A stretch of DNA of 64,000 nt from Longimicrobiales bacterium (lineage in GTDB: Bacteria > Gemmatimonadota > Gemmatimonadetes > Longimicrobiales > Gaopeijiaceae), in the NCBI GenBank assembly GCA_028823235.1, contig JAPKBW010000014.1, positions 1 through 64,000 of the forward strand. The letters run 5' to 3'. The notes below the pieces were generated by a model. It was given only the letters and a program-made list of their open reading frames with translations, was not told the origin of the DNA and did not search any database. Numbering within the stretch: the stretch's first letter is position 1; the number at the start of each line of letters is the position of its first letter. A program made the translations under genes and the position numbers. Positions 1 to 64,000 of the stretch are shown here, piece after piece.

Positions 1-162
1 CCGAACCTCGATCGACTCGGTCACGATCGTCGAGCCGCCCGGCTCGAAAACAACCTCGGCGTCGTAGGAGAAGATCTCTCGGAAGCCCTGTGCCACTGCC
101 GGTGTCGATGAAGCCGGAAAGCACAGGCCCGCAATCGCGCATGCGACTGCGGGCCTGATCAC
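1..162 (-). CDS. DUF2207-like secreted membrane protein, N-terminal part (runs off the window)
   Basis: This is the 5' end of a minus-strand gene whose remainder lies left of the window. It starts with GTG at 162-160, with GAGGCGG upstream as ribosome binding site. The 54 visible codons give a hydrophobic signal peptide ending near PAVAQ, then a beta-rich stretch containing FSYDAEVVFEPGGS and VTESIEVR. That pattern matches the start of the DUF2207 (predicted membrane protein) family, in which a secreted beta domain is followed by membrane segments. The gene begins only 30 bases after the stop of the dipeptidyl peptidase IV gene, so the two are probably cotranscribed. No function is known for the family. 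The assignment rests on the N-terminus alone. Confidence 0.55.
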   Translation of the reverse strand, partial: MIRPAVACAIAGLCFPASSTPAVAQGFREIFSYDAEVVFEPGGSTIVTESIEVR

Positions 163-192
163 CGAGTGCCGCCTCGAAAGAAGTTGTATTGC

Positions 193-2784
193 CTACCTCG
201 TTCTCGGCCGCTCCAGCTGCAGCGGGACGATGTCCGCCTCGTCCGCGTCCGCGCCGAGCAAGTGTTCGACGAAATACTCCGCGCGGAGCCAGAACCAATA
301 GTCGCCCATGTCGCCGTACCCGTGACGTTGTCCCGGGAAGACGAAGAAATCGAATCGCTTGTTCGCGCGGATCAGAGCCTCCGCCATCCGGAAGGTGCCG
401 GCGTGGTGAACGTTGTTGTCGATGTCACCCGTGGTGAGCAGCAAGTTGCCCTTCAGGTTCGCGGCCAAGTCCGAATTTTTCTCGATGTCGAACTCGAAAG
501 TGACTTCGCCCTCACCATCGATGATTTCTTTGACGCCGTGGTGCGTTTCGGACCAGTTACGGTTGTACACGTCGTTGTTGTGATTCCCCGAGGAGGAGAC
601 TGCGACTTTGAAGAATTCCGGGTAGACGAGCATGGCCGCGGTCGACATGAATCCACCGCCCGAGTGCCCGTAGATTCCGACCCGATCGAGATCGATGAAG
701 TCGTGCCGGTCCGCGAGTTGTTCGAGAATGGCCTTCTTATCGTCCAGTCCGTAGTCCCTGAGGTCTCCGTATCCATAGTTGTGATACCACTTCGAACGAT
801 CAGGATTTCCACCGCGGTTTCCTAGCGTGACTACGATCATTCCGAACTGGGCCAGGCCCTGCTCGTAGGGATTCGTGGACCAGAACTTGGAAACGGACTC
901 CGTCTGCGGGCCGGGGTAGACGTAGGCCACGATCGGATACGTCCTCTCCGGATCGAAGTCGTAGGGCTTGTACATCACACCGTAGATGTCAGTGAAGCCG
1001 TCCGCGGCTTCTGCGACGAACGGCTCGGGGAAGCCGTACCCCGCCTCCTCGAGTGCTGTGAAGTCGGCGACTTCCAAGTCGAGGATCTTGGCGCCACTCG
1101 CATCATGCAGTGACGAGGTGGGCACCGTATTCACACGGGAATAGCTGTTCACGAAGTACCGGCGAGACTCGTTCATGCTGAAGCGATGCTCAAAGTCTCC
1201 CGAGTTGAGCAGAGTGAGTCCGGAGCCGTCCAGATTCACGCGGTAGAGGTGCTGGTAGTAGGGATCCTCACCGGTTTCGCGGCCCTGACCGGTCAGGAAG
1301 ATGTGGCCACTCTCTTCGTCGACGCCGACAATACCGTCAACGTGCCATGGACCTTCCGTGAGGCGGTTCATGAGCGTCCCGTCCGCGGCGTACCGGTAGA
1401 CGTGCGCCCAGCCGTCCCGCTCCGACCACCACAGCAACTCTCCATTCGGGAGCCGGATTGGAGCGCGAGTCTCCATATAGGTGTTCAATCGGTCCTCGAC
1501 GACCGGGCGGGCAACGCCAGTGGTCGCGTCGGCGACCATGATGTCCGCTCGGTAGCGGTCCCTCGACATCCGTACATAGAAGAGTTCGTCGGACGTGTCC
1601 GAGAGCCAGAGTGACCGGCGGGGCTCGTTGGAGTCCGAGTACGTGAACTGCGGGTCGTTCGAGATCGATAGGAGCTGATCCTTCCACGGTTCATCGTCGA
1701 CTGTCACCGAACTCATGTTCTGAAGATCGTAGATCACGATTTCGTTCTGGGTGACGTTGTCCTCGCCCGGCATGTCGTATTTGTAGGTCTCGAGTTCCGG
1801 ACGGACATTCCCCGTCACGTGAACGACCCACAGGTCGTCGACTTCCCGCTGATCCGAGCGCAACAGTGAGAATCGACGTGAGTCCTTGGACCAGGATAGG
1901 TTCGTGCGCTTCCGATCCTCCATGTCCTCTTCACGCGAAACGTTGGTCTCGCCGCGCCCACTCGCGTTCGCCGCGTAGCTGTAGTACTCCTCGCCATCCG
2001 TGGTGAGCTGGGTTTCGGTTACCTCGATCTCTTCTTCCGCTTCATCAGCCTCGTCGCCGTCCTCCCCACGCCGGGCGTCGAGAATTCGGGCGTAGTCCGT
2101 CCCGCTCATCATCCACAGGTTGTGGAGCTTGGCGAAGACCACGGTCTGGCCGTCCGGAGAAACGCTGGCCCAGGTCGGATGATCATTCGGCGCTTCGTAG
2201 GCCTCGAGCTCTCGGAGGGACTGCGAAGACACCGTGTATTCGAAGTGATGAACTTTCTTGCTGACGTCTTCCTCGTCGTCGTCGCCATCCTCCTGATTTT
2301 GATCCTGATCGCTGTCGTCACCGTCAGTATCGTCGGTCGTCTCTTCGTCTTGAGAGGATTCGACATCGAACTGCAACGTGCCGGCGTCGATGAAGCGGAT
2401 ATTGCGGATCGGCAGGTGCTGGCCGTCCCACGGATCGAGCGTGATCCGTGTCAGTTCCGCTGCGATTCGATCGTTGTCGAAGAGCTGCGTCCGGGTGCCG
2501 CGCTGAGGATCGACGATGTAGTAGCTCGTTCCATCAGAACTCTCCCATTCGTACCAGAACCCCTCGGAACCCTCGATCCAGTTGGGCTCCACAGTGGTAC
2601 TGTGGACCATGTCCCGGATCTGATAGGGGGCCCAGCGGGCGGCCAGGTCGAAGTTCGCTGCACCTTCCTGGTCCCCTCGGTGCTGAGCTTCTGCCGAGTT
2701 GCTCGGTATCATGAACAGGGCGGCGAACAGGATTGCCAGACCTGTCCGAATCAACAGAGCCGGGGCGCGAAGGTTCCGTAACAT
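193..2784 (-). CDS. Dipeptidyl peptidase IV family serine peptidase (S9B), secreted
   Basis: An exported S9-family peptidase that removes dipeptides (typically Xaa-Pro) from the N-terminus of peptides in the periplasm or outside the cell. I start it at ATG 2784 (863 aa), because GGAG sits 8 bases upstream and the product then opens with a clean signal peptide ending SAEAQ; the frame is open further upstream but carries no signal there. An N-terminal beta-propeller is followed by an alpha/beta hydrolase domain. The catalytic triad can be read as Ser708 in GHSGGG, Asp789 in GDIDNN and His821 in QRHGYG, with the spacing usual for S9B. Two very acidic insertions (about residues 140-175 and 237-262) interrupt the propeller. 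It probably works with the M19 and M28 peptidases encoded just to the right. Confidence 0.93.
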   Translation of the reverse strand: MLRNLRAPALLIRTGLAILFAALFMIPSNSAEAQHRGDQEGAANFDLAARWAPYQIRDMVHSTTVEPNWIEGSEGFWYEWESSDGTSYYIVDPQRGTRTQLFDNDRIAAELTRITLDPWDGQHLPIRNIRFIDAGTLQFDVESSQDEETTDDTDGDDSDQDQNQEDGDDDEEDVSKKVHHFEYTVSSQSLRELEAYEAPNDHPTWASVSPDGQTVVFAKLHNLWMMSGTDYARILDARRGEDGDEADEAEEEIEVTETQLTTDGEEYYSYAANASGRGETNVSREEDMEDRKRTNLSWSKDSRRFSLLRSDQREVDDLWVVHVTGNVRPELETYKYDMPGEDNVTQNEIVIYDLQNMSSVTVDDEPWKDQLLSISNDPQFTYSDSNEPRRSLWLSDTSDELFYVRMSRDRYRADIMVADATTGVARPVVEDRLNTYMETRAPIRLPNGELLWWSERDGWAHVYRYAADGTLMNRLTEGPWHVDGIVGVDEESGHIFLTGQGRETGEDPYYQHLYRVNLDGSGLTLLNSGDFEHRFSMNESRRYFVNSYSRVNTVPTSSLHDASGAKILDLEVADFTALEEAGYGFPEPFVAEAADGFTDIYGVMYKPYDFDPERTYPIVAYVYPGPQTESVSKFWSTNPYEQGLAQFGMIVVTLGNRGGNPDRSKWYHNYGYGDLRDYGLDDKKAILEQLADRHDFIDLDRVGIYGHSGGGFMSTAAMLVYPEFFKVAVSSSGNHNNDVYNRNWSETHHGVKEIIDGEGEVTFEFDIEKNSDLAANLKGNLLLTTGDIDNNVHHAGTFRMAEALIRANKRFDFFVFPGQRHGYGDMGDYWFWLRAEYFVEHLLGADADEADIVPLQLERPRTR

Positions 2785-2950
2785 GGATCGATCTCCGAAG
2801 GTGGGATCCTCTGGTGCTTGGATCAGGCCAAGAGGCGGCTTCCTGTCACATGCGGCAATAGCAAAATCCTTGGGAGTTCCCAGCAGCACTGCAGTGGGTT
2901 GGGGTCACTGAGGGATCACTCGTTCCAGCAGTGCTCACCCAGACGGCGAA

Positions 2951-3233
2951 ATGGCCGGCCCTCCCTGTAGAATCGTCGTCGCAGACGACGACGATATGAT
3001 CCGGACGATCCACGTCGAATCCTTACGTGGATTTGACTGAGAGGCCGAGGTCGCGCCCGACGGAATTGAGGCCAGCCCATGGGTCGCCCGTATCGGAAGG
3101 CTGTCTCGAATGGCAAGGCCGTCGAGACCATCCACGACGAGACCGGGACGAACTTCGATCCGATGTCGTGGACATCTTCGTTCAAGCGCAGCCCGATACC
3201 GAGACAATCCCAGCGGAGTACCTCGCGGCGTGA
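2951..3233 (+). pseudogene. Remnant of a REC/HD-GYP response regulator (internal deletion, stop and frameshift)
   Basis: The space between the divergent dipeptidyl peptidase and M19 genes holds a decayed regulator. From ATG 2951 the frame reads RIVVADDDDMIRTI, the first strand and acidic pocket of a receiver (REC) domain. It meets TGA at 3038-3040, and then continues in the same frame as EAEVAPDGIEAS, which is the next part of a REC domain. At about 3079 a different frame begins with GRPYRKAVSNGKAVETI and GTNFDP, typical of the C-terminal end of an HD-GYP domain. A one-base loss after FDP shifts to a third frame, DVVDIFVQAQ, ending at TGA 3231-3233. The middle of the gene (rest of REC and the HD-GYP active site) is missing. 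An intact protein would have been a two-component regulator that degrades cyclic di-GMP. Confidence 0.75.
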
Positions 3234-3348
3234 TCAGCAGGGCTGCTTGATGGCTCGACCGTCGGGCCGTGTGAGCGCAGAATGGCCGTGGCCCGGTTGA
3301 GACATCAGGTTGTCGCGAGCCGACCCCTTCCGATTTCATGAGAAGCAG

Positions 3349-4563
3349 ATGAGCCTCGACAAAAACTACGACGGATACACGTCGTTTTCATACCTCGATG
3401 CCGGCACCGACTACAAGGCCTTCGACCTGGCCGACGAACTGGAACGCGTGCCGCCCTACTTGCTGACCCTTTCTGGTGACCAGGAGGCGAGGGTCAGAGG
3501 GCTGCTCGAGAGCTGCCTTCTCGTCTCGATGCATGAACATCTGGGCGTTTTTCCGGATCGCATCGAGGAGACCCCGGAGTACGCTCGCCTCGGTCGCATG
3601 AGCACCGCATTCAAGGGCCTCGCCGCATCCCATTGGGACGCGGTCTTCGACAATCTCATGGATGGTGTGTGCACGATTCACTCACAGTCAGGCTGGCAGT
3701 GGGACGATGTGCTCCACGATCTCGGCATGCGTCTGTGCGATCTGGCCCACCAGGATTTCCTTTTTCACTGTCTGCGCATTGATGACATCCAGCGAGCCCA
3801 TGACGAGGGGCGCATGGCATGGATCGCCACCATGGAGGGCGCTGCGATGATCGAACACGATCTCGACCGCATCGATATCCTCCATGGCTTCGGACTCCGT
3901 TCTCTGGGAATCACCTACTCGGAATCCAATGCGCTCGGGAACGGTCTAAAGGAGGACCGAGACGGCGGTCTGACGAAATTTGGAAAGAAGGCTGTCGAGC
4001 GGATGAACAAGGTCGGCTTGCTCATTGATTGCTCGCACTGCGGCGACCAGACGACACTCGACACCGTCGAGTGGAGCGAGAAGCCGATTGTCCTGTCTCA
4101 TATCGGCGCGAAGGCGCTCTGGGACTCCAACCGCCTGGCCCCGGACAACGTCCTTGAGGCGGTTGCCGCGAAGGGTGGTGTCATAGGAATCGAGTGCGCG
4201 CCGCACACTACGCTCACAAAGAATCATCGGTCCCATAATCTCGATGCCTTCATGGAGCACTTCGAGTACGTCAGGGACCTAGTGGGCATCGATCACGTTG
4301 GCTTCGGTCCGGACACAGTCTATGGAGATCACGTCGGCCTCCATAGAACCTATGCCGCAAGCCTTTCTCTGAAGGAGTCGCGCGGCGCAGGTAAGCCGGG
4401 CCAGGAGTACGAGGAGGTCGAATATGTGGAGGGACTCGAGAACCCCACTGAAGGCTCGAAGAACATTCTCCGTTGGCTCGTGAAAAACGGGTACTCGGAC
4501 GCAGACATCAAAAAGGTCATGGGCACGAACGCGTTGCGTGTAATGAGTGAGGCTTGGTCCTGA
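3349..4563 (+). CDS. Membrane dipeptidase (peptidase family M19)
   Basis: A zinc dipeptidase of the renal dipeptidase family (404 aa), hydrolysing dipeptides, including those with a C-terminal D-residue. The ATG at 3349 is preceded by GAGAAG; a TTG at 3310 in the same frame has no good ribosome site. Metal ligands visible are Glu163 in TMEGA, His230 in DCSHCGD and His251 in LSHIGA, with the family spacing. The N-terminal ligand pair, usually His-x-Asp, is here His62-Glu-His64 (MHEH), so the second ligand is His instead of Asp. No signal peptide is seen, so the enzyme is probably cytoplasmic. It lies in a peptide-utilisation group with the symporter and the M28 peptidase downstream, and its last codons overlap the next gene. 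Confidence 0.92.
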   Translation: MSLDKNYDGYTSFSYLDAGTDYKAFDLADELERVPPYLLTLSGDQEARVRGLLESCLLVSMHEHLGVFPDRIEETPEYARLGRMSTAFKGLAASHWDAVFDNLMDGVCTIHSQSGWQWDDVLHDLGMRLCDLAHQDFLFHCLRIDDIQRAHDEGRMAWIATMEGAAMIEHDLDRIDILHGFGLRSLGITYSESNALGNGLKEDRDGGLTKFGKKAVERMNKVGLLIDCSHCGDQTTLDTVEWSEKPIVLSHIGAKALWDSNRLAPDNVLEAVAAKGGVIGIECAPHTTLTKNHRSHNLDAFMEHFEYVRDLVGIDHVGFGPDTVYGDHVGLHRTYAASLSLKESRGAGKPGQEYEEVEYVEGLENPTEGSKNILRWLVKNGYSDADIKKVMGTNALRVMSEAWS

Positions 4564-5300
4564 CGTTGGTGCCCTTCGGCCCCCGGGGATTCGTCCTCCT
4601 CGGACTGGTGGCCCTCGCCGGGATCACCGCGCCCTCTGCCGCCGCTCAGGATGAGTCCATGTGGCGGGTCGAGTCAGCACAGATGGAGGTGGATGCTTCG
4701 GTCGGTGACGGTGCTGCGCAGGTCACGATTCACTACACGTTTGTCGCGGATGGTGGCGGAGCGCTTCCGCTTGATTCGCCGATTCCGGTTGAGTTATTGG
4801 GTTTCGGCGAGGCGACAACTGAGTCGTTCACGGTGGGCCCCGGGCCAGCCATTTTGCTCGCTGTGACCGGAGGTACGCACAGATCGGGAGAGATCATGCC
4901 ACCGTCGGCCGTGACTGGTGAGGCGTTGCCGATTGAGGTGCGTTATCGGGTCGAACAAGCTGTCCAGGTAGACGACGGGCGTGTCCGCGGGCGGATCCCG
5001 ACGCTGACGGCTCCACCATTGGTGGATGAGGGCTCCGGCTTCCGCGCGATCCTGGTGCTGCCAGCCCAATGGTCACTAGTAGAGGGTTTCCCCTCTGGCC
5101 TCCGACTGAATCCGGCGGGCCAGTATGAGGTGTCGCTCCCCGTGGTTCCGGCCATGATTGGGTTTCGCGGTCGAACGGACGGTGCCTGGCGTCCCGGGAT
5201 TCCACTCCTTGTCGACCTGCTCACGCTGACTATGCTGTGTGGATTTGCGGTCTTTGGATGGCGTCATCTGAGTGGTGTGGCAGCAGCGGCAAACGCATGA
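4554..5300 (+). CDS. Secreted protein of unknown function with C-terminal membrane anchor
   Basis: A 248-residue protein that I do not recognise. The frame opens with TTG at 4554, overlapping the M19 stop by 10 bases; a GTG at 4569 is an alternative. The N-terminus is a signal peptide (hydrophobic run, then APSAAAQ). The central 190 residues look like beta strands, and there is one transmembrane helix near the C-terminus (about residues 220-240) followed by only a short tail. This gives a periplasmic domain anchored from its C-terminal side. Its stop overlaps the start of the 35-residue micro-protein by ATGA, and that one overlaps the symporter the same way. The protein is therefore made together with the symporter and may be an accessory or binding component of it, which is inference from position only. 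Confidence 0.7.
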   Translation: MVLTLVPFGPRGFVLLGLVALAGITAPSAAAQDESMWRVESAQMEVDASVGDGAAQVTIHYTFVADGGGALPLDSPIPVELLGFGEATTESFTVGPGPAILLAVTGGTHRSGEIMPPSAVTGEALPIEVRYRVEQAVQVDDGRVRGRIPTLTAPPLVDEGSGFRAILVLPAQWSLVEGFPSGLRLNPAGQYEVSLPVVPAMIGFRGRTDGAWRPGIPLLVDLLTLTMLCGFAVFGWRHLSGVAAAANA

Positions 5301-5404
5301 ACGGTCCCGGCGTGATTTTCTGGGGCCTCTTCGTCGTCTGCGGACTCATCGTCTTGGGTTATGGATTCTGGATGGTTCGGACTGAGCGCCGAGAGGAAAA
5401 ATGA
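5297..5404 (+). CDS. 35-residue single-pass membrane micro-protein, candidate symporter subunit
   Basis: A small frame from ATG 5297 to TGA 5402-5404 encodes 35 residues: a short polar N-terminus, one hydrophobic helix (from VIFWGLF through VLGYGFW) and a charged tail, RTERREEK. Its start overlaps the previous stop (ATGA at 5297-5300), and its stop overlaps the symporter start (ATGA at 5401-5404). This double coupling strongly suggests it is translated. The symporter's own ribosome site (GAGAGG) lies within its last codons. Several sodium/solute symporters are known to be encoded with very small membrane proteins; placing this one in that role is inference. The gene is short enough to be missed by automatic annotation. 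Confidence 0.72.
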   Translation: MNGPGVIFWGLFVVCGLIVLGYGFWMVRTERREEK

Positions 5405-6816
5405 GTACGCAGATGCTCATCTTCGTCGGGTACTTCATGATCGTCTTCGCGATCGGCTGGTATAGCCTGCGCGCGACCCGTAATGAGACTGACTACTGGA
5501 TCGCAGGCGGACAGCTCGGCTGGTTCACCGGTGGTGCGACGATGGCGGCGACGCATACGTCCGCGGGGACGTTCGTGGGGACTATCGGGGTCATGTATAC
5601 CGCCGGCTGGTCCTTTGGTTGGGTGCTTTTGTCGATCCCGCTCGCGTACTGGTTCATGGTCGCGGTTTTGGCTCCGCGCTTCACCCGACAAAAAGAGCTC
5701 ACTATCCCTGCGTTTATTGAGACACGGTACTACGGGAAGGGCATACGGGGTCTCGCGGCGGCGATCATTTTGATTGCCACAGTCGTCTATATCCAGGCAC
5801 AGATCGTCGCCGGGGGACTCATCGCGAACACCGTCTTCGGGATTCCCACGACCTGGGGCATGATTGGTTTCACCGTGATTCTGCTTGCCTATACGGTCGT
5901 GGGTGGCATGGTGGCCGTCGTGTACACAGACGCCTTTCAACTCGTCGTCATGGGCCTCGGGGCACTGTTCGCTGTGCCGCTGACGTTGCGCCATGTCGAT
6001 GGATTGGGGGGACTCCTGACGCTTGTTGAGTCGGCGCACCCCCTCGTGTTCACATGGGAGACCATGCCCGCGACTCTCCTGCTGACGATGGGCCTGTCCT
6101 TCTTCTTGGGCGGGGTCGCGACTCCGGAGAAGCTCATCAGGCTCTACGCAATGAAGGACATGCGGACGATTCGCCGCGGGGTGCTCTTCGCCATTGTGAT
6201 GATTCTGGGCATCAATCTTCTCGTCTTCGTGCTTGCGCTGTCATCGATCGTGCTTTTCCCTTCGCTTGCGACGGGTGACCTCGCCATGCCGATGATCGCA
6301 ACCGCCGTCCTGCCCGCGACACTGGGCGCGATCATGCTCGCGGCGATCACGGCCGCCATGATGTCGACAGTCGATTCTCTGTTGATGGTCGCTGGGTCTG
6401 CGTTGTCCGTAGACATCTATCAGAATCTGATCGACCCGGACATCACGCCTGGTCGCCGGATGTGGATTGATCGTGCGGGCATCGTCGTCGTGGGCACCGT
6501 ACCTGTACTTCTTCTCCTGAGTGGTGTCGGGGAAGGAGATCTGGTGCAGTTTATCGTCTTGCTGTTCACTGCCCTGATGGCGTCGGCGTTCGTGCTTCCG
6601 GTGGTGGGTGGAGTGGTCTGGCGCCGCGCCACCCGCGAAGGGGCAGCCTCTGCGATGATCGGAGGGACATCAGCCACCTTCCTATGGGAAATCTTCGGCA
6701 CGCCAACCATTGAACCAGTACTTTGTGGCTTCATTGTCTCTGCAGCTCTCTATGTCGGCGTCAGCTTGCTTACGCCTCCGCCTCCATCAAGCGCGCTCGC
6801 TCCATACTTCGATTGA
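5401..6816 (+). CDS. Sodium/solute symporter (SSS family)
   Basis: An inner-membrane transporter of the SSS family (471 aa) that imports a solute using the sodium gradient. About 12-13 hydrophobic helices can be traced. Family features include the N-terminal TDYWIAGGQLGWF segment, the GVATPEKLIR loop near the middle, and AAMMSTVDSLLMVAGS in the second half, matching the conserved sodium-site helix. The substrate cannot be read from sequence; the family includes proline, pantothenate and other carriers. Its neighbours suggest an amino acid or peptide breakdown product. It starts at ATG 5401, overlapping the stop of the micro-protein. The next gene, an M28 peptidase, follows after 22 bases and is probably in the same transcript. 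Confidence 0.93.
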   Translation: MSTQMLIFVGYFMIVFAIGWYSLRATRNETDYWIAGGQLGWFTGGATMAATHTSAGTFVGTIGVMYTAGWSFGWVLLSIPLAYWFMVAVLAPRFTRQKELTIPAFIETRYYGKGIRGLAAAIILIATVVYIQAQIVAGGLIANTVFGIPTTWGMIGFTVILLAYTVVGGMVAVVYTDAFQLVVMGLGALFAVPLTLRHVDGLGGLLTLVESAHPLVFTWETMPATLLLTMGLSFFLGGVATPEKLIRLYAMKDMRTIRRGVLFAIVMILGINLLVFVLALSSIVLFPSLATGDLAMPMIATAVLPATLGAIMLAAITAAMMSTVDSLLMVAGSALSVDIYQNLIDPDITPGRRMWIDRAGIVVVGTVPVLLLLSGVGEGDLVQFIVLLFTALMASAFVLPVVGGVVWRRATREGAASAMIGGTSATFLWEIFGTPTIEPVLCGFIVSAALYVGVSLLTPPPPSSALAPYFD

Positions 6817-6838
6817 ACACCGACCTGGGGGTCGTTCC

Positions 6839-8200
6839 ATGATTCACCGGACCGTTTTCGTTCTTTTTTTCGCACTCATCGGAGTGCCGACTGCTGATGC
6901 CAATGCGCAGACGATCGCCGACGAGTACCGAGACGTAGCAAATCAGATCATCGATGCCGCCACAGGTGACCACGATGCCTATGCGCGTCTTACCGAGTTG
7001 ACGGAGACGTTCGGGCCGCGTGTCTCGGGCTCCGTCGCCTTGGAGCGCGCCATCGACTGGATGCTGGTCGAGATGGAGGAGGATGGCCTCGACAACCCTC
7101 GCGGTGACCATGTCATGGTGCCGCACTGGGTTCGCGGGAACGAGAGCCTCGAGATGATTCTGCCGTGGCCGCGGGAACTACCCATGCTGGGACTCGGAGG
7201 AAGCGTCGCGACGCCGGTCGGGGGGATTCTCGCTGAGGTGCTGGTCGTGGGGAGCTTCGAGGAGCTGACCGCCAGAGCCGACGAGGCGGGCGGGCGAATC
7301 GTCCTCTACAACGTGCCCTTCACGAGCTACGGTCAAACGGTCCGATATCGTTCCCAAGGGGCGATTGAGGCGGCGCGCGTTGGTGCAGCCGCGAGCCTCG
7401 TTCGTTCGGTCACGCCTTATTCCCAGCAGACACCCCATACGGGCAATAGCGCGTATTCGGACGACGTTCCGAAAATCCCCCACGCCGCGATCACCGTGGA
7501 GGACTCCGAGCTACTTCAGCGTATGCAGGATCGGGGTGAACGACCTGAACTCCTCCTCAAGATGGAGGCCCGCACACTACCGGATGCTCCGTCGCGGAAT
7601 GTGATGGCGGAAATCGTGGGCAGCGAATTTCCAGACGAGGTCATCGTGTTCGGCGGTCACATCGATTCCTGGGACGTCGGAACCGGCGCGATGGATGACG
7701 CGGGCGGTGTGGTTGCCGCGTGGGAAGCCATTCGCATCATGAAGGAACTCGGCCTTCAGCCGCGCCGCACGATCCGGGCGGTTGGCTGGACGAGTGAGGA
7801 GAATGGCGGCCCGGGCGGCCCTAAGTATGCTGAGGACCACGCGGACGAGTATCACGTCCTGGCGATGGAGTCTGACGGAGGTGTGTTCAAGCCCAGCGGG
7901 TTTGGCTTCACTGGGTCGGACGAAGCGTTCGCGATGATCCAGGACATCGCCACACTGCTCGATCGGACAGAGTCGGGGACGATCACTCGCGGCGGGGGGG
8001 GGGCGGACATTGGGCCGCTCATGCAGACCGGAGTGCCAGGCATGGGACTCAGCGTCGATGGTTCGAAATACTTCTGGTACCACCACACGGACGCCGATAC
8101 GGTCGATAAGCTCGACCCTGACGAAGTCGCACTCTGTGTCGCGACGATGGCCGTGATCGCGTATGTCGTGGCAGATATGCCGCAGCGGCTGCCGCGCTAG
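6839..8200 (+). CDS. M28 family metallopeptidase, carboxypeptidase Q-like, secreted
   Basis: A secreted zinc peptidase (453 aa) resembling plasma glutamate carboxypeptidase / carboxypeptidase Q. ATG 6839 follows a GGGGG ribosome site; the signal peptide ends near ADANAQ. An apical (PA-like) insert precedes the catalytic domain. The two-zinc site can be read as His274 (GGHIDSWD), Asp286 (MDDAGG), Glu320-Glu321 (TSEENG), Asp346 (ESDGG) and His415/His416 (YHHTDAD). All ligands are present. The codons for the GGGGAD loop contain an uninterrupted run of ten G (7994-8003), just before the last metal ligand. With the peptidases and the symporter upstream, it probably completes extracellular peptide breakdown. 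Confidence 0.92.
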   Translation: MIHRTVFVLFFALIGVPTADANAQTIADEYRDVANQIIDAATGDHDAYARLTELTETFGPRVSGSVALERAIDWMLVEMEEDGLDNPRGDHVMVPHWVRGNESLEMILPWPRELPMLGLGGSVATPVGGILAEVLVVGSFEELTARADEAGGRIVLYNVPFTSYGQTVRYRSQGAIEAARVGAAASLVRSVTPYSQQTPHTGNSAYSDDVPKIPHAAITVEDSELLQRMQDRGERPELLLKMEARTLPDAPSRNVMAEIVGSEFPDEVIVFGGHIDSWDVGTGAMDDAGGVVAAWEAIRIMKELGLQPRRTIRAVGWTSEENGGPGGPKYAEDHADEYHVLAMESDGGVFKPSGFGFTGSDEAFAMIQDIATLLDRTESGTITRGGGGADIGPLMQTGVPGMGLSVDGSKYFWYHHTDADTVDKLDPDEVALCVATMAVIAYVVADMPQRLPR

Positions 8201-8234
8201 TGCCCTTCAGACCCACGAATGCCGGTGTAGACGC

Positions 8235-8744
8235 ATGACTCAGACAGATGGAACTCTCACTAGCCGCATGATAGGCGCGGCGATGCTGAGAGTTGATGTG
8301 TACGAAGAAGTAGAGGCGGACGCGACCGCGACAGGTCAGGCGGCCATCGTGGTGGTGCTGGCTGCGGTCTGCATGGCGGTGGGTGCTTGGAATGGCGGTC
8401 TGTTCTACGCGGCCGGGCTCGCTGTGATGGAGCTCGGTTCCTGGCTGGTCTGGGCTGGCCTCACCTATGTAATCGGCGAAAAGGTCTTCGACGGGAAAGC
8501 GACGTGGGGTGAATTGCTCTGAACGTTAGGCTTCGCGAAGGCTGCGGGAGTGCTGTACCTACTCGCGGTGGTCCCAGTGTTCGGCGCCATCGTGACCATC
8601 GTCGTCGCAGTCTGGGTGAGCGTCGCCAGCTTTATCGCCATCCGGCAGGCACTCGATATCTCGAACGGCAAGACGGTGCTGACATGGCTTGTAGGTGCGG
8701 CGTTCTACAATCTGCTTCAGAATTTCCCGATCTTCCAGTTCTAA
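8235..8744 (+). pseudogene. Yip1-family membrane protein interrupted by one in-frame TGA
   Basis: From ATG 8235 the frame encodes a four- to five-helix membrane protein of the Yip1 type, with an N-terminal cytosolic segment containing RMIGAAMLRVDVYEEVEAD. After GKATWGELL the frame meets TGA at 8520-8522. It then continues in exactly the same frame as TLGFAKAAGVLYLL to a natural TAA at 8742-8744. In related proteins as I recall them, this position is Arg in GELLRTLGFA, so a single CGA to TGA change explains the break. The total would be 169 codons. The downstream half has its own possible GTG at 8550 but no clear ribosome site. It could be a recent nonsense mutation, or a sequencing error. Confidence 0.72.
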
Positions 8745-8790
8745 TCAGGGGTCTGGCTGTGACTTTGCGAGCGTGCCCTAGGGCCCCGGA

Positions 8791-9633
8791 ATGATTGCCC
8801 CGAAGGGGGGCGCTCGGACCACGCGGGTCACTCGATATCGCGGCACCGAGTCGAAGCGGGAGCGCGATGCGCTCGCAGTGGAAGAGCCGCTGGAGATCCG
8901 TGTGTCTTGGCTCGAGGGGGGGGAGAAGCGGATCGAGCCGCTCGCGGTAACCATGCGGACCCCTGGAAACGATTTCGAACTGGTGGCCGGCTTCCTGCAT
9001 GGCGAGGGACTCATTACCACCACCGATCAGTTGCATGAACTGTCCTACTGCACCGGGCCGGAAGAGCAGGAGTACAACGTCGTTGAGGCGAAGCTTGCCG
9101 CAGGGGTGGCGTTTGACCCTGAGTCCGTGAAACGGAATTTCTACGCAACTTCGAGCTGCGGTGTCTGCGGGAAGGCCTCGCTGGATGCTGTTCAGGCCCG
9201 TGGGTGTACGCTTCTGGCGCCGGGACTGACGGTCGACGCGGCACTCGTTCCCCAACTTCCGGACCGGCTGCTGGAGGCTCAGGGTGTCTTCGAGCGCACC
9301 GGCGGTATCCACGCGGCCGGTATCTTCACCCGAACGGGAGAACGTCTGGTCGTGATGGAGGACGTGGGGCGGCACAACGCCGTGGACAAGGTGATCGGCC
9401 ATCAGTTCATGCAGCGGGCGCTACCGGCCTCTGATGATGTCCTGGTGGTGAGTGGTCGCGCGTCGTTCGAAGTTGTGCAGAAGGCGGTGGCCGCCGGGCT
9501 GCCTATACTCGTCGCGGTCGGTGCCCCGTCCAGCCTCGCGGTGGACCTCGCTCGCCAGTTCGGTCAGACTCTGATCGGCTTCGCACGCAACGGCGGCTTT
9601 AACGTCTATACCCGACCTGAGCGGGTCGACTGA
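8791..9633 (+). CDS. fdhD: Formate dehydrogenase accessory sulfurtransferase FdhD
   Basis: FdhD (280 aa) passes sulfur from a cysteine desulfurase to the molybdenum/tungsten bis-PGD cofactor, which activates formate dehydrogenase-type enzymes. The family hallmarks are present: the N-terminal EEPLEIRV strand, MRTPGNDFELVAGFL, the catalytic cysteine pair Cys123/Cys126 in SSCGVCGKA, the segment FERTGGIHAAG and EDVGRHNAVDK. A run of eight G occurs at 8926-8933 within codons for EGGEK. The gene precedes mobA with only 2 bases between stop and start, so both act in finishing the same cofactor. No formate dehydrogenase or other molybdoenzyme gene lies in this window. Confidence 0.96.
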   Translation: MIAPKGGARTTRVTRYRGTESKRERDALAVEEPLEIRVSWLEGGEKRIEPLAVTMRTPGNDFELVAGFLHGEGLITTTDQLHELSYCTGPEEQEYNVVEAKLAAGVAFDPESVKRNFYATSSCGVCGKASLDAVQARGCTLLAPGLTVDAALVPQLPDRLLEAQGVFERTGGIHAAGIFTRTGERLVVMEDVGRHNAVDKVIGHQFMQRALPASDDVLVVSGRASFEVVQKAVAAGLPILVAVGAPSSLAVDLARQFGQTLIGFARNGGFNVYTRPERVD

Positions 9634-9635
9634 GA

Positions 9636-10274
9636 GTGGCCCTGAAGGTTCTGGGAGCCGTCTTGGCGGGTGGGACCAGTCGTCGCATGGGACGGGACAA
9701 GGCATCGGCGGTGCTGGGAGGTGTTTCGATGCTTGAACGGACCGTCGACACGCTTGCCGAAATTTGCGAGGACGTTGTCGTGGTCTCGTCCCGCGAAGAA
9801 ACCCCGACTGGTGCCTGGGATGTGATCGGCGACCTGCGGCCTGGCGCAGGCCCCTTGGCGGGGCTCGAGGCAGCGCTCTCCTACGGGGCCCGAGAAGGAT
9901 ACCATGCCGTTTTTGTTCTCGCCTGCGACTTACCACTGGTAGGTGTAGCTCTTGTCCGTGAGGTACTTCGGGTCAGGCAGTTGAAAGAGAGCCTGGATAC
10001 GGCTGCCGGGGCTTGGGCTGCGGCAGCGTCTCGTGACGGGGTGCCAGATTTCGAGCCGCTGTGTGCTGCGTACAGCATCACGTGCCTCCCGATCGCTGCG
10101 GCGCTGCTCGACCGTGGGGAGGGGGCCGCTCGGGCCCTGTTCGAGGCGGTGGATGGGACCCGCGTCGTGCTCAGTGACAGCGAAGTCGACGGCGCGGAAG
10201 ATGTGCCTGCGCTGTTGAACGTCAACACGGAAGACGACCTCCGCCGGGCTGAGGCAGGTTTGAGCAAGCGATGA
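9636..10274 (+). CDS. mobA: Molybdenum cofactor guanylyltransferase MobA
   Basis: MobA (212 aa) transfers GMP from GTP to molybdopterin, forming the guanine dinucleotide cofactor used by DMSO-reductase-family enzymes. The N-terminal nucleotide-binding motif LAGGTSRRMGRDKA is perfect, followed by the Asp-containing strand LACDLPLV and the later segment FEPLCAAYS. The start is GTG at 9636, directly after the fdhD stop. The stop TGA (10272-10274) overlaps the ATG of a truncated gene (ATGA). Pairing with fdhD fits a small cofactor-maturation operon, with the enzyme it serves encoded elsewhere. Confidence 0.94.
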   Translation: MALKVLGAVLAGGTSRRMGRDKASAVLGGVSMLERTVDTLAEICEDVVVVSSREETPTGAWDVIGDLRPGAGPLAGLEAALSYGAREGYHAVFVLACDLPLVGVALVREVLRVRQLKESLDTAAGAWAAAASRDGVPDFEPLCAAYSITCLPIAAALLDRGEGAARALFEAVDGTRVVLSDSEVDGAEDVPALLNVNTEDDLRRAEAGLSKR

Positions 10275-10417
10275 CTGAGTCCTCGGAACGACTGGTGTCA
10301 CTGGACGCCTTCCGCGGACTGACGATTGCCGGGATGATCCTGGTCAATAATTCAGGGTCTTGGTCCCATATCTATGCGCCACTGCGCCAGGAAATGCTTG
10401 CCGGTTCACTTTGGTAG
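10271..10417 (+). pseudogene. 5' fragment of a heparan-alpha-glucosaminide acetyltransferase-like (DUF5009) gene
   Basis: The frame from ATG 10271 gives 48 codons: a polar start, SLDAFRGLTIAGMILVNN, and then SWSHIYAPLR. This is the highly conserved N-terminus of the multi-pass acyltransferase family related to human HGSNAT (DUF5009/DUF1624), proteins of about 370-400 residues. After YAPLR the expected His-containing loop is replaced by unrelated residues, and a TAG stop follows at 10415-10417. The remaining helices are absent from all frames downstream, where the cytochrome c gene begins. The start overlaps the mobA stop by ATGA, as in an intact operon, so the deletion is probably recent. Product, if made, would be a single-helix peptide without function. 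Confidence 0.7.
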
Positions 10418-10460
10418 GACTCTTATTGCAGTGTCCCACCCCCTCCCCAACGCTCACAAC

Positions 10461-10943
10461 ATGAAGCTTTCAAAAGCCGTCCTCTCATTGCTGTTCATCG
10501 TTGTCCTGCCTGCGTGTGCATCCTCCGGTGCCACGGAGCCGGCTCCCGCGCGCGCTGGCGGCGTGTCGGCCATGCCGGAGGCGCCGGCAGAGACCCACGC
10601 GGCGACGGCTCAACCGGCTTCTGCCGAGGTCGCGAGTTTCAGCGCCGCCCAGGCTGATCGGGGGCGGGACACCTTCCGTGCGACGTGCACCGAGTGCCAC
10701 TACTCGAGCGAATTCTCAGACTCTCAGTTCAAGTTCAAGTGGAGTCGCCGGAGCGCGGGGAATCTCTACCAGATGATCCAGACACAGATGCCGGAAACGG
10801 CTCCCGGATCGTTGTCTTCGGAAGAGGCTGTCGACCTGGTGTCGTACATTCTTCGCATGAACGGATTTGAACCGGGATCCGCCGAATTGTCGTCAGAGCG
10901 CGCCGTCCTCAATGCCGTCAGCCTTGCATCGATCCGGAACTAA
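10461..10943 (+). CDS. Cytochrome c lipoprotein
   Basis: A 160-residue exported monoheme cytochrome. From ATG 10461 the signal peptide ends in a lipobox (VLPAC), predicting a lipid-anchored periplasmic protein. A flexible Ala/Pro/Glu-rich linker of about 45 residues leads to the cytochrome domain. The heme site is Cys76-Thr-Glu-Cys79-His80 (TCTECH). A later Met in QTQMPETAPGS followed by EEAVDLVSYILRMNG is the usual class I axial ligand region. It probably transfers electrons to or from a periplasmic dehydrogenase. It stands between two gene remnants, and no partner enzyme is intact nearby. I chose the start by the signal peptide; a longer upstream reading has no export signal. Confidence 0.88.
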   Translation: MKLSKAVLSLLFIVVLPACASSGATEPAPARAGGVSAMPEAPAETHAATAQPASAEVASFSAAQADRGRDTFRATCTECHYSSEFSDSQFKFKWSRRSAGNLYQMIQTQMPETAPGSLSSEEAVDLVSYILRMNGFEPGSAELSSERAVLNAVSLASIRN

Positions 10944-11034
10944 CAGCGAACGCGTCGGCTCGGCTTCATCTGCCTGAACAACGGTTTTTCAAGTCGGGTC
11001 GCGGCGATGACCCAACCAGAAACCGCAGAGGACC

Positions 11035-11310
11035 ATGGGAATCGACCGTATCATCAACGAGACACGGGCCTGTCACTACTGCAACGCCGTAAGTAGAAAC
11101 TTCATGATCGATACCCATCCAGACTTCGATAATGTCTGGCTGGCGGGGGCTGGTCAGGCCGAGGCCTTTAAGCGGGGGGCGGTACTCAGTGAGTACATTG
11201 CAGGACGCGTTCTTGGGACCGAGACCAATCGGGAGCTGAACGACAGTTTCCGCTTGCTCGAAGACGAATTTCAGGAAGAGGGCGAACCGGACTTCGGCCC
11301 CGACGAGTAG
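11035..11310 (+). pseudogene. 3' fragment of an FAD-dependent oxidoreductase (DAO-type)
   Basis: The 91 codons from ATG 11035 match only the C-terminal part of FAD-dependent oxidoreductases of the sarcosine/glycine oxidase (DAO) type. Readable segments are ETRACHYCNAVSRNFMID, THPDFDNVWLAGAGQAEAFK and GAVLSEYIAGRVLG, which normally close the FAD site. The N-terminal dinucleotide-binding domain and the rest of the catalytic domain are missing. The frame upstream is closed by TGA at 11008-11010, and no matching residues are visible in the other frames back to the cytochrome stop. A fortuitous ribosome site (CAGAGG) precedes the ATG, so a short protein could be made, but it could not bind FAD. 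The sensor kinase starts 1 base after its stop. Confidence 0.68.
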
Positions 11311-11311
11311 G

Positions 11312-13147
11312 ATGAGTACACCCGCGACCATTCGTCCGCCGTCGGTTCGTGGCCTTTGGGCGCTCGGATTCGTCGCGCTCTCTCTCGGCGCCCTAGTCGC
11401 TGTACCTGTGTACTACGGGCAGCGGGTCGCCGTCGTACAGATGCGGATTACAGATGTGCTCGAGCCGGCGGCACGACTGAGCTCGAACCTTCTTCTGCTA
11501 AAGGCACGGCAGTTCGCGCGCATGGAGGGGTACCTTGCGACGGAGGATGCCAACACGCTCGAAGATCCGCCGCACGCGGCAATGACCGCACGAATGTTTC
11601 GGGATCCATACTTGTCAGCGGCGGCAGAAGAGGAAGCTGTTCTCGCTCAGTTGCAGGTCCTCGCTCCGTGGCTCGACGCGGTGCCCAGTGCACTGGGTGG
11701 CCAGAGCTTCTTCGACCGGCTTGTCCGACTTCAGACCGAATCGGTGGCATGGCGTTTTGGTAATCAGCGTCTGTTCGAGTTTGGCGTTAACGAGGGGGCC
11801 CGTGACCGCGTCCTCGCAGGGTACAACGACGTCCAGTGGGCCACGCGTGAGCTGGATCAGTCGATCCAGGCGGCGGTGGCCGATGGCCGGCGGCGGGTTG
11901 CCAACGAGCAGCGGCGGCAGACACGAATCACGAGGGTACTCGCGGCGGTGGCCCTGTTCGCCTCTCTGATTCTCGGTCGTGTAGCCCACCGCTACCGAGC
12001 GCTCACCACGGAGCGCGAGATCCAACGGCGGGAGGCGGTCCGGGGCCGAAGAGAGGTCGACGCGCTTCTCGAGGCGACGGGCGACGGGGTGCTCGGCATC
12101 GATCTGGAAGGTCGTTGCATTTCGCTCAACCGGGCCGGCACAGGGCTTGTGGGGTGGCCGGAGGGCGAGATTCAAGGTCGGGATGTCGTGGCCACGCTGT
12201 TTCACACCGATGCAGATGGGGCTCCCGTCACAGAGGACAGCTTTCCGCTCGCACAGACGGTCGCTGCGGGGGAGCAGATTTGGTCTGACGTGGGCGCGGT
12301 CATCTGGCGGCGGAAGCGCAGTTCATTTCCGGCGCGCTGGTCGGTGCAGCCGATGATCGACGGGACTGAACTGCGGGGTGCTGTCCTCACGTTCACGGAC
12401 ATGACGCAGATCCATGAAAAGGAAGAAGCTCTGCGACGGGCGATTCGGCAGCGCGAGGACGTGGTGGCTATCGTGTCACACGATCTGAGAAACCCTCTGG
12501 GCGTCGCGCTCGCGTCGGCGGACTTGTTGCTGGATCTGCCGCTCGACGAGGGGCAACGACGTCGTCAGGCCGAGATCATCCGCCGGTCGGGCAAGCGCAT
12601 GCAGCGCCTGATCGAGGATCTGCTCGATGTCGCTAGGATGGAAGCGGGTGCCTTGGTGATACGGCCCTCTCACGAACCTCTCGCCCCGATCCTTGAGGAA
12701 GCTCGCGACCTCTTCCTTGGACAGGGAGCGGAACGCTCGATCAGCGTGGTGGTCGGCGACGGAGACCTCAGCGCACGAGTCGACCGTGACCGAATCATTC
12801 AGGCGCTCTCGAACCTTCTCGACAACGCGATTCGTCTAACGCCTGAGGGAGGCTCCGTCACTCTTTCGGCGGAAGAGGATGGCAACAATGTACTGATTTC
12901 GGTCGAGGACACGGGGCCGGGTATAGCCCCTGAGCTTGTAGGCGGGCTATTCGATCGATTCGCCCAGGGCGACGAGCTCGATCGGGGATCTGTTGGGCTG
13001 GGACTCTCGATCGTGAAAGGTGTGGCTACCTCGCATGGGGGGGACGCGTCGGTGATTTCCGTGCTGGGGCGAGGGAGCCGGTTCATACTGCACTTGCCGA
13101 TGGGTGGCCCACCCGATGCTGGCAGAGGGGTGGAAACCACGGCCTGA
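11312..13147 (+). CDS. PAS-containing sensor histidine kinase
   Basis: A membrane sensor kinase of 611 residues. A transmembrane helix near residues 13-33 and another near 205-225 flank a mostly helical periplasmic sensor of about 170 residues. Next come a PAS domain (about 245-365, with ATGDGVLGIDLEGR), a dimerisation/phosphoacceptor domain with His390 in VSHDLRNPLG, and an ATPase domain with N box (DNAIRLT), G1 (DTGPGIAP) and G2 (GLGLSIV). All catalytic boxes look intact. No response regulator is encoded beside it, so it is an orphan kinase here; the only receiver domain in the window is a broken remnant at 2951-3233. The stimulus cannot be inferred. Confidence 0.92.
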   Translation: MSTPATIRPPSVRGLWALGFVALSLGALVAVPVYYGQRVAVVQMRITDVLEPAARLSSNLLLLKARQFARMEGYLATEDANTLEDPPHAAMTARMFRDPYLSAAAEEEAVLAQLQVLAPWLDAVPSALGGQSFFDRLVRLQTESVAWRFGNQRLFEFGVNEGARDRVLAGYNDVQWATRELDQSIQAAVADGRRRVANEQRRQTRITRVLAAVALFASLILGRVAHRYRALTTEREIQRREAVRGRREVDALLEATGDGVLGIDLEGRCISLNRAGTGLVGWPEGEIQGRDVVATLFHTDADGAPVTEDSFPLAQTVAAGEQIWSDVGAVIWRRKRSSFPARWSVQPMIDGTELRGAVLTFTDMTQIHEKEEALRRAIRQREDVVAIVSHDLRNPLGVALASADLLLDLPLDEGQRRRQAEIIRRSGKRMQRLIEDLLDVARMEAGALVIRPSHEPLAPILEEARDLFLGQGAERSISVVVGDGDLSARVDRDRIIQALSNLLDNAIRLTPEGGSVTLSAEEDGNNVLISVEDTGPGIAPELVGGLFDRFAQGDELDRGSVGLGLSIVKGVATSHGGDASVISVLGRGSRFILHLPMGGPPDAGRGVETTA

Positions 13148-13158
13148 GGGATCGAGCT

Positions 13159-14814
13159 TTACGAAGCCGGGACGCGGTGCTCCATCGCGTACGCTCGATA
13201 CCCAGACACCTCGGCGGAGACGCGGGCCTCATCCCAGCCTAGTAGGACGCCCATGATCGAGGCGGCCTCTGAGGCTCCGCTCAAGCCCGAGTCTGGTGAG
13301 AAGAGGAGTAACGCCAGCCGGCGGTCCATGACGTCGATGAGCGTGGCCGCCATTTCTTTCATGACCGCCAGCCGCACCTCACCCCGCAGAGCGGGAACGT
13401 CCTCGCCCAGAGGGGCCAGCCAGGTCGGATCCTCACGCGCCAAGGCGAGGAGATCGTCAAGCTGGGTACCATACAAGAATCCGAGCCGCTTGAGAGTGGC
13501 CTCCGGCACACCTGCTTCTCCGAGTCGTTCTAGGCGGTCCTCGATGAACTTGGACACGTCCCCCGCCGGACATCCCGGCAGCCTTACCTCCGCCGTTCTG
13601 TCGTCCATGACAGGAGAGTCGCCCAGTGCGTTCAGGACTTCTTCGATGACGCGCCCGGCCATCCGTCGGTAGGTCGTGAGCTTCCCTCCTGCGATCGTGA
13701 CCAACCCGTCGGGCCCGGGCCACACCTCGTCCTCTCGGGAGGTGTCGCGGGTCGTCTTTCCATTTTCCTCGATCAGGGGCCGGATACCAGCCCACGTCGT
13801 GAGCACGTCGTCCAGGGTGATCTCCGCGGCGGGGAAGCAGTCCTGAACCATCGCCAGGAGGTCCAACACATCCGCGCGGCTCGCGCGCGGGCTTTCCATA
13901 GGACCTGTGTACTCGTCGTCACTCGTTCCCACGTAGACGTAGTCCAGCCGTCGCATGGCGAGGCCGCGCCGACCCGTCTCTGACTTCAGGAATGCGGCTC
14001 CCTTGATTGGGAGGCGGCCCGCTGACAGCAGGATGTGGATGCCCTTGCTGGGCCGCAGCGCTTTGCGGGCGGCGAGGCCGGAGTCCTCGAGGACGCCCTG
14101 AGCCCAGGGGCCACCGGCGTTAACCACGATTCGTGCCTGGACCTCGTAAACGCTGCTGTCCGTTGTGTCTCGGACACTAGCGCCGTGGACGCGGCCTTCC
14201 GAGTCGGTGAAGAGTGACTCGGCGCGTGCGTGATTCGCCACCCGGGCCCCGTGGGCTGCAGCGGACTGAATATTCTCGAGGGTCAATCTCGCGTCGTCGG
14301 TGATGTACTCGACGTATTGGATCGCTCCGCGCAAAGGATCTCGGAGGCCAGGGAGGAACCTCCGTACTTCCTGTGGATCCAGGGACTGATGCCGATCCGA
14401 GTCGTCCGTCTCGGCGAGCCAGTCAAAGACCGCGAGGCCAGCTCTGATTTTCAGCACGGAGTCCGGAGAGAAGACGGGGTAGAGGAAGTCGAGGCGATGC
14501 ACGAGGTGAGGGGCGATGGACTGAATCACCCGTCGCTCACGGGCCGACTCGCGGACCAGAAGGAAGTGGCCGTACTCGAGATATCGGACGCCGCCATGGA
14601 CAATCTTGGACGATCGACTAGAGGTGCCTGCCGCGAAGTCGTCCTGTTCCACCAGTGCTACGGACCAGCCACGCAGGGCTGCGTCTCGCGCAACACCGGC
14701 TCCTGTGATGCCGCCGCCGATCACGAGCACGTCAACGGATTCGGTCGACATCGCTTCGAGCGCAGCGCTCCGTCCGGAGGGGGAGAAATCCGCGCTATCC
14801 GGCTTAGTGCTCAT
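13159..14814 (-). CDS. glpD: Glycerol-3-phosphate dehydrogenase, FAD-dependent
   Basis: GlpD (551 aa) oxidises sn-glycerol-3-phosphate to dihydroxyacetone phosphate at the membrane and passes electrons to quinone. The FAD fold is clear: VLVIGGGITGAGVARDAALRG near the N-terminus, followed by EQDDFAAGTSSRSSKIVHGG and RYLEYG. The C-terminal alpha domain typical of GlpD is present. ATG 14814 overlaps the glpQ stop (ATGA) and is preceded by GGAGA; an internal ATG a little downstream would also keep the FAD motif. With GlpQ it forms a two-step path from glycerophosphodiesters into glycolysis. Transcribed toward and convergent with the sensor kinase gene; 11 bases separate the ends. Confidence 0.94.
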   Translation of the reverse strand: MSTKPDSADFSPSGRSAALEAMSTESVDVLVIGGGITGAGVARDAALRGWSVALVEQDDFAAGTSSRSSKIVHGGVRYLEYGHFLLVRESARERRVIQSIAPHLVHRLDFLYPVFSPDSVLKIRAGLAVFDWLAETDDSDRHQSLDPQEVRRFLPGLRDPLRGAIQYVEYITDDARLTLENIQSAAAHGARVANHARAESLFTDSEGRVHGASVRDTTDSSVYEVQARIVVNAGGPWAQGVLEDSGLAARKALRPSKGIHILLSAGRLPIKGAAFLKSETGRRGLAMRRLDYVYVGTSDDEYTGPMESPRASRADVLDLLAMVQDCFPAAEITLDDVLTTWAGIRPLIEENGKTTRDTSREDEVWPGPDGLVTIAGGKLTTYRRMAGRVIEEVLNALGDSPVMDDRTAEVRLPGCPAGDVSKFIEDRLERLGEAGVPEATLKRLGFLYGTQLDDLLALAREDPTWLAPLGEDVPALRGEVRLAVMKEMAATLIDVMDRRLALLLFSPDSGLSGASEAASIMGVLLGWDEARVSAEVSGYRAYAMEHRVPAS

Positions 14815-15620
14815 CGAGCATTCTCCGGTGAGGTGGGGTTGAGCGACTCCTTCCATTCCAACAGGTCAGCGACTTCGTTGGTCGTGATTCGCGGCACCCC
14901 CATGTCGAGCATGGACCGCGCAACAGACGTGGCGTTTACCGTCCAGCATGCCAGGGCGATATCGACTTCGCGACAGCGCTCCGCAATCCTCGGGTCACCG
15001 AGGAGAATCCGTGCATCGAAGTCCAGCATCGCGTCGGAATCATCTTTCGCACGTTCGCGCGCTTCGTCGACACGCGAACGCGCTTCGACGATGTATCCGA
15101 TCCTCGCGCCCGGCTGGAGACTCCTGATCTGATCCAGTGCCCCCCAGTCCATCGAGATGAAGACGGTGTGCTCGAACAGGCCTGCTTTGTGGACTGCCGC
15201 TACCACCGACGACATTTCGTTACCCGAGCTGGTCCGCTTCACCTCGGCGTAAATCCGGCCCACACGGCCACGTAGCGAAGTCATGACGGCAGCGAGAGAC
15301 GGGATGGGTTCGCCCACGAACGCCGGATCGAACCAGCTCCCTGCATCGAGCGTATCCAACTCGTCCGGCGTATGCAGATGCACGGCCCCGGTGCCGCTCG
15401 TCGTGCGGTCTAGCGTCTCGTCGTGCAGCAGGTATGGGGTGCCATCCGACGCGGGGTGTAGATCGAACTCGACAGCATCCGCACCGGCCGAGAGGCCGGC
15501 GTCGAGTGCCGCCCAGGTGTTCTCGGGGGCACGGGCGCTGAACCCTCGGTGGGCAATGATCTCGACGGGCCCCGGAAATCCGAACGGGCCCGCGGAATCG
15601 CTTCTGTCAGCCGTTGTCAT
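14811..15620 (-). CDS. glpQ: Glycerophosphodiester phosphodiesterase
   Basis: A 269-residue TIM-barrel phosphodiesterase that hydrolyses glycerophosphodiesters (deacylated phospholipid head groups) to sn-glycerol-3-phosphate and an alcohol. Catalytic features are IAHRGFSARAPENT (His-Arg), the metal ligands in AVEFDLH and the second His in LLHDETLDRT; the C-terminal barrel strands CWTVN are also present. There is no signal peptide, so it is the cytoplasmic (UgpQ-like) form. The start ATG 15620 lies inside the last codons of the small coiled-coil gene upstream, and its stop overlaps glpD. The operon supplies G3P for GlpD directly. Confidence 0.93.
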   Translation of the reverse strand: MTTADRSDSAGPFGFPGPVEIIAHRGFSARAPENTWAALDAGLSAGADAVEFDLHPASDGTPYLLHDETLDRTTSGTGAVHLHTPDELDTLDAGSWFDPAFVGEPIPSLAAVMTSLRGRVGRIYAEVKRTSSGNEMSSVVAAVHKAGLFEHTVFISMDWGALDQIRSLQPGARIGYIVEARSRVDEARERAKDDSDAMLDFDARILLGDPRIAERCREVDIALACWTVNATSVARSMLDMGVPRITTNEVADLLEWKESLNPTSPENAR

Positions 15621-15906
15621 CCGAGCCGGCGAGTTGTCGGGCGAACTCTTTCCCGTCGGACAGTCTGATGGAGCATTGCGATTTCCTGTTCCTGCAGATT
15701 GAGGCGCGGTTCCAGAATCCGTATTGTGTCGCCTGCTCCTTTTGTCTTGAACAGCCTGCTGAAGGCATCGCCTGTCGGGCTCATGGCGAAGCGGGCGGGA
15801 GTGCCGCTCACTGGAATCAGAACAATCAAGATTCCTAGGATGGTCCCCAGGGGTGCCGTCAGGTTGATGGGCTCAAGCTGTATGCACCCGGATTGTTTGG
15901 AGTCAT
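15607..15906 (-). pseudogene. Small coiled-coil membrane protein, frame broken twice
   Basis: Upstream of glpQ the minus strand holds what looks like one small gene spread over two frames. From ATG 15906 the reading MTPNNPGAYSLSPS ends at TGA. The other frame over the same bases gives LEPINLTAPLGTILGILIV, a membrane helix, then FAMSPTGDAFSRLF and a coiled coil (RLNLQEQEIAMLHQTV). Near 15665 the original frame takes over with SDGKEFARQLAGSDDNG and a TGA at 15609-15607, overlapping the glpQ start as coupled genes do. The hydrophobic helix plus heptad plus conserved-looking tail suggests a real small protein of about 95 residues with two compensating-type frame changes. I know no function. A chance reading remains possible. 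Confidence 0.42.
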
Positions 15907-16205
15907 GTCTTCGTCATGGTGTCTGGGCTGTGACCCCCGCGCAACATTTTTGCCGCGCGGGCTGATCCCCGGTCCAACCGCTCACGCTTCCGGACTATCA
16001 AAGTCGGTGCAGAGAAGGCTGATGAACTGGATCTAGGGGGAACCTTGGGCGAACGAGTGCCAGAGCATTACCAGATCGTATATACCGAGATGGAGCTTGG
16101 TTCGAGCACGGCTTTGTCCGTCCTCGCCAACTGGATGACCACCTTCGCGTCAATAGTCGAGGCGGTGGCCTTCTGCTCACCCCATTTCTTTTTCAGGACT
16201 CAGAA
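15907..16205. other. Intergenic stretch with no supported gene
   Basis: Between the broken small gene and the DUF2911 gene I see no frame with a recognisable protein, no RNA gene and no clear terminator. It should hold the promoter of the glpQ-glpD operon (minus strand), but I could not pick a convincing -35/-10 pair. Confidence 0.4.
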
Positions 16206-16775
16206 TCAGCGCCGGGAGATCGGGATCCGCAGAGTCGCTCGTTCCCAGGCAAAGACGAGCGATCCGGCCGAGCCGGCGCCCTCGAAGCGGAAGGTAAGTG
16301 TCTCGACGAGCCGCCCAGGATCTGTCACCACTACTTCAAAGCTCCCGATGTCTGCGCTGCGCACATCAGGGCTGAGCGGGATCCCCCATCGGTTCGTATT
16401 CCCGTTTACTACGATGGTCCACTGACCCGTCTCCGCAATGGCGTACAGAGAGTAGGACCCAGGCTCAACGTCGATTCCCCCGAACGTCGCAGGGAAAGGT
16501 AGATGCAACGTCGTGGGCTCGTTCGCGCCGAACCGCCATGGCGAACCGAGGGCGTCATCGCCGCCGATCATAGTGCGTCCCCGAAGTGAAGGGCGACCAT
16601 AACATAGTTTGGCGGCATCACCGCCCAGATCGATCATGACGGAGTCGGGGGGACTCGGCCGCTCGGCCAAGGCATCGGGTGCACCCCGAAACTGACACTG
16701 CGTCTGGGCCGCTCCGACCGCGGGTGCGGCGGCCATGATGGCCACCGCCATCCAGAAGGTCCAACGGTCTTTCAT
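16206..16775 (-). CDS. DUF2911 secreted protein
   Basis: A 189-residue exported protein of the DUF2911 family, whose role is unknown. ATG 16775 is preceded by GAGG and begins a signal peptide that ends near VGAAQT; the open frame extends a little upstream without adding signal features. The family pattern is visible: KLCYGRPSLRGRTMIGG, then SPWRFGANEPTTLH, then a beta-rich part with GIDVEPGSYSLYAI and NRWGIPLS. These proteins are small beta-sandwich-like periplasmic proteins frequent in Bacteroidota and Gemmatimonadota. The gene is followed on the same strand by nothing, and preceded by the broken CsgG/LpoB-like lipoprotein 10 bases away. Confidence 0.85.
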   Translation of the reverse strand: MKDRWTFWMAVAIMAAAPAVGAAQTQCQFRGAPDALAERPSPPDSVMIDLGGDAAKLCYGRPSLRGRTMIGGDDALGSPWRFGANEPTTLHLPFPATFGGIDVEPGSYSLYAIAETGQWTIVVNGNTNRWGIPLSPDVRSADIGSFEVVVTDPGRLVETLTFRFEGAGSAGSLVFAWERATLRIPISRR

Positions 16776-16785
16776 GGTTTCTGCC

Positions 16786-17625
16786 TCAACTCTCTGCCAG
16801 TGTGCCACCCAGTTTCAAGCGCGCCGCCCGGGCGAGGAGCGTCACCGCCTCATGGAAGGCCGGTTCTGCAGCCGTGGCTTGATAGCCCCTTCGAGTGCCT
16901 TCCCAGTTCCATCGTTCGTCTGCCGCAAGCCCTGCGAGGAAGTTGGCCAGCGATGCTTGGGATACACCTGACGCCCCTTCCGCGTTCGCTGGCCCTGACT
17001 CGGGCGGGTCCACCTAGGCCGGTAGGCGGCCTTCATCATCGAGCATCGCGATGGCCTTGTCGACGATCGAGCGTGCCAGCGTCACTACATCGGGTTCGGA
17101 TGGGAGCATCGCCAGCGTCGATTGTACCATTTCGCCACTGAGGACTTCCATCTGGCGGATTTCCACTGATGTGCGGATAGCCGAAAGCGGAATCCATACC
17201 GCCTGGATCGAAAAGGCAGGCGTCACACTGACGCCAGTAGACGGTTGACCTAGCCGGCGCAGTTTACCACTTCGCTCGGCATCGGCAATGACCAGGAAGC
17301 GTCGACGTTTGACCTATTTCATTTCACGACGACGGAGCAGGCCGGCCGCCACCAGCTCGTTTACTCCGATGGAGGAGGAGATGCCTCCTCCGGGCCACAC
17401 ATAGAGCCCGCGGAAGTCGATGTCACCGACACTGATGCGGGTCGCTCCGTTCAGGGGAGTGGGTCGGTCCACCCGGAGCGCTCGCCGCTCAGCCTCGGCG
17501 GCAACACTCGATCCGGCCGTTGTCGCACGGCCCCCACACGCTGCGAGGCCGAACAGCGATACCATTAGCGCACGGGTGGTGCGCCCGTGACTGTGGGGTA
17601 CGAATCTCCTGGATGTTCGGATCAT
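16786..17625 (-). pseudogene. CsgG/LpoB-like lipoprotein with two in-frame TAG codons
   Basis: One reading frame runs from ATG 17625 down to 16786, cut by TAG at 17316-17314 and TAG at 17016-17014. Part 1 starts with a signal peptide and lipobox (FGLAAC), then TRISVGDIDFRGLYVWPGGG and VNELVAAGLLRRREMK. Part 2, directly after the first stop, continues KRRRFLVIADAERSGKLRR and 80 more codons free of stops. Part 3 continues after the second stop with ADERWNWEGTRRGYQ and LARAARLKLGG. The pattern of a global strand, a GLLRRREMK-x-x-ERRRF-like segment and a tail is what CsgG/LpoB/GNA1162-type lipoproteins show, and the three parts read as a single protein of about 280 residues. The family label is moderate; the continuity of frame is what the sequence shows directly. 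Confidence 0.65.
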
Positions 17626-17748
17626 GACCACTGAGATCTGGGTCGAGTGTCTGGCGGTCGACCGGTGCTGAGGGTGACGAAGCTGACTGATTCTCCCAAA
17701 GTAGTGCGTGCCGCGCGCTGACCTCCACCTTCCTGCAAGAACGCCACC

Positions 17749-18168
17749 GTGACCGAAGCCCTAGAAGAATTTCGATTCACCCACTCAGTTCCGGTGCGTT
17801 TTCGCGACATCGACATCGGTGGGCATGCTCATCATGCTGACGCCCTCATCTACTTCGAAGAGGCACGATGGGCTTACTGGATAGAGGTTGTGGGCCAAGG
17901 GCTCAATGAGCTGGATTACGTCCTTGCCGAGTGTCGCGTTCGTTGGCACGCTCGGGTGCTGTGGCCACAGGAGTTGGCCGTCAGCGTAAGAGTCGTCCGG
18001 GTGGGCCGAAAGCACTTTGAGATGGCGTATGAGGTCCGCTCTGCCGAAGGTGAAAAGCTGCAGAGTGGGGCGACGGTCCAAGTGATGTTCGACTACGACA
18101 CCGGCAAGTCGAAGGCGATGCCCGACGAGCTGAAGTCAATTCTGGAGTCGTTCGACGGCCCGTTCTAG
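17749..18168 (+). CDS. Acyl-CoA thioesterase (4HBT hotdog family)
   Basis: A 139-residue single-hotdog protein of the 4-hydroxybenzoyl-CoA thioesterase family, which hydrolyses acyl-CoA thioesters in the cytoplasm. The characteristic segment VRFRDIDIGGHAHHADALIYFEEAR carries the catalytic Asp (DID) and the His/His-Ala variant of the usual GHVNNA motif. The rest has the expected strand pattern with ELAVSVRVVRVGRKHFEM. The start is GTG at 17749, with only a weak ribosome site. It is divergent from the broken lipoprotein gene. The natural substrate is unknown; short aromatic or branched acyl-CoAs are typical for the family. Confidence 0.87.
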   Translation: MTEALEEFRFTHSVPVRFRDIDIGGHAHHADALIYFEEARWAYWIEVVGQGLNELDYVLAECRVRWHARVLWPQELAVSVRVVRVGRKHFEMAYEVRSAEGEKLQSGATVQVMFDYDTGKSKAMPDELKSILESFDGPF

Positions 18169-18277
18169 TAGGTCTATTTAGTCCCTGTCGATGGCCGCAC
18201 CCAGGTGCAACAGGAGTTGGCAGGGGAGACTGGTTTTGCCTTCGACGTTGGCGCTGGGTTTGACCCACGCCATTATT

Positions 18278-18293
18278 TGTGAATAAATTCACA
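18278..18293. promoter_or_regulatory. CRP/FNR-type palindrome upstream of the TPR gene
   Basis: The 16 bases TGTGAATAAATTCACA form a perfect inverted repeat with half-sites TGTGA and TCACA separated by 6 bases, identical to the CRP consensus half-sites. It stands 145 bases before the TPR gene start and 110 bases after the thioesterase stop, in an otherwise G+C-rich spacer. A CRP/FNR-superfamily regulator is the likely binder; which one is unknown. Confidence 0.5.
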
Positions 18294-18437
18294 TGCTTCA
18301 CTTGCCGGGGTGTTTCAGTACAGGGACCTCCGGCTTTTCGTTGGCTGTAAGAGCATCTAACACGTTCGGGTACCGGTTCGGGCGAGACCCGCTTTGGTGG
18401 GTCGCTACATGTTGAGAAACCCCAGGGAGATAAGGCC

Positions 18438-20180
18438 ATGCTTGGACGGCTCAAGCTGACACTCATGATCACTGCTGCGGCTGTGATCTTCGCGCCTGCA
18501 GCGCAGGTTGCGGCACAGGACGGTGGGCGCTTTAAAGTGCTGATTCCGTACTTCACCCCGCTCGAGGACGCGAAGGACAAATTCGGCAAGGAAGCGTCGA
18601 AGGAGCTTCGCGAACTTATGGGTAGCATGCCGACCCACGTGGCCCTGTCGGAGCGAGACATTAAGGATGAGGTCAAGAACTTCGATATGAAGATCCAGGA
18701 TCTCGACTGCATTCGGACGCGACAGCTCGCGTCGCAGATCGATGTGCCGGTCGTGATTTGTGCCAGCTACACCGAGCAGGCGGACAAGAGTTGGGTCATC
18801 TCCGCCGAAGTATGGGACATCGCGGGGTCCGAGTCGTTCCCGATCGAGCCGTTCCCGATTGGTGAGAAGGATGAGGAAGGCGCGGCAGTACACATTTATG
18901 ACGCGTTCGAGCGCTACTCGACGACGGTCCGTTCAGCGGCCATCTGTAACGATTACTACGCCAGTCAGCAGTGGGAGAACGCTCTCCGCAACTGCGACGA
19001 GTCGCTGGGCCTTAATCCGAACTCGATGGGTACTCGCTACCTCCGCGGGCTCGTTCTCTATGAAATGGAGAACCACACGGATGCGCTGATCGAGTTCGAG
19101 ACGGTTATCGCGGCCAACCCGTACCATGAAGACGCGCTGCAGCGGGCGGGCTACATCGCTGCGCTCACGGACCAGGACACAAAGGCCCGTGAGTACTACT
19201 CGCGTTACCTTGAGATCAACCCGGGCAACGCTGCGATCCGCATGCGGATCGCGTATGAGCTGGCCCAGGCCGGTGACCCGGTTGGTGCCATGGAGTTCAT
19301 TCAGGTCGGACTGGACGTCGATTCCGAGAACGTCGATCTGCACGAGCAGTACGGTGGGTTCGCGTTCAGCGCCGCGCTGGAAATTCAGCAGGAAGCGGCG
19401 GTAGGTGCTGAGAACGGCGGTGATGCCGTAGCCCCTGAGGCGGTCGGTTACTACCGCGAGGCGATCGCTTCGTACGAAAAGGTCTTTGAGGCGAAGGGCG
19501 CCGAGACTCCGGTGGGCCATCTGTCCAACGTCATTTCGGCATACATCCAACTCGAAGATCTCGAATCTGCGATCTCACTTGGTGAGCGGGTGCTTCAGAC
19601 CCACGGTGACGAAGATCGCCTGTGGCTTCTTTATGCCGATGCGCTCCAGCGCAATGAGAGACTCGATGACGCGATCACCGCGCTCGACCGAGTCATGGAA
19701 ATCAATCCGGACCACCCGAATGCTGCGCTCCGTCAGGGTAATTGGCTGATCCAGGCCGGTCGCGTGAGTGACGCAGTGGACGTGCTGAGTGTTGCTGCGG
19801 AGAACAACCCACAGCAGGCGCAGCAGGCGGCCCAGATGGTATTCGCCGAAGCCTACCAGAACGGTGTGGAGAAAGACGACTACATGTACGCCGCGTCAGC
19901 GGTGTCCGACGCAAAGCGTATTCCGAACCTCTCTGAGACCATGATGAACCAGCTGAACTTCTGGCATGGTTACAGCCTCTATCAGCGGGCCTTGGCCGAG
20001 CAGGAGCCGCAGACGCTGCCATCTGCGAATCTGTCGTTGCCAAAGTTCTACCAGGCGCTCGAGTTTCTGAACCTCGCCGGTGACTATCCCGAGTCTGTGG
20101 GCGTGAACCTGCAGCAGCTGATCGACAACGCAGGGACGTACATCGAAATCCAGGACGCGATCATCAAGCGCGGTCAGTAG
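18438..20180 (+). CDS. Secreted tetratricopeptide-repeat protein with TolB/CsgG-like N-terminal domain
   Basis: A 580-residue exported protein of unknown role. ATG 18438 follows GGGAGATAAGG; the signal peptide ends at QVAAQ. Residues 30-165 form an alpha/beta domain starting FKVLIPYFTPLE and containing VPVVICASYTEQAD and the WVISAEVWDI strand, similar in outline to TolB-N/CsgG-like lipoprotein domains. From about residue 170 onward come tandem TPR units, for example GLNPNSMGTRYLRGLVLYEME, AANPYHEDALQRAGYIA and EINPDHPNAALRQGNWLI. TPR arrays bind other proteins, so it is likely a periplasmic scaffold. It is a single-gene unit, with a palindromic regulator site upstream and a strong terminator 36 bases after its stop. 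Confidence 0.85.
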   Translation: MLGRLKLTLMITAAAVIFAPAAQVAAQDGGRFKVLIPYFTPLEDAKDKFGKEASKELRELMGSMPTHVALSERDIKDEVKNFDMKIQDLDCIRTRQLASQIDVPVVICASYTEQADKSWVISAEVWDIAGSESFPIEPFPIGEKDEEGAAVHIYDAFERYSTTVRSAAICNDYYASQQWENALRNCDESLGLNPNSMGTRYLRGLVLYEMENHTDALIEFETVIAANPYHEDALQRAGYIAALTDQDTKAREYYSRYLEINPGNAAIRMRIAYELAQAGDPVGAMEFIQVGLDVDSENVDLHEQYGGFAFSAALEIQQEAAVGAENGGDAVAPEAVGYYREAIASYEKVFEAKGAETPVGHLSNVISAYIQLEDLESAISLGERVLQTHGDEDRLWLLYADALQRNERLDDAITALDRVMEINPDHPNAALRQGNWLIQAGRVSDAVDVLSVAAENNPQQAQQAAQMVFAEAYQNGVEKDDYMYAASAVSDAKRIPNLSETMMNQLNFWHGYSLYQRALAEQEPQTLPSANLSLPKFYQALEFLNLAGDYPESVGVNLQQLIDNAGTYIEIQDAIIKRGQ

Positions 20181-20215
20181 ATGATCTGACGGACCCAGCG
20201 CCTCGGCGCTGATGG

Positions 20216-20251
20216 CGCCGCGGGGGAGAGATCCCTCGCGGCGTCTTTTTT
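20216..20251 (+). terminator. Rho-independent terminator after the TPR gene
   Basis: A G+C-rich hairpin with arms CGCCGCGGGGG and CCCTCGCGGCG (one G-T-type mismatch, 6-base loop) is followed at once by TCTTTTTT. It ends the TPR transcript and isolates it from the dcw cluster. Confidence 0.85.
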
Positions 20252-20384
20252 GTGCCCCTCTGTCTGAAGATGCAATTGCAGGCCCCCCGGGCACGTTCTG
20301 TTGGGCCATCGGGGAGCGACCTCTTTCATGAATCGCCCCACTTCGCCCCACCGCTGATTTTCTCGCCCTCGAGAAGACTTTCGG

Positions 20385-20406
20385 TTTTCGTTCGGAAAAA
20401 CGAAAA
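20385..20406. repeat. Perfect 8-bp inverted repeat upstream of mraZ
   Basis: TTTTCGTT (20385-20392) and AACGAAAA (20399-20406) form a perfect inverted repeat with a 6-base centre, in the A+T-rich part of the 400-base spacer between the TPR gene and mraZ. It is about 100 bases upstream of the proposed promoter. It could bind a regulator; nothing more can be said. Confidence 0.4.
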
Positions 20407-20503
20407 ATTGACCTTGGGGCCAATCAACCTTTATCCCGGATCTATGCCGCCTTCGGGCTATATACGGGTCAAGAGAAAGGTAGGGAATTCGTAAAAAGCA
20501 CCC

Positions 20504-20533
20504 TTGACGCGCTGTTCCACGACACCCTACCTT
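20504..20533 (+). promoter_or_regulatory. Sigma70-type promoter of the dcw cluster
   Basis: TTGACG (20504-20509) and TACCTT (20528-20533), with an 18-base spacer, form a plausible housekeeping promoter whose start would fall around 20540, some 45 bases before mraZ. Its position directly in front of the MraZ boxes supports it. A second weaker candidate begins with TTGACC near 20408. Confidence 0.55.
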
Positions 20534-20536
20534 GAT

Positions 20537-20560
20537 CCCAATCATCCCCACTTGCCCCCA
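20537..20560. promoter_or_regulatory. MraZ operator: three TGGG boxes with 10-bp period
   Basis: CCCA occurs at 20537-20540, 20547-20550 and 20557-20560 on the plus strand, meaning three TGGG direct repeats exactly 10 bp apart on the minus strand. Known MraZ proteins bind arrays of TGGGN repeats spaced by 5 bases at their own promoter. The array starts 3 bases after the proposed -10 box, so MraZ bound here would block the cluster's promoter. Confidence 0.72.
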
Positions 20561-20583
20561 CTCTGTGCCACCACGGGAGCCAC

Positions 20584-21015
20584 GTGAACGGTTTCGTCGG
20601 GCAGTATGAACATCAGATGGATCAGAAGGGCCGCATCAGCCTTCCTTCGGCGTTTCGTCGAGAGGCCGAGGGCGACCACTTCGTTCTGTTGCAATGGGAG
20701 GAGGGCTACCTGACCCTCTTTCCCCAGGAGAAGTGGCAGGAGGTCCAGGAGAACTTGCTTGAGTTCCGACGCGCCAATCCCGAAGGGTGGAACCAGGTGC
20801 GGATGATCATCGCCAATGCGGTCGAGGTTTCTCCCGACAAGCAGGGGCGGATTCTTGTCCCAGGTGCCCTCCAGGCCTCTGCAGGTCTGTCTGGCGCCGT
20901 CCTGCTAAGTGGGAACCTCGATCGGGTAGAGCTCTGGGACCCGGCGACGTACCTCGCCAAGGTCCAGGATCAGGCCGGCGACCTCGACAAGTTCTCATAC
21001 CGGCTCTTCGGGTAA
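20584..21015 (+). CDS. mraZ: Transcriptional regulator MraZ
   Basis: MraZ (143 aa) is the ring-forming DNA-binding regulator of the division and cell wall cluster. It has two SpoVT/AbrB-like swapped-hairpin domains. The first has GQYEHQMDQKGRISLPSAFR, the second VEVSPDKQGRILVPGAL; both carry the DxxGRxxxP motif. The start is GTG at 20584, with GGGAG six bases before. It is first in the cluster, next to its own predicted operator, so it likely represses the operon. Length is normal for the family. Confidence 0.96.
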   Translation: MNGFVGQYEHQMDQKGRISLPSAFRREAEGDHFVLLQWEEGYLTLFPQEKWQEVQENLLEFRRANPEGWNQVRMIIANAVEVSPDKQGRILVPGALQASAGLSGAVLLSGNLDRVELWDPATYLAKVQDQAGDLDKFSYRLFG

Positions 21016-21020
21016 CCGGC

Positions 21021-21944
21021 ATGTCCGAATACCACGAACCCGCAATGGCGCCGGAGGTCCTCGACCTGCTGTCCCCTTCCAAGGGTGGCTTCTACATGGA
21101 CGGGACGGTCGGGGGCGGTGGGCACACCCGTCTGATCCTCGACGCATGTTCGGACTGCCGCGTGCTCGCCGTTGATCGGGACTCGGAGGCTCTCGACGAG
21201 GCACGTGCCTCGCTCGCCGATCACCGGAGCCGGGTCCGCTTTCTCTCGACCCGTTTCGACAACGCCCCGAAAGACCCCGAAGTGAGGGACCGTGGCTTGG
21301 ACGGCGCACTTCTCGATCTGGGGGTCAGTTCGCACCAGCTCGACGACGACGTCCGTGGCTTCACGTTCCGCCGGGGTGCGCCCCTGGATATGCGCATGGG
21401 CGCGGATCAAGGGCCCGACGCACGGATGCTCCTTGCCGTATCGAGCGAAGAAGAGCTGACACGGGTGTTTCGCGATTTTGGCGAGGAGCCACGAGCGCGG
21501 CGCCTCGCGCGGGAGGTGGTCAAGCGTCGTGCAACCGAACCTCTCGAAACCAGTGACGACCTAGTTGCGGCGCTGGCCGTTTCCATGGGACGGCCACCGA
21601 GCGCGAAAGAAAAGGCACGAATCTTCCAAGCTGTCCGTATCGCGGTGAATGATGAGCTGGAGGCGTTGGAGGTTGGGTTGCCCGCGATTCGCGACGCGAT
21701 GAAGGCTGGTGGGGTGATGGTGGTGATCGCGTATCACTCCCTTGAAGACCGGGCGGTGAAGAACGCCTTCCGCGAGTGGAGCCGTTCCTGCGTCTGTCCG
21801 CCGGAGTTGCCGATCTGCCGCTGCCGTGGGGAGGCACTGGGTCAGACGCTGACGCGAAAAGTGCTTCGACCGTCGGACGAGGAAGTCCAGCGGAATCCAC
21901 GGGCCCGAAGCGCCCGGCTCCGCGCCTGGCGGAGGGCTGCTTGA
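21021..21944 (+). CDS. rsmH: 16S rRNA (cytosine(1402)-N(4))-methyltransferase RsmH
   Basis: RsmH (formerly MraW; 307 aa) methylates N4 of C1402 in 16S rRNA using S-adenosylmethionine. The start is ATG 21021, giving the usual MSEYHEPAM opening; a longer open frame upstream overlaps mraZ and is not needed. The SAM site MDGTVGGGGHT and the conserved LDGALLDLGVSSHQLD, FRRGAPLDMRM and VIAYHSLEDRAVK segments are all there. A cysteine-rich knuckle (CVCPPELPICRC) precedes the C-terminus. Its TGA overlaps the next start as TGATG. Confidence 0.97.
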   Translation: MSEYHEPAMAPEVLDLLSPSKGGFYMDGTVGGGGHTRLILDACSDCRVLAVDRDSEALDEARASLADHRSRVRFLSTRFDNAPKDPEVRDRGLDGALLDLGVSSHQLDDDVRGFTFRRGAPLDMRMGADQGPDARMLLAVSSEEELTRVFRDFGEEPRARRLAREVVKRRATEPLETSDDLVAALAVSMGRPPSAKEKARIFQAVRIAVNDELEALEVGLPAIRDAMKAGGVMVVIAYHSLEDRAVKNAFREWSRSCVCPPELPICRCRGEALGQTLTRKVLRPSDEEVQRNPRARSARLRAWRRAA

Positions 21945-22225
21945 TGGACGCCAGGGTCCTGGGTCGTGCAGCTATCACCTTTGCGGTCCTCATGTGGAGC
22001 CTGGGTCTCGTCACCTGGCGGCAGAGCCGGGCGCTCGAGGCGAATCGCACGCTTGATGACCTTCGTCGCCATGTGTCGGTCGCCCGCGCCGAGCGAGTCG
22101 AGATCGATCGTGGTATCCAGACTCTTCGGCGCAGGGTGCGGATTGTCACGGAAGCCGAAGCGCTGGGCATGCATACGCCAGATGCGACGGAGCAGGTATT
22201 CCTCTCGGCGGCAGGTGGGTCATGA
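21944..22225 (+). CDS. ftsL: Cell division protein FtsL
   Basis: A 93-residue bitopic membrane protein in the ftsL position between rsmH and ftsI. A short cytoplasmic N-terminus is followed by one transmembrane helix (AITFAVLMWSLGLVTW) and a periplasmic coiled-coil-forming helix rich in Arg, Glu and Leu, then a short tail. FtsL pairs with FtsB/DivIC and links FtsQ to FtsWI. Sequence similarity between FtsL proteins is very low, so the call rests on topology, size and place. The start ATG 21944 overlaps the rsmH stop and the end overlaps ftsI (ATGA). Confidence 0.85.
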   Translation: MDARVLGRAAITFAVLMWSLGLVTWRQSRALEANRTLDDLRRHVSVARAERVEIDRGIQTLRRRVRIVTEAEALGMHTPDATEQVFLSAAGGS

Positions 22226-24210
22226 GCCGCGCTAGGGCGATGACCGATCGGCCGCACCGTTGGCGCAGAGGGGCCGTCCTGGGGGGATGGCTGCTGTGCG
22301 TCGGGCTCGTCATTGCCCGCGCCGGGCAGATTCAGGTGGTGCAAGCGGATCGGTGGAAAGCAAAGGCGAATGATCAGCACACCGACCTTGAGGAGGTCGC
22401 CGCGCCGCGCGGAGCGATCTATGACCGTGGTGGCTCGCCGCTCTCGGTGACTCGTGACCAGGTCCGCGTGAACATCGCTCCCAACGAGGTCCGGAATCAC
22501 GATGCATTGCAGGGCGCGCTAGTAGCCGGTCTCGGGCTAAGCGCGACTCGGGCCCGTCAGCATGTCATGAATGAGCGCCGCTGGAACGTCGTCGGCCTCT
22601 TCGCACCATCAGTGCGCGAGCAGTTCGCCGGTTTCTCGGGCGTGCACCTGGATCAGGTGTTCCAGCGGTACAGCCCTGCCCGCGATCTCGCACGTGGCGT
22701 GCTCGGCGTCGTGATCGACGACGAAGGACGTGGCGGGGTCGAGCGGATCTATGACCACCACCTCCGCGGAACCCCAGGCAGCAGAATCGTGCGACGGAAC
22801 AACCTGGGCACACCGATCCCCGGCGACCGGGTGATCGTGCAGGCGCCGCAGGCCGGAGGCCAGGTCGTGGTTACGATCGACTCTGACCTGCAGGAGATCG
22901 CGCAGGCCGCGCTTCTTGAGGCGATCGACAAGCATGAGGCGCACGGCGGCGACATCCTGATTACGAATCCGTTCTCTGGCGAAATTCTCGCTCTGTTCTC
23001 CACCCGTGATGGGCACAATGGCGCCTTGTCCGCGGTCAACGCTCCGTTCGAACCGGGCTCCACGCTGAAGCCATTTACCGTGGCTGGCCTGCTCGACCAC
23101 GACCTCGCCACGATGCGAGACACCGTCGATGCCGAGAGCGGCCGGTGGCAGGCACCTGGCCGTATCCTGACCGATACGCACACGGAAGGCTGGATGACGC
23201 TCCGCGAAGCGCTTCGGGAGTCGTCGAACATCGGCATCGCCAAGATGGCCCAACTGATGTCGCCTGGAGTCCAGTATGAGAATCTCCGTGACTTCGGCTT
23301 TGGGACACTCACTGGAGTCGAACTGCCAGGTGAGGTCGCAGGCACGCTGAGACGTCCCGATCGCTGGAGTGCGCTGTCGCCGGCCTCTCTCGCCATCGGT
23401 TACGAGGTTTCGGTCACACCGCTGCAGATGGCGATGGCGTACGGAGCGCTGGCCAACGGCGGACTCCTCATGCAGCCCCGTCTGATACGAGAGGTCCGGG
23501 CGGCCGATGGCTCCGTGCTCGAAACGTTCGAGCCGTTGGTGGTTCGTCGTGTCGTCGCGAAGGAGACCGCACACCTCGTCGGCGGTGCGCTCGAAGATGT
23601 CGTTACGATCGGTACCGGCTCGCTGGCTCAGCTAGGCTCCTTCCGGGTGGCGGGGAAGAGCGGCACGGCTCGCTTCAGCAGCAACGGAGGGTACAGTAGA
23701 GGCGACTACTCGTCGTCTTTCGTGGGGTACTTCCCAGCCGACAAGCCACAGCTCGTCGTCTTCGTCAAACTCGATCGCCCGCAGGACGGGACGTACTACG
23801 GCGGCGCGGTGGCTGCCCCCGTAACCCGCATGACGATGGAAGCCGCGCTGGCCGCCGCTCCTCCGGCGATTCGGCTGGGCGCACTGGTCAATTCTCAGGC
23901 GCGGAACGCGGCTGCACCTTCACTGGCTCCTCAATTCACGAGTGGCCGCCCCATGCGGGCTCTCCCGCCTCTCGAGAGTGGTTGGGACTCCGAGGAAGGC
24001 GTCTCGGCAGAGTCGTCCGATGGCCCAGTAAGGCTGCCCGAACTCTCCGGACTGCCTTCACGTCGGGCCATTCTGAATCTGCATCAATTCGGCCTTCGGG
24101 CTGCCCATGCCGAATCAGGCGAGGTGATCGGCACGATACCAGTGGCTGGAACACTCGTGATGCAGGGAGACACGATTCGTCTCCGGTACCGGGGTCAGAC
24201 CTATGAGTGA
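22222..24210 (+). CDS. ftsI: Peptidoglycan D,D-transpeptidase FtsI with C-terminal PASTA domain
   Basis: A class B penicillin-binding protein (662 aa), the septal cross-linking enzyme. It has an N-terminal cytoplasmic stub and membrane helix (GGWLLCVGLVIARA), a pedestal domain with APRGAIYDRGGSPL, and a transpeptidase domain. The active-site motifs are Ser280-Thr-Leu-Lys283, Ser334-Ser-Asn336 and Lys479-Ser-Gly-Thr. After about residue 600 a single PASTA domain follows (LPELSGLPSRRAILNL to the end), as in Spo5D-type PBPs, and unlike proteobacterial FtsI. It works with FtsW encoded further down. ATG 22222 overlaps the ftsL stop; the C-terminus overlaps murE by 8 bases. Confidence 0.96.
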   Translation: MSRARAMTDRPHRWRRGAVLGGWLLCVGLVIARAGQIQVVQADRWKAKANDQHTDLEEVAAPRGAIYDRGGSPLSVTRDQVRVNIAPNEVRNHDALQGALVAGLGLSATRARQHVMNERRWNVVGLFAPSVREQFAGFSGVHLDQVFQRYSPARDLARGVLGVVIDDEGRGGVERIYDHHLRGTPGSRIVRRNNLGTPIPGDRVIVQAPQAGGQVVVTIDSDLQEIAQAALLEAIDKHEAHGGDILITNPFSGEILALFSTRDGHNGALSAVNAPFEPGSTLKPFTVAGLLDHDLATMRDTVDAESGRWQAPGRILTDTHTEGWMTLREALRESSNIGIAKMAQLMSPGVQYENLRDFGFGTLTGVELPGEVAGTLRRPDRWSALSPASLAIGYEVSVTPLQMAMAYGALANGGLLMQPRLIREVRAADGSVLETFEPLVVRRVVAKETAHLVGGALEDVVTIGTGSLAQLGSFRVAGKSGTARFSSNGGYSRGDYSSSFVGYFPADKPQLVVFVKLDRPQDGTYYGGAVAAPVTRMTMEAALAAAPPAIRLGALVNSQARNAAAPSLAPQFTSGRPMRALPPLESGWDSEEGVSAESSDGPVRLPELSGLPSRRAILNLHQFGLRAAHAESGEVIGTIPVAGTLVMQGDTIRLRYRGQTYE

Positions 24211-25735
24211 CGCGGTCCGGACGCTCGCTGCTGTCGGAGATGTCCTCCGGTCAGCCGACCTCCTCCGGGAACAGGTTGGCCCGGGGGACGTCGTCGTTCA
24301 GGGTGTTGCCCTGGACTCGCGCGCGTGTCGTCCGGGTGACCTCTTCCTCGCGTGGGAGGGGCTCCGTTTTGACGCACACGACTTCGTCGCCGCAGCAGCG
24401 GAAGCAGGCGCGGTTGCCGCGATCGTCGAACGCCGAGTCGATGTCGATTTGCCTCAGCTCGTGGTCCACAACGGCCGTCGGGCCGCGGCGCTTGCGAGCT
24501 CCGCCGTAATGGGTGACCCGGGGAACGAGATGTTCACGGTTGCAGTCACTGGGACGAACGGGAAGTCGTCTACCGCGATGCTCATCCGGCATCTCTTGTC
24601 GCCGGATTTGCCGACCGGGATGATCGGGACGTTTGGACTGTTCGACGAAGAAGGCTTTCGGCCCGGTACCGAGGGGCTGACCACTCCCGATCCTGTTCAG
24701 TTGGCGGGTTGGATGCGCGACCTCTCGGACCGCGGCGTTCGCGCTGTCGTGATGGAAGCTTCATCCCATGCACTGGATCAGAACCGACTGGACGGCATCG
24801 AGTTCGACGTCGGCGTATTCACGAACCTGTCGCAGGACCACCTGGACTACCACGAGACCATGGAGGCCTATCGCACCGCCAAGGTCCGTCTGGTCGACCT
24901 GGTCTCCGGAGACGGTGACATCGTGGTCAACGCCGGGGATCCCGCGTGGGACGGGTTGAATGATGATGCTCGGACGGTTCGCCTGTATGCGGACGCAGAT
25001 CGCGTTTCAAATTGCGGCCCGGTTCATCTACTGGCTTCGTTCATTGGTCCGGCCGAGACCGGATCGGGTTCGAGAGCCGGAACGACCTTTGGTCTGGTTG
25101 TCGACGGAGACGTCGAGAACATGACGATCGTGCGGACGCCTTACCGTGGACGCTTCAACGTCGAGAACACACTCGCGGCGATCGCTACTGCGCTGATTGC
25201 CGGTGTGCCGCTCAACCGCATCGTTGAACGTCTCGCCGATGCCCCGGTCATTCCCGGACGACTGGAGCAGGTCTTCGACGGTTTCGACGTCCTCATCGAC
25301 TTTGCACACACGCCCGGTGCGCTGGAGGCAACGCTGTCTGCGCTTCGGCCCACTGTGCCCGGCAAGCTGATTGTGGTTGTCGGTGCTGGCGGTGACCGTG
25401 ATACGACGAAGCGCGCGGCGATGGGTGAAGTCGCGGGCCGGCTCTCGGATGTTGTCGTCCTGACATCGGACAACCCTCGGACTGAGGACCCCGAGGCGAT
25501 CATCGACGATGTCGCCGAAGGTCTCAGTGGCAAAGACTTTTACCGAATCACGGATCGCCGAGACGCGATTCGCAAGGCATTGACCCTCGCCGAGTCACTT
25601 GAAGACACGGTGCTTTTGGCGGGGAAGGGGCACGAAACCTACCAAGTGCTCGGCACCGAGAAGGTCCCGTTCGACGAACGCGAAGTCGCGCGCGAGGTAG
25701 CCCGTGATCTGTGGTGGTTCGAGGGGTCGGCATGA
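24203..25735 (+). CDS. murE: UDP-MurNAc-L-Ala-D-Glu:meso-diaminopimelate ligase MurE
   Basis: MurE (510 aa) adds the third amino acid of the peptidoglycan stem peptide in the cytoplasm. The three Mur ligase domains are visible: the N-terminal UDP-binding part (ALDSRACRPGDLF), the ATPase with VTGTNGKSSTAML and a carbamylated-Lys region (EAYRTAKVRLVD), and the C-terminal domain. The motif DNPRTEDP is the meso-DAP-type selector (DNPR), so the wall is of the meso-diaminopimelate type. ATG 24203 overlaps the ftsI stop, and the stop overlaps murF as ATGA. Confidence 0.97.
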   Translation: MSDAVRTLAAVGDVLRSADLLREQVGPGDVVVQGVALDSRACRPGDLFLAWEGLRFDAHDFVAAAAEAGAVAAIVERRVDVDLPQLVVHNGRRAAALASSAVMGDPGNEMFTVAVTGTNGKSSTAMLIRHLLSPDLPTGMIGTFGLFDEEGFRPGTEGLTTPDPVQLAGWMRDLSDRGVRAVVMEASSHALDQNRLDGIEFDVGVFTNLSQDHLDYHETMEAYRTAKVRLVDLVSGDGDIVVNAGDPAWDGLNDDARTVRLYADADRVSNCGPVHLLASFIGPAETGSGSRAGTTFGLVVDGDVENMTIVRTPYRGRFNVENTLAAIATALIAGVPLNRIVERLADAPVIPGRLEQVFDGFDVLIDFAHTPGALEATLSALRPTVPGKLIVVVGAGGDRDTTKRAAMGEVAGRLSDVVVLTSDNPRTEDPEAIIDDVAEGLSGKDFYRITDRRDAIRKALTLAESLEDTVLLAGKGHETYQVLGTEKVPFDEREVAREVARDLWWFEGSA

Positions 25736-27123
25736 GCGCCTTCGCCTGGACCGACGAGACGGTGCGCCGTGCGCTGGGCCTGCGGGTCGAACTGGCCGAG
25801 GAAGGAGTTAACTTCGGCGGCGTTTCGACGGACTCCCGTTCGGTGGCTGCGGGCGACCTCTATGTCGCGCTCGTTGGTGAGCACTTCGATGGTCACGACT
25901 TCGTGGCCGATGCGCTCTCGAAGGGCGCGGGTGCCGCGGTTGTGTCCCGACCTGCTCCGGGCGACCCGGGTGGCCGATTGTATCCGGTCGACGACACACT
26001 CGAAGCCCTCGGAAGGCTCGCGGCCCACCGGCGTCAGAAGCTCTCGGCACCCGTTGTTGCCATCACAGGGTCATCCGGTAAGACCTCGACGAAAGAGATG
26101 ACGGCCGCGGCCCTAGGATCGAAGTTGCGGGTGCACGCGACCCGCGCGAATCTGAACAACCGCATCGGCATGCCGATGACGTTGCTGGCTGTGTCGGACG
26201 ATGCAGAAGTCGTGGTGCTCGAGCTCGGCACCAATGAGCCCGGAGAGATTCGGGCCCTCGCGCAGGTCGCTCGGCCCGACGTGGCGGTCATTACCACGGT
26301 CGGAGAGAGCCATCTGGAGAAGCTCGGTTCGCTCGAGGGCGTGCTGGACGAGAAGCTGGACCTGCTTCGCCACCTGTCGGATGGCGGCCGTTGTATCGTT
26401 GGCGATGAGCCATCGGTTCTGGCAGGGCGCGCACGGGCCCTCTGCCCGAGAGTGCGAGTCGTCGGCTGGAGCGATCGCGCCGCCGAGTGCGACCGACCCT
26501 CGAATGCGGTGGTCGATGTGTTTGGGGGTTACGCCTTCGAATGGCGCGGACATAGGGTCTCTGCCCCAATGGTGGGTCGGCATGCCGCCTCGAACGCGCT
26601 GCTGGCCCTGACGATTTCGGATCTACTGGGTGTCCCGGCTCGTGACGCAGTTCGTGGACTCGCGAGCGCCGACACCGGCTCGATGCGCGGTGAGTTCCAG
26701 CGTATCGGGGACCTCACCGTGATCGTCGACTGTTACAACGCCAACCCGCAAAGCGTGCTGGCATCGCTCGACGTGCTCGAGGAGCAGGGCTCGGCGACAC
26801 GGCGTGCTGCGGTTCTCGGCTCCATGCTCGAGCTCGGCGATGCGACCCAGGGCCTACATGAGCGCGTGCTGGTTGACGCGCTCGAGCGAGATATCGACGT
26901 CCTCGTGCTCACGGGGGCTTTCGCGGCGGCTGCGGCGGGACTGGGTGTTTCGGCCACGGGTTCGAAGCGGATCGTGGTCGCGACCGAATGGGCCGACGCG
27001 TATCCGGAGCTTCGCTCCCGTCTAGATGGGTCGGAAGTCGTGCTGCTGAAGGCGTCTCGTGGAATCGCGCTGGAAGGGCTTCTTCCACTGCTCCAAGCAG
27101 ACTATTCCCCGAGAGAGGCCTGA
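25732..27123 (+). CDS. murF: UDP-MurNAc-tripeptide:D-alanyl-D-alanine ligase MurF
   Basis: MurF (463 aa) adds D-Ala-D-Ala to the UDP-MurNAc tripeptide. It has the N-terminal domain (GVSTDSRSVAAGDLYVAL), the ATP site ITGSSGKTSTKEM, the segment ATRANLNNRIGMP, and the C-terminal part with DCYNANPQSVLASL, diagnostic of MurF among Mur ligases. Starting at ATG 25732 (ATGA overlap with murE) fits better than an upstream GTG. The stop overlaps the mraY start by one base (TGATG). The D-Ala-D-Ala ligase that supplies its substrate is not encoded in this cluster. Confidence 0.97.
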   Translation: MSAFAWTDETVRRALGLRVELAEEGVNFGGVSTDSRSVAAGDLYVALVGEHFDGHDFVADALSKGAGAAVVSRPAPGDPGGRLYPVDDTLEALGRLAAHRRQKLSAPVVAITGSSGKTSTKEMTAAALGSKLRVHATRANLNNRIGMPMTLLAVSDDAEVVVLELGTNEPGEIRALAQVARPDVAVITTVGESHLEKLGSLEGVLDEKLDLLRHLSDGGRCIVGDEPSVLAGRARALCPRVRVVGWSDRAAECDRPSNAVVDVFGGYAFEWRGHRVSAPMVGRHAASNALLALTISDLLGVPARDAVRGLASADTGSMRGEFQRIGDLTVIVDCYNANPQSVLASLDVLEEQGSATRRAAVLGSMLELGDATQGLHERVLVDALERDIDVLVLTGAFAAAAAGLGVSATGSKRIVVATEWADAYPELRSRLDGSEVVLLKASRGIALEGLLPLLQADYSPREA

Positions 27124-28229
27124 TGCTCTATCACCTGCTTCCAAGTCTCTCCGACTCGTTCGGCGTCCTGAACGTGTTCATGTACATCTCGTTCCGCGCC
27201 GCCGGAGCTGTCGTCACCTCGCTGGTCATCGCGTTCGCGTTCGGTCCGGGCGTCATCCGCCGCCTTCAGCGTGCCAACGTAGGGCAGGTGGTGCGTGAGG
27301 TCGGTCCGGAGACGCACCTAGTGAAGTCAGGGACGCCGACGATGGGCGGGTTGATCATCATCGCGGCGACGACGATATCGACGCTACTCTGGGCCCGCCT
27401 CGACAACTGGTACGTCATCCTGGCCGTCATCTCACTCTTGTGGATGGGCGCGATCGGCTTTCTCGATGACTACCTGAAGGTGGTGCGGGGCGAGACACGT
27501 GGTCTGATCGCCCGTTACAAAATGATCGGACAGTGGACTTTCGGGCTCGGGCTTGGTGCCTTCCTCGTCTGGAACCCTATCTCTTCGCATCCGACGACTT
27601 GGACTTCAGTCCCTTTCTTCGCAGACGCCGCCGCAGCCTTTCCTGTTTCGATCTTCATCCTCTTTACGGCGACGGTGGTCTCGGGCTCCTCCAACGCCGT
27701 GAACCTGACCGACGGTCTCGATGGACTGGCAGCGGGCCTGACCACGATTTCGGCCATGACCCTCGGTCTCTTCGCCTATATCGCGGGCCGAGTCGACATG
27801 TCCGCTTATCTCGGCTTCTTCTACCTAGAGGGCGCCGGTGAACTCACAATTTTCGCCCTAGCACTGGCCGGTGGAGCGCTCGGCTTTCTCTGGTTCAACA
27901 CGCACCCGGCGGAAGTCTTCATGGGCGACACCGGGTCGCTGGCCCTCGGAGGAGCTCTCGGCGTCATGGCGATCCTGCTGAAAGCCGAGTTCCTGCTCGT
28001 GATCGTCGGTGGCGTGTTCGTTCTCGAAACGCTGTCGGTGATCGTGCAGAAAGGTTGGTTCAAATACACGAAACGTCGGTTCGGGGAGGGGCGCCGCGTC
28101 TTCAGGATGGCCCCGATTCACCACCACTTCGAGCTCCTCGGATGGTCCGAGTCTAAGGTCGTCATCCGCTTCTGGATCGTCGGTGTCCTGTTCGCGATGG
28201 TCGCGATTAGCACCCTGAAGATCCGGTGA
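27123..28229 (+). CDS. mraY: Phospho-N-acetylmuramoyl-pentapeptide transferase MraY
   Basis: MraY (368 aa) is the ten-helix inner-membrane enzyme that loads phospho-MurNAc-pentapeptide onto undecaprenyl phosphate, making lipid I. Key segments are KSGTPTMGG, the catalytic Asp pair in FLDDYLKV, NAVNLTDGLDGLA, HPAEVFMGDTGSL and the HHHFE motif near the end. All are intact. The start is ATG 27123, overlapping the murF stop; the frame extends upstream into murF but without membrane character. 40 bases separate it from murD, the widest gap inside the mur part of the cluster. Confidence 0.97.
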   Translation: MLYHLLPSLSDSFGVLNVFMYISFRAAGAVVTSLVIAFAFGPGVIRRLQRANVGQVVREVGPETHLVKSGTPTMGGLIIIAATTISTLLWARLDNWYVILAVISLLWMGAIGFLDDYLKVVRGETRGLIARYKMIGQWTFGLGLGAFLVWNPISSHPTTWTSVPFFADAAAAFPVSIFILFTATVVSGSSNAVNLTDGLDGLAAGLTTISAMTLGLFAYIAGRVDMSAYLGFFYLEGAGELTIFALALAGGALGFLWFNTHPAEVFMGDTGSLALGGALGVMAILLKAEFLLVIVGGVFVLETLSVIVQKGWFKYTKRRFGEGRRVFRMAPIHHHFELLGWSESKVVIRFWIVGVLFAMVAISTLKIR

Positions 28230-28269
28230 GCGAATTACATGCGATCACGGGAAGCGGTGAAGCGATTTG

Positions 28270-29640
28270 ATGGACCTGTCAGGAAAGAACATTGCTGTCA
28301 TTGGTATCGGGGCCAGCGGAATCGCCGCTGCCCGATTGGCCGTTGAGAAGGGAGGAGACGTCTATGTCTCGGATTCGCGCACGAATGATGCAGTTACAGC
28401 TGGTGGAACCGATCTCGGAGATGCCGGAATCACCGTCGAGCTGGGAGGACACGACATCGAACGGATGGTCGGCGCCGACATCGTCGTCACCAGTCCAGGA
28501 ATCTCGCCGGACAGTCCAGTGCTTCGATCGCTCGCTCAGCGCGACGTGCGATGGATCTCCGAGCCTGAGTTCGCCGCACGGTTCTACTCAGGTTCACTGA
28601 TCGGAATCACCGGGACCAATGGAAAGACAACCACCACGCTGCTGGTCGATCACCTCCTCCGAGCTTCGGGGATCCGAAGTGCGGCGGGCGGGAACGTCGG
28701 CGGAGGGCTGGCACCTCCGGCGTCGGATCTCGCCCGTGCGAGTGATCAGCCAGACTGGATCGTGCTCGAGATGAGCTCGTTTCAGCTGGCGGGTGTGGAG
28801 ACGTTCCGTCCGGACATTGGCCTGGTCACGAACCTGTCACCGGATCATCTCGATCGGTACGACGGGGTCGACTCCTACTACGCCGACAAAGCGAGACTCT
28901 TCGACAACGCTGATCCCGACAGCGTGTGGGTCCTTCCTGCAGCCGACCGCAAGGTCGCCCAGCTCGCGGGGAAGGCACCCGGCGCCCGTTTCCATTTTGG
29001 AGGTGGCTCCGAAAGCGACGCTTTCGTGGAAGGAGACATGTTCACGCTGCGGCACCAGGGTGAGCTCGAAGAGCTCCTCCCGTTGTCTGAGTTCCCGCTC
29101 CTCGGAGCGCACAACGTGACCAACGCGCTCGGGGCGGCACTCGTTGCACGCCTGGCCGGAGCTGGACCGGGTGGCATTACCGCAGGCCTCGGGTCCGCAA
29201 ATGCTCTGCCGCACCGTCTCGCGCCCGTCGCAGACATCGACTCGGTGCTCTGGGTGAATGACTCGAAGGCCACCAACGTAGCTGCAACCGGCAGCGCGCT
29301 CGCGAGTTTCGATCGCCCCGTGGTCCTGCTGCTCGGTGGGAAAGACAAAGGGGAGGCGTTTGAGGCTCTGGTGGAGCCCATTTCAGGCCGCGTGAAAGCG
29401 GTCCTGGCGTACGGCGCGGTTCGCGAGCGAGCCTTTGAGGAGCTGACGAACCTCGGTGGTGTCTCCCTCGTCATCGAACCCGTCGAAGGCGCCCTCGATC
29501 GGGTCGTTGCCCGAGCCAGTGAGATCGCTTCACCCGGAGACGTCGTGCTGCTCTCTCCCGCCTGCTCCAGTTTCGACATGTACGAGAGCTACGAGCATCG
29601 TGGCCGGCACTTTGCTGAACTCGTCGGGAGACTCGCATGA
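28270..29640 (+). CDS. murD: UDP-MurNAc-L-alanine:D-glutamate ligase MurD
   Basis: MurD (456 aa) adds D-glutamate to UDP-MurNAc-L-Ala. The N-terminal nucleotide fold reads IAVIGIGASGIAAARLA, and the ATP site is GITGTNGKTTTTLLVDHLL. Later come FQLAGVETFRPDIGLVTNLS with DHLDRY and the C-terminal LWVNDSKATN and LLGGKDKG motifs typical of MurD. I start at ATG 28270; a TTG one codon earlier is also in frame. A GGTGAAG ribosome site lies 10 bases upstream. The stop overlaps ftsW by ATGA. Confidence 0.97.
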   Translation: MDLSGKNIAVIGIGASGIAAARLAVEKGGDVYVSDSRTNDAVTAGGTDLGDAGITVELGGHDIERMVGADIVVTSPGISPDSPVLRSLAQRDVRWISEPEFAARFYSGSLIGITGTNGKTTTTLLVDHLLRASGIRSAAGGNVGGGLAPPASDLARASDQPDWIVLEMSSFQLAGVETFRPDIGLVTNLSPDHLDRYDGVDSYYADKARLFDNADPDSVWVLPAADRKVAQLAGKAPGARFHFGGGSESDAFVEGDMFTLRHQGELEELLPLSEFPLLGAHNVTNALGAALVARLAGAGPGGITAGLGSANALPHRLAPVADIDSVLWVNDSKATNVAATGSALASFDRPVVLLLGGKDKGEAFEALVEPISGRVKAVLAYGAVRERAFEELTNLGGVSLVIEPVEGALDRVVARASEIASPGDVVLLSPACSSFDMYESYEHRGRHFAELVGRLA

Positions 29641-30812
29641 CCGCGCGCCCAGTCGACCTCGCACCCATCGGGTCGGTTGGACTGCCGGTATCGGGGTTGG
29701 GCCGCGGATGGGAGGCGTCGACGATCATGGGGCTGACCCTGCTGATTCTCTCGGTCGGTCTCGTCACGCTCTATAGCGCCTCTTCTGTCTTCGCGATCTC
29801 TCAGGGAGAGGCAGACACCTTTTACGTCTTTCGCCAGGCGCAGGGTGCGCTCTTCGGGCTTTGTGTCCTCGCGGTCTGTGCGTGGGTGCCGTACCGCTTT
29901 TGGCTGCATGCCGCGTGGCCGCTCCTCGGGTTGAGCATTCTGCTCCTGTTGCTGTGTGTCCTGCCTTGGACCTATGGCATTGCCCCTGTGCGCAACGGCG
30001 CCCGTCGCTGGCTGATCCTCGGTGTTTCGTTCCAGCCATCAGAAATCGCCAAGATCGCGATCGTCGTATGGACGGCTGCGATCGCGGTAAGGAAGACGGA
30101 TCAATTCCATTCACTGCGACGAGGGTTGCTTCCGTTCTTCGCTGTATGGGCCATCGTAATCGGATTGGTCGCACTCGAGCCTGACATGTCTACCGCGATG
30201 GTTATCACCATGCTGGGCATCCTGGTTGTCTTTGCCGCCGGCGCTCGCTTCGGACACTTCGTGTTCCTCGCGCTGCTGGTGTCGCCTGTCATGTATGTGA
30301 TGCTGCAGGTCGACTTCCGAGCCAAGCGAATGCAGAGCTTTCTGAATCCGCTGGCGGATGAGGCGGGGAGTGGCTATCAGGTCACGCAATCGCTCATTGC
30401 CTTTGGATCCGGCGGCATCACCGGTGTCGGCTTCGGGGAAGGGAGGCAGAAGTACGGATTCCTTCCGGAATCTCACAATGACTTCATCTTCGCGATGATC
30501 GGTGAGGAGTGGGGTCTGCTCGGGGTGGCGCTGCTCGCGGTTTTCTACGTCACGATCGTACTGGTGGGGTTCCGTATCGCGAGCCGTGCTCCGGACCTAT
30601 TCGGAGAGCTTCTCGCGGTTGGGTTCACCAGCCTGATTGCGGTGCAGGCGATCTTGCACATGGCCGTCGGCCTCGCGCTGGCACCGGCGACTGGGCTGGC
30701 ATTGCCGCTGGTCTCCTACGGTCGCTCGAACCTGATCATCACCCTGATGGCCCTGGGGATTATCATGTCTGTCGCGCGGGCGGCACCGGGGGGAAAGGCA
30801 GCGCATGTCTGA
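29637..30812 (+). CDS. ftsW: Septal peptidoglycan polymerase FtsW
   Basis: FtsW (391 aa) is the SEDS-family glycosyltransferase that polymerises lipid II at the septum with FtsI. Ten membrane helices can be traced after a 30-residue cytoplasmic start. SEDS features are LYSASSVFAISQG near the first helix, RRWLILGVSFQPSEIAKIA, the long periplasmic loop with VTQSLIAFGSGGITGVGFGEG and the Asp-containing SHNDFIFAMIGEEWG, and ATGLALPLVSYGRSNLI. The last motif has Arg-Ser where many FtsW have Gly-Ser. It starts at ATG 29637 overlapping murD and overlaps murG by 8 bases. Confidence 0.96.
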   Translation: MTARPVDLAPIGSVGLPVSGLGRGWEASTIMGLTLLILSVGLVTLYSASSVFAISQGEADTFYVFRQAQGALFGLCVLAVCAWVPYRFWLHAAWPLLGLSILLLLLCVLPWTYGIAPVRNGARRWLILGVSFQPSEIAKIAIVVWTAAIAVRKTDQFHSLRRGLLPFFAVWAIVIGLVALEPDMSTAMVITMLGILVVFAAGARFGHFVFLALLVSPVMYVMLQVDFRAKRMQSFLNPLADEAGSGYQVTQSLIAFGSGGITGVGFGEGRQKYGFLPESHNDFIFAMIGEEWGLLGVALLAVFYVTIVLVGFRIASRAPDLFGELLAVGFTSLIAVQAILHMAVGLALAPATGLALPLVSYGRSNLIITLMALGIIMSVARAAPGGKAAHV

Positions 30813-31950
30813 GCCCGGCCCTGTCGTTGTGCTGTCCGGCGGAGGTACCGGCGGTCATCTCTACCCAGCGCTGGCCATCGCAGACGCACTCCGGTCTGCA
30901 CGACCAGACGTTCGCGTCGTATTAGTGGGTGCTCGGCGCGGACTTGAAGCACGGGTGCTGCCCGAACGAGGCGAGGAGCATGTTCTTCTTCCCCTGCACG
31001 GCATCGACCGCAAGCGTCCACTCTCGAGCTGGCGAGCGATCTCGGGCCTTGCGGTCGGCCTTGTCCGCGTCTCGCGCCTTTTCGCTCAGATCCGGCCTGA
31101 GGTCGTCGTCGTAACCGGGGGATACGCGGGGGCCGCAGCTGGAATCGCAGCGGGACTCATGGGCATACCGCTCGTCTTGCAAGAACAGAATTCGTATCCG
31201 GGTGCAGTCACCCGCCTGCTGACCCGCTTCGCGGCGCGCGTCCACCTGGCCTATCCGGAGGCGATCCGCCTGCTCCCCGCCGCAGCATCCCGCTGTGTCG
31301 TCAGCGGAAATCCCGTCCGTGACCGGTCCACCATGGGTCGTGCAGCGGCGCGTCGATCCCTTGGCCTCCCGGAAGATGTGACGCTAACCTTCGTCACCGG
31401 CGGCAGTCAGGGATCACTGGCCTTGAATCGTGGGGTGACTTCGTACGTGGAAGGGGTATCTAGAGGAGACGTGCTACGGCCCGAGTTGCTGCACGTGCTC
31501 TGGGCGACGGGACGGAAACACTTCGATTCCGTTCAGGCCGCGCTCGATGCGATCGGAACGCTCGAATGGGTGCACCCGCTCCCCTACATCGAAGACATGC
31601 CAGGTGCTTTAGCCGCGTCGGATTTCGCACTGTGCCGGTCCGGCGCTATGACGACTGCGGAGCTGTTGAATGAAGGGCTTCCCGCGATCCTGGTGCCGCT
31701 CCCGACCGCTGCCGAGGACCACCAGACCTGCAACGCCCGGGCGCTTGAGGCTGCCGGGGCCGCTCGAGTGCTCCCCGAGTCCGAGATGACTGCTGAACGG
31801 CTCGGCGCAGAGCTGTTCACCATGGTTCGGAGCCGTACTGAGCTCGCGCAGATGCGAACGAACGCACTCGAACGCGCTCGGCCAGACGCAACGCGCATAA
31901 TCGCCTCCGATCTTGTCACCATGCTCTCGCCCGATCGGAGAGCCACATGA
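30805..31950 (+). CDS. murG: UDP-GlcNAc:lipid I N-acetylglucosaminyltransferase MurG
   Basis: MurG (381 aa) converts lipid I to lipid II on the inner face of the membrane. It is a two-domain GT-B enzyme. The N-terminal glycine-rich loop is LSGGGTGGHLYPALAIADAL; the acceptor side has EQNSYPGAVTRLL; the second loop is VTGGSQGSLALNR, and the donor-site part is CRSGAMTTAELLNEGLPAILVP. All match MurG. ATG 30805 lies inside the ftsW end, and the stop overlaps murC as ATGA. Confidence 0.97.
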   Translation: MSEPGPVVVLSGGGTGGHLYPALAIADALRSARPDVRVVLVGARRGLEARVLPERGEEHVLLPLHGIDRKRPLSSWRAISGLAVGLVRVSRLFAQIRPEVVVVTGGYAGAAAGIAAGLMGIPLVLQEQNSYPGAVTRLLTRFAARVHLAYPEAIRLLPAAASRCVVSGNPVRDRSTMGRAAARRSLGLPEDVTLTFVTGGSQGSLALNRGVTSYVEGVSRGDVLRPELLHVLWATGRKHFDSVQAALDAIGTLEWVHPLPYIEDMPGALAASDFALCRSGAMTTAELLNEGLPAILVPLPTAAEDHQTCNARALEAAGAARVLPESEMTAERLGAELFTMVRSRTELAQMRTNALERARPDATRIIASDLVTMLSPDRRAT

Positions 31951-33356
31951 CCGGTCCGCTTGATCTCCGCTCGCTCAGCGATGAGCGTCCGGTGCACTTC
32001 ATGGGCGTGGGTGGTGCAGGAATGTTTCCGCTGGCGGAGCTTCTGCTCCGTAGCGGGGGCCGCGTGAGTGGCTGTGACATGAAGGCGAGTCAGGCGCTCG
32101 AGGATTTGGAAGCACTGGGGGGGCTCGTTTCCGTCGGCCACGATGCAACTCACGTAGAACGGGCCTCCGCACTGGTGGTGACCGCCGCGGTTCCTGGTGA
32201 TCATCCGGAGATTCAATCTGCGCGGAATGCGGGGACCCCCGTCCTGAAGCGAGCGGAGGCTTTGGGTGCATGGGTGTCTCAGGGGACGGTCGTGGGGATT
32301 GCAGGCACGCACGGAAAGACCACAACGGCGGCCATGACCACGGAAATTCTGGCTGCGGCTGGCCAGAACCCTACTGGACTGGTTGGCGGGCGCGTCGCGG
32401 AGTGGGGTGGAAACTTGCGCTACGGTTCGCAGGACCTGTTCGTGGTCGAGGCCGACGAATACGACCGCTCGTTCCACACGTTGTCGCCTGATATCGCTGT
32501 CGTGACGAACCTCGAGGCCGATCACCTCGACATATATGGTGACCTAGATGGCGTGCGGAGGAGCTTCCTTGAGTTCCTCGCCGGCGTGCGGGGTGGCGGA
32601 CGGGTGGTCGTCTGCGCCGACGATCACGGAGCGTCCGCTCTGCTCCCGATCATTGGCCCATCTGGGTACACTTACGGTACGGCAGCCGGCTCAATGCTGC
32701 GCGCAACGGATATCACGGTTGTCGACGGGGAGACCTGCTGCGTGGTCTACGAAGAGGGAATCCGGGCAGGGACGTTGACGCTCGGCATGGGCGGCCGGCA
32801 CAACCTGCTCAATGCTCTGGCCGCCGCGGCTTCCGCCCGTGCGCTCGACGCAGATTGGTCTGACATCCTCACGACTCTGGCAAGCTTCGCAGGTGTCGGG
32901 CGCCGTTTCGAGCAGATCGGAGAGGCCGCGGGAGTCCTGGTGATCGACGACTACGCTCATCACCCCACAGAAGTCGGGGCGGCACTCCGGGCTGCTCGCT
33001 CCATGTACGCCGATCGACGAATCGTCGCAGTATTCCAGCCCCACCTCTTTTCGCGGACTCAGGAGTTCGCCCGCGAGTTCGGTGAATCTCTCGCCATCGC
33101 GGATGCCGTTTGGGTGACGGACATCTTTCCGGCACGTGAGGCGCCGATTCCGGGCGTGACCGGCCAGACCATTGTCGACGCGACGGTGACGGCCGGTGCG
33201 GCCAGTGTCGCGTATGTCCCGGTGCTCGCCGAGGTAGCCTCGGCGGTGGCTTCGGATCTCGCCTACGGTGATGTCGTGCTGACGCTCGGGGCGGGCTCGA
33301 TCGAGTCGCTGGGTCCGCAACTCCTCAGTGCATTGGGGGAGCCGACTCATGCGTAG
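31947..33356 (+). CDS. murC: UDP-N-acetylmuramate:L-alanine ligase MurC
   Basis: MurC (469 aa) starts the stem peptide by adding L-Ala to UDP-MurNAc. It shows the N-terminal fold VHFMGVGGAGMFPLAELLL, the ATP site GIAGTHGKTTTAAMTTEIL, the segment VEADEYDRSFHTLSPD and the C-terminal DDYAHHPTEVGAAL and FQPHLFSRTQEF motifs, all typical of MurC. In many bacteria murB and ddl follow murC; here ftsQ follows directly, with an 8-base overlap. Confidence 0.97.
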   Translation: MTGPLDLRSLSDERPVHFMGVGGAGMFPLAELLLRSGGRVSGCDMKASQALEDLEALGGLVSVGHDATHVERASALVVTAAVPGDHPEIQSARNAGTPVLKRAEALGAWVSQGTVVGIAGTHGKTTTAAMTTEILAAAGQNPTGLVGGRVAEWGGNLRYGSQDLFVVEADEYDRSFHTLSPDIAVVTNLEADHLDIYGDLDGVRRSFLEFLAGVRGGGRVVVCADDHGASALLPIIGPSGYTYGTAAGSMLRATDITVVDGETCCVVYEEGIRAGTLTLGMGGRHNLLNALAAAASARALDADWSDILTTLASFAGVGRRFEQIGEAAGVLVIDDYAHHPTEVGAALRAARSMYADRRIVAVFQPHLFSRTQEFAREFGESLAIADAVWVTDIFPAREAPIPGVTGQTIVDATVTAGAASVAYVPVLAEVASAVASDLAYGDVVLTLGAGSIESLGPQLLSALGEPTHA

Positions 33357-34086
33357 AGAGCTCAAAATCCTGGGTCTGACTCTGGCCCTGAGTCCGGTGG
33401 TGATCTGTGGGCCAAGGGCGCTCGATGCCATGGCCGCATTGGAGACCTTTCGGATTTCTGCGTCTGAGATCGAGGTCATTGGGGTACAGTACATCACTCC
33501 GGGATCGGTGATTGAGCAGATGGATCTCGGTCAGTTTGCGTCTGTTTGGGGCGACCGCGAGACCTGGGCGGAGCGACTTTCCACCCACCCCCTGATCCTG
33601 GATGCAGATGTTCGTCGTCGCCTTCCGAACGGCCTGAGAGTGACTGTCGTCGAGCGGCGTCCTGTCGCTCTGGCGCCGACCCCCACGCTTGAACCAGTGG
33701 ACGCCGAGGGCTTCCGGCTCCCGATCGATCCGACCGTCCACCGGATGGATCTGCCCATCATCATGTCGGAGCTCTATCCAGAGGCTGAGGCGCCGGTCTT
33801 TCCCGACGAGGTCAGGAATCTCGCCGTCGAACTCGAAGCGCTCACGATCGCTGACGGGAAGTTCGTCCAGAACGTGTCGAGTATTGAGCGGGCAGCTGAC
33901 GGGTCACTGCGAGTTCACCTGATCAAGCCCTCCGTCGAGTTCCTGATTCCCGAGGGGACGCCTGTGGTCCGGCTCCGTGAAGCCCAGGCCGCCCTTCGAC
34001 ACGCCATGTCCCAGAACCCAGGCCACGTCCCTGCGGTCATTGATCTACGTTTTTCGGGCCAGGTCGTGGTCCGTCGCGTCCGGTAG
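33349..34086 (+). CDS. ftsQ: Cell division protein FtsQ
   Basis: A 245-residue bitopic membrane protein in the ftsQ position between murC and ftsA. ATG 33349 with GGGGGAG upstream is the best start; a GTG 21 bases earlier is less likely. A membrane helix near residues 8-25 (LGLTLALSPVVICG) is followed by a POTRA-like domain (FRISASEIEVIGVQYITPGSV), then NGLRVTVVERRPVAL and a beta-rich C-terminal domain. FtsQ scaffolds FtsB/FtsL and FtsWI in the periplasm. The call rests on topology, POTRA pattern and place. Confidence 0.9.
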   Translation: MRRELKILGLTLALSPVVICGPRALDAMAALETFRISASEIEVIGVQYITPGSVIEQMDLGQFASVWGDRETWAERLSTHPLILDADVRRRLPNGLRVTVVERRPVALAPTPTLEPVDAEGFRLPIDPTVHRMDLPIIMSELYPEAEAPVFPDEVRNLAVELEALTIADGKFVQNVSSIERAADGSLRVHLIKPSVEFLIPEGTPVVRLREAQAALRHAMSQNPGHVPAVIDLRFSGQVVVRRVR

Positions 34087-34101
34087 CGAGAGAAACTCCT
34101 T

Positions 34102-35331
34102 ATGCGTTCAAATTTGATTGCTGGCCTAGACATCGGAACCGCCAACACGTGCGCGGTAATCGGCGAGGTGTCGGGCGACTCCCGCAGGCCGGGTCTCACC
34201 ATCCTTGGTGTGGGTCAGGCGCCGACCGCTGGATTGCGTGGCGACATGGTTACGAACATCGATGAGATGACCGAGTCGGTACGGGCTGCGATGAGCGAGG
34301 CTGAACTCATGGCCGGCGTCACCGTGGATCGGGTCTACGCAGGCATTGGCGGCAGCCATGTCCGGGCGACCAATTCGATGGGTGTGGTCGCGATCTCTGG
34401 GGACGAAGTCACATCCGACGACATTGAGCGAGTGCACATCGTGGCCCGCGCCGTCGCGCTTCCTCCCGATCGCGAGATGGTGCACGCGATCCCGCAGGAG
34501 TATCGAGTCGACCATCAGCGGGGCATCAAGGACCCACTGCGCATGTCGGGCGTTCGCCTCGAGTCCGAGGTCTTTCTTGTGACGTGCCAGGTCACGGCGT
34601 TCGCGAACATCACCAAGGCGGTGAACCATGCAGGCTACCGGGTGCAGGAACTGGTCCTCGAACCACTCGCCGGCGCGCGGGCCGTTCTCACGGAAGATGA
34701 GAAGGAGGTCGGCGTCGCGATGGTCGAGATCGGAGAGAATACGACCAACGTCGCGGCCTACTATGAAGGGAAGATTCATCACGTAGCGATTCTGCCGCTC
34801 GGTGGAGCAACCCTGACGGCGGACCTGATGCGTGGCCTCGCGGTCCCGCACAAGGAAGCGCGGCTGGCCAAGGAGCGTCATGCCAAGGCGTTCGCCCAGA
34901 TGGTGGATCCTCGTGAGACCGTGGAACTCCCGGGGGCGGCACCTGGGCAGATGCGCTCCGTGGCCTGCGAACTCATCGCGCACATCGTCGAGCAGCGTCT
35001 GGATGAAATCTTCGGAATCGTCCAGGCCGAGCTTCAGGACAACGACGCGCTCGACAAACTCGGTGCCGGCATCGTGCTCACCGGTGGCACCACAGCCATA
35101 CCAGGTATCGTCGAGCTCGCCCAGCAGATTTTCGCCTCGCCGGTGCGTCTCGGTGTGCCGAGCGAAGGGCTGGGTGGCCTCGCGGACACGGTTTGCCGCC
35201 CTCGCTTTGCGGTAGGGACAGGCCTCGCGCTCTGGGGTGCGGATCGCTTCGCCGAGACCGGACGCGGCGCGTCTACACGGACCTCCGGCATCGTTACCAA
35301 GCTGGGTACGTGGCTCAAGGAATTTTTCTAA
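34102..35331 (+). CDS. ftsA: Cell division protein FtsA
   Basis: FtsA (409 aa) is the actin-like ATPase that tethers FtsZ filaments to the membrane. Family features are AGLDIGTANTCAVIGEV (phosphate 1), the 1C subdomain with YAGIGGSHVRATNSMG, VAMVEIGENTTNVAAYY (phosphate 2) and IVLTGGTTAIPGIVELA. The C-terminus ends in an amphipathic helix (TKLGTWLKEFF) that would insert into the membrane. ATG 34102 is preceded by GAGAG; it lies 15 bases after ftsQ. Confidence 0.97.
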   Translation: MRSNLIAGLDIGTANTCAVIGEVSGDSRRPGLTILGVGQAPTAGLRGDMVTNIDEMTESVRAAMSEAELMAGVTVDRVYAGIGGSHVRATNSMGVVAISGDEVTSDDIERVHIVARAVALPPDREMVHAIPQEYRVDHQRGIKDPLRMSGVRLESEVFLVTCQVTAFANITKAVNHAGYRVQELVLEPLAGARAVLTEDEKEVGVAMVEIGENTTNVAAYYEGKIHHVAILPLGGATLTADLMRGLAVPHKEARLAKERHAKAFAQMVDPRETVELPGAAPGQMRSVACELIAHIVEQRLDEIFGIVQAELQDNDALDKLGAGIVLTGGTTAIPGIVELAQQIFASPVRLGVPSEGLGGLADTVCRPRFAVGTGLALWGADRFAETGRGASTRTSGIVTKLGTWLKEFF

Positions 35332-35339
35332 GTGATTGG

Positions 35340-35393
35340 TATAAATGGTTTTATTGACGAAGTTCTAATAATCTCCGCTAGGGAGGAGAGTAA
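35340..35393 (+). promoter_or_regulatory. A+T-rich leader before ftsZ with possible extended -10 and strong ribosome site
   Basis: The 62 bases between ftsA and ftsZ are far richer in A+T than their surroundings. TATAAAT at 35340-35346 preceded by TTGG looks like an extended -10 box, without a good -35. GGGAGGAG at 35381-35388 is the strongest ribosome binding site in the cluster. Both would raise FtsZ output above that of the upstream genes. Confidence 0.35.
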
Positions 35394-36644
35394 ATGATGA
35401 TCTTCGAATTCGAAGAGAGCCCCATCGCGAACGCCCGGATGAAAGTCGTGGGCGTCGGGGGAGCCGGCGGAAACGCCGTCAATCGCATGATCGACGAGGA
35501 ACTTGAGGGCGTCGAGTTCATTTCGATGAACACCGACGGCCAGGCACTCAAGAGTTCGCAGGCGCAGATCACCCTGCAGATCGGCAAGAAGCTGACGCGC
35601 GGGCTCGGTGCTGGCGCTCGTCCGGAAGTAGGCCGGCAGGCGCTTGCCGAGAGCGAGCAAGAAGTCCGACGAGCGCTCGAGGGCGCTGACCTGGTCTTCA
35701 TTACGGCTGGGATGGGGGGTGGTACAGGTACAGGGGCAGCACCTCTCGTCGCGGAAATCGCTCGTGACATGGGTGCGTTGACCATCGGTGTTGTTACCAA
35801 GCCCTTCTCCTTCGAGGGGAAGAAGCGCGAGCGTCAAGCCATGCAGGGCTTGGCCGAGCTTCGTCGCGCGGTCGACACTATGATCCTGGTGCCGAACGAT
35901 CGGCTGCTCGCGGTGGTTCCGAAGGGGACGTCCTTCGCGAGTGCCCTCAAGAAGGCTGACGAAGTTCTCCTGCATGCGACGCAGGGTATTTCGGACCTCA
36001 TTCGCGTGACTGGTGAAGTGAACGTCGACTTCGCGGATGTTCGCACCATCATGTCTGTGCGAGGTCCTGCCCTCATGGGCTCAGGCTTCGGCGAAGGCGA
36101 CAACCGGGCGCAGGAAGCTGCCCAGGAAGCGATCTCCTCTCCGCTCCTCGACAACGTGTCGATTGCGGGCGCAAAAGGCGTTCTGATCAACATTACCGGG
36201 GGCATGGACCTCGCCATTGACGAGGTTACGGAGATCTCTTCCATTATTCAGGAAGAGGCGGGGGACGAAGCCGAAATTATCTTTGGCGCCGTTCACGACC
36301 CGGATCTGGAAGAAAAAATTCGCGTGACGGTGATCGCGACCGGATTCGATTCGGAAGACGACGATGACAAGGTGATCCAGGGCAACTTCGGCCGTACCCG
36401 TCCACGGACTCCGGTTCCGGTCGAGCCGGTGCAGTCGGCCCAGACCATGGAGCCGGTTGACCAGCCGGCGCTCGAGCCACCGCCGATCTTTGTGCAGGCG
36501 GAACTGCCCGAGGTTCGGATGGCCGTGGGTGGTGGTGGGGGCGAGTCCGTTCTCCCTCTCAGCAGGTTCCCCGAGAGGAAGGTGTCTCGGGCGCAGATCG
36601 ATGGTTTGGACATTCCGACGTTTATTCGTCGCCAGATGGATTGA
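35394..36644 (+). CDS. ftsZ: Cell division protein FtsZ
   Basis: FtsZ (416 aa) is the tubulin-like GTPase forming the division ring. The nucleotide site reads [15 protein letters not shown] near the start and [13 protein letters not shown] (the tubulin signature, about residues 106-118). Further conserved parts are [22 protein letters not shown] and NITGGMDL. A variable proline-rich linker of about 70 residues leads to the C-terminal peptide [11 protein letters not shown], which binds FtsA. Two ATG codons stand side by side at 35394 and 35397; I use the first. It ends the cluster. Confidence 0.98.
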
Positions 36645-36709
36645 CCGGTTCCCTAGTACCGGTTCTTTACCATAGGGCGTTCGACTGCCCGGCGGAGACG
36701 TTCGCCGGG
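36644..36709 (+). other. Two short hairpins after ftsZ, possible weak terminator
   Basis: ACCGGT (36644-36649) and ACCGGT (36658-36663) pair across an 8-base loop and are followed by TCTTT. CCCGGCG (36688-36694) and CGCCGGG (36703-36709) form a second perfect 7-bp stem with an 8-base loop, without a T run. They may partly separate ftsZ from the M23 gene, or mark a processing site. Confidence 0.4.
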
Positions 36710-36750
36710 TAGTTGTGCCCTCTGGTGAGCACACAGGAACTGAGGAGCGC

Positions 36751-38070
36751 ATGAGGGATCGAAGTTCACAGCACATGGTGCAGATAGGAGCGTTCGCAAT
36801 TCTGGCGTTCGCCCTTTCGGCATGCGGCAGACAGGCGCCCGAGGTGGGGCGTCTCAGCGTCGTGTATGCGCAGCCGGCTGAGCGTGTGGAGATCTTTACA
36901 CTCGGCGCCGGGCAGACCTTCGGTGGACTTCTCAACCGAGAGCTTAGCGCGAATGAGCAAGCGAATCTTTTGCTCGCGTTTCAGGAGCATGCCGACCCCA
37001 GACGTATGCGGGAACGCACAGAGATCACGCTGCGATACCTGACAGACGAAACGGACATCCGCGGCATCGATGTGGCGCTCAGCCCCGATCGTACCGTGCG
37101 TCTCGACCGCGATATCGCTGGCTGGCACTCTGATTTGATTCAGACGCCGGTCTATATCGACACGCTTTTTGCACGTGGTGAGATCGATGGCCAGGGGAGC
37201 CTCTGGAGCGCGGTCGTCGACAATCCCGTGCTCAACCAGGTCGACTACGCCGACCGCAACGACCTGATCGACCACCTGGATCGAGTCTTCCAGTGGTCGA
37301 TCGACTTTTCTCGGCAACTCCGCGTCGGCGACACGTACCGCTTCGCCTTCGAGCGTGAAGTTCGCCCTGACGGTTCGATGCGTGCCGGGCGACTGCTTGC
37401 CGCCGAGTTCCAGAATGCGGGCACGCCCTACCACGCTGTATATTTCGACCCGAACGGTGACGGTGAGGGATCGTACTTCGACCTGGAGGGGGAGTCCGTC
37501 CGCAGGGCGTTCCTCCTGAAGCCGCTCGCTTATCGTCGGATTTCTGGCCGTTTCACCAACTCACGACGGCATCCGGTCCTCAACACGATTCGCGCGCACC
37601 GCGGGATCGACTATGCGGCCGATGCGGGCACAGAAATCATGGCGACGTCTGACGGTGTCGTGATCCACCGAGCGCCAAAGGGCAGCTTTGGGAACACGGT
37701 CGAGATCCGGCACCCGAACGGATGGGTGACGCGATACGCCCACCTGAGGGCGTTCAAGAACGGTGTGTACGTGGGGACCCGCGTTCGACAGAGTGACATC
37801 ATTGGCTACGTCGGTATGACTGGACTCGCCAGTGGTCCACACCTTCACTACGAGATGCTCCAGAACGGACGTCAGTTCGATCCGTTATCGGTCGATCTAC
37901 CAGCCGGTGATCCTGTCCCCTCCGATGACATGGTCCGCTGGAGATCCGCGAAGAACCGACGCGTGGCACTGCTCAAGACAATACCGCGCGCGGGTCCGGT
38001 GCGGACATTCGTAGAAGATGTGGCTCCCAGTGATGCGCCGGATCAGCCTTCCGGAGGGGGACAGAGGTAG
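36751..38070 (+). CDS. M23-family (LytM) metallopeptidase lipoprotein
   Basis: A predicted peptidoglycan hydrolase or divisome activator, 439 aa. ATG 36751 follows GAGGAG; the signal peptide ends in a lipobox (FALSAC), so it is lipid-anchored. The middle part resembles the substrate-occluding domains of OapA/CsgE-like M23 proteins (GQTFGGLLNRELSANEQ, similar to LysM/OapA starts). The catalytic LytM domain has His283 and Asp287 in HRGIDYAA, the YAHLRAF segment and His364-Leu-His366 in GPHLHYEML, so the zinc site is complete. Its place right after ftsZ suggests a role in cell separation, as inference. Confidence 0.9.
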   Translation: MRDRSSQHMVQIGAFAILAFALSACGRQAPEVGRLSVVYAQPAERVEIFTLGAGQTFGGLLNRELSANEQANLLLAFQEHADPRRMRERTEITLRYLTDETDIRGIDVALSPDRTVRLDRDIAGWHSDLIQTPVYIDTLFARGEIDGQGSLWSAVVDNPVLNQVDYADRNDLIDHLDRVFQWSIDFSRQLRVGDTYRFAFEREVRPDGSMRAGRLLAAEFQNAGTPYHAVYFDPNGDGEGSYFDLEGESVRRAFLLKPLAYRRISGRFTNSRRHPVLNTIRAHRGIDYAADAGTEIMATSDGVVIHRAPKGSFGNTVEIRHPNGWVTRYAHLRAFKNGVYVGTRVRQSDIIGYVGMTGLASGPHLHYEMLQNGRQFDPLSVDLPAGDPVPSDDMVRWRSAKNRRVALLKTIPRAGPVRTFVEDVAPSDAPDQPSGGGQR

Positions 38071-38137
38071 CCTTGTCGGGCAGTTCCCCCGACGTTGTGC
38101 GCGTCGGCACCTCCTATCGATTCGAGCCGGACTCTCC

Positions 38138-40066
38138 GTGATCCGCTTTCTGCTGTTTTTGGGCCTCGCCGCCGCGCTGATGGCGTTCGCCTTCTGGATC
38201 TATCTGCGAGTCGAACTTTCCGTCGAGGGAGCGCGACGGCTTGCGGTAGTTCGATCGATTGTGCTGGTGACGATTCTGGCACTTCTCTTCGATCCTCGTT
38301 TGCCCTCGGCGGCTCCAGGTGGCGCGTCCGGCCGTTGGGTACTTCTCGATGCGTCGCGCAGTATGTCGACCGTCGCCGAGTCGGGAGCATCTGCGTGGTC
38401 CGGCGCCGAGCAGCGAGCGGCAGAACTTGCGCTCGATGGCTGGCGTGTGATGCGCTTTGGTGGGTCGGATCTCACGCCGGTGGTTGACGAGGCAGGCACT
38501 CCGGACAGGCTTTCGAGCCTTCTTGCGCCGGCCCTGGTGGCGGCCGCTGAAGGAGGGGCGCGTGAAGTTCGGATCCTTTCCGACATGAGATTCGCCGATG
38601 CTGTGGCGATTCGATCCGCCGTTGCTGAGCTGCCCGTCAACGTGACCTTCGAGTCTTTTGGAGGTGTGGTGGATAATGCCGGCATCGGGCGCTTCCTGGT
38701 CCGGGATGTGCTGCAGCCTGACGGGATTCCCGTCGCGGAGTTGGAGGTCTTCGGTGGGATGTTCGGAGACTCGATCAACGTGGCCGTCTTTGAGGAAGAT
38801 CAGCAGGTGGCCACGGTGACAGTTCCTGCTCCATCCGCCGGATACCGGGCAACTGTGATGGTTGATCTTCCCACCGCGACCGAGGCTGGCCTGGTACGCT
38901 ACACGGCTGCGATTCAGGGGCCTGCTGATGCCTTTTCCGATGATCAGGCCGGCGTTTCCTATGCGAACATCGGCCATGAGGCGGGTGCACTCGTGCTGCT
39001 GTCACTTCGCCCCGACTGGGAGCCCCGTTATCTGCTACCGGTTCTCGCTGAGGTCACGGGCCTTTCCGCCGCCGGGTACCTGAGGGCCGGCCCCGATCGA
39101 TATGTCCGTCTCGGGGGTGCCTCCGATCGAGGAGCTCCCGCAGATTCTGTGTCCGTGCAGCGGGCGGCGACCGATGCCGTGATTCTGGTCGTCCACGGGC
39201 TCGGGGAGGATGCGGATCCGTGGGTCGCGGCACTGCTGAGGAGCCCCGGACGTCGACTCGTGCTGCCAGCCGATGCGGCAGGAGCAGGTCTCGCCGGGCT
39301 GCCCGCAGTCGAACTGCGCGAGGGCGAGTGGTACGCATCCCCAGACATTCCGACTTCTCCGATTGCGGGAGCGCTGGCGGGAGTGGCGCTGGGCGGACTT
39401 CCGCCACTGAGTGACGTACTCGTTCCGGAGGTTGGGATGCGGGAACCGCCGCTTCAGCTTCAGCTCCGTGGCGCCGGGTCACCACAAAGTGCGTTCCAGC
39501 TCATCGAAGGTCCCGAGGGCCGTGTTGCGATCGCTTTGGCATCTGGCACCTGGCGCTGGGCCATGCGTGAGAATGGGCGGGAGCCGTACCGCCGTCTCTG
39601 GTCCGGCTTGGCCGGATGGCTTCTGAGTGATCAGCGGGTCGCAGCGTCCGAGGCCCGGCCCCGTGACTGGGTGATCGGGCGCGGCGAGCCTGTCGAGTGG
39701 AGTCTCCCGGGCGATACGACGATCTCACGAATCCGGGTGTTGCAGGGCGACAGTGTCGTCGTCGATACCACTGTGGTATCGGAGAGCACGCTGTCGACCG
39801 GCGTGCTGGCCCCTGACGTCTATACCTATGAAGTGACGGGTCCGTCCGGAGATACCTTGGCAGCGGGTCGCTTCGACGTATCTCCCGTGACATCCGAGAT
39901 GCTTCCCGCTCCTGTCGAGCCCGGGGCATCGGTCCGGACAGCCTCGGCGCTCGGTAGTGACGATGGTCTCGGGCGTCCGCTTCGGACCACGCCGTGGCCC
40001 TACCTGCTGGTGATCATCCTTCTCTGTGGTGAGTGGGTCGTGCGTCGTCGCAGCGGCCTGCGATAG
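38138..40066 (+). CDS. Membrane-anchored VWA-like protein of unknown function
   Basis: A 642-residue protein with a helix at each end. I begin at GTG 38138, since the product then starts with a membrane helix (IRFLLFLGLAAALMAFAF); the frame is open further upstream without features. A second hydrophobic stretch is followed by RWVLLDASRSMSTVAESG, which resembles the metal site DxSxS of von Willebrand factor A domains, and by REVRILSDMRFADAV. Then come beta-rich domains and a glutamine-amidotransferase-like fold may be present. The C-terminal helix ends in WVVRRRSGLR. Related large membrane proteins occur with BatA-type genes. It lies between the M23 gene and ftsY on one strand; function unknown. 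Confidence 0.7.
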   Translation: MIRFLLFLGLAAALMAFAFWIYLRVELSVEGARRLAVVRSIVLVTILALLFDPRLPSAAPGGASGRWVLLDASRSMSTVAESGASAWSGAEQRAAELALDGWRVMRFGGSDLTPVVDEAGTPDRLSSLLAPALVAAAEGGAREVRILSDMRFADAVAIRSAVAELPVNVTFESFGGVVDNAGIGRFLVRDVLQPDGIPVAELEVFGGMFGDSINVAVFEEDQQVATVTVPAPSAGYRATVMVDLPTATEAGLVRYTAAIQGPADAFSDDQAGVSYANIGHEAGALVLLSLRPDWEPRYLLPVLAEVTGLSAAGYLRAGPDRYVRLGGASDRGAPADSVSVQRAATDAVILVVHGLGEDADPWVAALLRSPGRRLVLPADAAGAGLAGLPAVELREGEWYASPDIPTSPIAGALAGVALGGLPPLSDVLVPEVGMREPPLQLQLRGAGSPQSAFQLIEGPEGRVAIALASGTWRWAMRENGREPYRRLWSGLAGWLLSDQRVAASEARPRDWVIGRGEPVEWSLPGDTTISRIRVLQGDSVVVDTTVVSESTLSTGVLAPDVYTYEVTGPSGDTLAAGRFDVSPVTSEMLPAPVEPGASVRTASALGSDDGLGRPLRTTPWPYLLVIILLCGEWVVRRRSGLR

Positions 40067-40083
40067 CAGGGGAGGATTGGAGC

Positions 40084-41007
40084 ATGGCACGTCTCTTCAA
40101 GAAGAAGCCGGAGCGCAAGAAAGGACTTTGGAAGCGGGTCGTGGACTTCGCGCTCACAGATGTCCGGGTGGCAGCGGGTGGAATGGACTCGACCTCCCTC
40201 GAACAACTCGAAGAGTTGCTGCTCGGAGCCGACTTCGGTGTCAAAGCCACAATGCGCCTGACTGACAGTGCAGAGCATACGCTTCGACGAGGGAAAGCCC
40301 GAGGGATTGATGCGTTAGCGACCGTTCTGCGCGAAGAGGTCGCGGAGATCTTGCGAGACGGCGGGGATGTCGAGCTTCATAAGGCGGTGACGGGCCCCAC
40401 TGTCTATGTCCTGGTTGGCGTTAACGGTGTCGGAAAGACGACGTCCGTGGCGAAGCTCGCCCATCACTTGATGCGTGAAGGTCAAAGCGTCATGGTCGCA
40501 GCCGCGGACACGTACCGCGCGGGCGCGGTGGCACAGCTCGAGTCATGGGCCGAACGGATCGGGGCTGATTTCTTGCGCGGTCAGCAAGGTGGCGACCCCG
40601 CCGCGGTAGCATTCGATGCCCTTGAGGCGGCCTCTGCTCGTGGTACCGACATCGTGATCATCGACACCGCGGGTCGACTCCACACGAACCGGGGCTTGAT
40701 GGAGGAGCTCACCAAAATCGATCGTGTGGTCCGACGTCAGGTGGAAGGTGCGCCGCACGAAACGCTCATGGTGCTGGATGCCACGGTGGGCCAGAACGCG
40801 GTCCGCCAACTCGACGCGTTTTCGAAGTCCGTGGCGGTTAGCGGAATCATACTGTCCAAGATGGACTCTTCATCTCGCGGCGGAATCGTCGTCGCGCTTC
40901 AGGAGGAGTATGGGATCCCCGTGAAGCTCGTCGGCACCGGTGAGGGCCTCGAAGATCTCGAGGACTTCGATGTCGACGCGTTTGTAGGAGGTGTATTCGG
41001 GTCTTGA
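40084..41007 (+). CDS. ftsY: Signal recognition particle receptor FtsY
   Basis: FtsY (307 aa) is the GTPase receptor that brings SRP-ribosome complexes to the membrane. It is a short form with a basic N-terminus (RLFKKKPERKK) and the NG domain only, lacking a long acidic A domain. G motifs are GVNGVGKTTSVAKLA (G1), AADTYRAGAVAQL (G2/insertion box), DIVIIDTAGRLHTN (G3), LSKMDSSSRGG (G4) and VGTGEGLEDL (G5). ATG 40084 has GGAGGATTGGAG before it. The stop overlaps recG (TTGA). Confidence 0.97.
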   Translation: MARLFKKKPERKKGLWKRVVDFALTDVRVAAGGMDSTSLEQLEELLLGADFGVKATMRLTDSAEHTLRRGKARGIDALATVLREEVAEILRDGGDVELHKAVTGPTVYVLVGVNGVGKTTSVAKLAHHLMREGQSVMVAAADTYRAGAVAQLESWAERIGADFLRGQQGGDPAAVAFDALEAASARGTDIVIIDTAGRLHTNRGLMEELTKIDRVVRRQVEGAPHETLMVLDATVGQNAVRQLDAFSKSVAVSGIILSKMDSSSRGGIVVALQEEYGIPVKLVGTGEGLEDLEDFDVDAFVGGVFGS

Positions 41008-43130
41008 GCTACTCGCAGCTCGATCGTCTGATCCAGTTCCTGAAGGGCGTGGGCCCGAAACGAGCCAACGCGTTTAGTCGGCTCGGAATTTCGACTGCTC
41101 GAGATCTCCTTTACCATGTCCCACGCCGGTACGACGATGCGTCGACGGTCGAGCCGATCGGTCAGCTGAAGGTGGGCATGGACGTTACGGCAATCGGCCG
41201 GATTCGCAGCAAGGGGATCATTCCCACGCGACGGGGTCTGCGGATTTTTCAGGCTGTCATCGAAGATGATACCGGCATGATTACCGTGGCCTGGCCCGGG
41301 CAACCCTGGCTGGACCGAAAGCTCCGTGAGGGGGACACCCTGCTGGTGAGCGGAAAGGTGAAATTCTTTCACGGACACCAGCTACAGCCGCGCGAGTTCA
41401 CTGTGTTGGAGCGCGGGGGCAAGGCATCGCCCGACTCAGGCGGGCGAGAGGCGGAAAGGGAACCGCCGAAGTCCGGAACTGGCACGGTCTTTGTGACCTA
41501 CCCGGCTTCCGATGACTTGCCTCAATGGGTGTTGCGGTCGGTCTTTGAGAACAACCTACCCTCGCTACTGGAGTGGTCTCGAGACGACGACTACCTGTCC
41601 GCGGAAGCACTCACTCGAATCGAGCAGCCGACGCTTCATCAGGCTATGACGTGGCTACACACGCCGGAGAGCGTCTTTGATGCTGAACGCGGGCGCCGCC
41701 GGCTGGCGTATGATGAACTCTTCTTCCTGCAGCTCGTGCAGGCGCAGGCCAGGAGAGCGGCCACGCAACTCGAGCCCGGCATCGTATTCGAGCGCACGAA
41801 CGAACTGATTCGCCCTCTTCACGAGGCCCTTCCGTACACTCTGACGGGTGCCCAGACGGGGGCGCTCCGAGAGATCTATTCGGACATGCAGTCGGATCGA
41901 CGAATGAACCGCATGCTTCAGGGAGACGTCGGTTCGGGGAAGACCGCGGTCGCAGTCTTTGCCATGGTGCTGGCGGTGGAGGGCAAGAGACAGGCGGTGC
42001 TCATGGCCCCCACCGAGATTCTCGCGGAGCAACACGCGCGCGGCATTGGTGAACTCGTCGGGCCACTCGGTATCAAAGTCTGTCTACTCACCGGCAGCCT
42101 GGGTGCGGCTGAGCGACGACAAGCGCTTATCGACATCAAGTCAGGAGAGGCTCGGGTCGTGGTGGGCACGCACGCGCTGATTCAGGACACCGTCGACTAC
42201 CAATCTCTCGGTCTGGTGGTGATTGATGAACAACACCGTTTTGGGGTGAAGCAGCGTATGGCACTGCTAAAACGATCTGACATGCGGCCAGACGTTCTGG
42301 TGATGTCAGCCACTCCCATTCCGCGATCCTTGGCCATGGCCCTGCATGGCGATCTCGATATCAGCATACTCGACGAGATGCCCCCCGGTCGTACACCGAT
42401 CAAGACCAATCTCCGTGCGCCCGATCGACGCGACTCCGTCCATGGCTTCGTCTCGGATGAAGTGGCCGCAGGGCGCCAGGCCTACATCGTCTATCCTCTC
42501 GTGGATGAGTCGGAGAAGGTCGATCTGCTCTCGGCGACGCAGGAGCACGCGCGACTCCAGTCCACGGTATTCCCGGAAGCACGGGTGGGCCTTCTGCACG
42601 GGCAGCTGCCTCCGGCTGAGAAAGACCAGGTGATGCGGTCATTCGCGGCGGGTGACCTAGACATTCTGGTAGCGACAACCGTGATTGAGGTCGGCATCGA
42701 TGTGCCCAACGCGAGCGTGATGATCATCGAACATGCGGAGCGCTTTGGCCTCTCTCAGCTGCACCAGTTACGCGGACGGGTCGGGCGTGGTGCCGCAGAG
42801 AGTCACTGCATTCTGATTGCTGAGCCCGGTGAGGATGCACTTGAGCGACTGCGGATCTTCCGGGACACCATCGACGGCTTCGAAATCGCACGCGCAGATC
42901 TGAGGATAAGGGGACAGGGTGATCTGTTCGGGAGTCAGCAGCACGGACGTGACGGGATCCTTCGATTCGCAGATCTGCTGGCGGACGAGGATCTCCTCGC
43001 GGAGGCTCAGCGGCAGGCGAGGGATGTTATTGAAGCCGATCCGGAGCTGACTGACGCGAACAACATTGCGATCCGGGCACATCTCATCGGCCGCTACCAC
43101 CATCGCCTCGCGATGTATGGCGTAGGCTAG
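41004..43130 (+). CDS. recG: ATP-dependent DNA helicase RecG
   Basis: RecG (708 aa) remodels stalled replication forks and branch-migrates recombination intermediates. The N-terminal wedge domain has PKRANAFSRLGISTARDLLYHVP and an OB fold. The helicase core shows motif I GDVGSGKTAVA, motif II DEQHRFG, motif III MSATPIPRSLAM, and motif VI QLRGRVGRG. The C-terminal TRG region is present (RIRGQGDLFGSQQHG). The start is TTG 41004, overlapping the ftsY stop. Length is normal. Confidence 0.97.
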   Translation: MSYSQLDRLIQFLKGVGPKRANAFSRLGISTARDLLYHVPRRYDDASTVEPIGQLKVGMDVTAIGRIRSKGIIPTRRGLRIFQAVIEDDTGMITVAWPGQPWLDRKLREGDTLLVSGKVKFFHGHQLQPREFTVLERGGKASPDSGGREAEREPPKSGTGTVFVTYPASDDLPQWVLRSVFENNLPSLLEWSRDDDYLSAEALTRIEQPTLHQAMTWLHTPESVFDAERGRRRLAYDELFFLQLVQAQARRAATQLEPGIVFERTNELIRPLHEALPYTLTGAQTGALREIYSDMQSDRRMNRMLQGDVGSGKTAVAVFAMVLAVEGKRQAVLMAPTEILAEQHARGIGELVGPLGIKVCLLTGSLGAAERRQALIDIKSGEARVVVGTHALIQDTVDYQSLGLVVIDEQHRFGVKQRMALLKRSDMRPDVLVMSATPIPRSLAMALHGDLDISILDEMPPGRTPIKTNLRAPDRRDSVHGFVSDEVAAGRQAYIVYPLVDESEKVDLLSATQEHARLQSTVFPEARVGLLHGQLPPAEKDQVMRSFAAGDLDILVATTVIEVGIDVPNASVMIIEHAERFGLSQLHQLRGRVGRGAAESHCILIAEPGEDALERLRIFRDTIDGFEIARADLRIRGQGDLFGSQQHGRDGILRFADLLADEDLLAEAQRQARDVIEADPELTDANNIAIRAHLIGRYHHRLAMYGVG

Positions 43131-43198
43131 TCGAGGTCCGATGAGGGCGGGGTGGTTCCCCCGCGAAGAGAATTCCTGCATTGTCCTGCCGCGCCCGG

Positions 43199-43211
43199 AC
43201 GTACCGTACGT
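43199..43211. repeat. 13-bp palindrome before asnS
   Basis: ACGTACCGTACGT is a perfect inverted repeat (6-1-6) lying 36 bases before the asnS start, in the 116-base spacer after recG. It could be an operator for asnS. No T-box leader structure is evident. Confidence 0.35.
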
Positions 43212-43246
43212 TCGGGCATGAGTTGAACAACGATTCAGGGACCAGA

Positions 43247-44533
<1,287 letters not shown>

Positions 44534-44571
44534 TCGGTTTCCTGTATATCGCTTGAGCGGAGGTCGGCGCC

Positions 44572-45648
44572 ATGCGCCATGCGGTCCTCGACATGATGGA
44601 TCGGCGGCCCATCTGGGCCATGCCGAGCTCCGTTCCGGAACAGATCCGCGAGGCTCTAGGCCCTGAGTGGAAGCTCACGGTTCTCGAAGAAGAGACCGAT
44701 GGGTCCGGCGATGGCGCGACGCGGGTCTCGCCCGTAGTGCTCGAAGCCGTCCGTGATGCCGAGATCTATTTCGGCTATGGCATCCCGGCAGCCCTACTCG
44801 AGGCGGCACCTGAGCTTCGGTGGGTGCATTCCGGTGCGGCCGGAGTCGGCAGTTCTCTGACGCCCACGATGCTGGCGAGTTCGGTCATCTTCACCAACTC
44901 CGCAGGTATTCACGCGCCTCCGATGGCCGAAACTGTCCTCGCTATGCTGCTTCACTTCGGCCGAGGTCTGGACCTGGCCGCGGCCGGTCAGCGTCGCGGT
45001 GAATGGTCGACGGACGCCTACTACGTAGCCGGGGCACCACTCACGGAGCTCTCTGCCTCTACGATCGGCATCATCGGGTTCGGTGGCATCGGTCGCGAAG
45101 TGGCTCGCAGGGTCGCCAGTCTCGGTGCCCGGGTGATCGCCGCGAAGCGCACACCTGTGTGTGAAGGCGAGGGCGACCTGACGCCTCTCGCAGGAAGTGG
45201 GACGCTAGGTTCCCGGATCGAGGTGATTTCAGGTAGATCCGGGTTCGATACCGTCTGTCGGGAGAGCGACGCCATCGTCGTGTGCGCTCCCGACACGTCG
45301 GAAACACGAGGGATGATCGACGCGAAGGCATTGGCGCAGATGAAGCGAGGCTGCGTTCTCATCAACGTGGCCCGAGGTGGACTCGTCGATGAGGACGCGT
45401 TGATCTTTTCACTTGAAGCGGGCCACATCCGAGGCGCAGGGCTCGACGTTTTTTCTCGGGAGCCTCTTCAGTCCGATTCGCCCTTCTGGGCGCGCCCAGA
45501 TGTCGTGGTGACACCGCATGTATCGGCAGTGACGCGCGGTTTCTGGGCCCGGGAGTGCGACCTCATTCTAGAGAATCTGGAGCACTTTCAGATGGGACAT
45601 CCCGTGCTCAAATGGGATAACGTTGTTGATAAGCGGGCTGGGTACTGA
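44572..45648 (+). CDS. D-2-hydroxyacid dehydrogenase (NAD-dependent)
   Basis: A 358-residue NAD(P)-dependent dehydrogenase of the D-isomer 2-hydroxyacid family, which interconverts 2-oxo and D-2-hydroxy acids. The coenzyme fold has GIIGFGGIGREVARRVASLG. The catalytic set is visible as Arg in VARGGLVDEDAL, Glu in the LDVFSREPL region, and His in VTPHVSAV. The ligand-binding segment WVHSGAAGVGSSL is like that of the glyoxylate/hydroxypyruvate reductase branch. GGAGG stands 10 bases before ATG 44572. Exact substrate unknown. It converges with mazG; the two stops are 20 bases apart. Confidence 0.9.
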   Translation: MRHAVLDMMDRRPIWAMPSSVPEQIREALGPEWKLTVLEEETDGSGDGATRVSPVVLEAVRDAEIYFGYGIPAALLEAAPELRWVHSGAAGVGSSLTPTMLASSVIFTNSAGIHAPPMAETVLAMLLHFGRGLDLAAAGQRRGEWSTDAYYVAGAPLTELSASTIGIIGFGGIGREVARRVASLGARVIAAKRTPVCEGEGDLTPLAGSGTLGSRIEVISGRSGFDTVCRESDAIVVCAPDTSETRGMIDAKALAQMKRGCVLINVARGGLVDEDALIFSLEAGHIRGAGLDVFSREPLQSDSPFWARPDVVVTPHVSAVTRGFWARECDLILENLEHFQMGHPVLKWDNVVDKRAGY

Positions 45649-45668
45649 CGGCCTCGACCGACACTCCT

Positions 45669-46496
45669 TCAGAGGAGTTCGGACCCCTTGCCCCCTCGGG
45701 CTTCGCCCGCCTTCACTTCGTTCCAGATTGCGTCGAGCGCTTCGAGTCCGGCCGTCTTCATGTCGAGGCCACGGGATCCCGCAATCTGTTCTAATCGTGA
45801 GAAGCGGGTCGCGAATTTCTGATTGGCCCGGGCCAGCGCGTTGGTTGGGTGTGTGCCCGCCATTCGGGCCAAGTTGACCGCGGCGAAGAGGAGGTCGCCC
45901 ACCTCCTCCTCGACCGCGTTGGGGTCGCCACCCGCGATCGCTTCTGTCACTTCGTCCAGTTCCTCGGACACCTTGGACGCCGGCCCGTTGTGGTCTTCCC
46001 AGTCGAACCCAACCTTCGCGACGCGTTCCTGCATTTGGTGGGCCTTCGTAAGGGGATCAACCCCTCGCGCCAGGCCAGCGAGGGCTCCTTCCTCGACCTC
46101 CTCACCTTGCGCAGCTCTTTCGGCTCGTTCCTGCTCCTTTGACTCCGCCCAGGACCGCTTCGTTCCTCCGCCAAACAGCTCCGGGTGTCGCCCAATCATC
46201 TTCTGCTCCAGATGGGCGTATACCGAGCCTGCATTGAAGTTGCCGGCTTCTTCGGCGACAACGATCTGAAAGGCAAGGTTCAGGAGCAGATCTCCAAGTT
46301 CCCCCTCGAGTTCTCTCGCGTTTCCCCTATGAATGGCGTCCACCACCTCGTGGGTCTCTTCCAGAAGCCAGGGGACCAGAGACTCCGCTGTCTGCTCGGC
46401 ATCCCACGGGCAACCGTCGCGTAAAAACCGTACGAGCCGGAGAGCCCGGTCGAGGGCCCCCGGTCCTGGGAAGTGGTGTCGGAATTCGTGGTGCAT
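45669..46496 (-). CDS. mazG: Nucleoside triphosphate pyrophosphohydrolase MazG
   Basis: MazG (275 aa from ATG 46496) cleaves NTPs and dNTPs to NMP and PPi, sanitising the nucleotide pool and affecting stress alarmone levels. The tandem MazG fold is present: RFLRDGCPWDAEQTAESL, then LLEETHEVVDAI and ELGDLLLNLAFQ with the metal-binding EExxE/ExxD pattern, and a second copy with VEEEVGDLLFAAVN. An ATG at 46574 is also in frame, but would leave only 12 bases for the promoters of mazG and the divergent alr; I judge the shorter form likelier. Neither start has a good ribosome site. Confidence 0.93.
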   Translation of the reverse strand: MHHEFRHHFPGPGALDRALRLVRFLRDGCPWDAEQTAESLVPWLLEETHEVVDAIHRGNARELEGELGDLLLNLAFQIVVAEEAGNFNAGSVYAHLEQKMIGRHPELFGGGTKRSWAESKEQERAERAAQGEEVEEGALAGLARGVDPLTKAHQMQERVAKVGFDWEDHNGPASKVSEELDEVTEAIAGGDPNAVEEEVGDLLFAAVNLARMAGTHPTNALARANQKFATRFSRLEQIAGSRGLDMKTAGLEALDAIWNEVKAGEARGGKGSELL

Positions 46497-46586
46497 TGTT
46501 TTTGACTCGGTCGCGGAGCGGAACCCACTGGGAAGTGTAGCCGAGGGGTCGTCGTAAAGCCCTGTTTTTGGCATCTTTCAGGGTCT

Positions 46587-47705
46587 ATGTCAACGAATCC
46601 CAAGGCCCGCGCGTGGGTACAGCTGCGAGCCGACGCGCTACGCGCCAACTACGACCGCATCGTTCAGTCGGTGGGGCCTGAGGTGGGCGTCCTCCCCATG
46701 GTTAAGGCGGACGCGTACGGACTCGGCGTATCTGGTGTCGTGAAGGTTCTGGAGCCGCTCGATCCTTGGGGATTCGGGGTCGCGACAATCTCGGAGGGAG
46801 TCGAGCTCCGCCATGCTGGCGTCCTTCGGCCCATAGTGGTGTGCAGTCCCGCTCCAGCAGATGATGTCGCGGTGGCGGTCGAGCACGACCTCCAGTTGTC
46901 GATCTCCAGCCTGCGCGCACTGGAGCATACGGCCGGTGTGGCCGCTGCAAGGGACAGGACTATCGGCTGGCACCTCGACGTCGATACTGGAATGGGGCGA
47001 AGTGGTTTCGACTTCCGGACTTCTTCTGAGTGGATGCCTGAGGTGTCTCGAGCACGGCCCAGCCTCCGCTGGGTGGGGTGCTACACACACCTGCACTCGG
47101 CCGACGAAGACGCGGGCTCGATCGACCGGCAGTGGAGTCGTCTTGAGGACGTGCTCGAACAGTCAGACCCATTGCCGGCACATTTTCTCGTGCATGCGCT
47201 GAACAGTGCAGGTTCAATCCGTCGGTTGTCACGCACAGGGAGCCTCGTCCGTCCTGGGATCTTCCTCTACGGTGGGACAGTTGGAGAAGGTCAGATACGC
47301 CCGGAACCGTTAGTTTCAGTTCACTCTAGGGTCGTCCATGTCAGAGATGCTCTGACCGGGACGGAACTCGGTTACGGCTCGACGTATGTGGCAAACGTGG
47401 ACGAGCAATGGGCCACCCTGTCGATCGGATATGGGGACGGATTACCTAGGTCATTGTCGAATCGAGGTGCTGCGCTTGTAAATGGGCGAAGAGTCCCGAT
47501 CATTGGACGGATCTCCATGGACGTCACGGTGGTAAACATCACGGGTATTCCAGGAGTCGCGGAGGGCACGGTCGCGACCCTCATCGGTGAGCAGGGCGGT
47601 GCGTCCATTTCAGTGGACGATGTGGCAAAAGCAGCAGGAACGATCAGTTACGAGGTGCTCACCGGCTTGACCGGCCGCCTCCCCCGGGTCTGGGCCGCGA
47701 CGTGA
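46587..47705 (+). CDS. alr: Alanine racemase
   Basis: Alr (372 aa) makes D-alanine for the peptidoglycan stem, using pyridoxal phosphate. Lys40 in MVKADAYGLG forms the PLP Schiff base, and Tyr263 in ELGYGSTYV is the second catalytic residue. Other family parts are WHLDVDTGMGRSG, YTHLHSADED, IGYGDGLPR and IIGRISMDVTVV. ATG 46587 follows CAGGG. D-Ala would feed a D-Ala-D-Ala ligase and MurF; the ligase gene is not in the window. The stop overlaps the start of the following lipoprotein gene (TGATG). Confidence 0.96.
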   Translation: MSTNPKARAWVQLRADALRANYDRIVQSVGPEVGVLPMVKADAYGLGVSGVVKVLEPLDPWGFGVATISEGVELRHAGVLRPIVVCSPAPADDVAVAVEHDLQLSISSLRALEHTAGVAAARDRTIGWHLDVDTGMGRSGFDFRTSSEWMPEVSRARPSLRWVGCYTHLHSADEDAGSIDRQWSRLEDVLEQSDPLPAHFLVHALNSAGSIRRLSRTGSLVRPGIFLYGGTVGEGQIRPEPLVSVHSRVVHVRDALTGTELGYGSTYVANVDEQWATLSIGYGDGLPRSLSNRGAALVNGRRVPIIGRISMDVTVVNITGIPGVAEGTVATLIGEQGGASISVDDVAKAAGTISYEVLTGLTGRLPRVWAAT

Positions 47706-49078
47706 TGAGTGCTGTGCGCGGGCCTAACGAAAGGAAATCAAGGTACTTGAGGGTTTTTTTGAAACATCGCAGAGTAGGACTCACGGTGGCGGCCCTCGGG
47801 CTGTGGCCGATTTTTCTCGTGGGATGTGAGGAGCAGTTACCGGTCGCCATTGGTGATCAGGCACTGCCGGGCGAGCCGGTGACCGTCGAAATCACTGTCC
47901 CCTGGAGTGATTTCGCTTCAAATCTCGAAGTGTTCGGCGGGTACGGCTCGCCGGAGGATCTCGGTTCCGGTGTCTTGGCGAACCAGTACGAAGGCACGCT
48001 CGACGCCCGCACGCTCGTGCGGTTCCGCAGGTATCCGTCGGTCGTAGTCGCGGTGGACGCTACAGGCGCCAGCCGGCCCGACTCGACCTTGACGTATCCG
48101 AGCGGTCGTCTAGTGGCGTATTTCGACACCATCGCGAGCACGAACGCCGCACCAGTGACCCTTGCGCTTGGGGCGACTCAGGTCGAATGGGACGCGACGA
48201 CCACCAGTTGGGACTACGCGATCGACACGATCAACGACCAGCGCGCCTGGCCGGAGCCCGGTGCCGGCCCTGTGACTGCGATCGGCACTGCCGTGTGGGA
48301 CCCCGCGGCAGGGGATTCTGCAGTGTTCGAACTCGACTCGCTGCAGGTTGCCGCGTGGGCTGACACCACCGATCTGACCGCAGGTGCGCGACTCGATATC
48401 ATCGAGCCGGGTTCCCGGCTGCGTATTCGCGGGATGGCTCTCCGGATCGATGCCCGTCCGAGTTCTGCGCCTGACACGTTGATCCAGGTGACCGCCCCGA
48501 CACGTGAAATGACTTTCATCTACACACCCAATCCGACGCCGCCGCCGGATGGTGTGCGGATCGGTGGCGCTCCCTCGTGGCGGACGGTCATGGATGTCTC
48601 GATTCCGTCGGTCATCGACGGCTACGCTGAATTCTGCGCGGTGGTGTCGTGCCCCCACACGCTGACTCCTGTCGAAATCAGCTTCGCGGCGCTCGTGCTA
48701 ACGAGCCGAATGACCGACGCGGCGTTCCAGCCATCCGATTCGATTCGTCTCGATGTGAGGCCGGTGACCGATCGGTCGGCGATGCCGAAATCGCCGCTCG
48801 GAAATTCCTTGATCGAGGAGCGATTTGGCCGCCCGGTGCCGCCGGCCGCATTCGGCTCGTCACCAGGCGTAAGCATCGAGATTCCGTTCACGACGTTTTC
48901 GCGTGATCTGCTACGCGGCGAGGACTCGAAGGGAAACCCAGCTACGGGCACGCTTGCCCTTCTGTCTGTCTTGGAGCCGTTCTCGATCTCCTTCGCTTCG
49001 TTCGACGGCCCAGGCTCGGCGAGTGAGCCGTATCTGAGGCTTGTGCTGACGATCGGCCCGCCCGTGGAACTCCCATGA
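47705..49078 (+). CDS. Lipoprotein of unknown function
   Basis: A 457-residue protein without a family that I recognise. From ATG 47705 (overlapping the alr stop; a GTG at 47702 is also possible) it has a basic N-terminus, a hydrophobic run and a lipobox (IFLVGC), so it is an anchored lipoprotein. The mature part is beta-rich, with many Asp-Ser-Thr segments such as DARTLVRFRRYPSVVVAV, and two Cys in FCAVVSCPHT. This may be a surface or periplasmic adhesin-like or assembly protein. The outer membrane protein gene follows with an ATGA overlap, and the two probably act together; this is inference from context. Confidence 0.7.
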   Translation: MSAVRGPNERKSRYLRVFLKHRRVGLTVAALGLWPIFLVGCEEQLPVAIGDQALPGEPVTVEITVPWSDFASNLEVFGGYGSPEDLGSGVLANQYEGTLDARTLVRFRRYPSVVVAVDATGASRPDSTLTYPSGRLVAYFDTIASTNAAPVTLALGATQVEWDATTTSWDYAIDTINDQRAWPEPGAGPVTAIGTAVWDPAAGDSAVFELDSLQVAAWADTTDLTAGARLDIIEPGSRLRIRGMALRIDARPSSAPDTLIQVTAPTREMTFIYTPNPTPPPDGVRIGGAPSWRTVMDVSIPSVIDGYAEFCAVVSCPHTLTPVEISFAALVLTSRMTDAAFQPSDSIRLDVRPVTDRSAMPKSPLGNSLIEERFGRPVPPAAFGSSPGVSIEIPFTTFSRDLLRGEDSKGNPATGTLALLSVLEPFSISFASFDGPGSASEPYLRLVLTIGPPVELP

Positions 49079-50241
49079 TGAAGCGCCTGCTACTGACACT
49101 GGCCGGACTGGCCGTGATGGGGACACCGGCCGCCGGACAGTCCCTCTTCAATGCCGCGGGCCTCGGCCTACCCATCGAGGCGCTCGACGGCCGAGCCCGT
49201 GCTCTCGGAAATCTCGGCATTGGACTCCGAGGTGGATCATTCCTCCCTACCGACCCCGCGGCCCTCGGCTACCTCACGTTTTCGACCGGTGTCATGGCTG
49301 CTCAGCCCTCGTGGGTCGATTATGCCTCCGAAGATGGAGTGACCGGGAAAGTGCAGGGCAATCGCTTTCCACTGCTCGGCATCGCATATCCGTTCTTCCA
49401 AGGGATGATGTCCGTTCAGATAGGGTCGTTCCTCGATCAGCACTATCAGAGGACCGCGGAAGGTGAGGTTCCCTTCGGTGGTGAATCCGTCGCCACGAAA
49501 GACCATTTCGTTCAGGATGGATCTATCTCCAACCTGAATCTCGGCTTCTCTCGGAAGCTGGGTGATGACTATTCGGTCGGACTGACTGTTGGCCGATATG
49601 CCGGCTCGGTTGTTCGTACGCTGACACGTACCTACGGGGGCGATGAAACCACCGACGTCGACGACTACATTGAGCAGGGTGAGTGGGGGTATAAGGGCCA
49701 CTCGTTCACGCTTGGGGCGGGAATGAACGTAACTGAGGGCGTACGCGTGTCAGCGAGCGTGCAGGTGCCCACGAATTTGCACGCTGAGGCCACGGACGAG
49801 ACGCGAGGTGCGGACCAGACCTACAAGCTGCCCATTCAGTATCGGGCGGGCGCGAGTGCGCTGGTGGGCACAGGGTTAACGGTCACAGGGTCCCTTAAGG
49901 TTGCGGATTGGTCGGGTGCCCAAGAGTCCCTCAGCAGTGTCGGTCAGGCCAGGGACTCGAACGGATTTGGTATAGGCACCGAACTTTCCCGAGCCCGGCT
50001 GTGGGGGAAGGCGATGCCGCTCCGCTTCGGATACAGGCAGACCGGCCTCCCGTTCTCGCCCAACGACACCCGGGCGACGGAAAAGACCTTTGCTGCTGGC
50101 TTCGGACTGGCTCTTAGCACGTCGGGAGACATCGTACTCGCCGCCGCGGACTTAGCGGTGGAGCGTGGTCGGCGGTCAGGTGACGGACTGACGGAGAATT
50201 TCTGGCGAGTGACCATATCGCTTCTGGTCTCTGGACTCTGA
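49075..50241 (+). CDS. Outer-membrane beta-barrel protein (PorV/FadL-like)
   Basis: A 388-residue predicted outer-membrane barrel. The signal peptide ends with PAAGQ, then ALDGRARALGNLGIGLRGG and PTDPAALGYL, a start seen in PorV/FadL-like and UPF0164-type barrels. Alternating hydrophobic and polar strands run to the end, for instance YSVGLTVGRYAGSV, HSFTLGAGMNV and FAAGFGLALST, and it closes with a strand WRVTISLLVSGL. ATG 49075 overlaps the lipoprotein stop. It may form a pore or a receptor paired with the lipoprotein. Function not known. Confidence 0.78.
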   Translation: MMKRLLLTLAGLAVMGTPAAGQSLFNAAGLGLPIEALDGRARALGNLGIGLRGGSFLPTDPAALGYLTFSTGVMAAQPSWVDYASEDGVTGKVQGNRFPLLGIAYPFFQGMMSVQIGSFLDQHYQRTAEGEVPFGGESVATKDHFVQDGSISNLNLGFSRKLGDDYSVGLTVGRYAGSVVRTLTRTYGGDETTDVDDYIEQGEWGYKGHSFTLGAGMNVTEGVRVSASVQVPTNLHAEATDETRGADQTYKLPIQYRAGASALVGTGLTVTGSLKVADWSGAQESLSSVGQARDSNGFGIGTELSRARLWGKAMPLRFGYRQTGLPFSPNDTRATEKTFAAGFGLALSTSGDIVLAAADLAVERGRRSGDGLTENFWRVTISLLVSGL

Positions 50242-50280
50242 TCGGAGACTGCTCGAAAGGGCGTTTCCTGGAGGTGCCTC

Positions 50281-51609
50281 GTGCGCGTCTACTATCACAC
50301 GTTCGGCTGCAAGGCCAATCAGTACGACACCGAACGGATGCGTCAGGAGATCGAGGCCCGTGGTGCCTTGACCGTCAGAGATCGGGCGGAAGCCGATGTC
50401 GTGGTGGTCAACACGTGCACGGTCACGAACCAGGCAGACGCTGAGGCCAGGCGGTTCATCCGGCGACTACAGCGTGAGCGACCAGGCCAGAGCGTCATCG
50501 TGGCGGGTTGTTCTGCCGCTCTGCGCGAGCCGGAGTACAGGGAGATGCCGGGTGTCGTAGATGTCGTGCCGGGGCATGATCCCATGCTCGTTGCCACCAC
50601 GCTCACCCGAGCGGCCCCGGAGTCCAGCGGGCTCATTCAAATCGAGGTCCGCACATCTCTCGACCGTATGCATGCCGAACCCATTGGTGGGGAACTTCTT
50701 CGCACCCGGGCTGGCGCCGCCCGAGGATGGCTCAAGGTTCAGGACGGGTGCGACCGGAAGTGTTCATTTTGCGCCACGAGGCTGGCCCGCGGCACGTCTC
50801 GTTCAAGACCCACAGTCGACGTCGTCGCGGAGGCTCGTCTGTTGGCTCAGTCGCATGCCGAGCTCGTCATCACCGGGATCCACATCGGCCATTATGGACT
50901 GGATTTCCCCGAGGGCTCATCGCTGTCAACGCTTTGTGCAGAGCTACTCGATTCGGTCCCCGACGTGCGCTTTCGGCTTGGCAGTGTGGAGGCTACTGAG
51001 ATCGACGATTTGCTGCTCGATCTGCTCGCGACCTCAGGTGGCCGGCTGACTCCACACCTCCACATGCCACTGCAGAGCGGAGCAGACCCAGTCCTCCGCC
51101 TCATGCGGAGATGGCATAGTCGAGCGCAGTATCGCGAGCGAGCTCTTCAGATCGCCGAGCGTGTCGCACCCCTCGGGCTCGGTGCTGATGTGATCACAGG
51201 GTTTCCCGGCGAGACGGATGAGGATCACGCGTCGACGCGGGCACTGATCGAAGAGCTGCCGTTCACCTATCTCCATGTCTTTCCTTACTCGCCGCGTCGA
51301 GATACACACGCGACCTCCCTCCCGAACCCGGTTCCCCAGCGGATTTCTGGAGATCGTGCTCGTGAACTCCGGGAAATCGCCCTTGAGAAGGGAATACAGT
51401 ACCGACGCGGGCGAGTAGGGTCGAAGGCGACCGTGGTCGTAGAGGGTGACGGAGGTACTGGGTTAACCGAGGACTACCTGCGAATTGGGGTGGGAGAGCC
51501 GGGCGACGCCGCTCCTCAGGAACGAGCTGTGGTGAAGGGAACCCTGCTTGCAGAGGGTGCTCATCTGTATATTGATCTGCCCCGCCATCCATCCCGTATT
51601 TCGTCATGA
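50281..51609 (+). CDS. mtaB: tRNA (t6A37) methylthiotransferase MtaB
   Basis: A radical-SAM methylthiotransferase (442 aa) that converts t6A37 to ms2t6A in ANN-decoding tRNAs. The N-terminal UPF0004 domain holds three cluster cysteines in TFGCKANQYD, VNTCTVTN and VAGCSAAL. The radical-SAM cluster is Cys157-x3-Cys161-x2-Cys164 (DGCDRKCSFC). FGCKANQ, in place of YGCQMN, separates MtaB from MiaB. A C-terminal TRAM-like segment is short. GTG 50281 has GGAGG 7 bases before. The stop overlaps miaB (ATGA). Confidence 0.92.
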   Translation: MRVYYHTFGCKANQYDTERMRQEIEARGALTVRDRAEADVVVVNTCTVTNQADAEARRFIRRLQRERPGQSVIVAGCSAALREPEYREMPGVVDVVPGHDPMLVATTLTRAAPESSGLIQIEVRTSLDRMHAEPIGGELLRTRAGAARGWLKVQDGCDRKCSFCATRLARGTSRSRPTVDVVAEARLLAQSHAELVITGIHIGHYGLDFPEGSSLSTLCAELLDSVPDVRFRLGSVEATEIDDLLLDLLATSGGRLTPHLHMPLQSGADPVLRLMRRWHSRAQYRERALQIAERVAPLGLGADVITGFPGETDEDHASTRALIEELPFTYLHVFPYSPRRDTHATSLPNPVPQRISGDRARELREIALEKGIQYRRGRVGSKATVVVEGDGGTGLTEDYLRIGVGEPGDAAPQERAVVKGTLLAEGAHLYIDLPRHPSRISS

Positions 51610-53018
51610 CCCACGAATCCAGAGTCCGCCGGGCGTACGTCGAAACGTACGGCTGCCAGATGAACATCAGCGATGGTGAGCTGATGGAGGGTATCCTTGA
51701 GACTGGAGGGTACGAGATCGTGCGTGCGCCAGAAGACGCGGACGTAGTGCTGGTGAACACGTGCGCGATCCGGGAGCACGCCGAGAGGCGTGTGCTGGGC
51801 CGGGTGTCGCAGTTGAACGGCCTGAAGCGCGACCGCCCCGACATGCTTATCGGTGTTACCGGTTGCATGGCGCAGCGCCTAGGCGAAACACTTCTCGAAC
51901 AGGCCCCTTACGTCGATCTGGTCATGGGGCCTGACGGATATCGTGGCCTACCCGAGACTCTTGGACGTCTGGAGCGGGGTGAGGGCGAACCAGTCCCGCC
52001 CCCGCCCACGGCATCCGCACGTCAGGCGTCAAAGAAGCGCGGGCCGCAGCTCGCAGTGCTTCAGTTGGACATGGACGAGAACTACCAGGGACTTGAGCAG
52101 CGCAGAACCGACGGCCCTACCGCCTGGGTTCCGATTCAGCGGGGGTGTGACCACCGCTGCACCTATTGCATCGTGCCCTATGTGCGCGGTGGCGAGAAGA
52201 ACCGTAGCGCGCTAGAAATTCTGGCTGAAGTTCGAGGGCTCGCCGATCAGGGTGTGTCCGAGGTCACGCTCCTCGGTCAGACCGTCAATTCGTACGTCTG
52301 GGACGACGTGAATTTTCCGCAGCTTCTCCGAGACGTCGCACGAGTCGACGGCATCCGGCGTGTCCGGTATACCTCGCCGCACCCGAACGATGTCTCACCG
52401 GAGTTGGTCGAGGTCATGGCCATGGAGCCGGCCGTGTGCGAGCACCTGCACTTGCCCGCTCAGGCAGGTAACAACCGAACGCTGAGGCGCATGCTTCGCC
52501 GCTACACGGTGGAGAGTCTGCTCGAGAAGGTTGATCTGATCCGCACCGCGATGCCGGGCATCGCATTGTCGACGGATATCATCGTCGCCTTCCCCGGTGA
52601 GACCGAGGAAGAGTTTCGAGACACTCTCGACCTGATGCGGACGGTGCGCTTCGATGAGGCGTATACGTACAAATACTCCTTGCGTGAGGGCACTCCGGCG
52701 ACCCGTCTGCCTGCCGAGGATTTCGTCGGCCCCGACGAGGCTCAGGTGCGGCTTCAGGAATTGATCGAGGTCAGTCGGGCGATTCAGGCAGAAATCAACG
52801 TGAGCGAAGTGGGTCGCGTCGAAGAGGTGTTGATCGAGGGTAGTGGGCGGGACGAAGGCCAGATCCGTGGCCGGACAGGACGGAACAAGATCGTCGTGTT
52901 CGACGGAGACCCCGACCGGATCGGGACCTACACGCAGACGCTCCTCGAACGCACCTCCGGGGCCACGTTCGCCGGCTCGGAGGTCACCTCCTCCGCGGTG
53001 GAGCCGGTGCTCGCGTGA
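51606..53018 (+). CDS. miaB: tRNA (i6A37) methylthiotransferase MiaB
   Basis: MiaB (470 aa) adds a methylthio group to i6A37 in tRNAs reading UNN codons. Its UPF0004 domain has ETYGCQMNISD, LVNTCAIREHAE and VTGCMAQR; the radical-SAM cluster is Cys181, Cys185 and Cys188 in RGCDHRCTYCIVPYVRGGEK; a TRAM domain closes the protein. A proline-rich linker of about 40 residues between the two domains is longer than usual. It overlaps mtaB at its start and lapA at its end (GTGA), so both paralogous enzymes are made from one message. Confidence 0.95.
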   Translation: MTHESRVRRAYVETYGCQMNISDGELMEGILETGGYEIVRAPEDADVVLVNTCAIREHAERRVLGRVSQLNGLKRDRPDMLIGVTGCMAQRLGETLLEQAPYVDLVMGPDGYRGLPETLGRLERGEGEPVPPPPTASARQASKKRGPQLAVLQLDMDENYQGLEQRRTDGPTAWVPIQRGCDHRCTYCIVPYVRGGEKNRSALEILAEVRGLADQGVSEVTLLGQTVNSYVWDDVNFPQLLRDVARVDGIRRVRYTSPHPNDVSPELVEVMAMEPAVCEHLHLPAQAGNNRTLRRMLRRYTVESLLEKVDLIRTAMPGIALSTDIIVAFPGETEEEFRDTLDLMRTVRFDEAYTYKYSLREGTPATRLPAEDFVGPDEAQVRLQELIEVSRAIQAEINVSEVGRVEEVLIEGSGRDEGQIRGRTGRNKIVVFDGDPDRIGTYTQTLLERTSGATFAGSEVTSSAVEPVLA

Positions 53019-53335
53019 GTCGATTCGTCGGTGGCGTCGGAGTGGTGATCCTTCTGAGTTTGTCGCTCGGCTTCGCGGCACTGAATTCCGGACAGAGGGT
53101 GACCCTGCGCTTGGGGGGATTCACACTCTATGGCGTGCCGCTGACGGTGGTGGCGTTCGGATGTGTGATCACAGGCATGGTCGTGATGCTTGTCGCTGGG
53201 ATCCGGTCGGACATGAAGGTCCGACGAATTTTGAGAGCCCGACTTGCCGAAGAAGATCGCGAGGAACGGGATCTCTTGGCTGATCAGAGTCAGCGAGACC
53301 TCTTCAACGCCGAAGCAAAAGAAGAGACGCTGTAG
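53015..53335 (+). CDS. LapA-domain (DUF1049) inner-membrane protein
   Basis: A 106-residue inner-membrane protein with two helices (VGVVILLSLSLGFAALN and VPLTVVAFGCVITGMVVMLV) joined by a short loop containing QRVTLRLGG, then a charged cytoplasmic coil. This is the LapA/YciS pattern; in enterobacteria LapA takes part in controlling LPS synthesis with LapB. No lapB is nearby. GTG 53015 overlaps the miaB stop. The long charged tail (AEEDREERDLLADQ) is coiled-coil-like. Confidence 0.75.
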   Translation: MSRFVGGVGVVILLSLSLGFAALNSGQRVTLRLGGFTLYGVPLTVVAFGCVITGMVVMLVAGIRSDMKVRRILRARLAEEDREERDLLADQSQRDLFNAEAKEETL

Positions 53336-53512
53336 TACCAGGCGATTCGCCGCCGAGGTCTATCGCATCGATCGGCAGGGCGATGTTCACGTGATCGTGA
53401 GGCGCTCCGGGCGCATCACGGTGCGTTCGTCCCGTCCTTCGCTAGATTGACTGCGAAGAGTCGATACACCGGCTCTTATTACACGCCTCGCCCCGGTCCC
53501 CGACCGCCAGCC

Positions 53513-54511
53513 ATGCCTGCTGACAGCCACGTCGTCACGATTTCCCGGTTCTTGGTTGATGCCGAGCGTCGGCACCCTCAGGCGACCGGAGCCTTCACCC
53601 GTCTGCTTCACGACATCGCCCTCGCTGCTAAAGTGATTGGGCGTGAGGTGAATAAGGCGGGGCTGGTTGACATCCTCGGTTCGGCCGGCGACGAGAACGT
53701 CCATGGTGAGCTCGTTCAGAAGCTCGACGTGTTCGCGAACAACGTCATGTACCGGGCCCTCGATCATACGGGCCTCGTTGCCTGTATGGCCTCTGAGGAA
53801 AACGAGACCTTCATTCCGATTCCGGACAAATTCCCCTCCGGGGAGTACGTCGTTATCTACGATCCACTCGACGGATCGTCGAACATCGATGTGAATGTCT
53901 CGATTGGAACGATCTTCAGCATCCACCGGAAGATCTCGACGGGTGAGCGAGGCACGCTCGAAGATTGCCTCCAGCCGGGCAGGAGCCAGGTCGCCGCAGG
54001 ATATATCCTCTACGGCTCGTCCACGATGCTCGTATACACCACGGGGGCTGGCGTGCATGGCTTCACGCTCGACCCATCGATCGGCGAGTTCATTCTCAGC
54101 CATCCCGACATGAGGATGCCGGAGCCGCCTAAGAAGGTGTACTCGGTCAACGAGGCGTACTTCGCACGCTGGACGCGCGGTCAGCAGAAGCTCATGGTCC
54201 ACCTGAAGACGACGGGAGGCTTCGGTTCTCGGTACATCGGGTCGCTCGTCGCGGACTTCCATCGCACGCTGCTTCAGGGCGGCCTGTTTATGTACCCGGG
54301 AGAGTTGGAAAACCCGGTCGGGAAGCTGCGGCTCCAGTACGAGGCGTCGCCTATGGCGATGATCGCGGAGCAGGCGGGTGGACGGGCCAGCACCGGGACG
54401 ATGGACATCATGGATGTTCAGCCGGACTCACTGCATCAGCGCATACCGCTGTACCTGGGCTCCAAGTCGTTAGTCGATCTCGCCGACGAGATGCTCGCGG
54501 CCGAGTCCTAG
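53513..54511 (+). CDS. fbp: Fructose-1,6-bisphosphatase, class I
   Basis: Class I FBPase (332 aa) hydrolyses fructose-1,6-bisphosphate in gluconeogenesis. Metal and substrate sites are seen as [26 protein letters not shown] and the later [11 protein letters not shown]-type segment (here [14 protein letters not shown]), with [16 protein letters not shown] near the end. I start at ATG 53513, giving the usual length; a TTG 66 bases earlier is in frame, but adds residues outside the family. A good ribosome site is lacking. Its TAG stop overlaps the add stop on the other strand in a shared CTAG. Confidence 0.95.
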
Positions 54512-55545
54512 AGGGCCGCGGCCGCCCGGTCAAAGTCTTCCAGCAGTGTCATCCGTTCACGCGGAGTCACGAACGCGTGCTCGAACGCGGTTCGGGCAAG
54601 CCCGATGATTGCGGTTCGATCTAGTCCGAACGCTGAGGCCGCCGACGCATACTCATCCGAAAGATCAACGCCCGACATCAGTCGGTTGTCAGTCCCGAGT
54701 ACGACGGGAATCCCGTCCTGGACATACGATCGGACGGGATGTGCCGCTATGGAATCCGCAACGCGCGTTTGAACATTCGAAGTCAGACACACTTCGAGCG
54801 GAATGCCCTTCTTTCGTAGCTCGCCCTGCAGCGCCGGGTCTTCGTAAAGACGTGTGCCGTGGCCGATCCTGGACGCGTGTCCCAGCTCAAGGGCTTGCCG
54901 AATTGACGCCGCTCCGAATCCCTCGCCGGCGTGTATCGTGATCGGCAGCCCCATGGCGTGGGCATAGTCGAACGCCTCCTTGTGATCGGCCACCGGGTTT
55001 CCCGCCTCCGCTCCAGCGATATCGAAGCCGCACACCCCACGGTTCCTGAAGGCCACGGCCAGTTCCGCCACTTCGAGCGTATGCTCAGCGGTATGTGAAC
55101 GAAGCGCGCATACGATGAGCTGACTTCTCACTCGAGTGGACGCTCCTGCGGCCCGCTCGGCACGCCTCATTCCTCGAAGGGCGGCGTCGAGGACCTCCTC
55201 GGGGGCCAGTCCCATCTCGGTGTTGAGCAGCGGGCAGAACCGGACCTCGACGTAGCGGACCTGCTCACTCGCATGGTCGATCACGCATTCGTACGCGATG
55301 CGCTCGATAGCGTCGGCGTCCTGCATGATCGAGAGTGTTACGGCAAAGCGCTCTAGGTATTCCTCGAGACTGGCGGCGTCTGAAACCAGCATGTAGTCGG
55401 CCAGCGTTTCTGCAGTCCCCGCGGGCATCCCAACGTCTCGTTCCCGCGCGAGCTCCAGCATCGTCGCGGGTCGTATCGACCCGTCGAGATGCATGTGGAG
55501 TTCTGCCTTCGGAAGGCTCCGACAGAACTCGACTGTCGCCGTCAC
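54508..55545 (-). CDS. add: Adenosine deaminase
   Basis: A zinc enzyme (345 aa) deaminating adenosine or adenine to inosine or hypoxanthine, last gene of the purine operon. Metal site His17-Met-His19 in LHMHLDGS, then [19 protein letters not shown], and LTSNVQT and GTDNRLMSG toward the end, so all catalytic residues are present. The frame also allows a GTG at 55584, but that lies inside a perfect hairpin, so I use GTG 55545 just after it. It salvages purines while the upstream genes make them. Whether adenosine or adenine is the substrate is not clear from sequence. Confidence 0.9.
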
Positions 55546-55560
55546 GCTAGCATGGCCCCG

Positions 55561-55589
55561 GTGGGGTGATCCGACCCTAATCACCCCAC
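55561..55589 (-). promoter_or_regulatory. 10-bp perfect hairpin between purF and add
   Basis: GTGGGGTGAT (55561-55570) and ATCACCCCAC (55580-55589) pair perfectly over a 9-base loop, in the 46-base gap between the purF stop and the add start. No T run follows on the minus strand, so it is not a standard terminator. It could stabilise the upstream mRNA or tune add translation. Confidence 0.5.
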
Positions 55590-55591
55590 GG

Positions 55592-57058
55592 CTAGAGACC
55601 TAAGGTCGGTCCTTCTGCCGACGCTAGTCCCATTTCGACATCAACTAGGGGAGCAGGATAGTCTCCGGAGAAGCACGCCGTACAGTAGGGGCCGGCTTCC
55701 TCGACCGCGTCCACCATCCCTTCGAGTGAGAGGTAGCCCAGGGAGTCCACTGCGAGTTGTCCAGCGATTTCTGGGACCCCGAGACGCGAGGCGATCAGTT
55801 CCGCCTTCGTTGGCATGTCGATGCCGTAGAAGCAGGGATGTCGCACCGGGGGGCTCCCGATTCGGAAATGCACTTCGGCAGCGCCCACTCCTCGCAGCAT
55901 GCGGACGAGACTTCGAACCGTAGTCCCACGCACGAGCGAATCGTCGACAACGACCACGCGTTTGCCGGCAAGTACTTCACGGACGGGGTTGTACTTCATT
56001 CGTGCACCAAAATCTCGGTCTTTCTGGTCCGGCTTGATAAAGGTGCGGCCGACGTAATGATTTCTGAGTAGGCCCAGTTCGAACGGAATACCACTTTCTT
56101 CGGCGTATCCGAGCGCCGCGGAGTTTGCGCTGTCAGGAACCGAAATGATTGCATCGGCCTCGACCGGGTGCTCTTTGGCGAGTTGCCGTCCAAAGGCACG
56201 GCGGGCTCGGTCCACGCTGACGCCCCACAAACGAGAGTCCGGGCGCGCGAAGTACACGAGCTCGAAGATGCATGGTGAAGGGCGTGGGGCTTCTGCGAGA
56301 GATGCGACCTTCTCGACGTCTCCACCCCGCACACGAATCACCTCGCCGGGCTCGAGATCTCGCACATACTCGGCGCCGAGTATGTCCAGCGCGCAGGTCT
56401 CTGAGACGACGACGTGTCCGCCATCCTTCTTCCCGAGAATGAGGGGACGGAAGCCCCTCGGGTCGCGGGCCGCATAGATGGTGTCATCAACCGCGACGGC
56501 CACTGAGAAGGCGCCTTCAAGGTGCCCAAGAGCGTCGACGATTTGGCTATCAACCGTGTCCTTGCGGGACTTCGCGATCAGATGGACCAGCGTCTCCGAA
56601 TCAGAAGACGATCGGAAGATCGCTCCTTCATTGACGAGTCGAGTCCGCAGCGCGATCTGATTAGTCAGGTTGCCGTTGTGCGCCAAGGCCAGATCACCGC
56701 GCGCGTATCGCGCAGTGATTGGCTGGATGTTGGCGACGTTGCTTCCCCCTGCCGTCGAGTAGCGCACATGTCCCACGGCTGTCCGGCCGTTGAGCCTGGC
56801 CAGCGCTTCGGGTCGAAAGATCTCCGAGACAAGTCCTCCACCCTTGTGAATGTGGGATGTCTCGCCATCGAATGAGACGATGCCGCCAGCCTCCTGACCG
56901 CGATGCTGTAGCGCATACATCGCGAGGAAGGCTTGCTCGGCCGCACCATCGATTCCGCTGATGGCGACCACGCCGCATTCGTCATGCGGCCGGTCGTCGA
57001 GTTCGTAGGTCTCGAAAGGGTCGTTCGATGTCACGACAGGCAACTCGCGCTCAGGCAT
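55592..57058 (-). CDS. purF: Amidophosphoribosyltransferase PurF
   Basis: PurF (488 aa) starts purine synthesis, making phosphoribosylamine from PRPP and glutamine. A 27-residue propeptide is followed by the catalytic Cys28 in DECGVV, exposed after processing, as in the Bacillus-type enzyme. Glutaminase features include LQHRGQEAGG and HNGNLTN; the PRPP loop is VVVDDSLVRGTT. The C-terminal YCTACFSGDYP motif carries cysteines of the Fe-S-containing type. ATG 57058 is 5 bases after the purL stop; a longer frame upstream overlaps purL and is not needed. Confidence 0.96.
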   Translation of the reverse strand: MPERELPVVTSNDPFETYELDDRPHDECGVVAISGIDGAAEQAFLAMYALQHRGQEAGGIVSFDGETSHIHKGGGLVSEIFRPEALARLNGRTAVGHVRYSTAGGSNVANIQPITARYARGDLALAHNGNLTNQIALRTRLVNEGAIFRSSSDSETLVHLIAKSRKDTVDSQIVDALGHLEGAFSVAVAVDDTIYAARDPRGFRPLILGKKDGGHVVVSETCALDILGAEYVRDLEPGEVIRVRGGDVEKVASLAEAPRPSPCIFELVYFARPDSRLWGVSVDRARRAFGRQLAKEHPVEADAIISVPDSANSAALGYAEESGIPFELGLLRNHYVGRTFIKPDQKDRDFGARMKYNPVREVLAGKRVVVVDDSLVRGTTVRSLVRMLRGVGAAEVHFRIGSPPVRHPCFYGIDMPTKAELIASRLGVPEIAGQLAVDSLGYLSLEGMVDAVEEAGPYCTACFSGDYPAPLVDVEMGLASAEGPTLGL

Positions 57059-57063
57059 GTGCC

Positions 57064-59364
57064 TTAGGCTCCAGAATCCGACGAGGTGTTCATGATGTTG
57101 GGAATAGCGTCGAAATAAGCACGGGCAATGTCCGTCATTGAGCACGAGACAACACCGTCCCTGACGTGGAGCGAGAATCCACTCTCCGCCTCGCAGACGG
57201 TGCCCAGACGTTTGGCTGGGACCGCGTGTATTCCGGCGATCCGGAGCACTTCGTCGGTCTTGGCCGGGTCGCACGAGACGATGATCCGGCCATGTGACTC
57301 ACCGAAGAGGCTGACCACCGGGCGAAGATCCTCGTCGAGTGACGCCTCGAGGCCGAACGGCTCCCCACCGTTACCCAGCGCACACTCTGCGAGCGCGCTT
57401 GCGAGTCCGCCCTCGGAACAGTCATGTGCAGAATTGAGCACTTCTTGATCGATCATTTTGAGTACCGCGCGCTGGAGCATGCGTTCGCCGTCGAGATCTA
57501 CGGACGGTGGCACTCCTGCCACGAGGTCTGCGGTCACGTAGAGGTACTCTGAGCCACCGATCTCGCCAGTATTCACACCAAGCAGGACGATGTCGTCACC
57601 GGCTGTCTGGAAGGGCTGACGCATGATCTTCGAGACGTCGTCGATGACACCTACCATTCCGATAACGGGTGTGGGATAAATCGCCTGACCGTCGGTCTCG
57701 TTGAAGAGCGAGACGTTTCCGCCGGTCACGGGTGTCTCAAAAGCGCTGCACGCCTCACTCATGCCCTGAACCGCCTCGCGGAGCTGATAGTAAATGTGCG
57801 CCTTGAGCGGGTTTCCAAAATTCAGATTGTTTGTGATCGCCGTCGGCGTGGCCCCGACGCACACCAGATTCCGTGCGGCCTCGGCAACCGCCGCCATCGC
57901 GCCGGTCCTTGGCTCGAGATAGACGAAGCGACCGTTGCAGTCAGTCGTGGCGGCCACCGCGCGGTTCGTACCTCTTATGCGGATGACCCCGGAGTCTCCA
58001 CCTGGTCGAACGGCAGTCGCGGTCCGCACAGTCGTGTCGTACTGATGGTAGATCCACTGCTTCGACGCGACGTTCGGTGACCCGATCAGCAGCAGGAATC
58101 TCTTGCTCAGGTCTCCTCCCGGGATCAGGTGCTCGCTGAGGTCCATCTCACGAAGGGCTTTGATCTCCGCCGACTCGACTCCCTCTCGCTCGTACGTTGG
58201 GCATCCGTCGGTGAGGGGCAGAGCAGGGATATCCGCAACGACCTTACCGTTTTCCATGACCCGGAACATGCCGTCGTCCGTGACTCGCCCGATGACCGCG
58301 GCCTCAAGTTCCCACTTCTCGAGAATTCGATGCACTTCGGCCTCCTGGCCAACGTGCGCGACCACGAGCATCCGCTCTTGGGACTCCGAAAGAAGAATCT
58401 CGTACGGCGTCATTCCCACTTCGCGGATCGGAACGTCCGTCATCTCCATCTCGATGCCACTTCCGCCTCGTCCGGCCATTTCCGAAGCCGACGACGTGAT
58501 GCCGGCGGCTCCCATGTCCTGGATCCCGGAGATGGCCCCGCTCGCGATCAGCTCGAGCGAGGCTTCGAGAAGTAGCTTTTCGGTGAACGGATCTCCGACC
58601 TGAACCTGGGGACGACTCGATTCATCCGAGTCCTCGCTGAGTTCCTCGCTCGCGAATGTGGCGCCGTGGATTCCGTCACGCCCTGTACGAGCACCGACGG
58701 CCATGATCGGGCTTCCTGTCCCGGAAGCCGAGGCTGTAATCAGCTCGTCGTGCTTCATCAGGCCTAGGCACATCGCGTTGACGATCGGGTTGCCCTCGTA
58801 CCCTCGGTCGAAGGCGACTTCTCCGCCGATGTTCGGCACACCGATGCAGTTGCCATAGTCTCCGACACCGCTCACGACCCCACTGAAGAGGTAGCGGACG
58901 CGTCCACTGTCCAGATCTCCGAATCGGAGCGAATCCAACACTGCGACGGGGCGCGCTCCCATCGTGAAGATGTCCCTGAGGATCCCGCCGACGCCGGTGG
59001 CCGCGCCCTGATAGGGCTCGACTGCAGACGGGTGATTGTGCGACTCGATCTTGAAGGCTAGAGCGTACCCGTCGCCAACGTCGATGACACCCGCGTTCTC
59101 ACCGGGCCCCTGGATGACCCATGGAGCCTTGGTCGGAAGGGTACTCAGAAGTCGCTTGGAGTTCTTGTAGCCGCAGTGTTCGGACCACATCGCACTGAAC
59201 ACGCCTAGCTCGGTGAAAGTCGGGGTGCGGCCCATGATCGCTAGGACCTTCTCGTATTCACTCTCGGAGAGGCCGTGGTCGGCGACGACCTCAGCAGTGA
59301 TCTCTGGGTCGCCGTCGCGGGGAGGGACCGATGTGGCCGGGGCATTGCCGTCGGCTTGGCTCAC
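57064..59364 (-). CDS. purL: Phosphoribosylformylglycinamidine synthase subunit PurL
   Basis: PurL (766 aa) is the small-type synthetase subunit that, with PurQ and PurS, converts FGAR to FGAM. It has the N-terminal linker domain and [41 protein letters not shown], the ATP-binding [15 protein letters not shown] and the repeat half with [12 protein letters not shown] and NNLNFGNP. The short length requires separate PurQ and PurS, both encoded just upstream. GTG 59364 is the start; no ATG precedes it in frame. Confidence 0.96.
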
Positions 59365-59412
59365 GGTAGTACGCTCGATTGTAGAGTGTTCATGATGTGT
59401 GTGTCGATCGAT

Positions 59413-60108
59413 TCACGTGGCTGCCGGGAGACCGGACATCATCGAGGTAAAGAGTCCAATCCCGTCGGTGGAGCCGAGAAGCTCTTCCATGGCGCGCTCG
59501 GGGTGGGGCATCATTCCCAGGACGTTGCCGCCCTCGTTCGTAATGCCCGCGATGTTGTGCCACGAGCCGTTCGGATTCGCGTCATCCGACGGCTCTCCCC
59601 GTGCGTCGACGTAGCGGAAGATGATCCGACCCTGAGCCTCCAGGACCTGGAGCGTGGTCCTATCCGCTTCGTAGTTCCCCTCGCCGTGCGCGATGGGGAT
59701 GCGGAGCGTCTGACCAGATGTGTAGTCACTCGTGAACAGCGTGTCGGGGCGCTCAACGCGAAGTATGACATCGTGGCTGGCAAAACGAAGGATATCGTTT
59801 CGTACCAGCGCGCCAGGCAGGAGACCGGCTTCGCACAGGATCTGGAAGCCATTGCAGATGCCGAGGACGGGGCCTCCGGCGTTCGCGAAAGGAACCACGT
59901 CCTCCATGATCGGGCTCATGCGGGCGATTGCACCTGCGCGCAGGTAATCTCCGTACGAAAATCCACCAGGCAGCAGGACTGCATCGTACTCGGATAGGCC
60001 GCGCTCCCGGTGCCAGACAAACGTAGGATCTCCGCCGACCTGCTGCACCGCTTTGTAAAGATCGTAATCGCAGTTTGAGCCCGGAAAGGTGACGACCGCG
60101 ACCTTCAT
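59413..60108 (-). CDS. purQ: Phosphoribosylformylglycinamidine synthase subunit PurQ
   Basis: PurQ (231 aa) is the class I glutamine amidotransferase that feeds ammonia to PurL. The N-terminus [18 protein letters not shown] is typical; the nucleophile elbow is [15 protein letters not shown] with its Cys; the His/Glu pair lies in [11 protein letters not shown]. The reading start ATG 60108 overlaps the purS stop (ATGA). The frame is open for 58 more codons upstream, but there it is antisense-like noise over purS. A gap of 48 bases precedes purL. Confidence 0.96.
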
Positions 60109-60377
60109 GCCCCTGAGCCTTCCAGTTTGCCAACCATCGCCACCTCGTAGTCCTCGGTGACCGGGTTCGCCAGAAGCTTTCGGCACATCGCCTCGGCGGC
60201 CTCCATGGCGGCAGCTTCGGAGTCGGAATCGATGTCGATGTAAATGGCCTTCCCGACACGGACGTCCTGGACGCCATCCCATCCCAGCGAATTTAGAGAG
60301 TGATGAATGGCCTTGCCCTGTGGGTCGAGAAGTCCGGGGCGGGGTTTGATGCGGACTTCGAGACGGTACTGGCTCAA
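60105..60377 (-). CDS. purS: Phosphoribosylformylglycinamidine synthase subunit PurS
   Basis: PurS (90 aa) is the small bridging subunit that joins PurQ to PurL. It reads [20 protein letters not shown], then [20 protein letters not shown], as in the family. It starts with TTG at 60377, with GGAGG 8 bases upstream, overlapping the pssA stop (TTGA), and ends overlapping purQ. All three subunits of the complex are thus made from adjacent, coupled genes. Confidence 0.95.
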
Positions 60378-61333
60378 GCTGGTTCCTCCAGACCCTGGTC
60401 GGGGTCGGTGTCTATGTGATCTTGATTGATTCGCAGGTGAATGTCGTTCGCGTTGCGGGGGCCAAGGTCCCCGTAGTCCATGTCACGCACTTCTGCACTG
60501 GCCTCGGCCTCGTCCACGGCGAGAAGTGGATCGCCTTTCGGTGGGCGGTCCAGGAATCCGAGGAGGACGGACTTCACGAGTCCCCACATGACGTAGAGCA
60601 GAAGAGACGTGAAGAAGTAGTACTGTGGCACAGCCACGGCGAGAAAGACGCCACCGAATACGACGACCGTGTTGCTGATACCCCGTGGGGAGCGCAGCCC
60701 GATCTTGGGCATTTTTGCGTATGGGACGTGGCTTACCAGCAGGACCCCGAGCAAGACCATCCCGATTCCGGCGATCTGCTGCCAAGGGAAGTCTGAGACG
60801 TAGCTGGCGTACCAGCCGGTCTGGCTGAAGGGGTAGTACGAAGCCAGGAGTATCCCGGAAGCCGGGGAAGGGAGCCCGTGGAAGTACCGTTTCGCTTCGC
60901 TGTCCTGCTCGATGTTGAAGCGGGCGAGACGAACGACGACCGCAGCCACATAGGCGAAAGAGAGCATCCAGCTCCACTGTGTGTCCGCGAAGAAGAGCGC
61001 GAACATGATGTAGCCGGGGGCCACACCGAAGGAGATCGCGTCGACCAGTGAATCCAGCTCGGCGCCGAAATCCGATCCGGTCTTCGTGAAACGGGCGACC
61101 CTGCCATCCAGAACATCCAGGACCCCCGCGAAGACGATGCACCAACCTGCCCACATGAAGTCGCCGCGGGATGCCGATACGATCGCGTAGATCCCGAAGA
61201 ACAAGTTGCCGAGCGTAAACGCCGAGGGCAGGATGATCACTCCTCGCTGGAGCGTCTCTTTGCGCGGAACGCGAGGAGTGCGACGACTTCGGCCCGGGGG
61301 GGCATCATTGGAGGGTTGTTTTTGACGAGCCAT
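60374..61333 (-). CDS. pssA: CDP-diacylglycerol:serine O-phosphatidyltransferase
   Basis: An integral-membrane CDP-alcohol phosphatidyltransferase (319 aa) that makes phosphatidylserine from CDP-diacylglycerol and serine. The family signature is complete: DGRVARF, eight residues, then GAELDSLVD (DGxxAR-x8-Gx3Dx3D). About seven membrane helices follow a basic N-terminus; the C-terminal 40 residues are charged and longer than in many homologues. ATG 61333 shares a base with the psd stop (TGATG). It lies inside the purine operon, after psd, so the two steps to phosphatidylethanolamine are coupled. Confidence 0.93.
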
Positions 61334-62013
61334 CAGTCCGAGGCCGCCTTCTGTCGGGCGATCGCGCTGGCGCCCACGGTGACGCGGTCCCCGACGGAGC
61401 ACAGGATCTCCCAGTGCATCGGCAGAAAGAGGTCGACTCTGGAACCGAAGCGGATGAGGCCGAACCGTCGCCCACGCTGGACCTGGTCGCCCTCTGCCGG
61501 ATCGGTAATGATGCGACGAGCCACCAGCCCCGCAATCTGCCGTACGAGCAGCTTCCCGTAATCCGTCACGATACCCAATGACGCCATCTCGTTGTCCTCG
61601 GACGCTTTGTCCGCCCACGCCACCGCATAGGCGCCCGGGCGGTACACCTTCTGCTCGACTGTTCCCGTCACTGGAGAACGCTGAACGTGGACGTCGAAGA
61701 CGCTCAGGAAGATCGAAATTTTCTTCGCGGGACCATCAATGAAGGTGGTCTCTTCCACGTCTTCGATCCGGATGATTTTGCCTTGACCCGGGGAGACCAC
61801 CAGTGTTCCGTCGTCCGGGAGTGCCGGCTCAGGATCCCGGAAGAACCAGAGTACGAAAATCGCCAGGGCCGACGCCGTCCAGGCCAATGTGGTCAAGGCC
61901 ATGACCGGGAGGCCATCAGCCCCGGCCACGCCCATTATCAGGGTTGTCCAGCAGGTGCCCGCGAGAAGCCCCCCCGCAATTGCGAATGGGTATCCCTCCC
62001 GGGCAATCTTCAC
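61333..62013 (-). CDS. psd: Phosphatidylserine decarboxylase (short, archaeal/PSD-A type)
   Basis: A 226-residue phosphatidylserine decarboxylase that forms phosphatidylethanolamine. Two membrane helices at the N-terminus lead to the catalytic domain with WFFRDPEPALP, FLSVFDVHVQRSPVTG and the self-cleavage site Gly190-Ser191 (RFGSRVDLFLP), which produces the pyruvoyl group. This is the short form lacking the LGST motif of the longer enzyme. GTG 62013 overlaps the purC stop (GTGA). Its substrate is the product of pssA. Confidence 0.94.
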   Translation of the reverse strand: MKIAREGYPFAIAGGLLAGTCWTTLIMGVAGADGLPVMALTTLAWTASALAIFVLWFFRDPEPALPDDGTLVVSPGQGKIIRIEDVEETTFIDGPAKKISIFLSVFDVHVQRSPVTGTVEQKVYRPGAYAVAWADKASEDNEMASLGIVTDYGKLLVRQIAGLVARRIITDPAEGDQVQRGRRFGLIRFGSRVDLFLPMHWEILCSVGDRVTVGASAIARQKAASD

Positions 62014-62951
62014 CGATCGTTCCCGAACAGGGGCGGTACGTAGTCACTCAAGGCGGTGCCCGTCAGTCGCTCGAAGACGTCGGTGTACCGATCGGAAGCG
62101 GTTTTGACGACTTCGGCCGGCAGATCTGGCGGCGGTGGATTCTTGTCCCAGTCCAGAGTCTCGAGCCAGTCGCGGATCGGCTGTTTGTCCAGCGAGGGCT
62201 GTCCTCGGCCGATGCCGTAGCTCTCCTTTGGCCAGAAACGCGAGGAATCTGGCGTAAGCACTTCGTCGATTAGGAGGAGTTCACCGTTCTTGTGACCGAA
62301 CTCGAACTTCGTGTCGGCGAGAATGATGTCGCTCTGTTCGGCTACATCCCTGCCATAGCCGTAGATCTCGATCGACAGATCGCGGAGTCGGTTGGACAGC
62401 TCCTCTCCGAGAATTTCCTTCGTCTGACTGAAGGTGATGTTCTCATCGTGCTCACCGACCTGAGCCTTCGTCGCGGGCGAGAAGATGGCCGGGTCGAGGC
62501 GTTGACTTTCCTGGAGGCCTTCAGGTAGAGCTTCCGACGCCAGGGTTCCGCTCTCCCCGTATTCCTTCCAGGCTGAACCCGAGATGTATCCGCGGACCAC
62601 GCACTCGACCAGAACCGGATCCGTACGGTGCACGAGCATCGCCCGTCGAGCCCATGCGTCACGTGACTCCGCGAGGTGTGGATACCGGGCGATGATCCGG
62701 TCGGGGTCGACCGCGATAAGGTGATGGGCGAGTCGGTCGTCCAACTGCTCCAGCCACCATGCGGTGATCAGATTCAGTACCTCGCCCTTGTGAGGGACCG
62801 GCTGAGGTAGGACAACATCGAAGGCGCTTACTCGGTCGCTCGTGACCATGAGTAGCGTTTCGGCATCGACCTCATAGACGTCGCGGACCTTCCCGCGGTG
62901 CAGGAGCGTAAGGCCGAGTTCCGAGCTGTGGACGGTTTTTTGATCAGACAT
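62010..62951 (-). CDS. purC: Phosphoribosylaminoimidazole-succinocarboxamide synthase PurC
   Basis: SAICAR synthetase (313 aa) joins aspartate to CAIR with ATP. The N-terminal [22 protein letters not shown] and [19 protein letters not shown], the core [18 protein letters not shown] and [29 protein letters not shown] are diagnostic. It is the longer form seen in yeast and many bacteria. ATG 62951 lies inside the end of purB (8-base overlap), and the stop overlaps psd. Purine and phospholipid genes are joined at this junction. Confidence 0.96.
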
Positions 62952-64000
62952 GCAGGTCGGGGCTGTCCAGGTTCAGGATCTGACTTTTCTGTCGTTGGAG
63001 AACGGGCCCTACGTCCCGTTCGAGAAACCGGGTGACCTGCTCGGGCGCGCGACCGACGAAACGCAGCGGGTCGACCATGCCTGCGAGGTCATCCGCGCTG
63101 AGTCCGAAGGCGTCGTCTCCGGCAATTCTGTCGAGCAGGTCGGCACTTGCACCCTCTTCCTTCATGCGTCGAGCGGCGGCCATCGAGTGCTGTCGAAGGA
63201 GTTCATGCAGCTCCTGACGATCGCCTCCACGTGACGTCGCGTGCATCAAGATCGTCTCTGTCGCCATGAAGGGAAGATGCTCGGCGAGATTCCTTTTCAC
63301 GACCTGTGGATTCACGATCAATCCACTCGATACGTTTTCGAGGAGGACGAGACATCCGTCGAGCGCTAGGAAGGCATCGGGCACAGAAATGCGTCGATTT
63401 GCCGAGTCGTCGAGCGTTCGCTCCAACCACTGTGTCGCAGCAGTGAATGCCGGGTCCTGCGAGAGGACGATGACGTGACGGGCGAGCGCGCACATGCGCT
63501 CCGCGCGCATGGGATTCCGCTTGTACGGCATCGCGGATGACCCGATCTGCTCGGCCTCAAAGGGTTCCTCGACCTCACGGAGGTGGGCCAGCAGCCGGAG
63601 ATCGTGAGCGATCTTCGACACGGAGGCCGCGACTCCTGCAAGCGACGCTTGCACCGCGTAGTCGACCTTTCGCGCGTATGTCTGCCCGCTCACAGGATAC
63701 GTCGATTCAAATCCCATCCGCCGACCGACTGCAGAGTCCAGTTCATCGACCTTGTCGCCAGCCCCTTCGAACAGCTCCAGGAATGACGCCTGTGTTCCGG
63801 TGGTCCCTTTCACACCACGGAACCGTAGAGTTGCGATTCGGTGGTCCAGTTCCTCCAGATCGAGGAGTAGGTCTTGAATCCAGAGCGTCGCTCGTTTTCC
63901 CACGGTCGTGGGCTGAGCCGGCTGGAAGTGGGTGTATCCGAGAGTCGGGAGCGAGGCATGCTCCTCAGCGAAGGCTGAAAGCGCCTCGACGCAACGAACC
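62944..64000 (-). CDS. purB: Adenylosuccinate lyase PurB, eukaryotic-like type (5' end outside the window)
   Basis: The C-terminal 350 or so codons of PurB, which splits SAICAR and adenylosuccinate. The frame runs open to the right edge, so the start is missing; an apparent start at 63903 is a GTG within the gene. Visible motifs are [40 protein letters not shown] and the signature [18 protein letters not shown]. These segments follow the human-type ADSL closely, and differ from the short Bacillus-type enzyme. It overlaps purC by 8 bases and is the first visible gene of the operon. Confidence 0.95.

Follow-up and report, generated by a model that had tools for sequence, protein, structure and literature searches.

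The reading frame at positions 16,786 to 17,625 of a 64,000-nucleotide stretch of contig JAPKBW010000014.1 from a Longimicrobiales bacterium (hereafter the window) encodes what appears to be a lipoprotein and carries two in-frame TAG codons, which raises the question of whether the gene is dead or is still translated to its end. The initial annotation offered both answers, recent death by two substitutions or readthrough of TAG. Our analysis favours the first, while readthrough received no positive support: the frame is very probably a recently inactivated pseudogene of a secreted, probably lipid-anchored protein, in which a divergent CsgG-type domain was followed by one TPR-like unit.

Two TAG codons in an otherwise open reading frame

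The minus-strand frame from 17625 to 16786 comprises 280 codons in a single frame with a terminal TGA at 16788-16786, and the two TAGs divide it into sense segments of 103, 99 and 75 codons (Table 1). The frame and TAG coordinates of the initial annotation proved exact. Relatives align across both TAGs with the frame unchanged, and the earlier statement that about 840 bases contain no indel holds for the window copy, in which none was found. The remaining five frames of the same interval contain 6 to 11 stops each. Because two or fewer stops were obtained in only 13 of 2000 single-base shuffles (the mean of the shuffles is 8.1), the lipoprotein frame is open beyond chance, and a chance open frame is rejected by these shuffles together with the homologues of the joined reading. 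The third-position GC contents of the three segments (0.69, 0.62 and 0.64) are still near those of the window genes.

Among the 15 aligned relatives, the codon at the column of the first TAG is TTC in 14 and TTT in one, and at the column of the second TAG all 14 relatives with letters there have TGG. A fragment in another genome of the genus (G003) has no Trp at the place of the second TAG. Because TTC and TTT are at least two changes away from TAG and TGG is one change away, at least three substitutions were needed for both stops, and the two substitutions proposed initially are too few. The first stop is inside the predicted CsgG-like domain and the second is between this domain and the predicted TPR-like unit.

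Table 1. Features of the interrupted lipoprotein frame and its neighbours (positions in the window)
Feature	Position	Strand	Remark
Interrupted lipoprotein reading frame	17625..16786	minus	GTG start six bases further out in the ORF list, at 17631
First in-frame TAG	17316-17314	minus	Codon 104; column is Phe in 15/15 aligned relatives
Second in-frame TAG	17016-17014	minus	Codon 204; column is Trp in 14/14 relatives with letters there
Putative signal peptide (approximate) and lipobox-like LAAC	17530..17583	minus	Assigned by eye
Third segment, single TPR-like unit and GGTLAES end	16786..17013	minus	Part best conserved with relatives
DUF2911 gene	16206..16775	minus	Just downstream, same strand; stable neighbour in the genus
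4HBT thioesterase gene	17749..18168	plus	Divergent neighbour, used as place marker; terminates in TAG

Homologues of the joined reading

When 14 genus genomes, among them the one that contains the window, were searched for the joined reading, six gave matches, one of which is the window copy itself with its two TAGs. The copies in G007 and G011 are uninterrupted, with identities to the joined reading of 44% (residues 10-279) and 43% (residues 24-278), respectively. The copy in G008 is in two pieces, both at contig ends, G012 has a C-terminal match, and the match in G003 contains one TAG. The G007 copy lies on JAQBXY010000005.1, from a Gemmatimonadetes metagenome-assembled genome; a contig scan with the G007 protein found one relative, which was that same contig, and the corresponding scan with the joined reading found none.

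The profile of the genus copies matched 20 of 121 genomes of the family, belonging to 10 of 40 genera. In-frame stops were present in 2 of the 22 match rows, namely the window copy (two TAGs) and G003 (one TAG). The match in G094 is weak, and this protein is a CsgG by Pfam (E 6.3e-15). The match in G101, a genome of another genus, covers only profile positions 48-122; at this place (L057, 1495-1736) the frame ends after the initial portion of the CsgG-like domain, so that this is probably a broken copy as well. The alignment of relatives was made from the 22 match rows without G003, G101, G094 and the second row of G110, with G008 as two rows. For the column counts, G012 was also left out and the two G008 rows were merged, which gave 16 sequences (the window copy and 15 others).

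Comparison of stop positions in related genomes, proposed initially as a check, revealed that none of the aligned relatives ends at either TAG, and the possibility of separate adjacent genes is rejected on this ground. A literature search by title found nothing on this lipoprotein family.

Relationship to CsgG-type proteins

The initial annotation had suggested a CsgG/LpoB-type fold and an HMM search of the joined reading for CsgG, LpoB and GNA1162. The Pfam scan of the joined reading gave no family, and the cut-off for CsgG (PF03783) was not reached. Lack of a family match had been named as evidence against a single interrupted gene; it is found for Pfam alone and is overruled by the full-length homologues. 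In a Pfam scan of six family members, CsgG was not among the matches and LpoB and GNA1162 were not matched either. None of the Pfam and NCBIfam models scanned names the lipoprotein family, and a search of the PDB by sequence profile returned nothing convincing (best E 0.17).

However, an hhalign comparison of the profile of the intact copies with eight CsgG-TPR proteins from the bacterial family of the window genome gave a probability of 98.1 (E 1e-13), and the N-terminal and C-terminal parts gave 95.5 and 94.3 separately. The controls stayed far lower (0.1 for the reversed profile, 0.0 to 0.4 for 20 column shuffles, 0.1 to 0.2 for four neighbour families). The eight proteins came from 15 candidate loci, the others of which gave no frame or a wrong length, and one of the eight (L058) is itself a weak match of the lipoprotein family profile. 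Thus, profile-profile comparison makes the CsgG-type guess likely to be correct in the sense of distant homology, but it was borne out neither by Pfam or NCBIfam nor by a usable structure model, as the AlphaFold2 model built from two sequences had too low a confidence (mean pLDDT 40.9).

The CsgG-TPR proteins (PF03783 plus TPR; for example L058, L121 and L122) have the same order, a CsgG-like domain and then one TPR unit, and a 'VER-R' stretch is common to both groups in the alignment. The identity to them is about 14%, and unlike them the lipoprotein family has conserved motifs of its own, FVERRRF and PxWxDP. LpoB (PF13036) and GNA1162 are likewise small envelope lipoproteins, and LpoB has a CsgG-like fold; L058 shows a weak LpoB match (E 0.0029), below the cut-off. 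As for the lipoprotein assignment itself, LAAC preceded by a short run of hydrophobic residues was recognized by eye in the window copy, with a Cys in a similar setting in the relatives, so that the protein was probably secreted and lipid-anchored. The role in the envelope that was proposed initially is one that we infer for the family. The locus points to a fast-evolving lipoprotein family of CsgG-TPR type that the scanned models leave unnamed.

Constraint on the window copy

Among 32 columns constant in the other 15 sequences, the window copy departs at seven (the two stops and five more), while the other 15 sequences have 0 to 4 departures each at such columns (17/493 in all). The excess is significant (P-value = 2.7e-4, Fisher test), also without the two stops (P-value = 0.006). 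Two of the five additional changes, D110E and E115K, flank the first TAG. Of the 61 columns conserved to 85%, 14 are changed in the window copy and 12 in G059, an uninterrupted but divergent and long-branched copy. Because G059 is nearly equal there, the excess of the window copy is clear at the constant columns only.

In a maximum-likelihood codon model of the 16 sequences, the window branch had an omega of 0.062, compared with 0.095 for the rest of the tree (2dlnL 0.22), a test with little power because synonymous sites are saturated. The changes at the constant columns would fit relaxed constraint, yet omega is not raised, which says only that most of the window branch was constrained and that there was no long neutral phase. 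When dN/dS was estimated for each of the 16 tips, the short tips G069 and G070 had high omega (2dlnL 8.50 and 3.78) and the tip G049 low omega (2dlnL 6.33), and because of these tips the branch test is not clean. The protein branch of the window copy is only slightly longer than that of the intact G011 (0.76 vs 0.69). Like the lack of indels, the unraised omega, the third-position GC and the departures of G059, this counts against the pseudogene reading.

A simple calculation puts the number of random substitutions expected to produce two stops in a frame of this composition at about 75 (0.089 per site), which calls for some luck or for decay that began very recently. Because neither an indel nor a long neutral phase was seen, the death of the gene is best called recent.

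Fate of the locus within the genus

The place of the gene, marked by the thioesterase gene, was found in 12 of the 14 genus genomes; no marker was found in G006 and G013 (63 and 64% complete). Further neighbours by Pfam scan are GDPD and a TPR protein. Residues 1-187 of this TPR protein, which is encoded at 18438-20180 beside the thioesterase gene, are without a Pfam match below E 0.1, and the profile of the protein could not be aligned with that of the CsgG-TPR set (hhalign 0.2).

Among the 12 placed genomes, three have an intact copy, namely G007, G011 and, provided that its two contig-end pieces form one gene, G008. Of the others, one has the two TAGs, one an in-frame deletion, one is degenerate, two hold relics and four contain nothing detectable. 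In G012, most of the CsgG-like domain is gone by an apparent in-frame deletion. The TPR-like unit at the C-terminus is fused there to the signal region in an open frame (L006, 1354-1815), which may be either dead or a shortened working form. G003 is degenerate, retaining the C-terminal part only with its own TAG at a different site, and G009 and G010 have short relics at the locus. In G001, G002, G004 and G005, no match was found between the matches of the thioesterase and DUF2911, which are 224 to 303 bases apart.

In a tree built from three neighbour proteins, the genomes that lack an intact copy occupy four positions. The window genome holds one and G012 another, G005 groups with G010 (support 98), and G003 groups with G001, G002, G004 and G009 (support 100). 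Because the deep nodes of this tree are weak (support 20 to 57), the estimate of how many separate losses occurred draws mainly on the differing lesions.

Probable inactivation by nonsense substitution

Taken as a recent pseudogene, the window copy would have been inactivated by nonsense substitutions at two constant positions, with at least three base changes. Translation would stop at codon 104, inside the CsgG-like domain, and would yield only an N-terminal stub. We infer that such a stub is useless and that the loss is recent. The gene appears to be dispensable in the genus, where it seems to have been lost several times, and this is the likely reason why the strain survives. Bacterial nonsense pseudogenes likewise have in-frame stops at constant positions with intact copies in relatives, and likewise show mixed lesions and clean loss at one place; the window copy differs in having no indel yet and is otherwise ordinary. 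The case looks like ordinary gene loss in progress rather than a change of the genetic code. It is a small and clean example of gene death by nonsense substitution, and within one genus a single place shows the gene intact, with two stops, with an in-frame deletion, as relics and not at all, as stages of its loss.

The best surviving alternative, itself improbable, is that a consensus error or mixed strains in the draft assembly made one or both stops. The assembly consists of 90 contigs with an estimated contamination of 1.91, the species is known here from this one assembly, and the second stop is a single substitution from the codon of the relatives. However, an error would have to account for two separate stops, the first of which differs from the codon of the relatives by two or more changes, as well as for the two nearby replacements D110E and E115K, also at constant columns, and broken copies occur elsewhere in the genus too.

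It is very unlikely that the shortened protein still works, or that the third segment is re-initiated as a separate TPR-like peptide. A GTG directly follows the second TAG, conservation in the protein is highest in the C-terminal unit, and the open frame of G012 joins the signal region to this unit although most of the CsgG-like domain is missing. Against this, the first stop falls within the CsgG-like domain, no aligned relative is terminated at either place, and the third segment of the window copy has no signal peptide.

TAG as a stop codon in this genome

TAG terminates 13 of 49 ORFs in the window (a set chosen greedily by length with a minimum of 120 aa, not curated genes), including both plus-strand neighbours, the thioesterase gene and the TPR protein gene. 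The earlier argument that TAG ends other genes and has not been generally reassigned is thereby borne out. Release factor 1 is present (469 bits, cut-off 423), and the anticodon cta does not occur among the 36 tRNA genes detected in the genome. As tRNAs for Trp, Phe and Asp are missing from this set, it is incomplete, and a missing suppressor is not proof. General reassignment of TAG is ruled out by these three observations together. All seven other matches in the window genome (two DUF2911, one thioesterase, one CsgG and three release-factor matches) are without internal stop.

Readthrough restricted to the lipoprotein gene, by a suppressor tRNA or a leaky context, would give the full-length protein and would agree with the frame free of indels, the unraised omega on the window branch and the aromatic residue that relatives have at both TAGs. 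We consider it highly doubtful, since release factor 1, the lack of a cta anticodon among the 36 tRNA genes and the TAG-terminated neighbours are joined by the lack of a TAG at either column in any relative, the five further changes at constant columns and the loss across the genus. Least probable of all is the special case in which both TAGs are usefully translated as an aromatic residue (at the constant Phe and Trp) in a frame under selection while TAG is otherwise a stop. Readthrough would be a real surprise if true, and nothing here calls for such a reading in place of the recent pseudogene.

In addition, a selenocysteine tRNA was detected in the window genome (Rfam RF01852, 70.9 bits, gathering score 47; L105, 176-268, minus strand; G000:C4, 45475-45566), and because of its presence TGA may be recoded in some genes.
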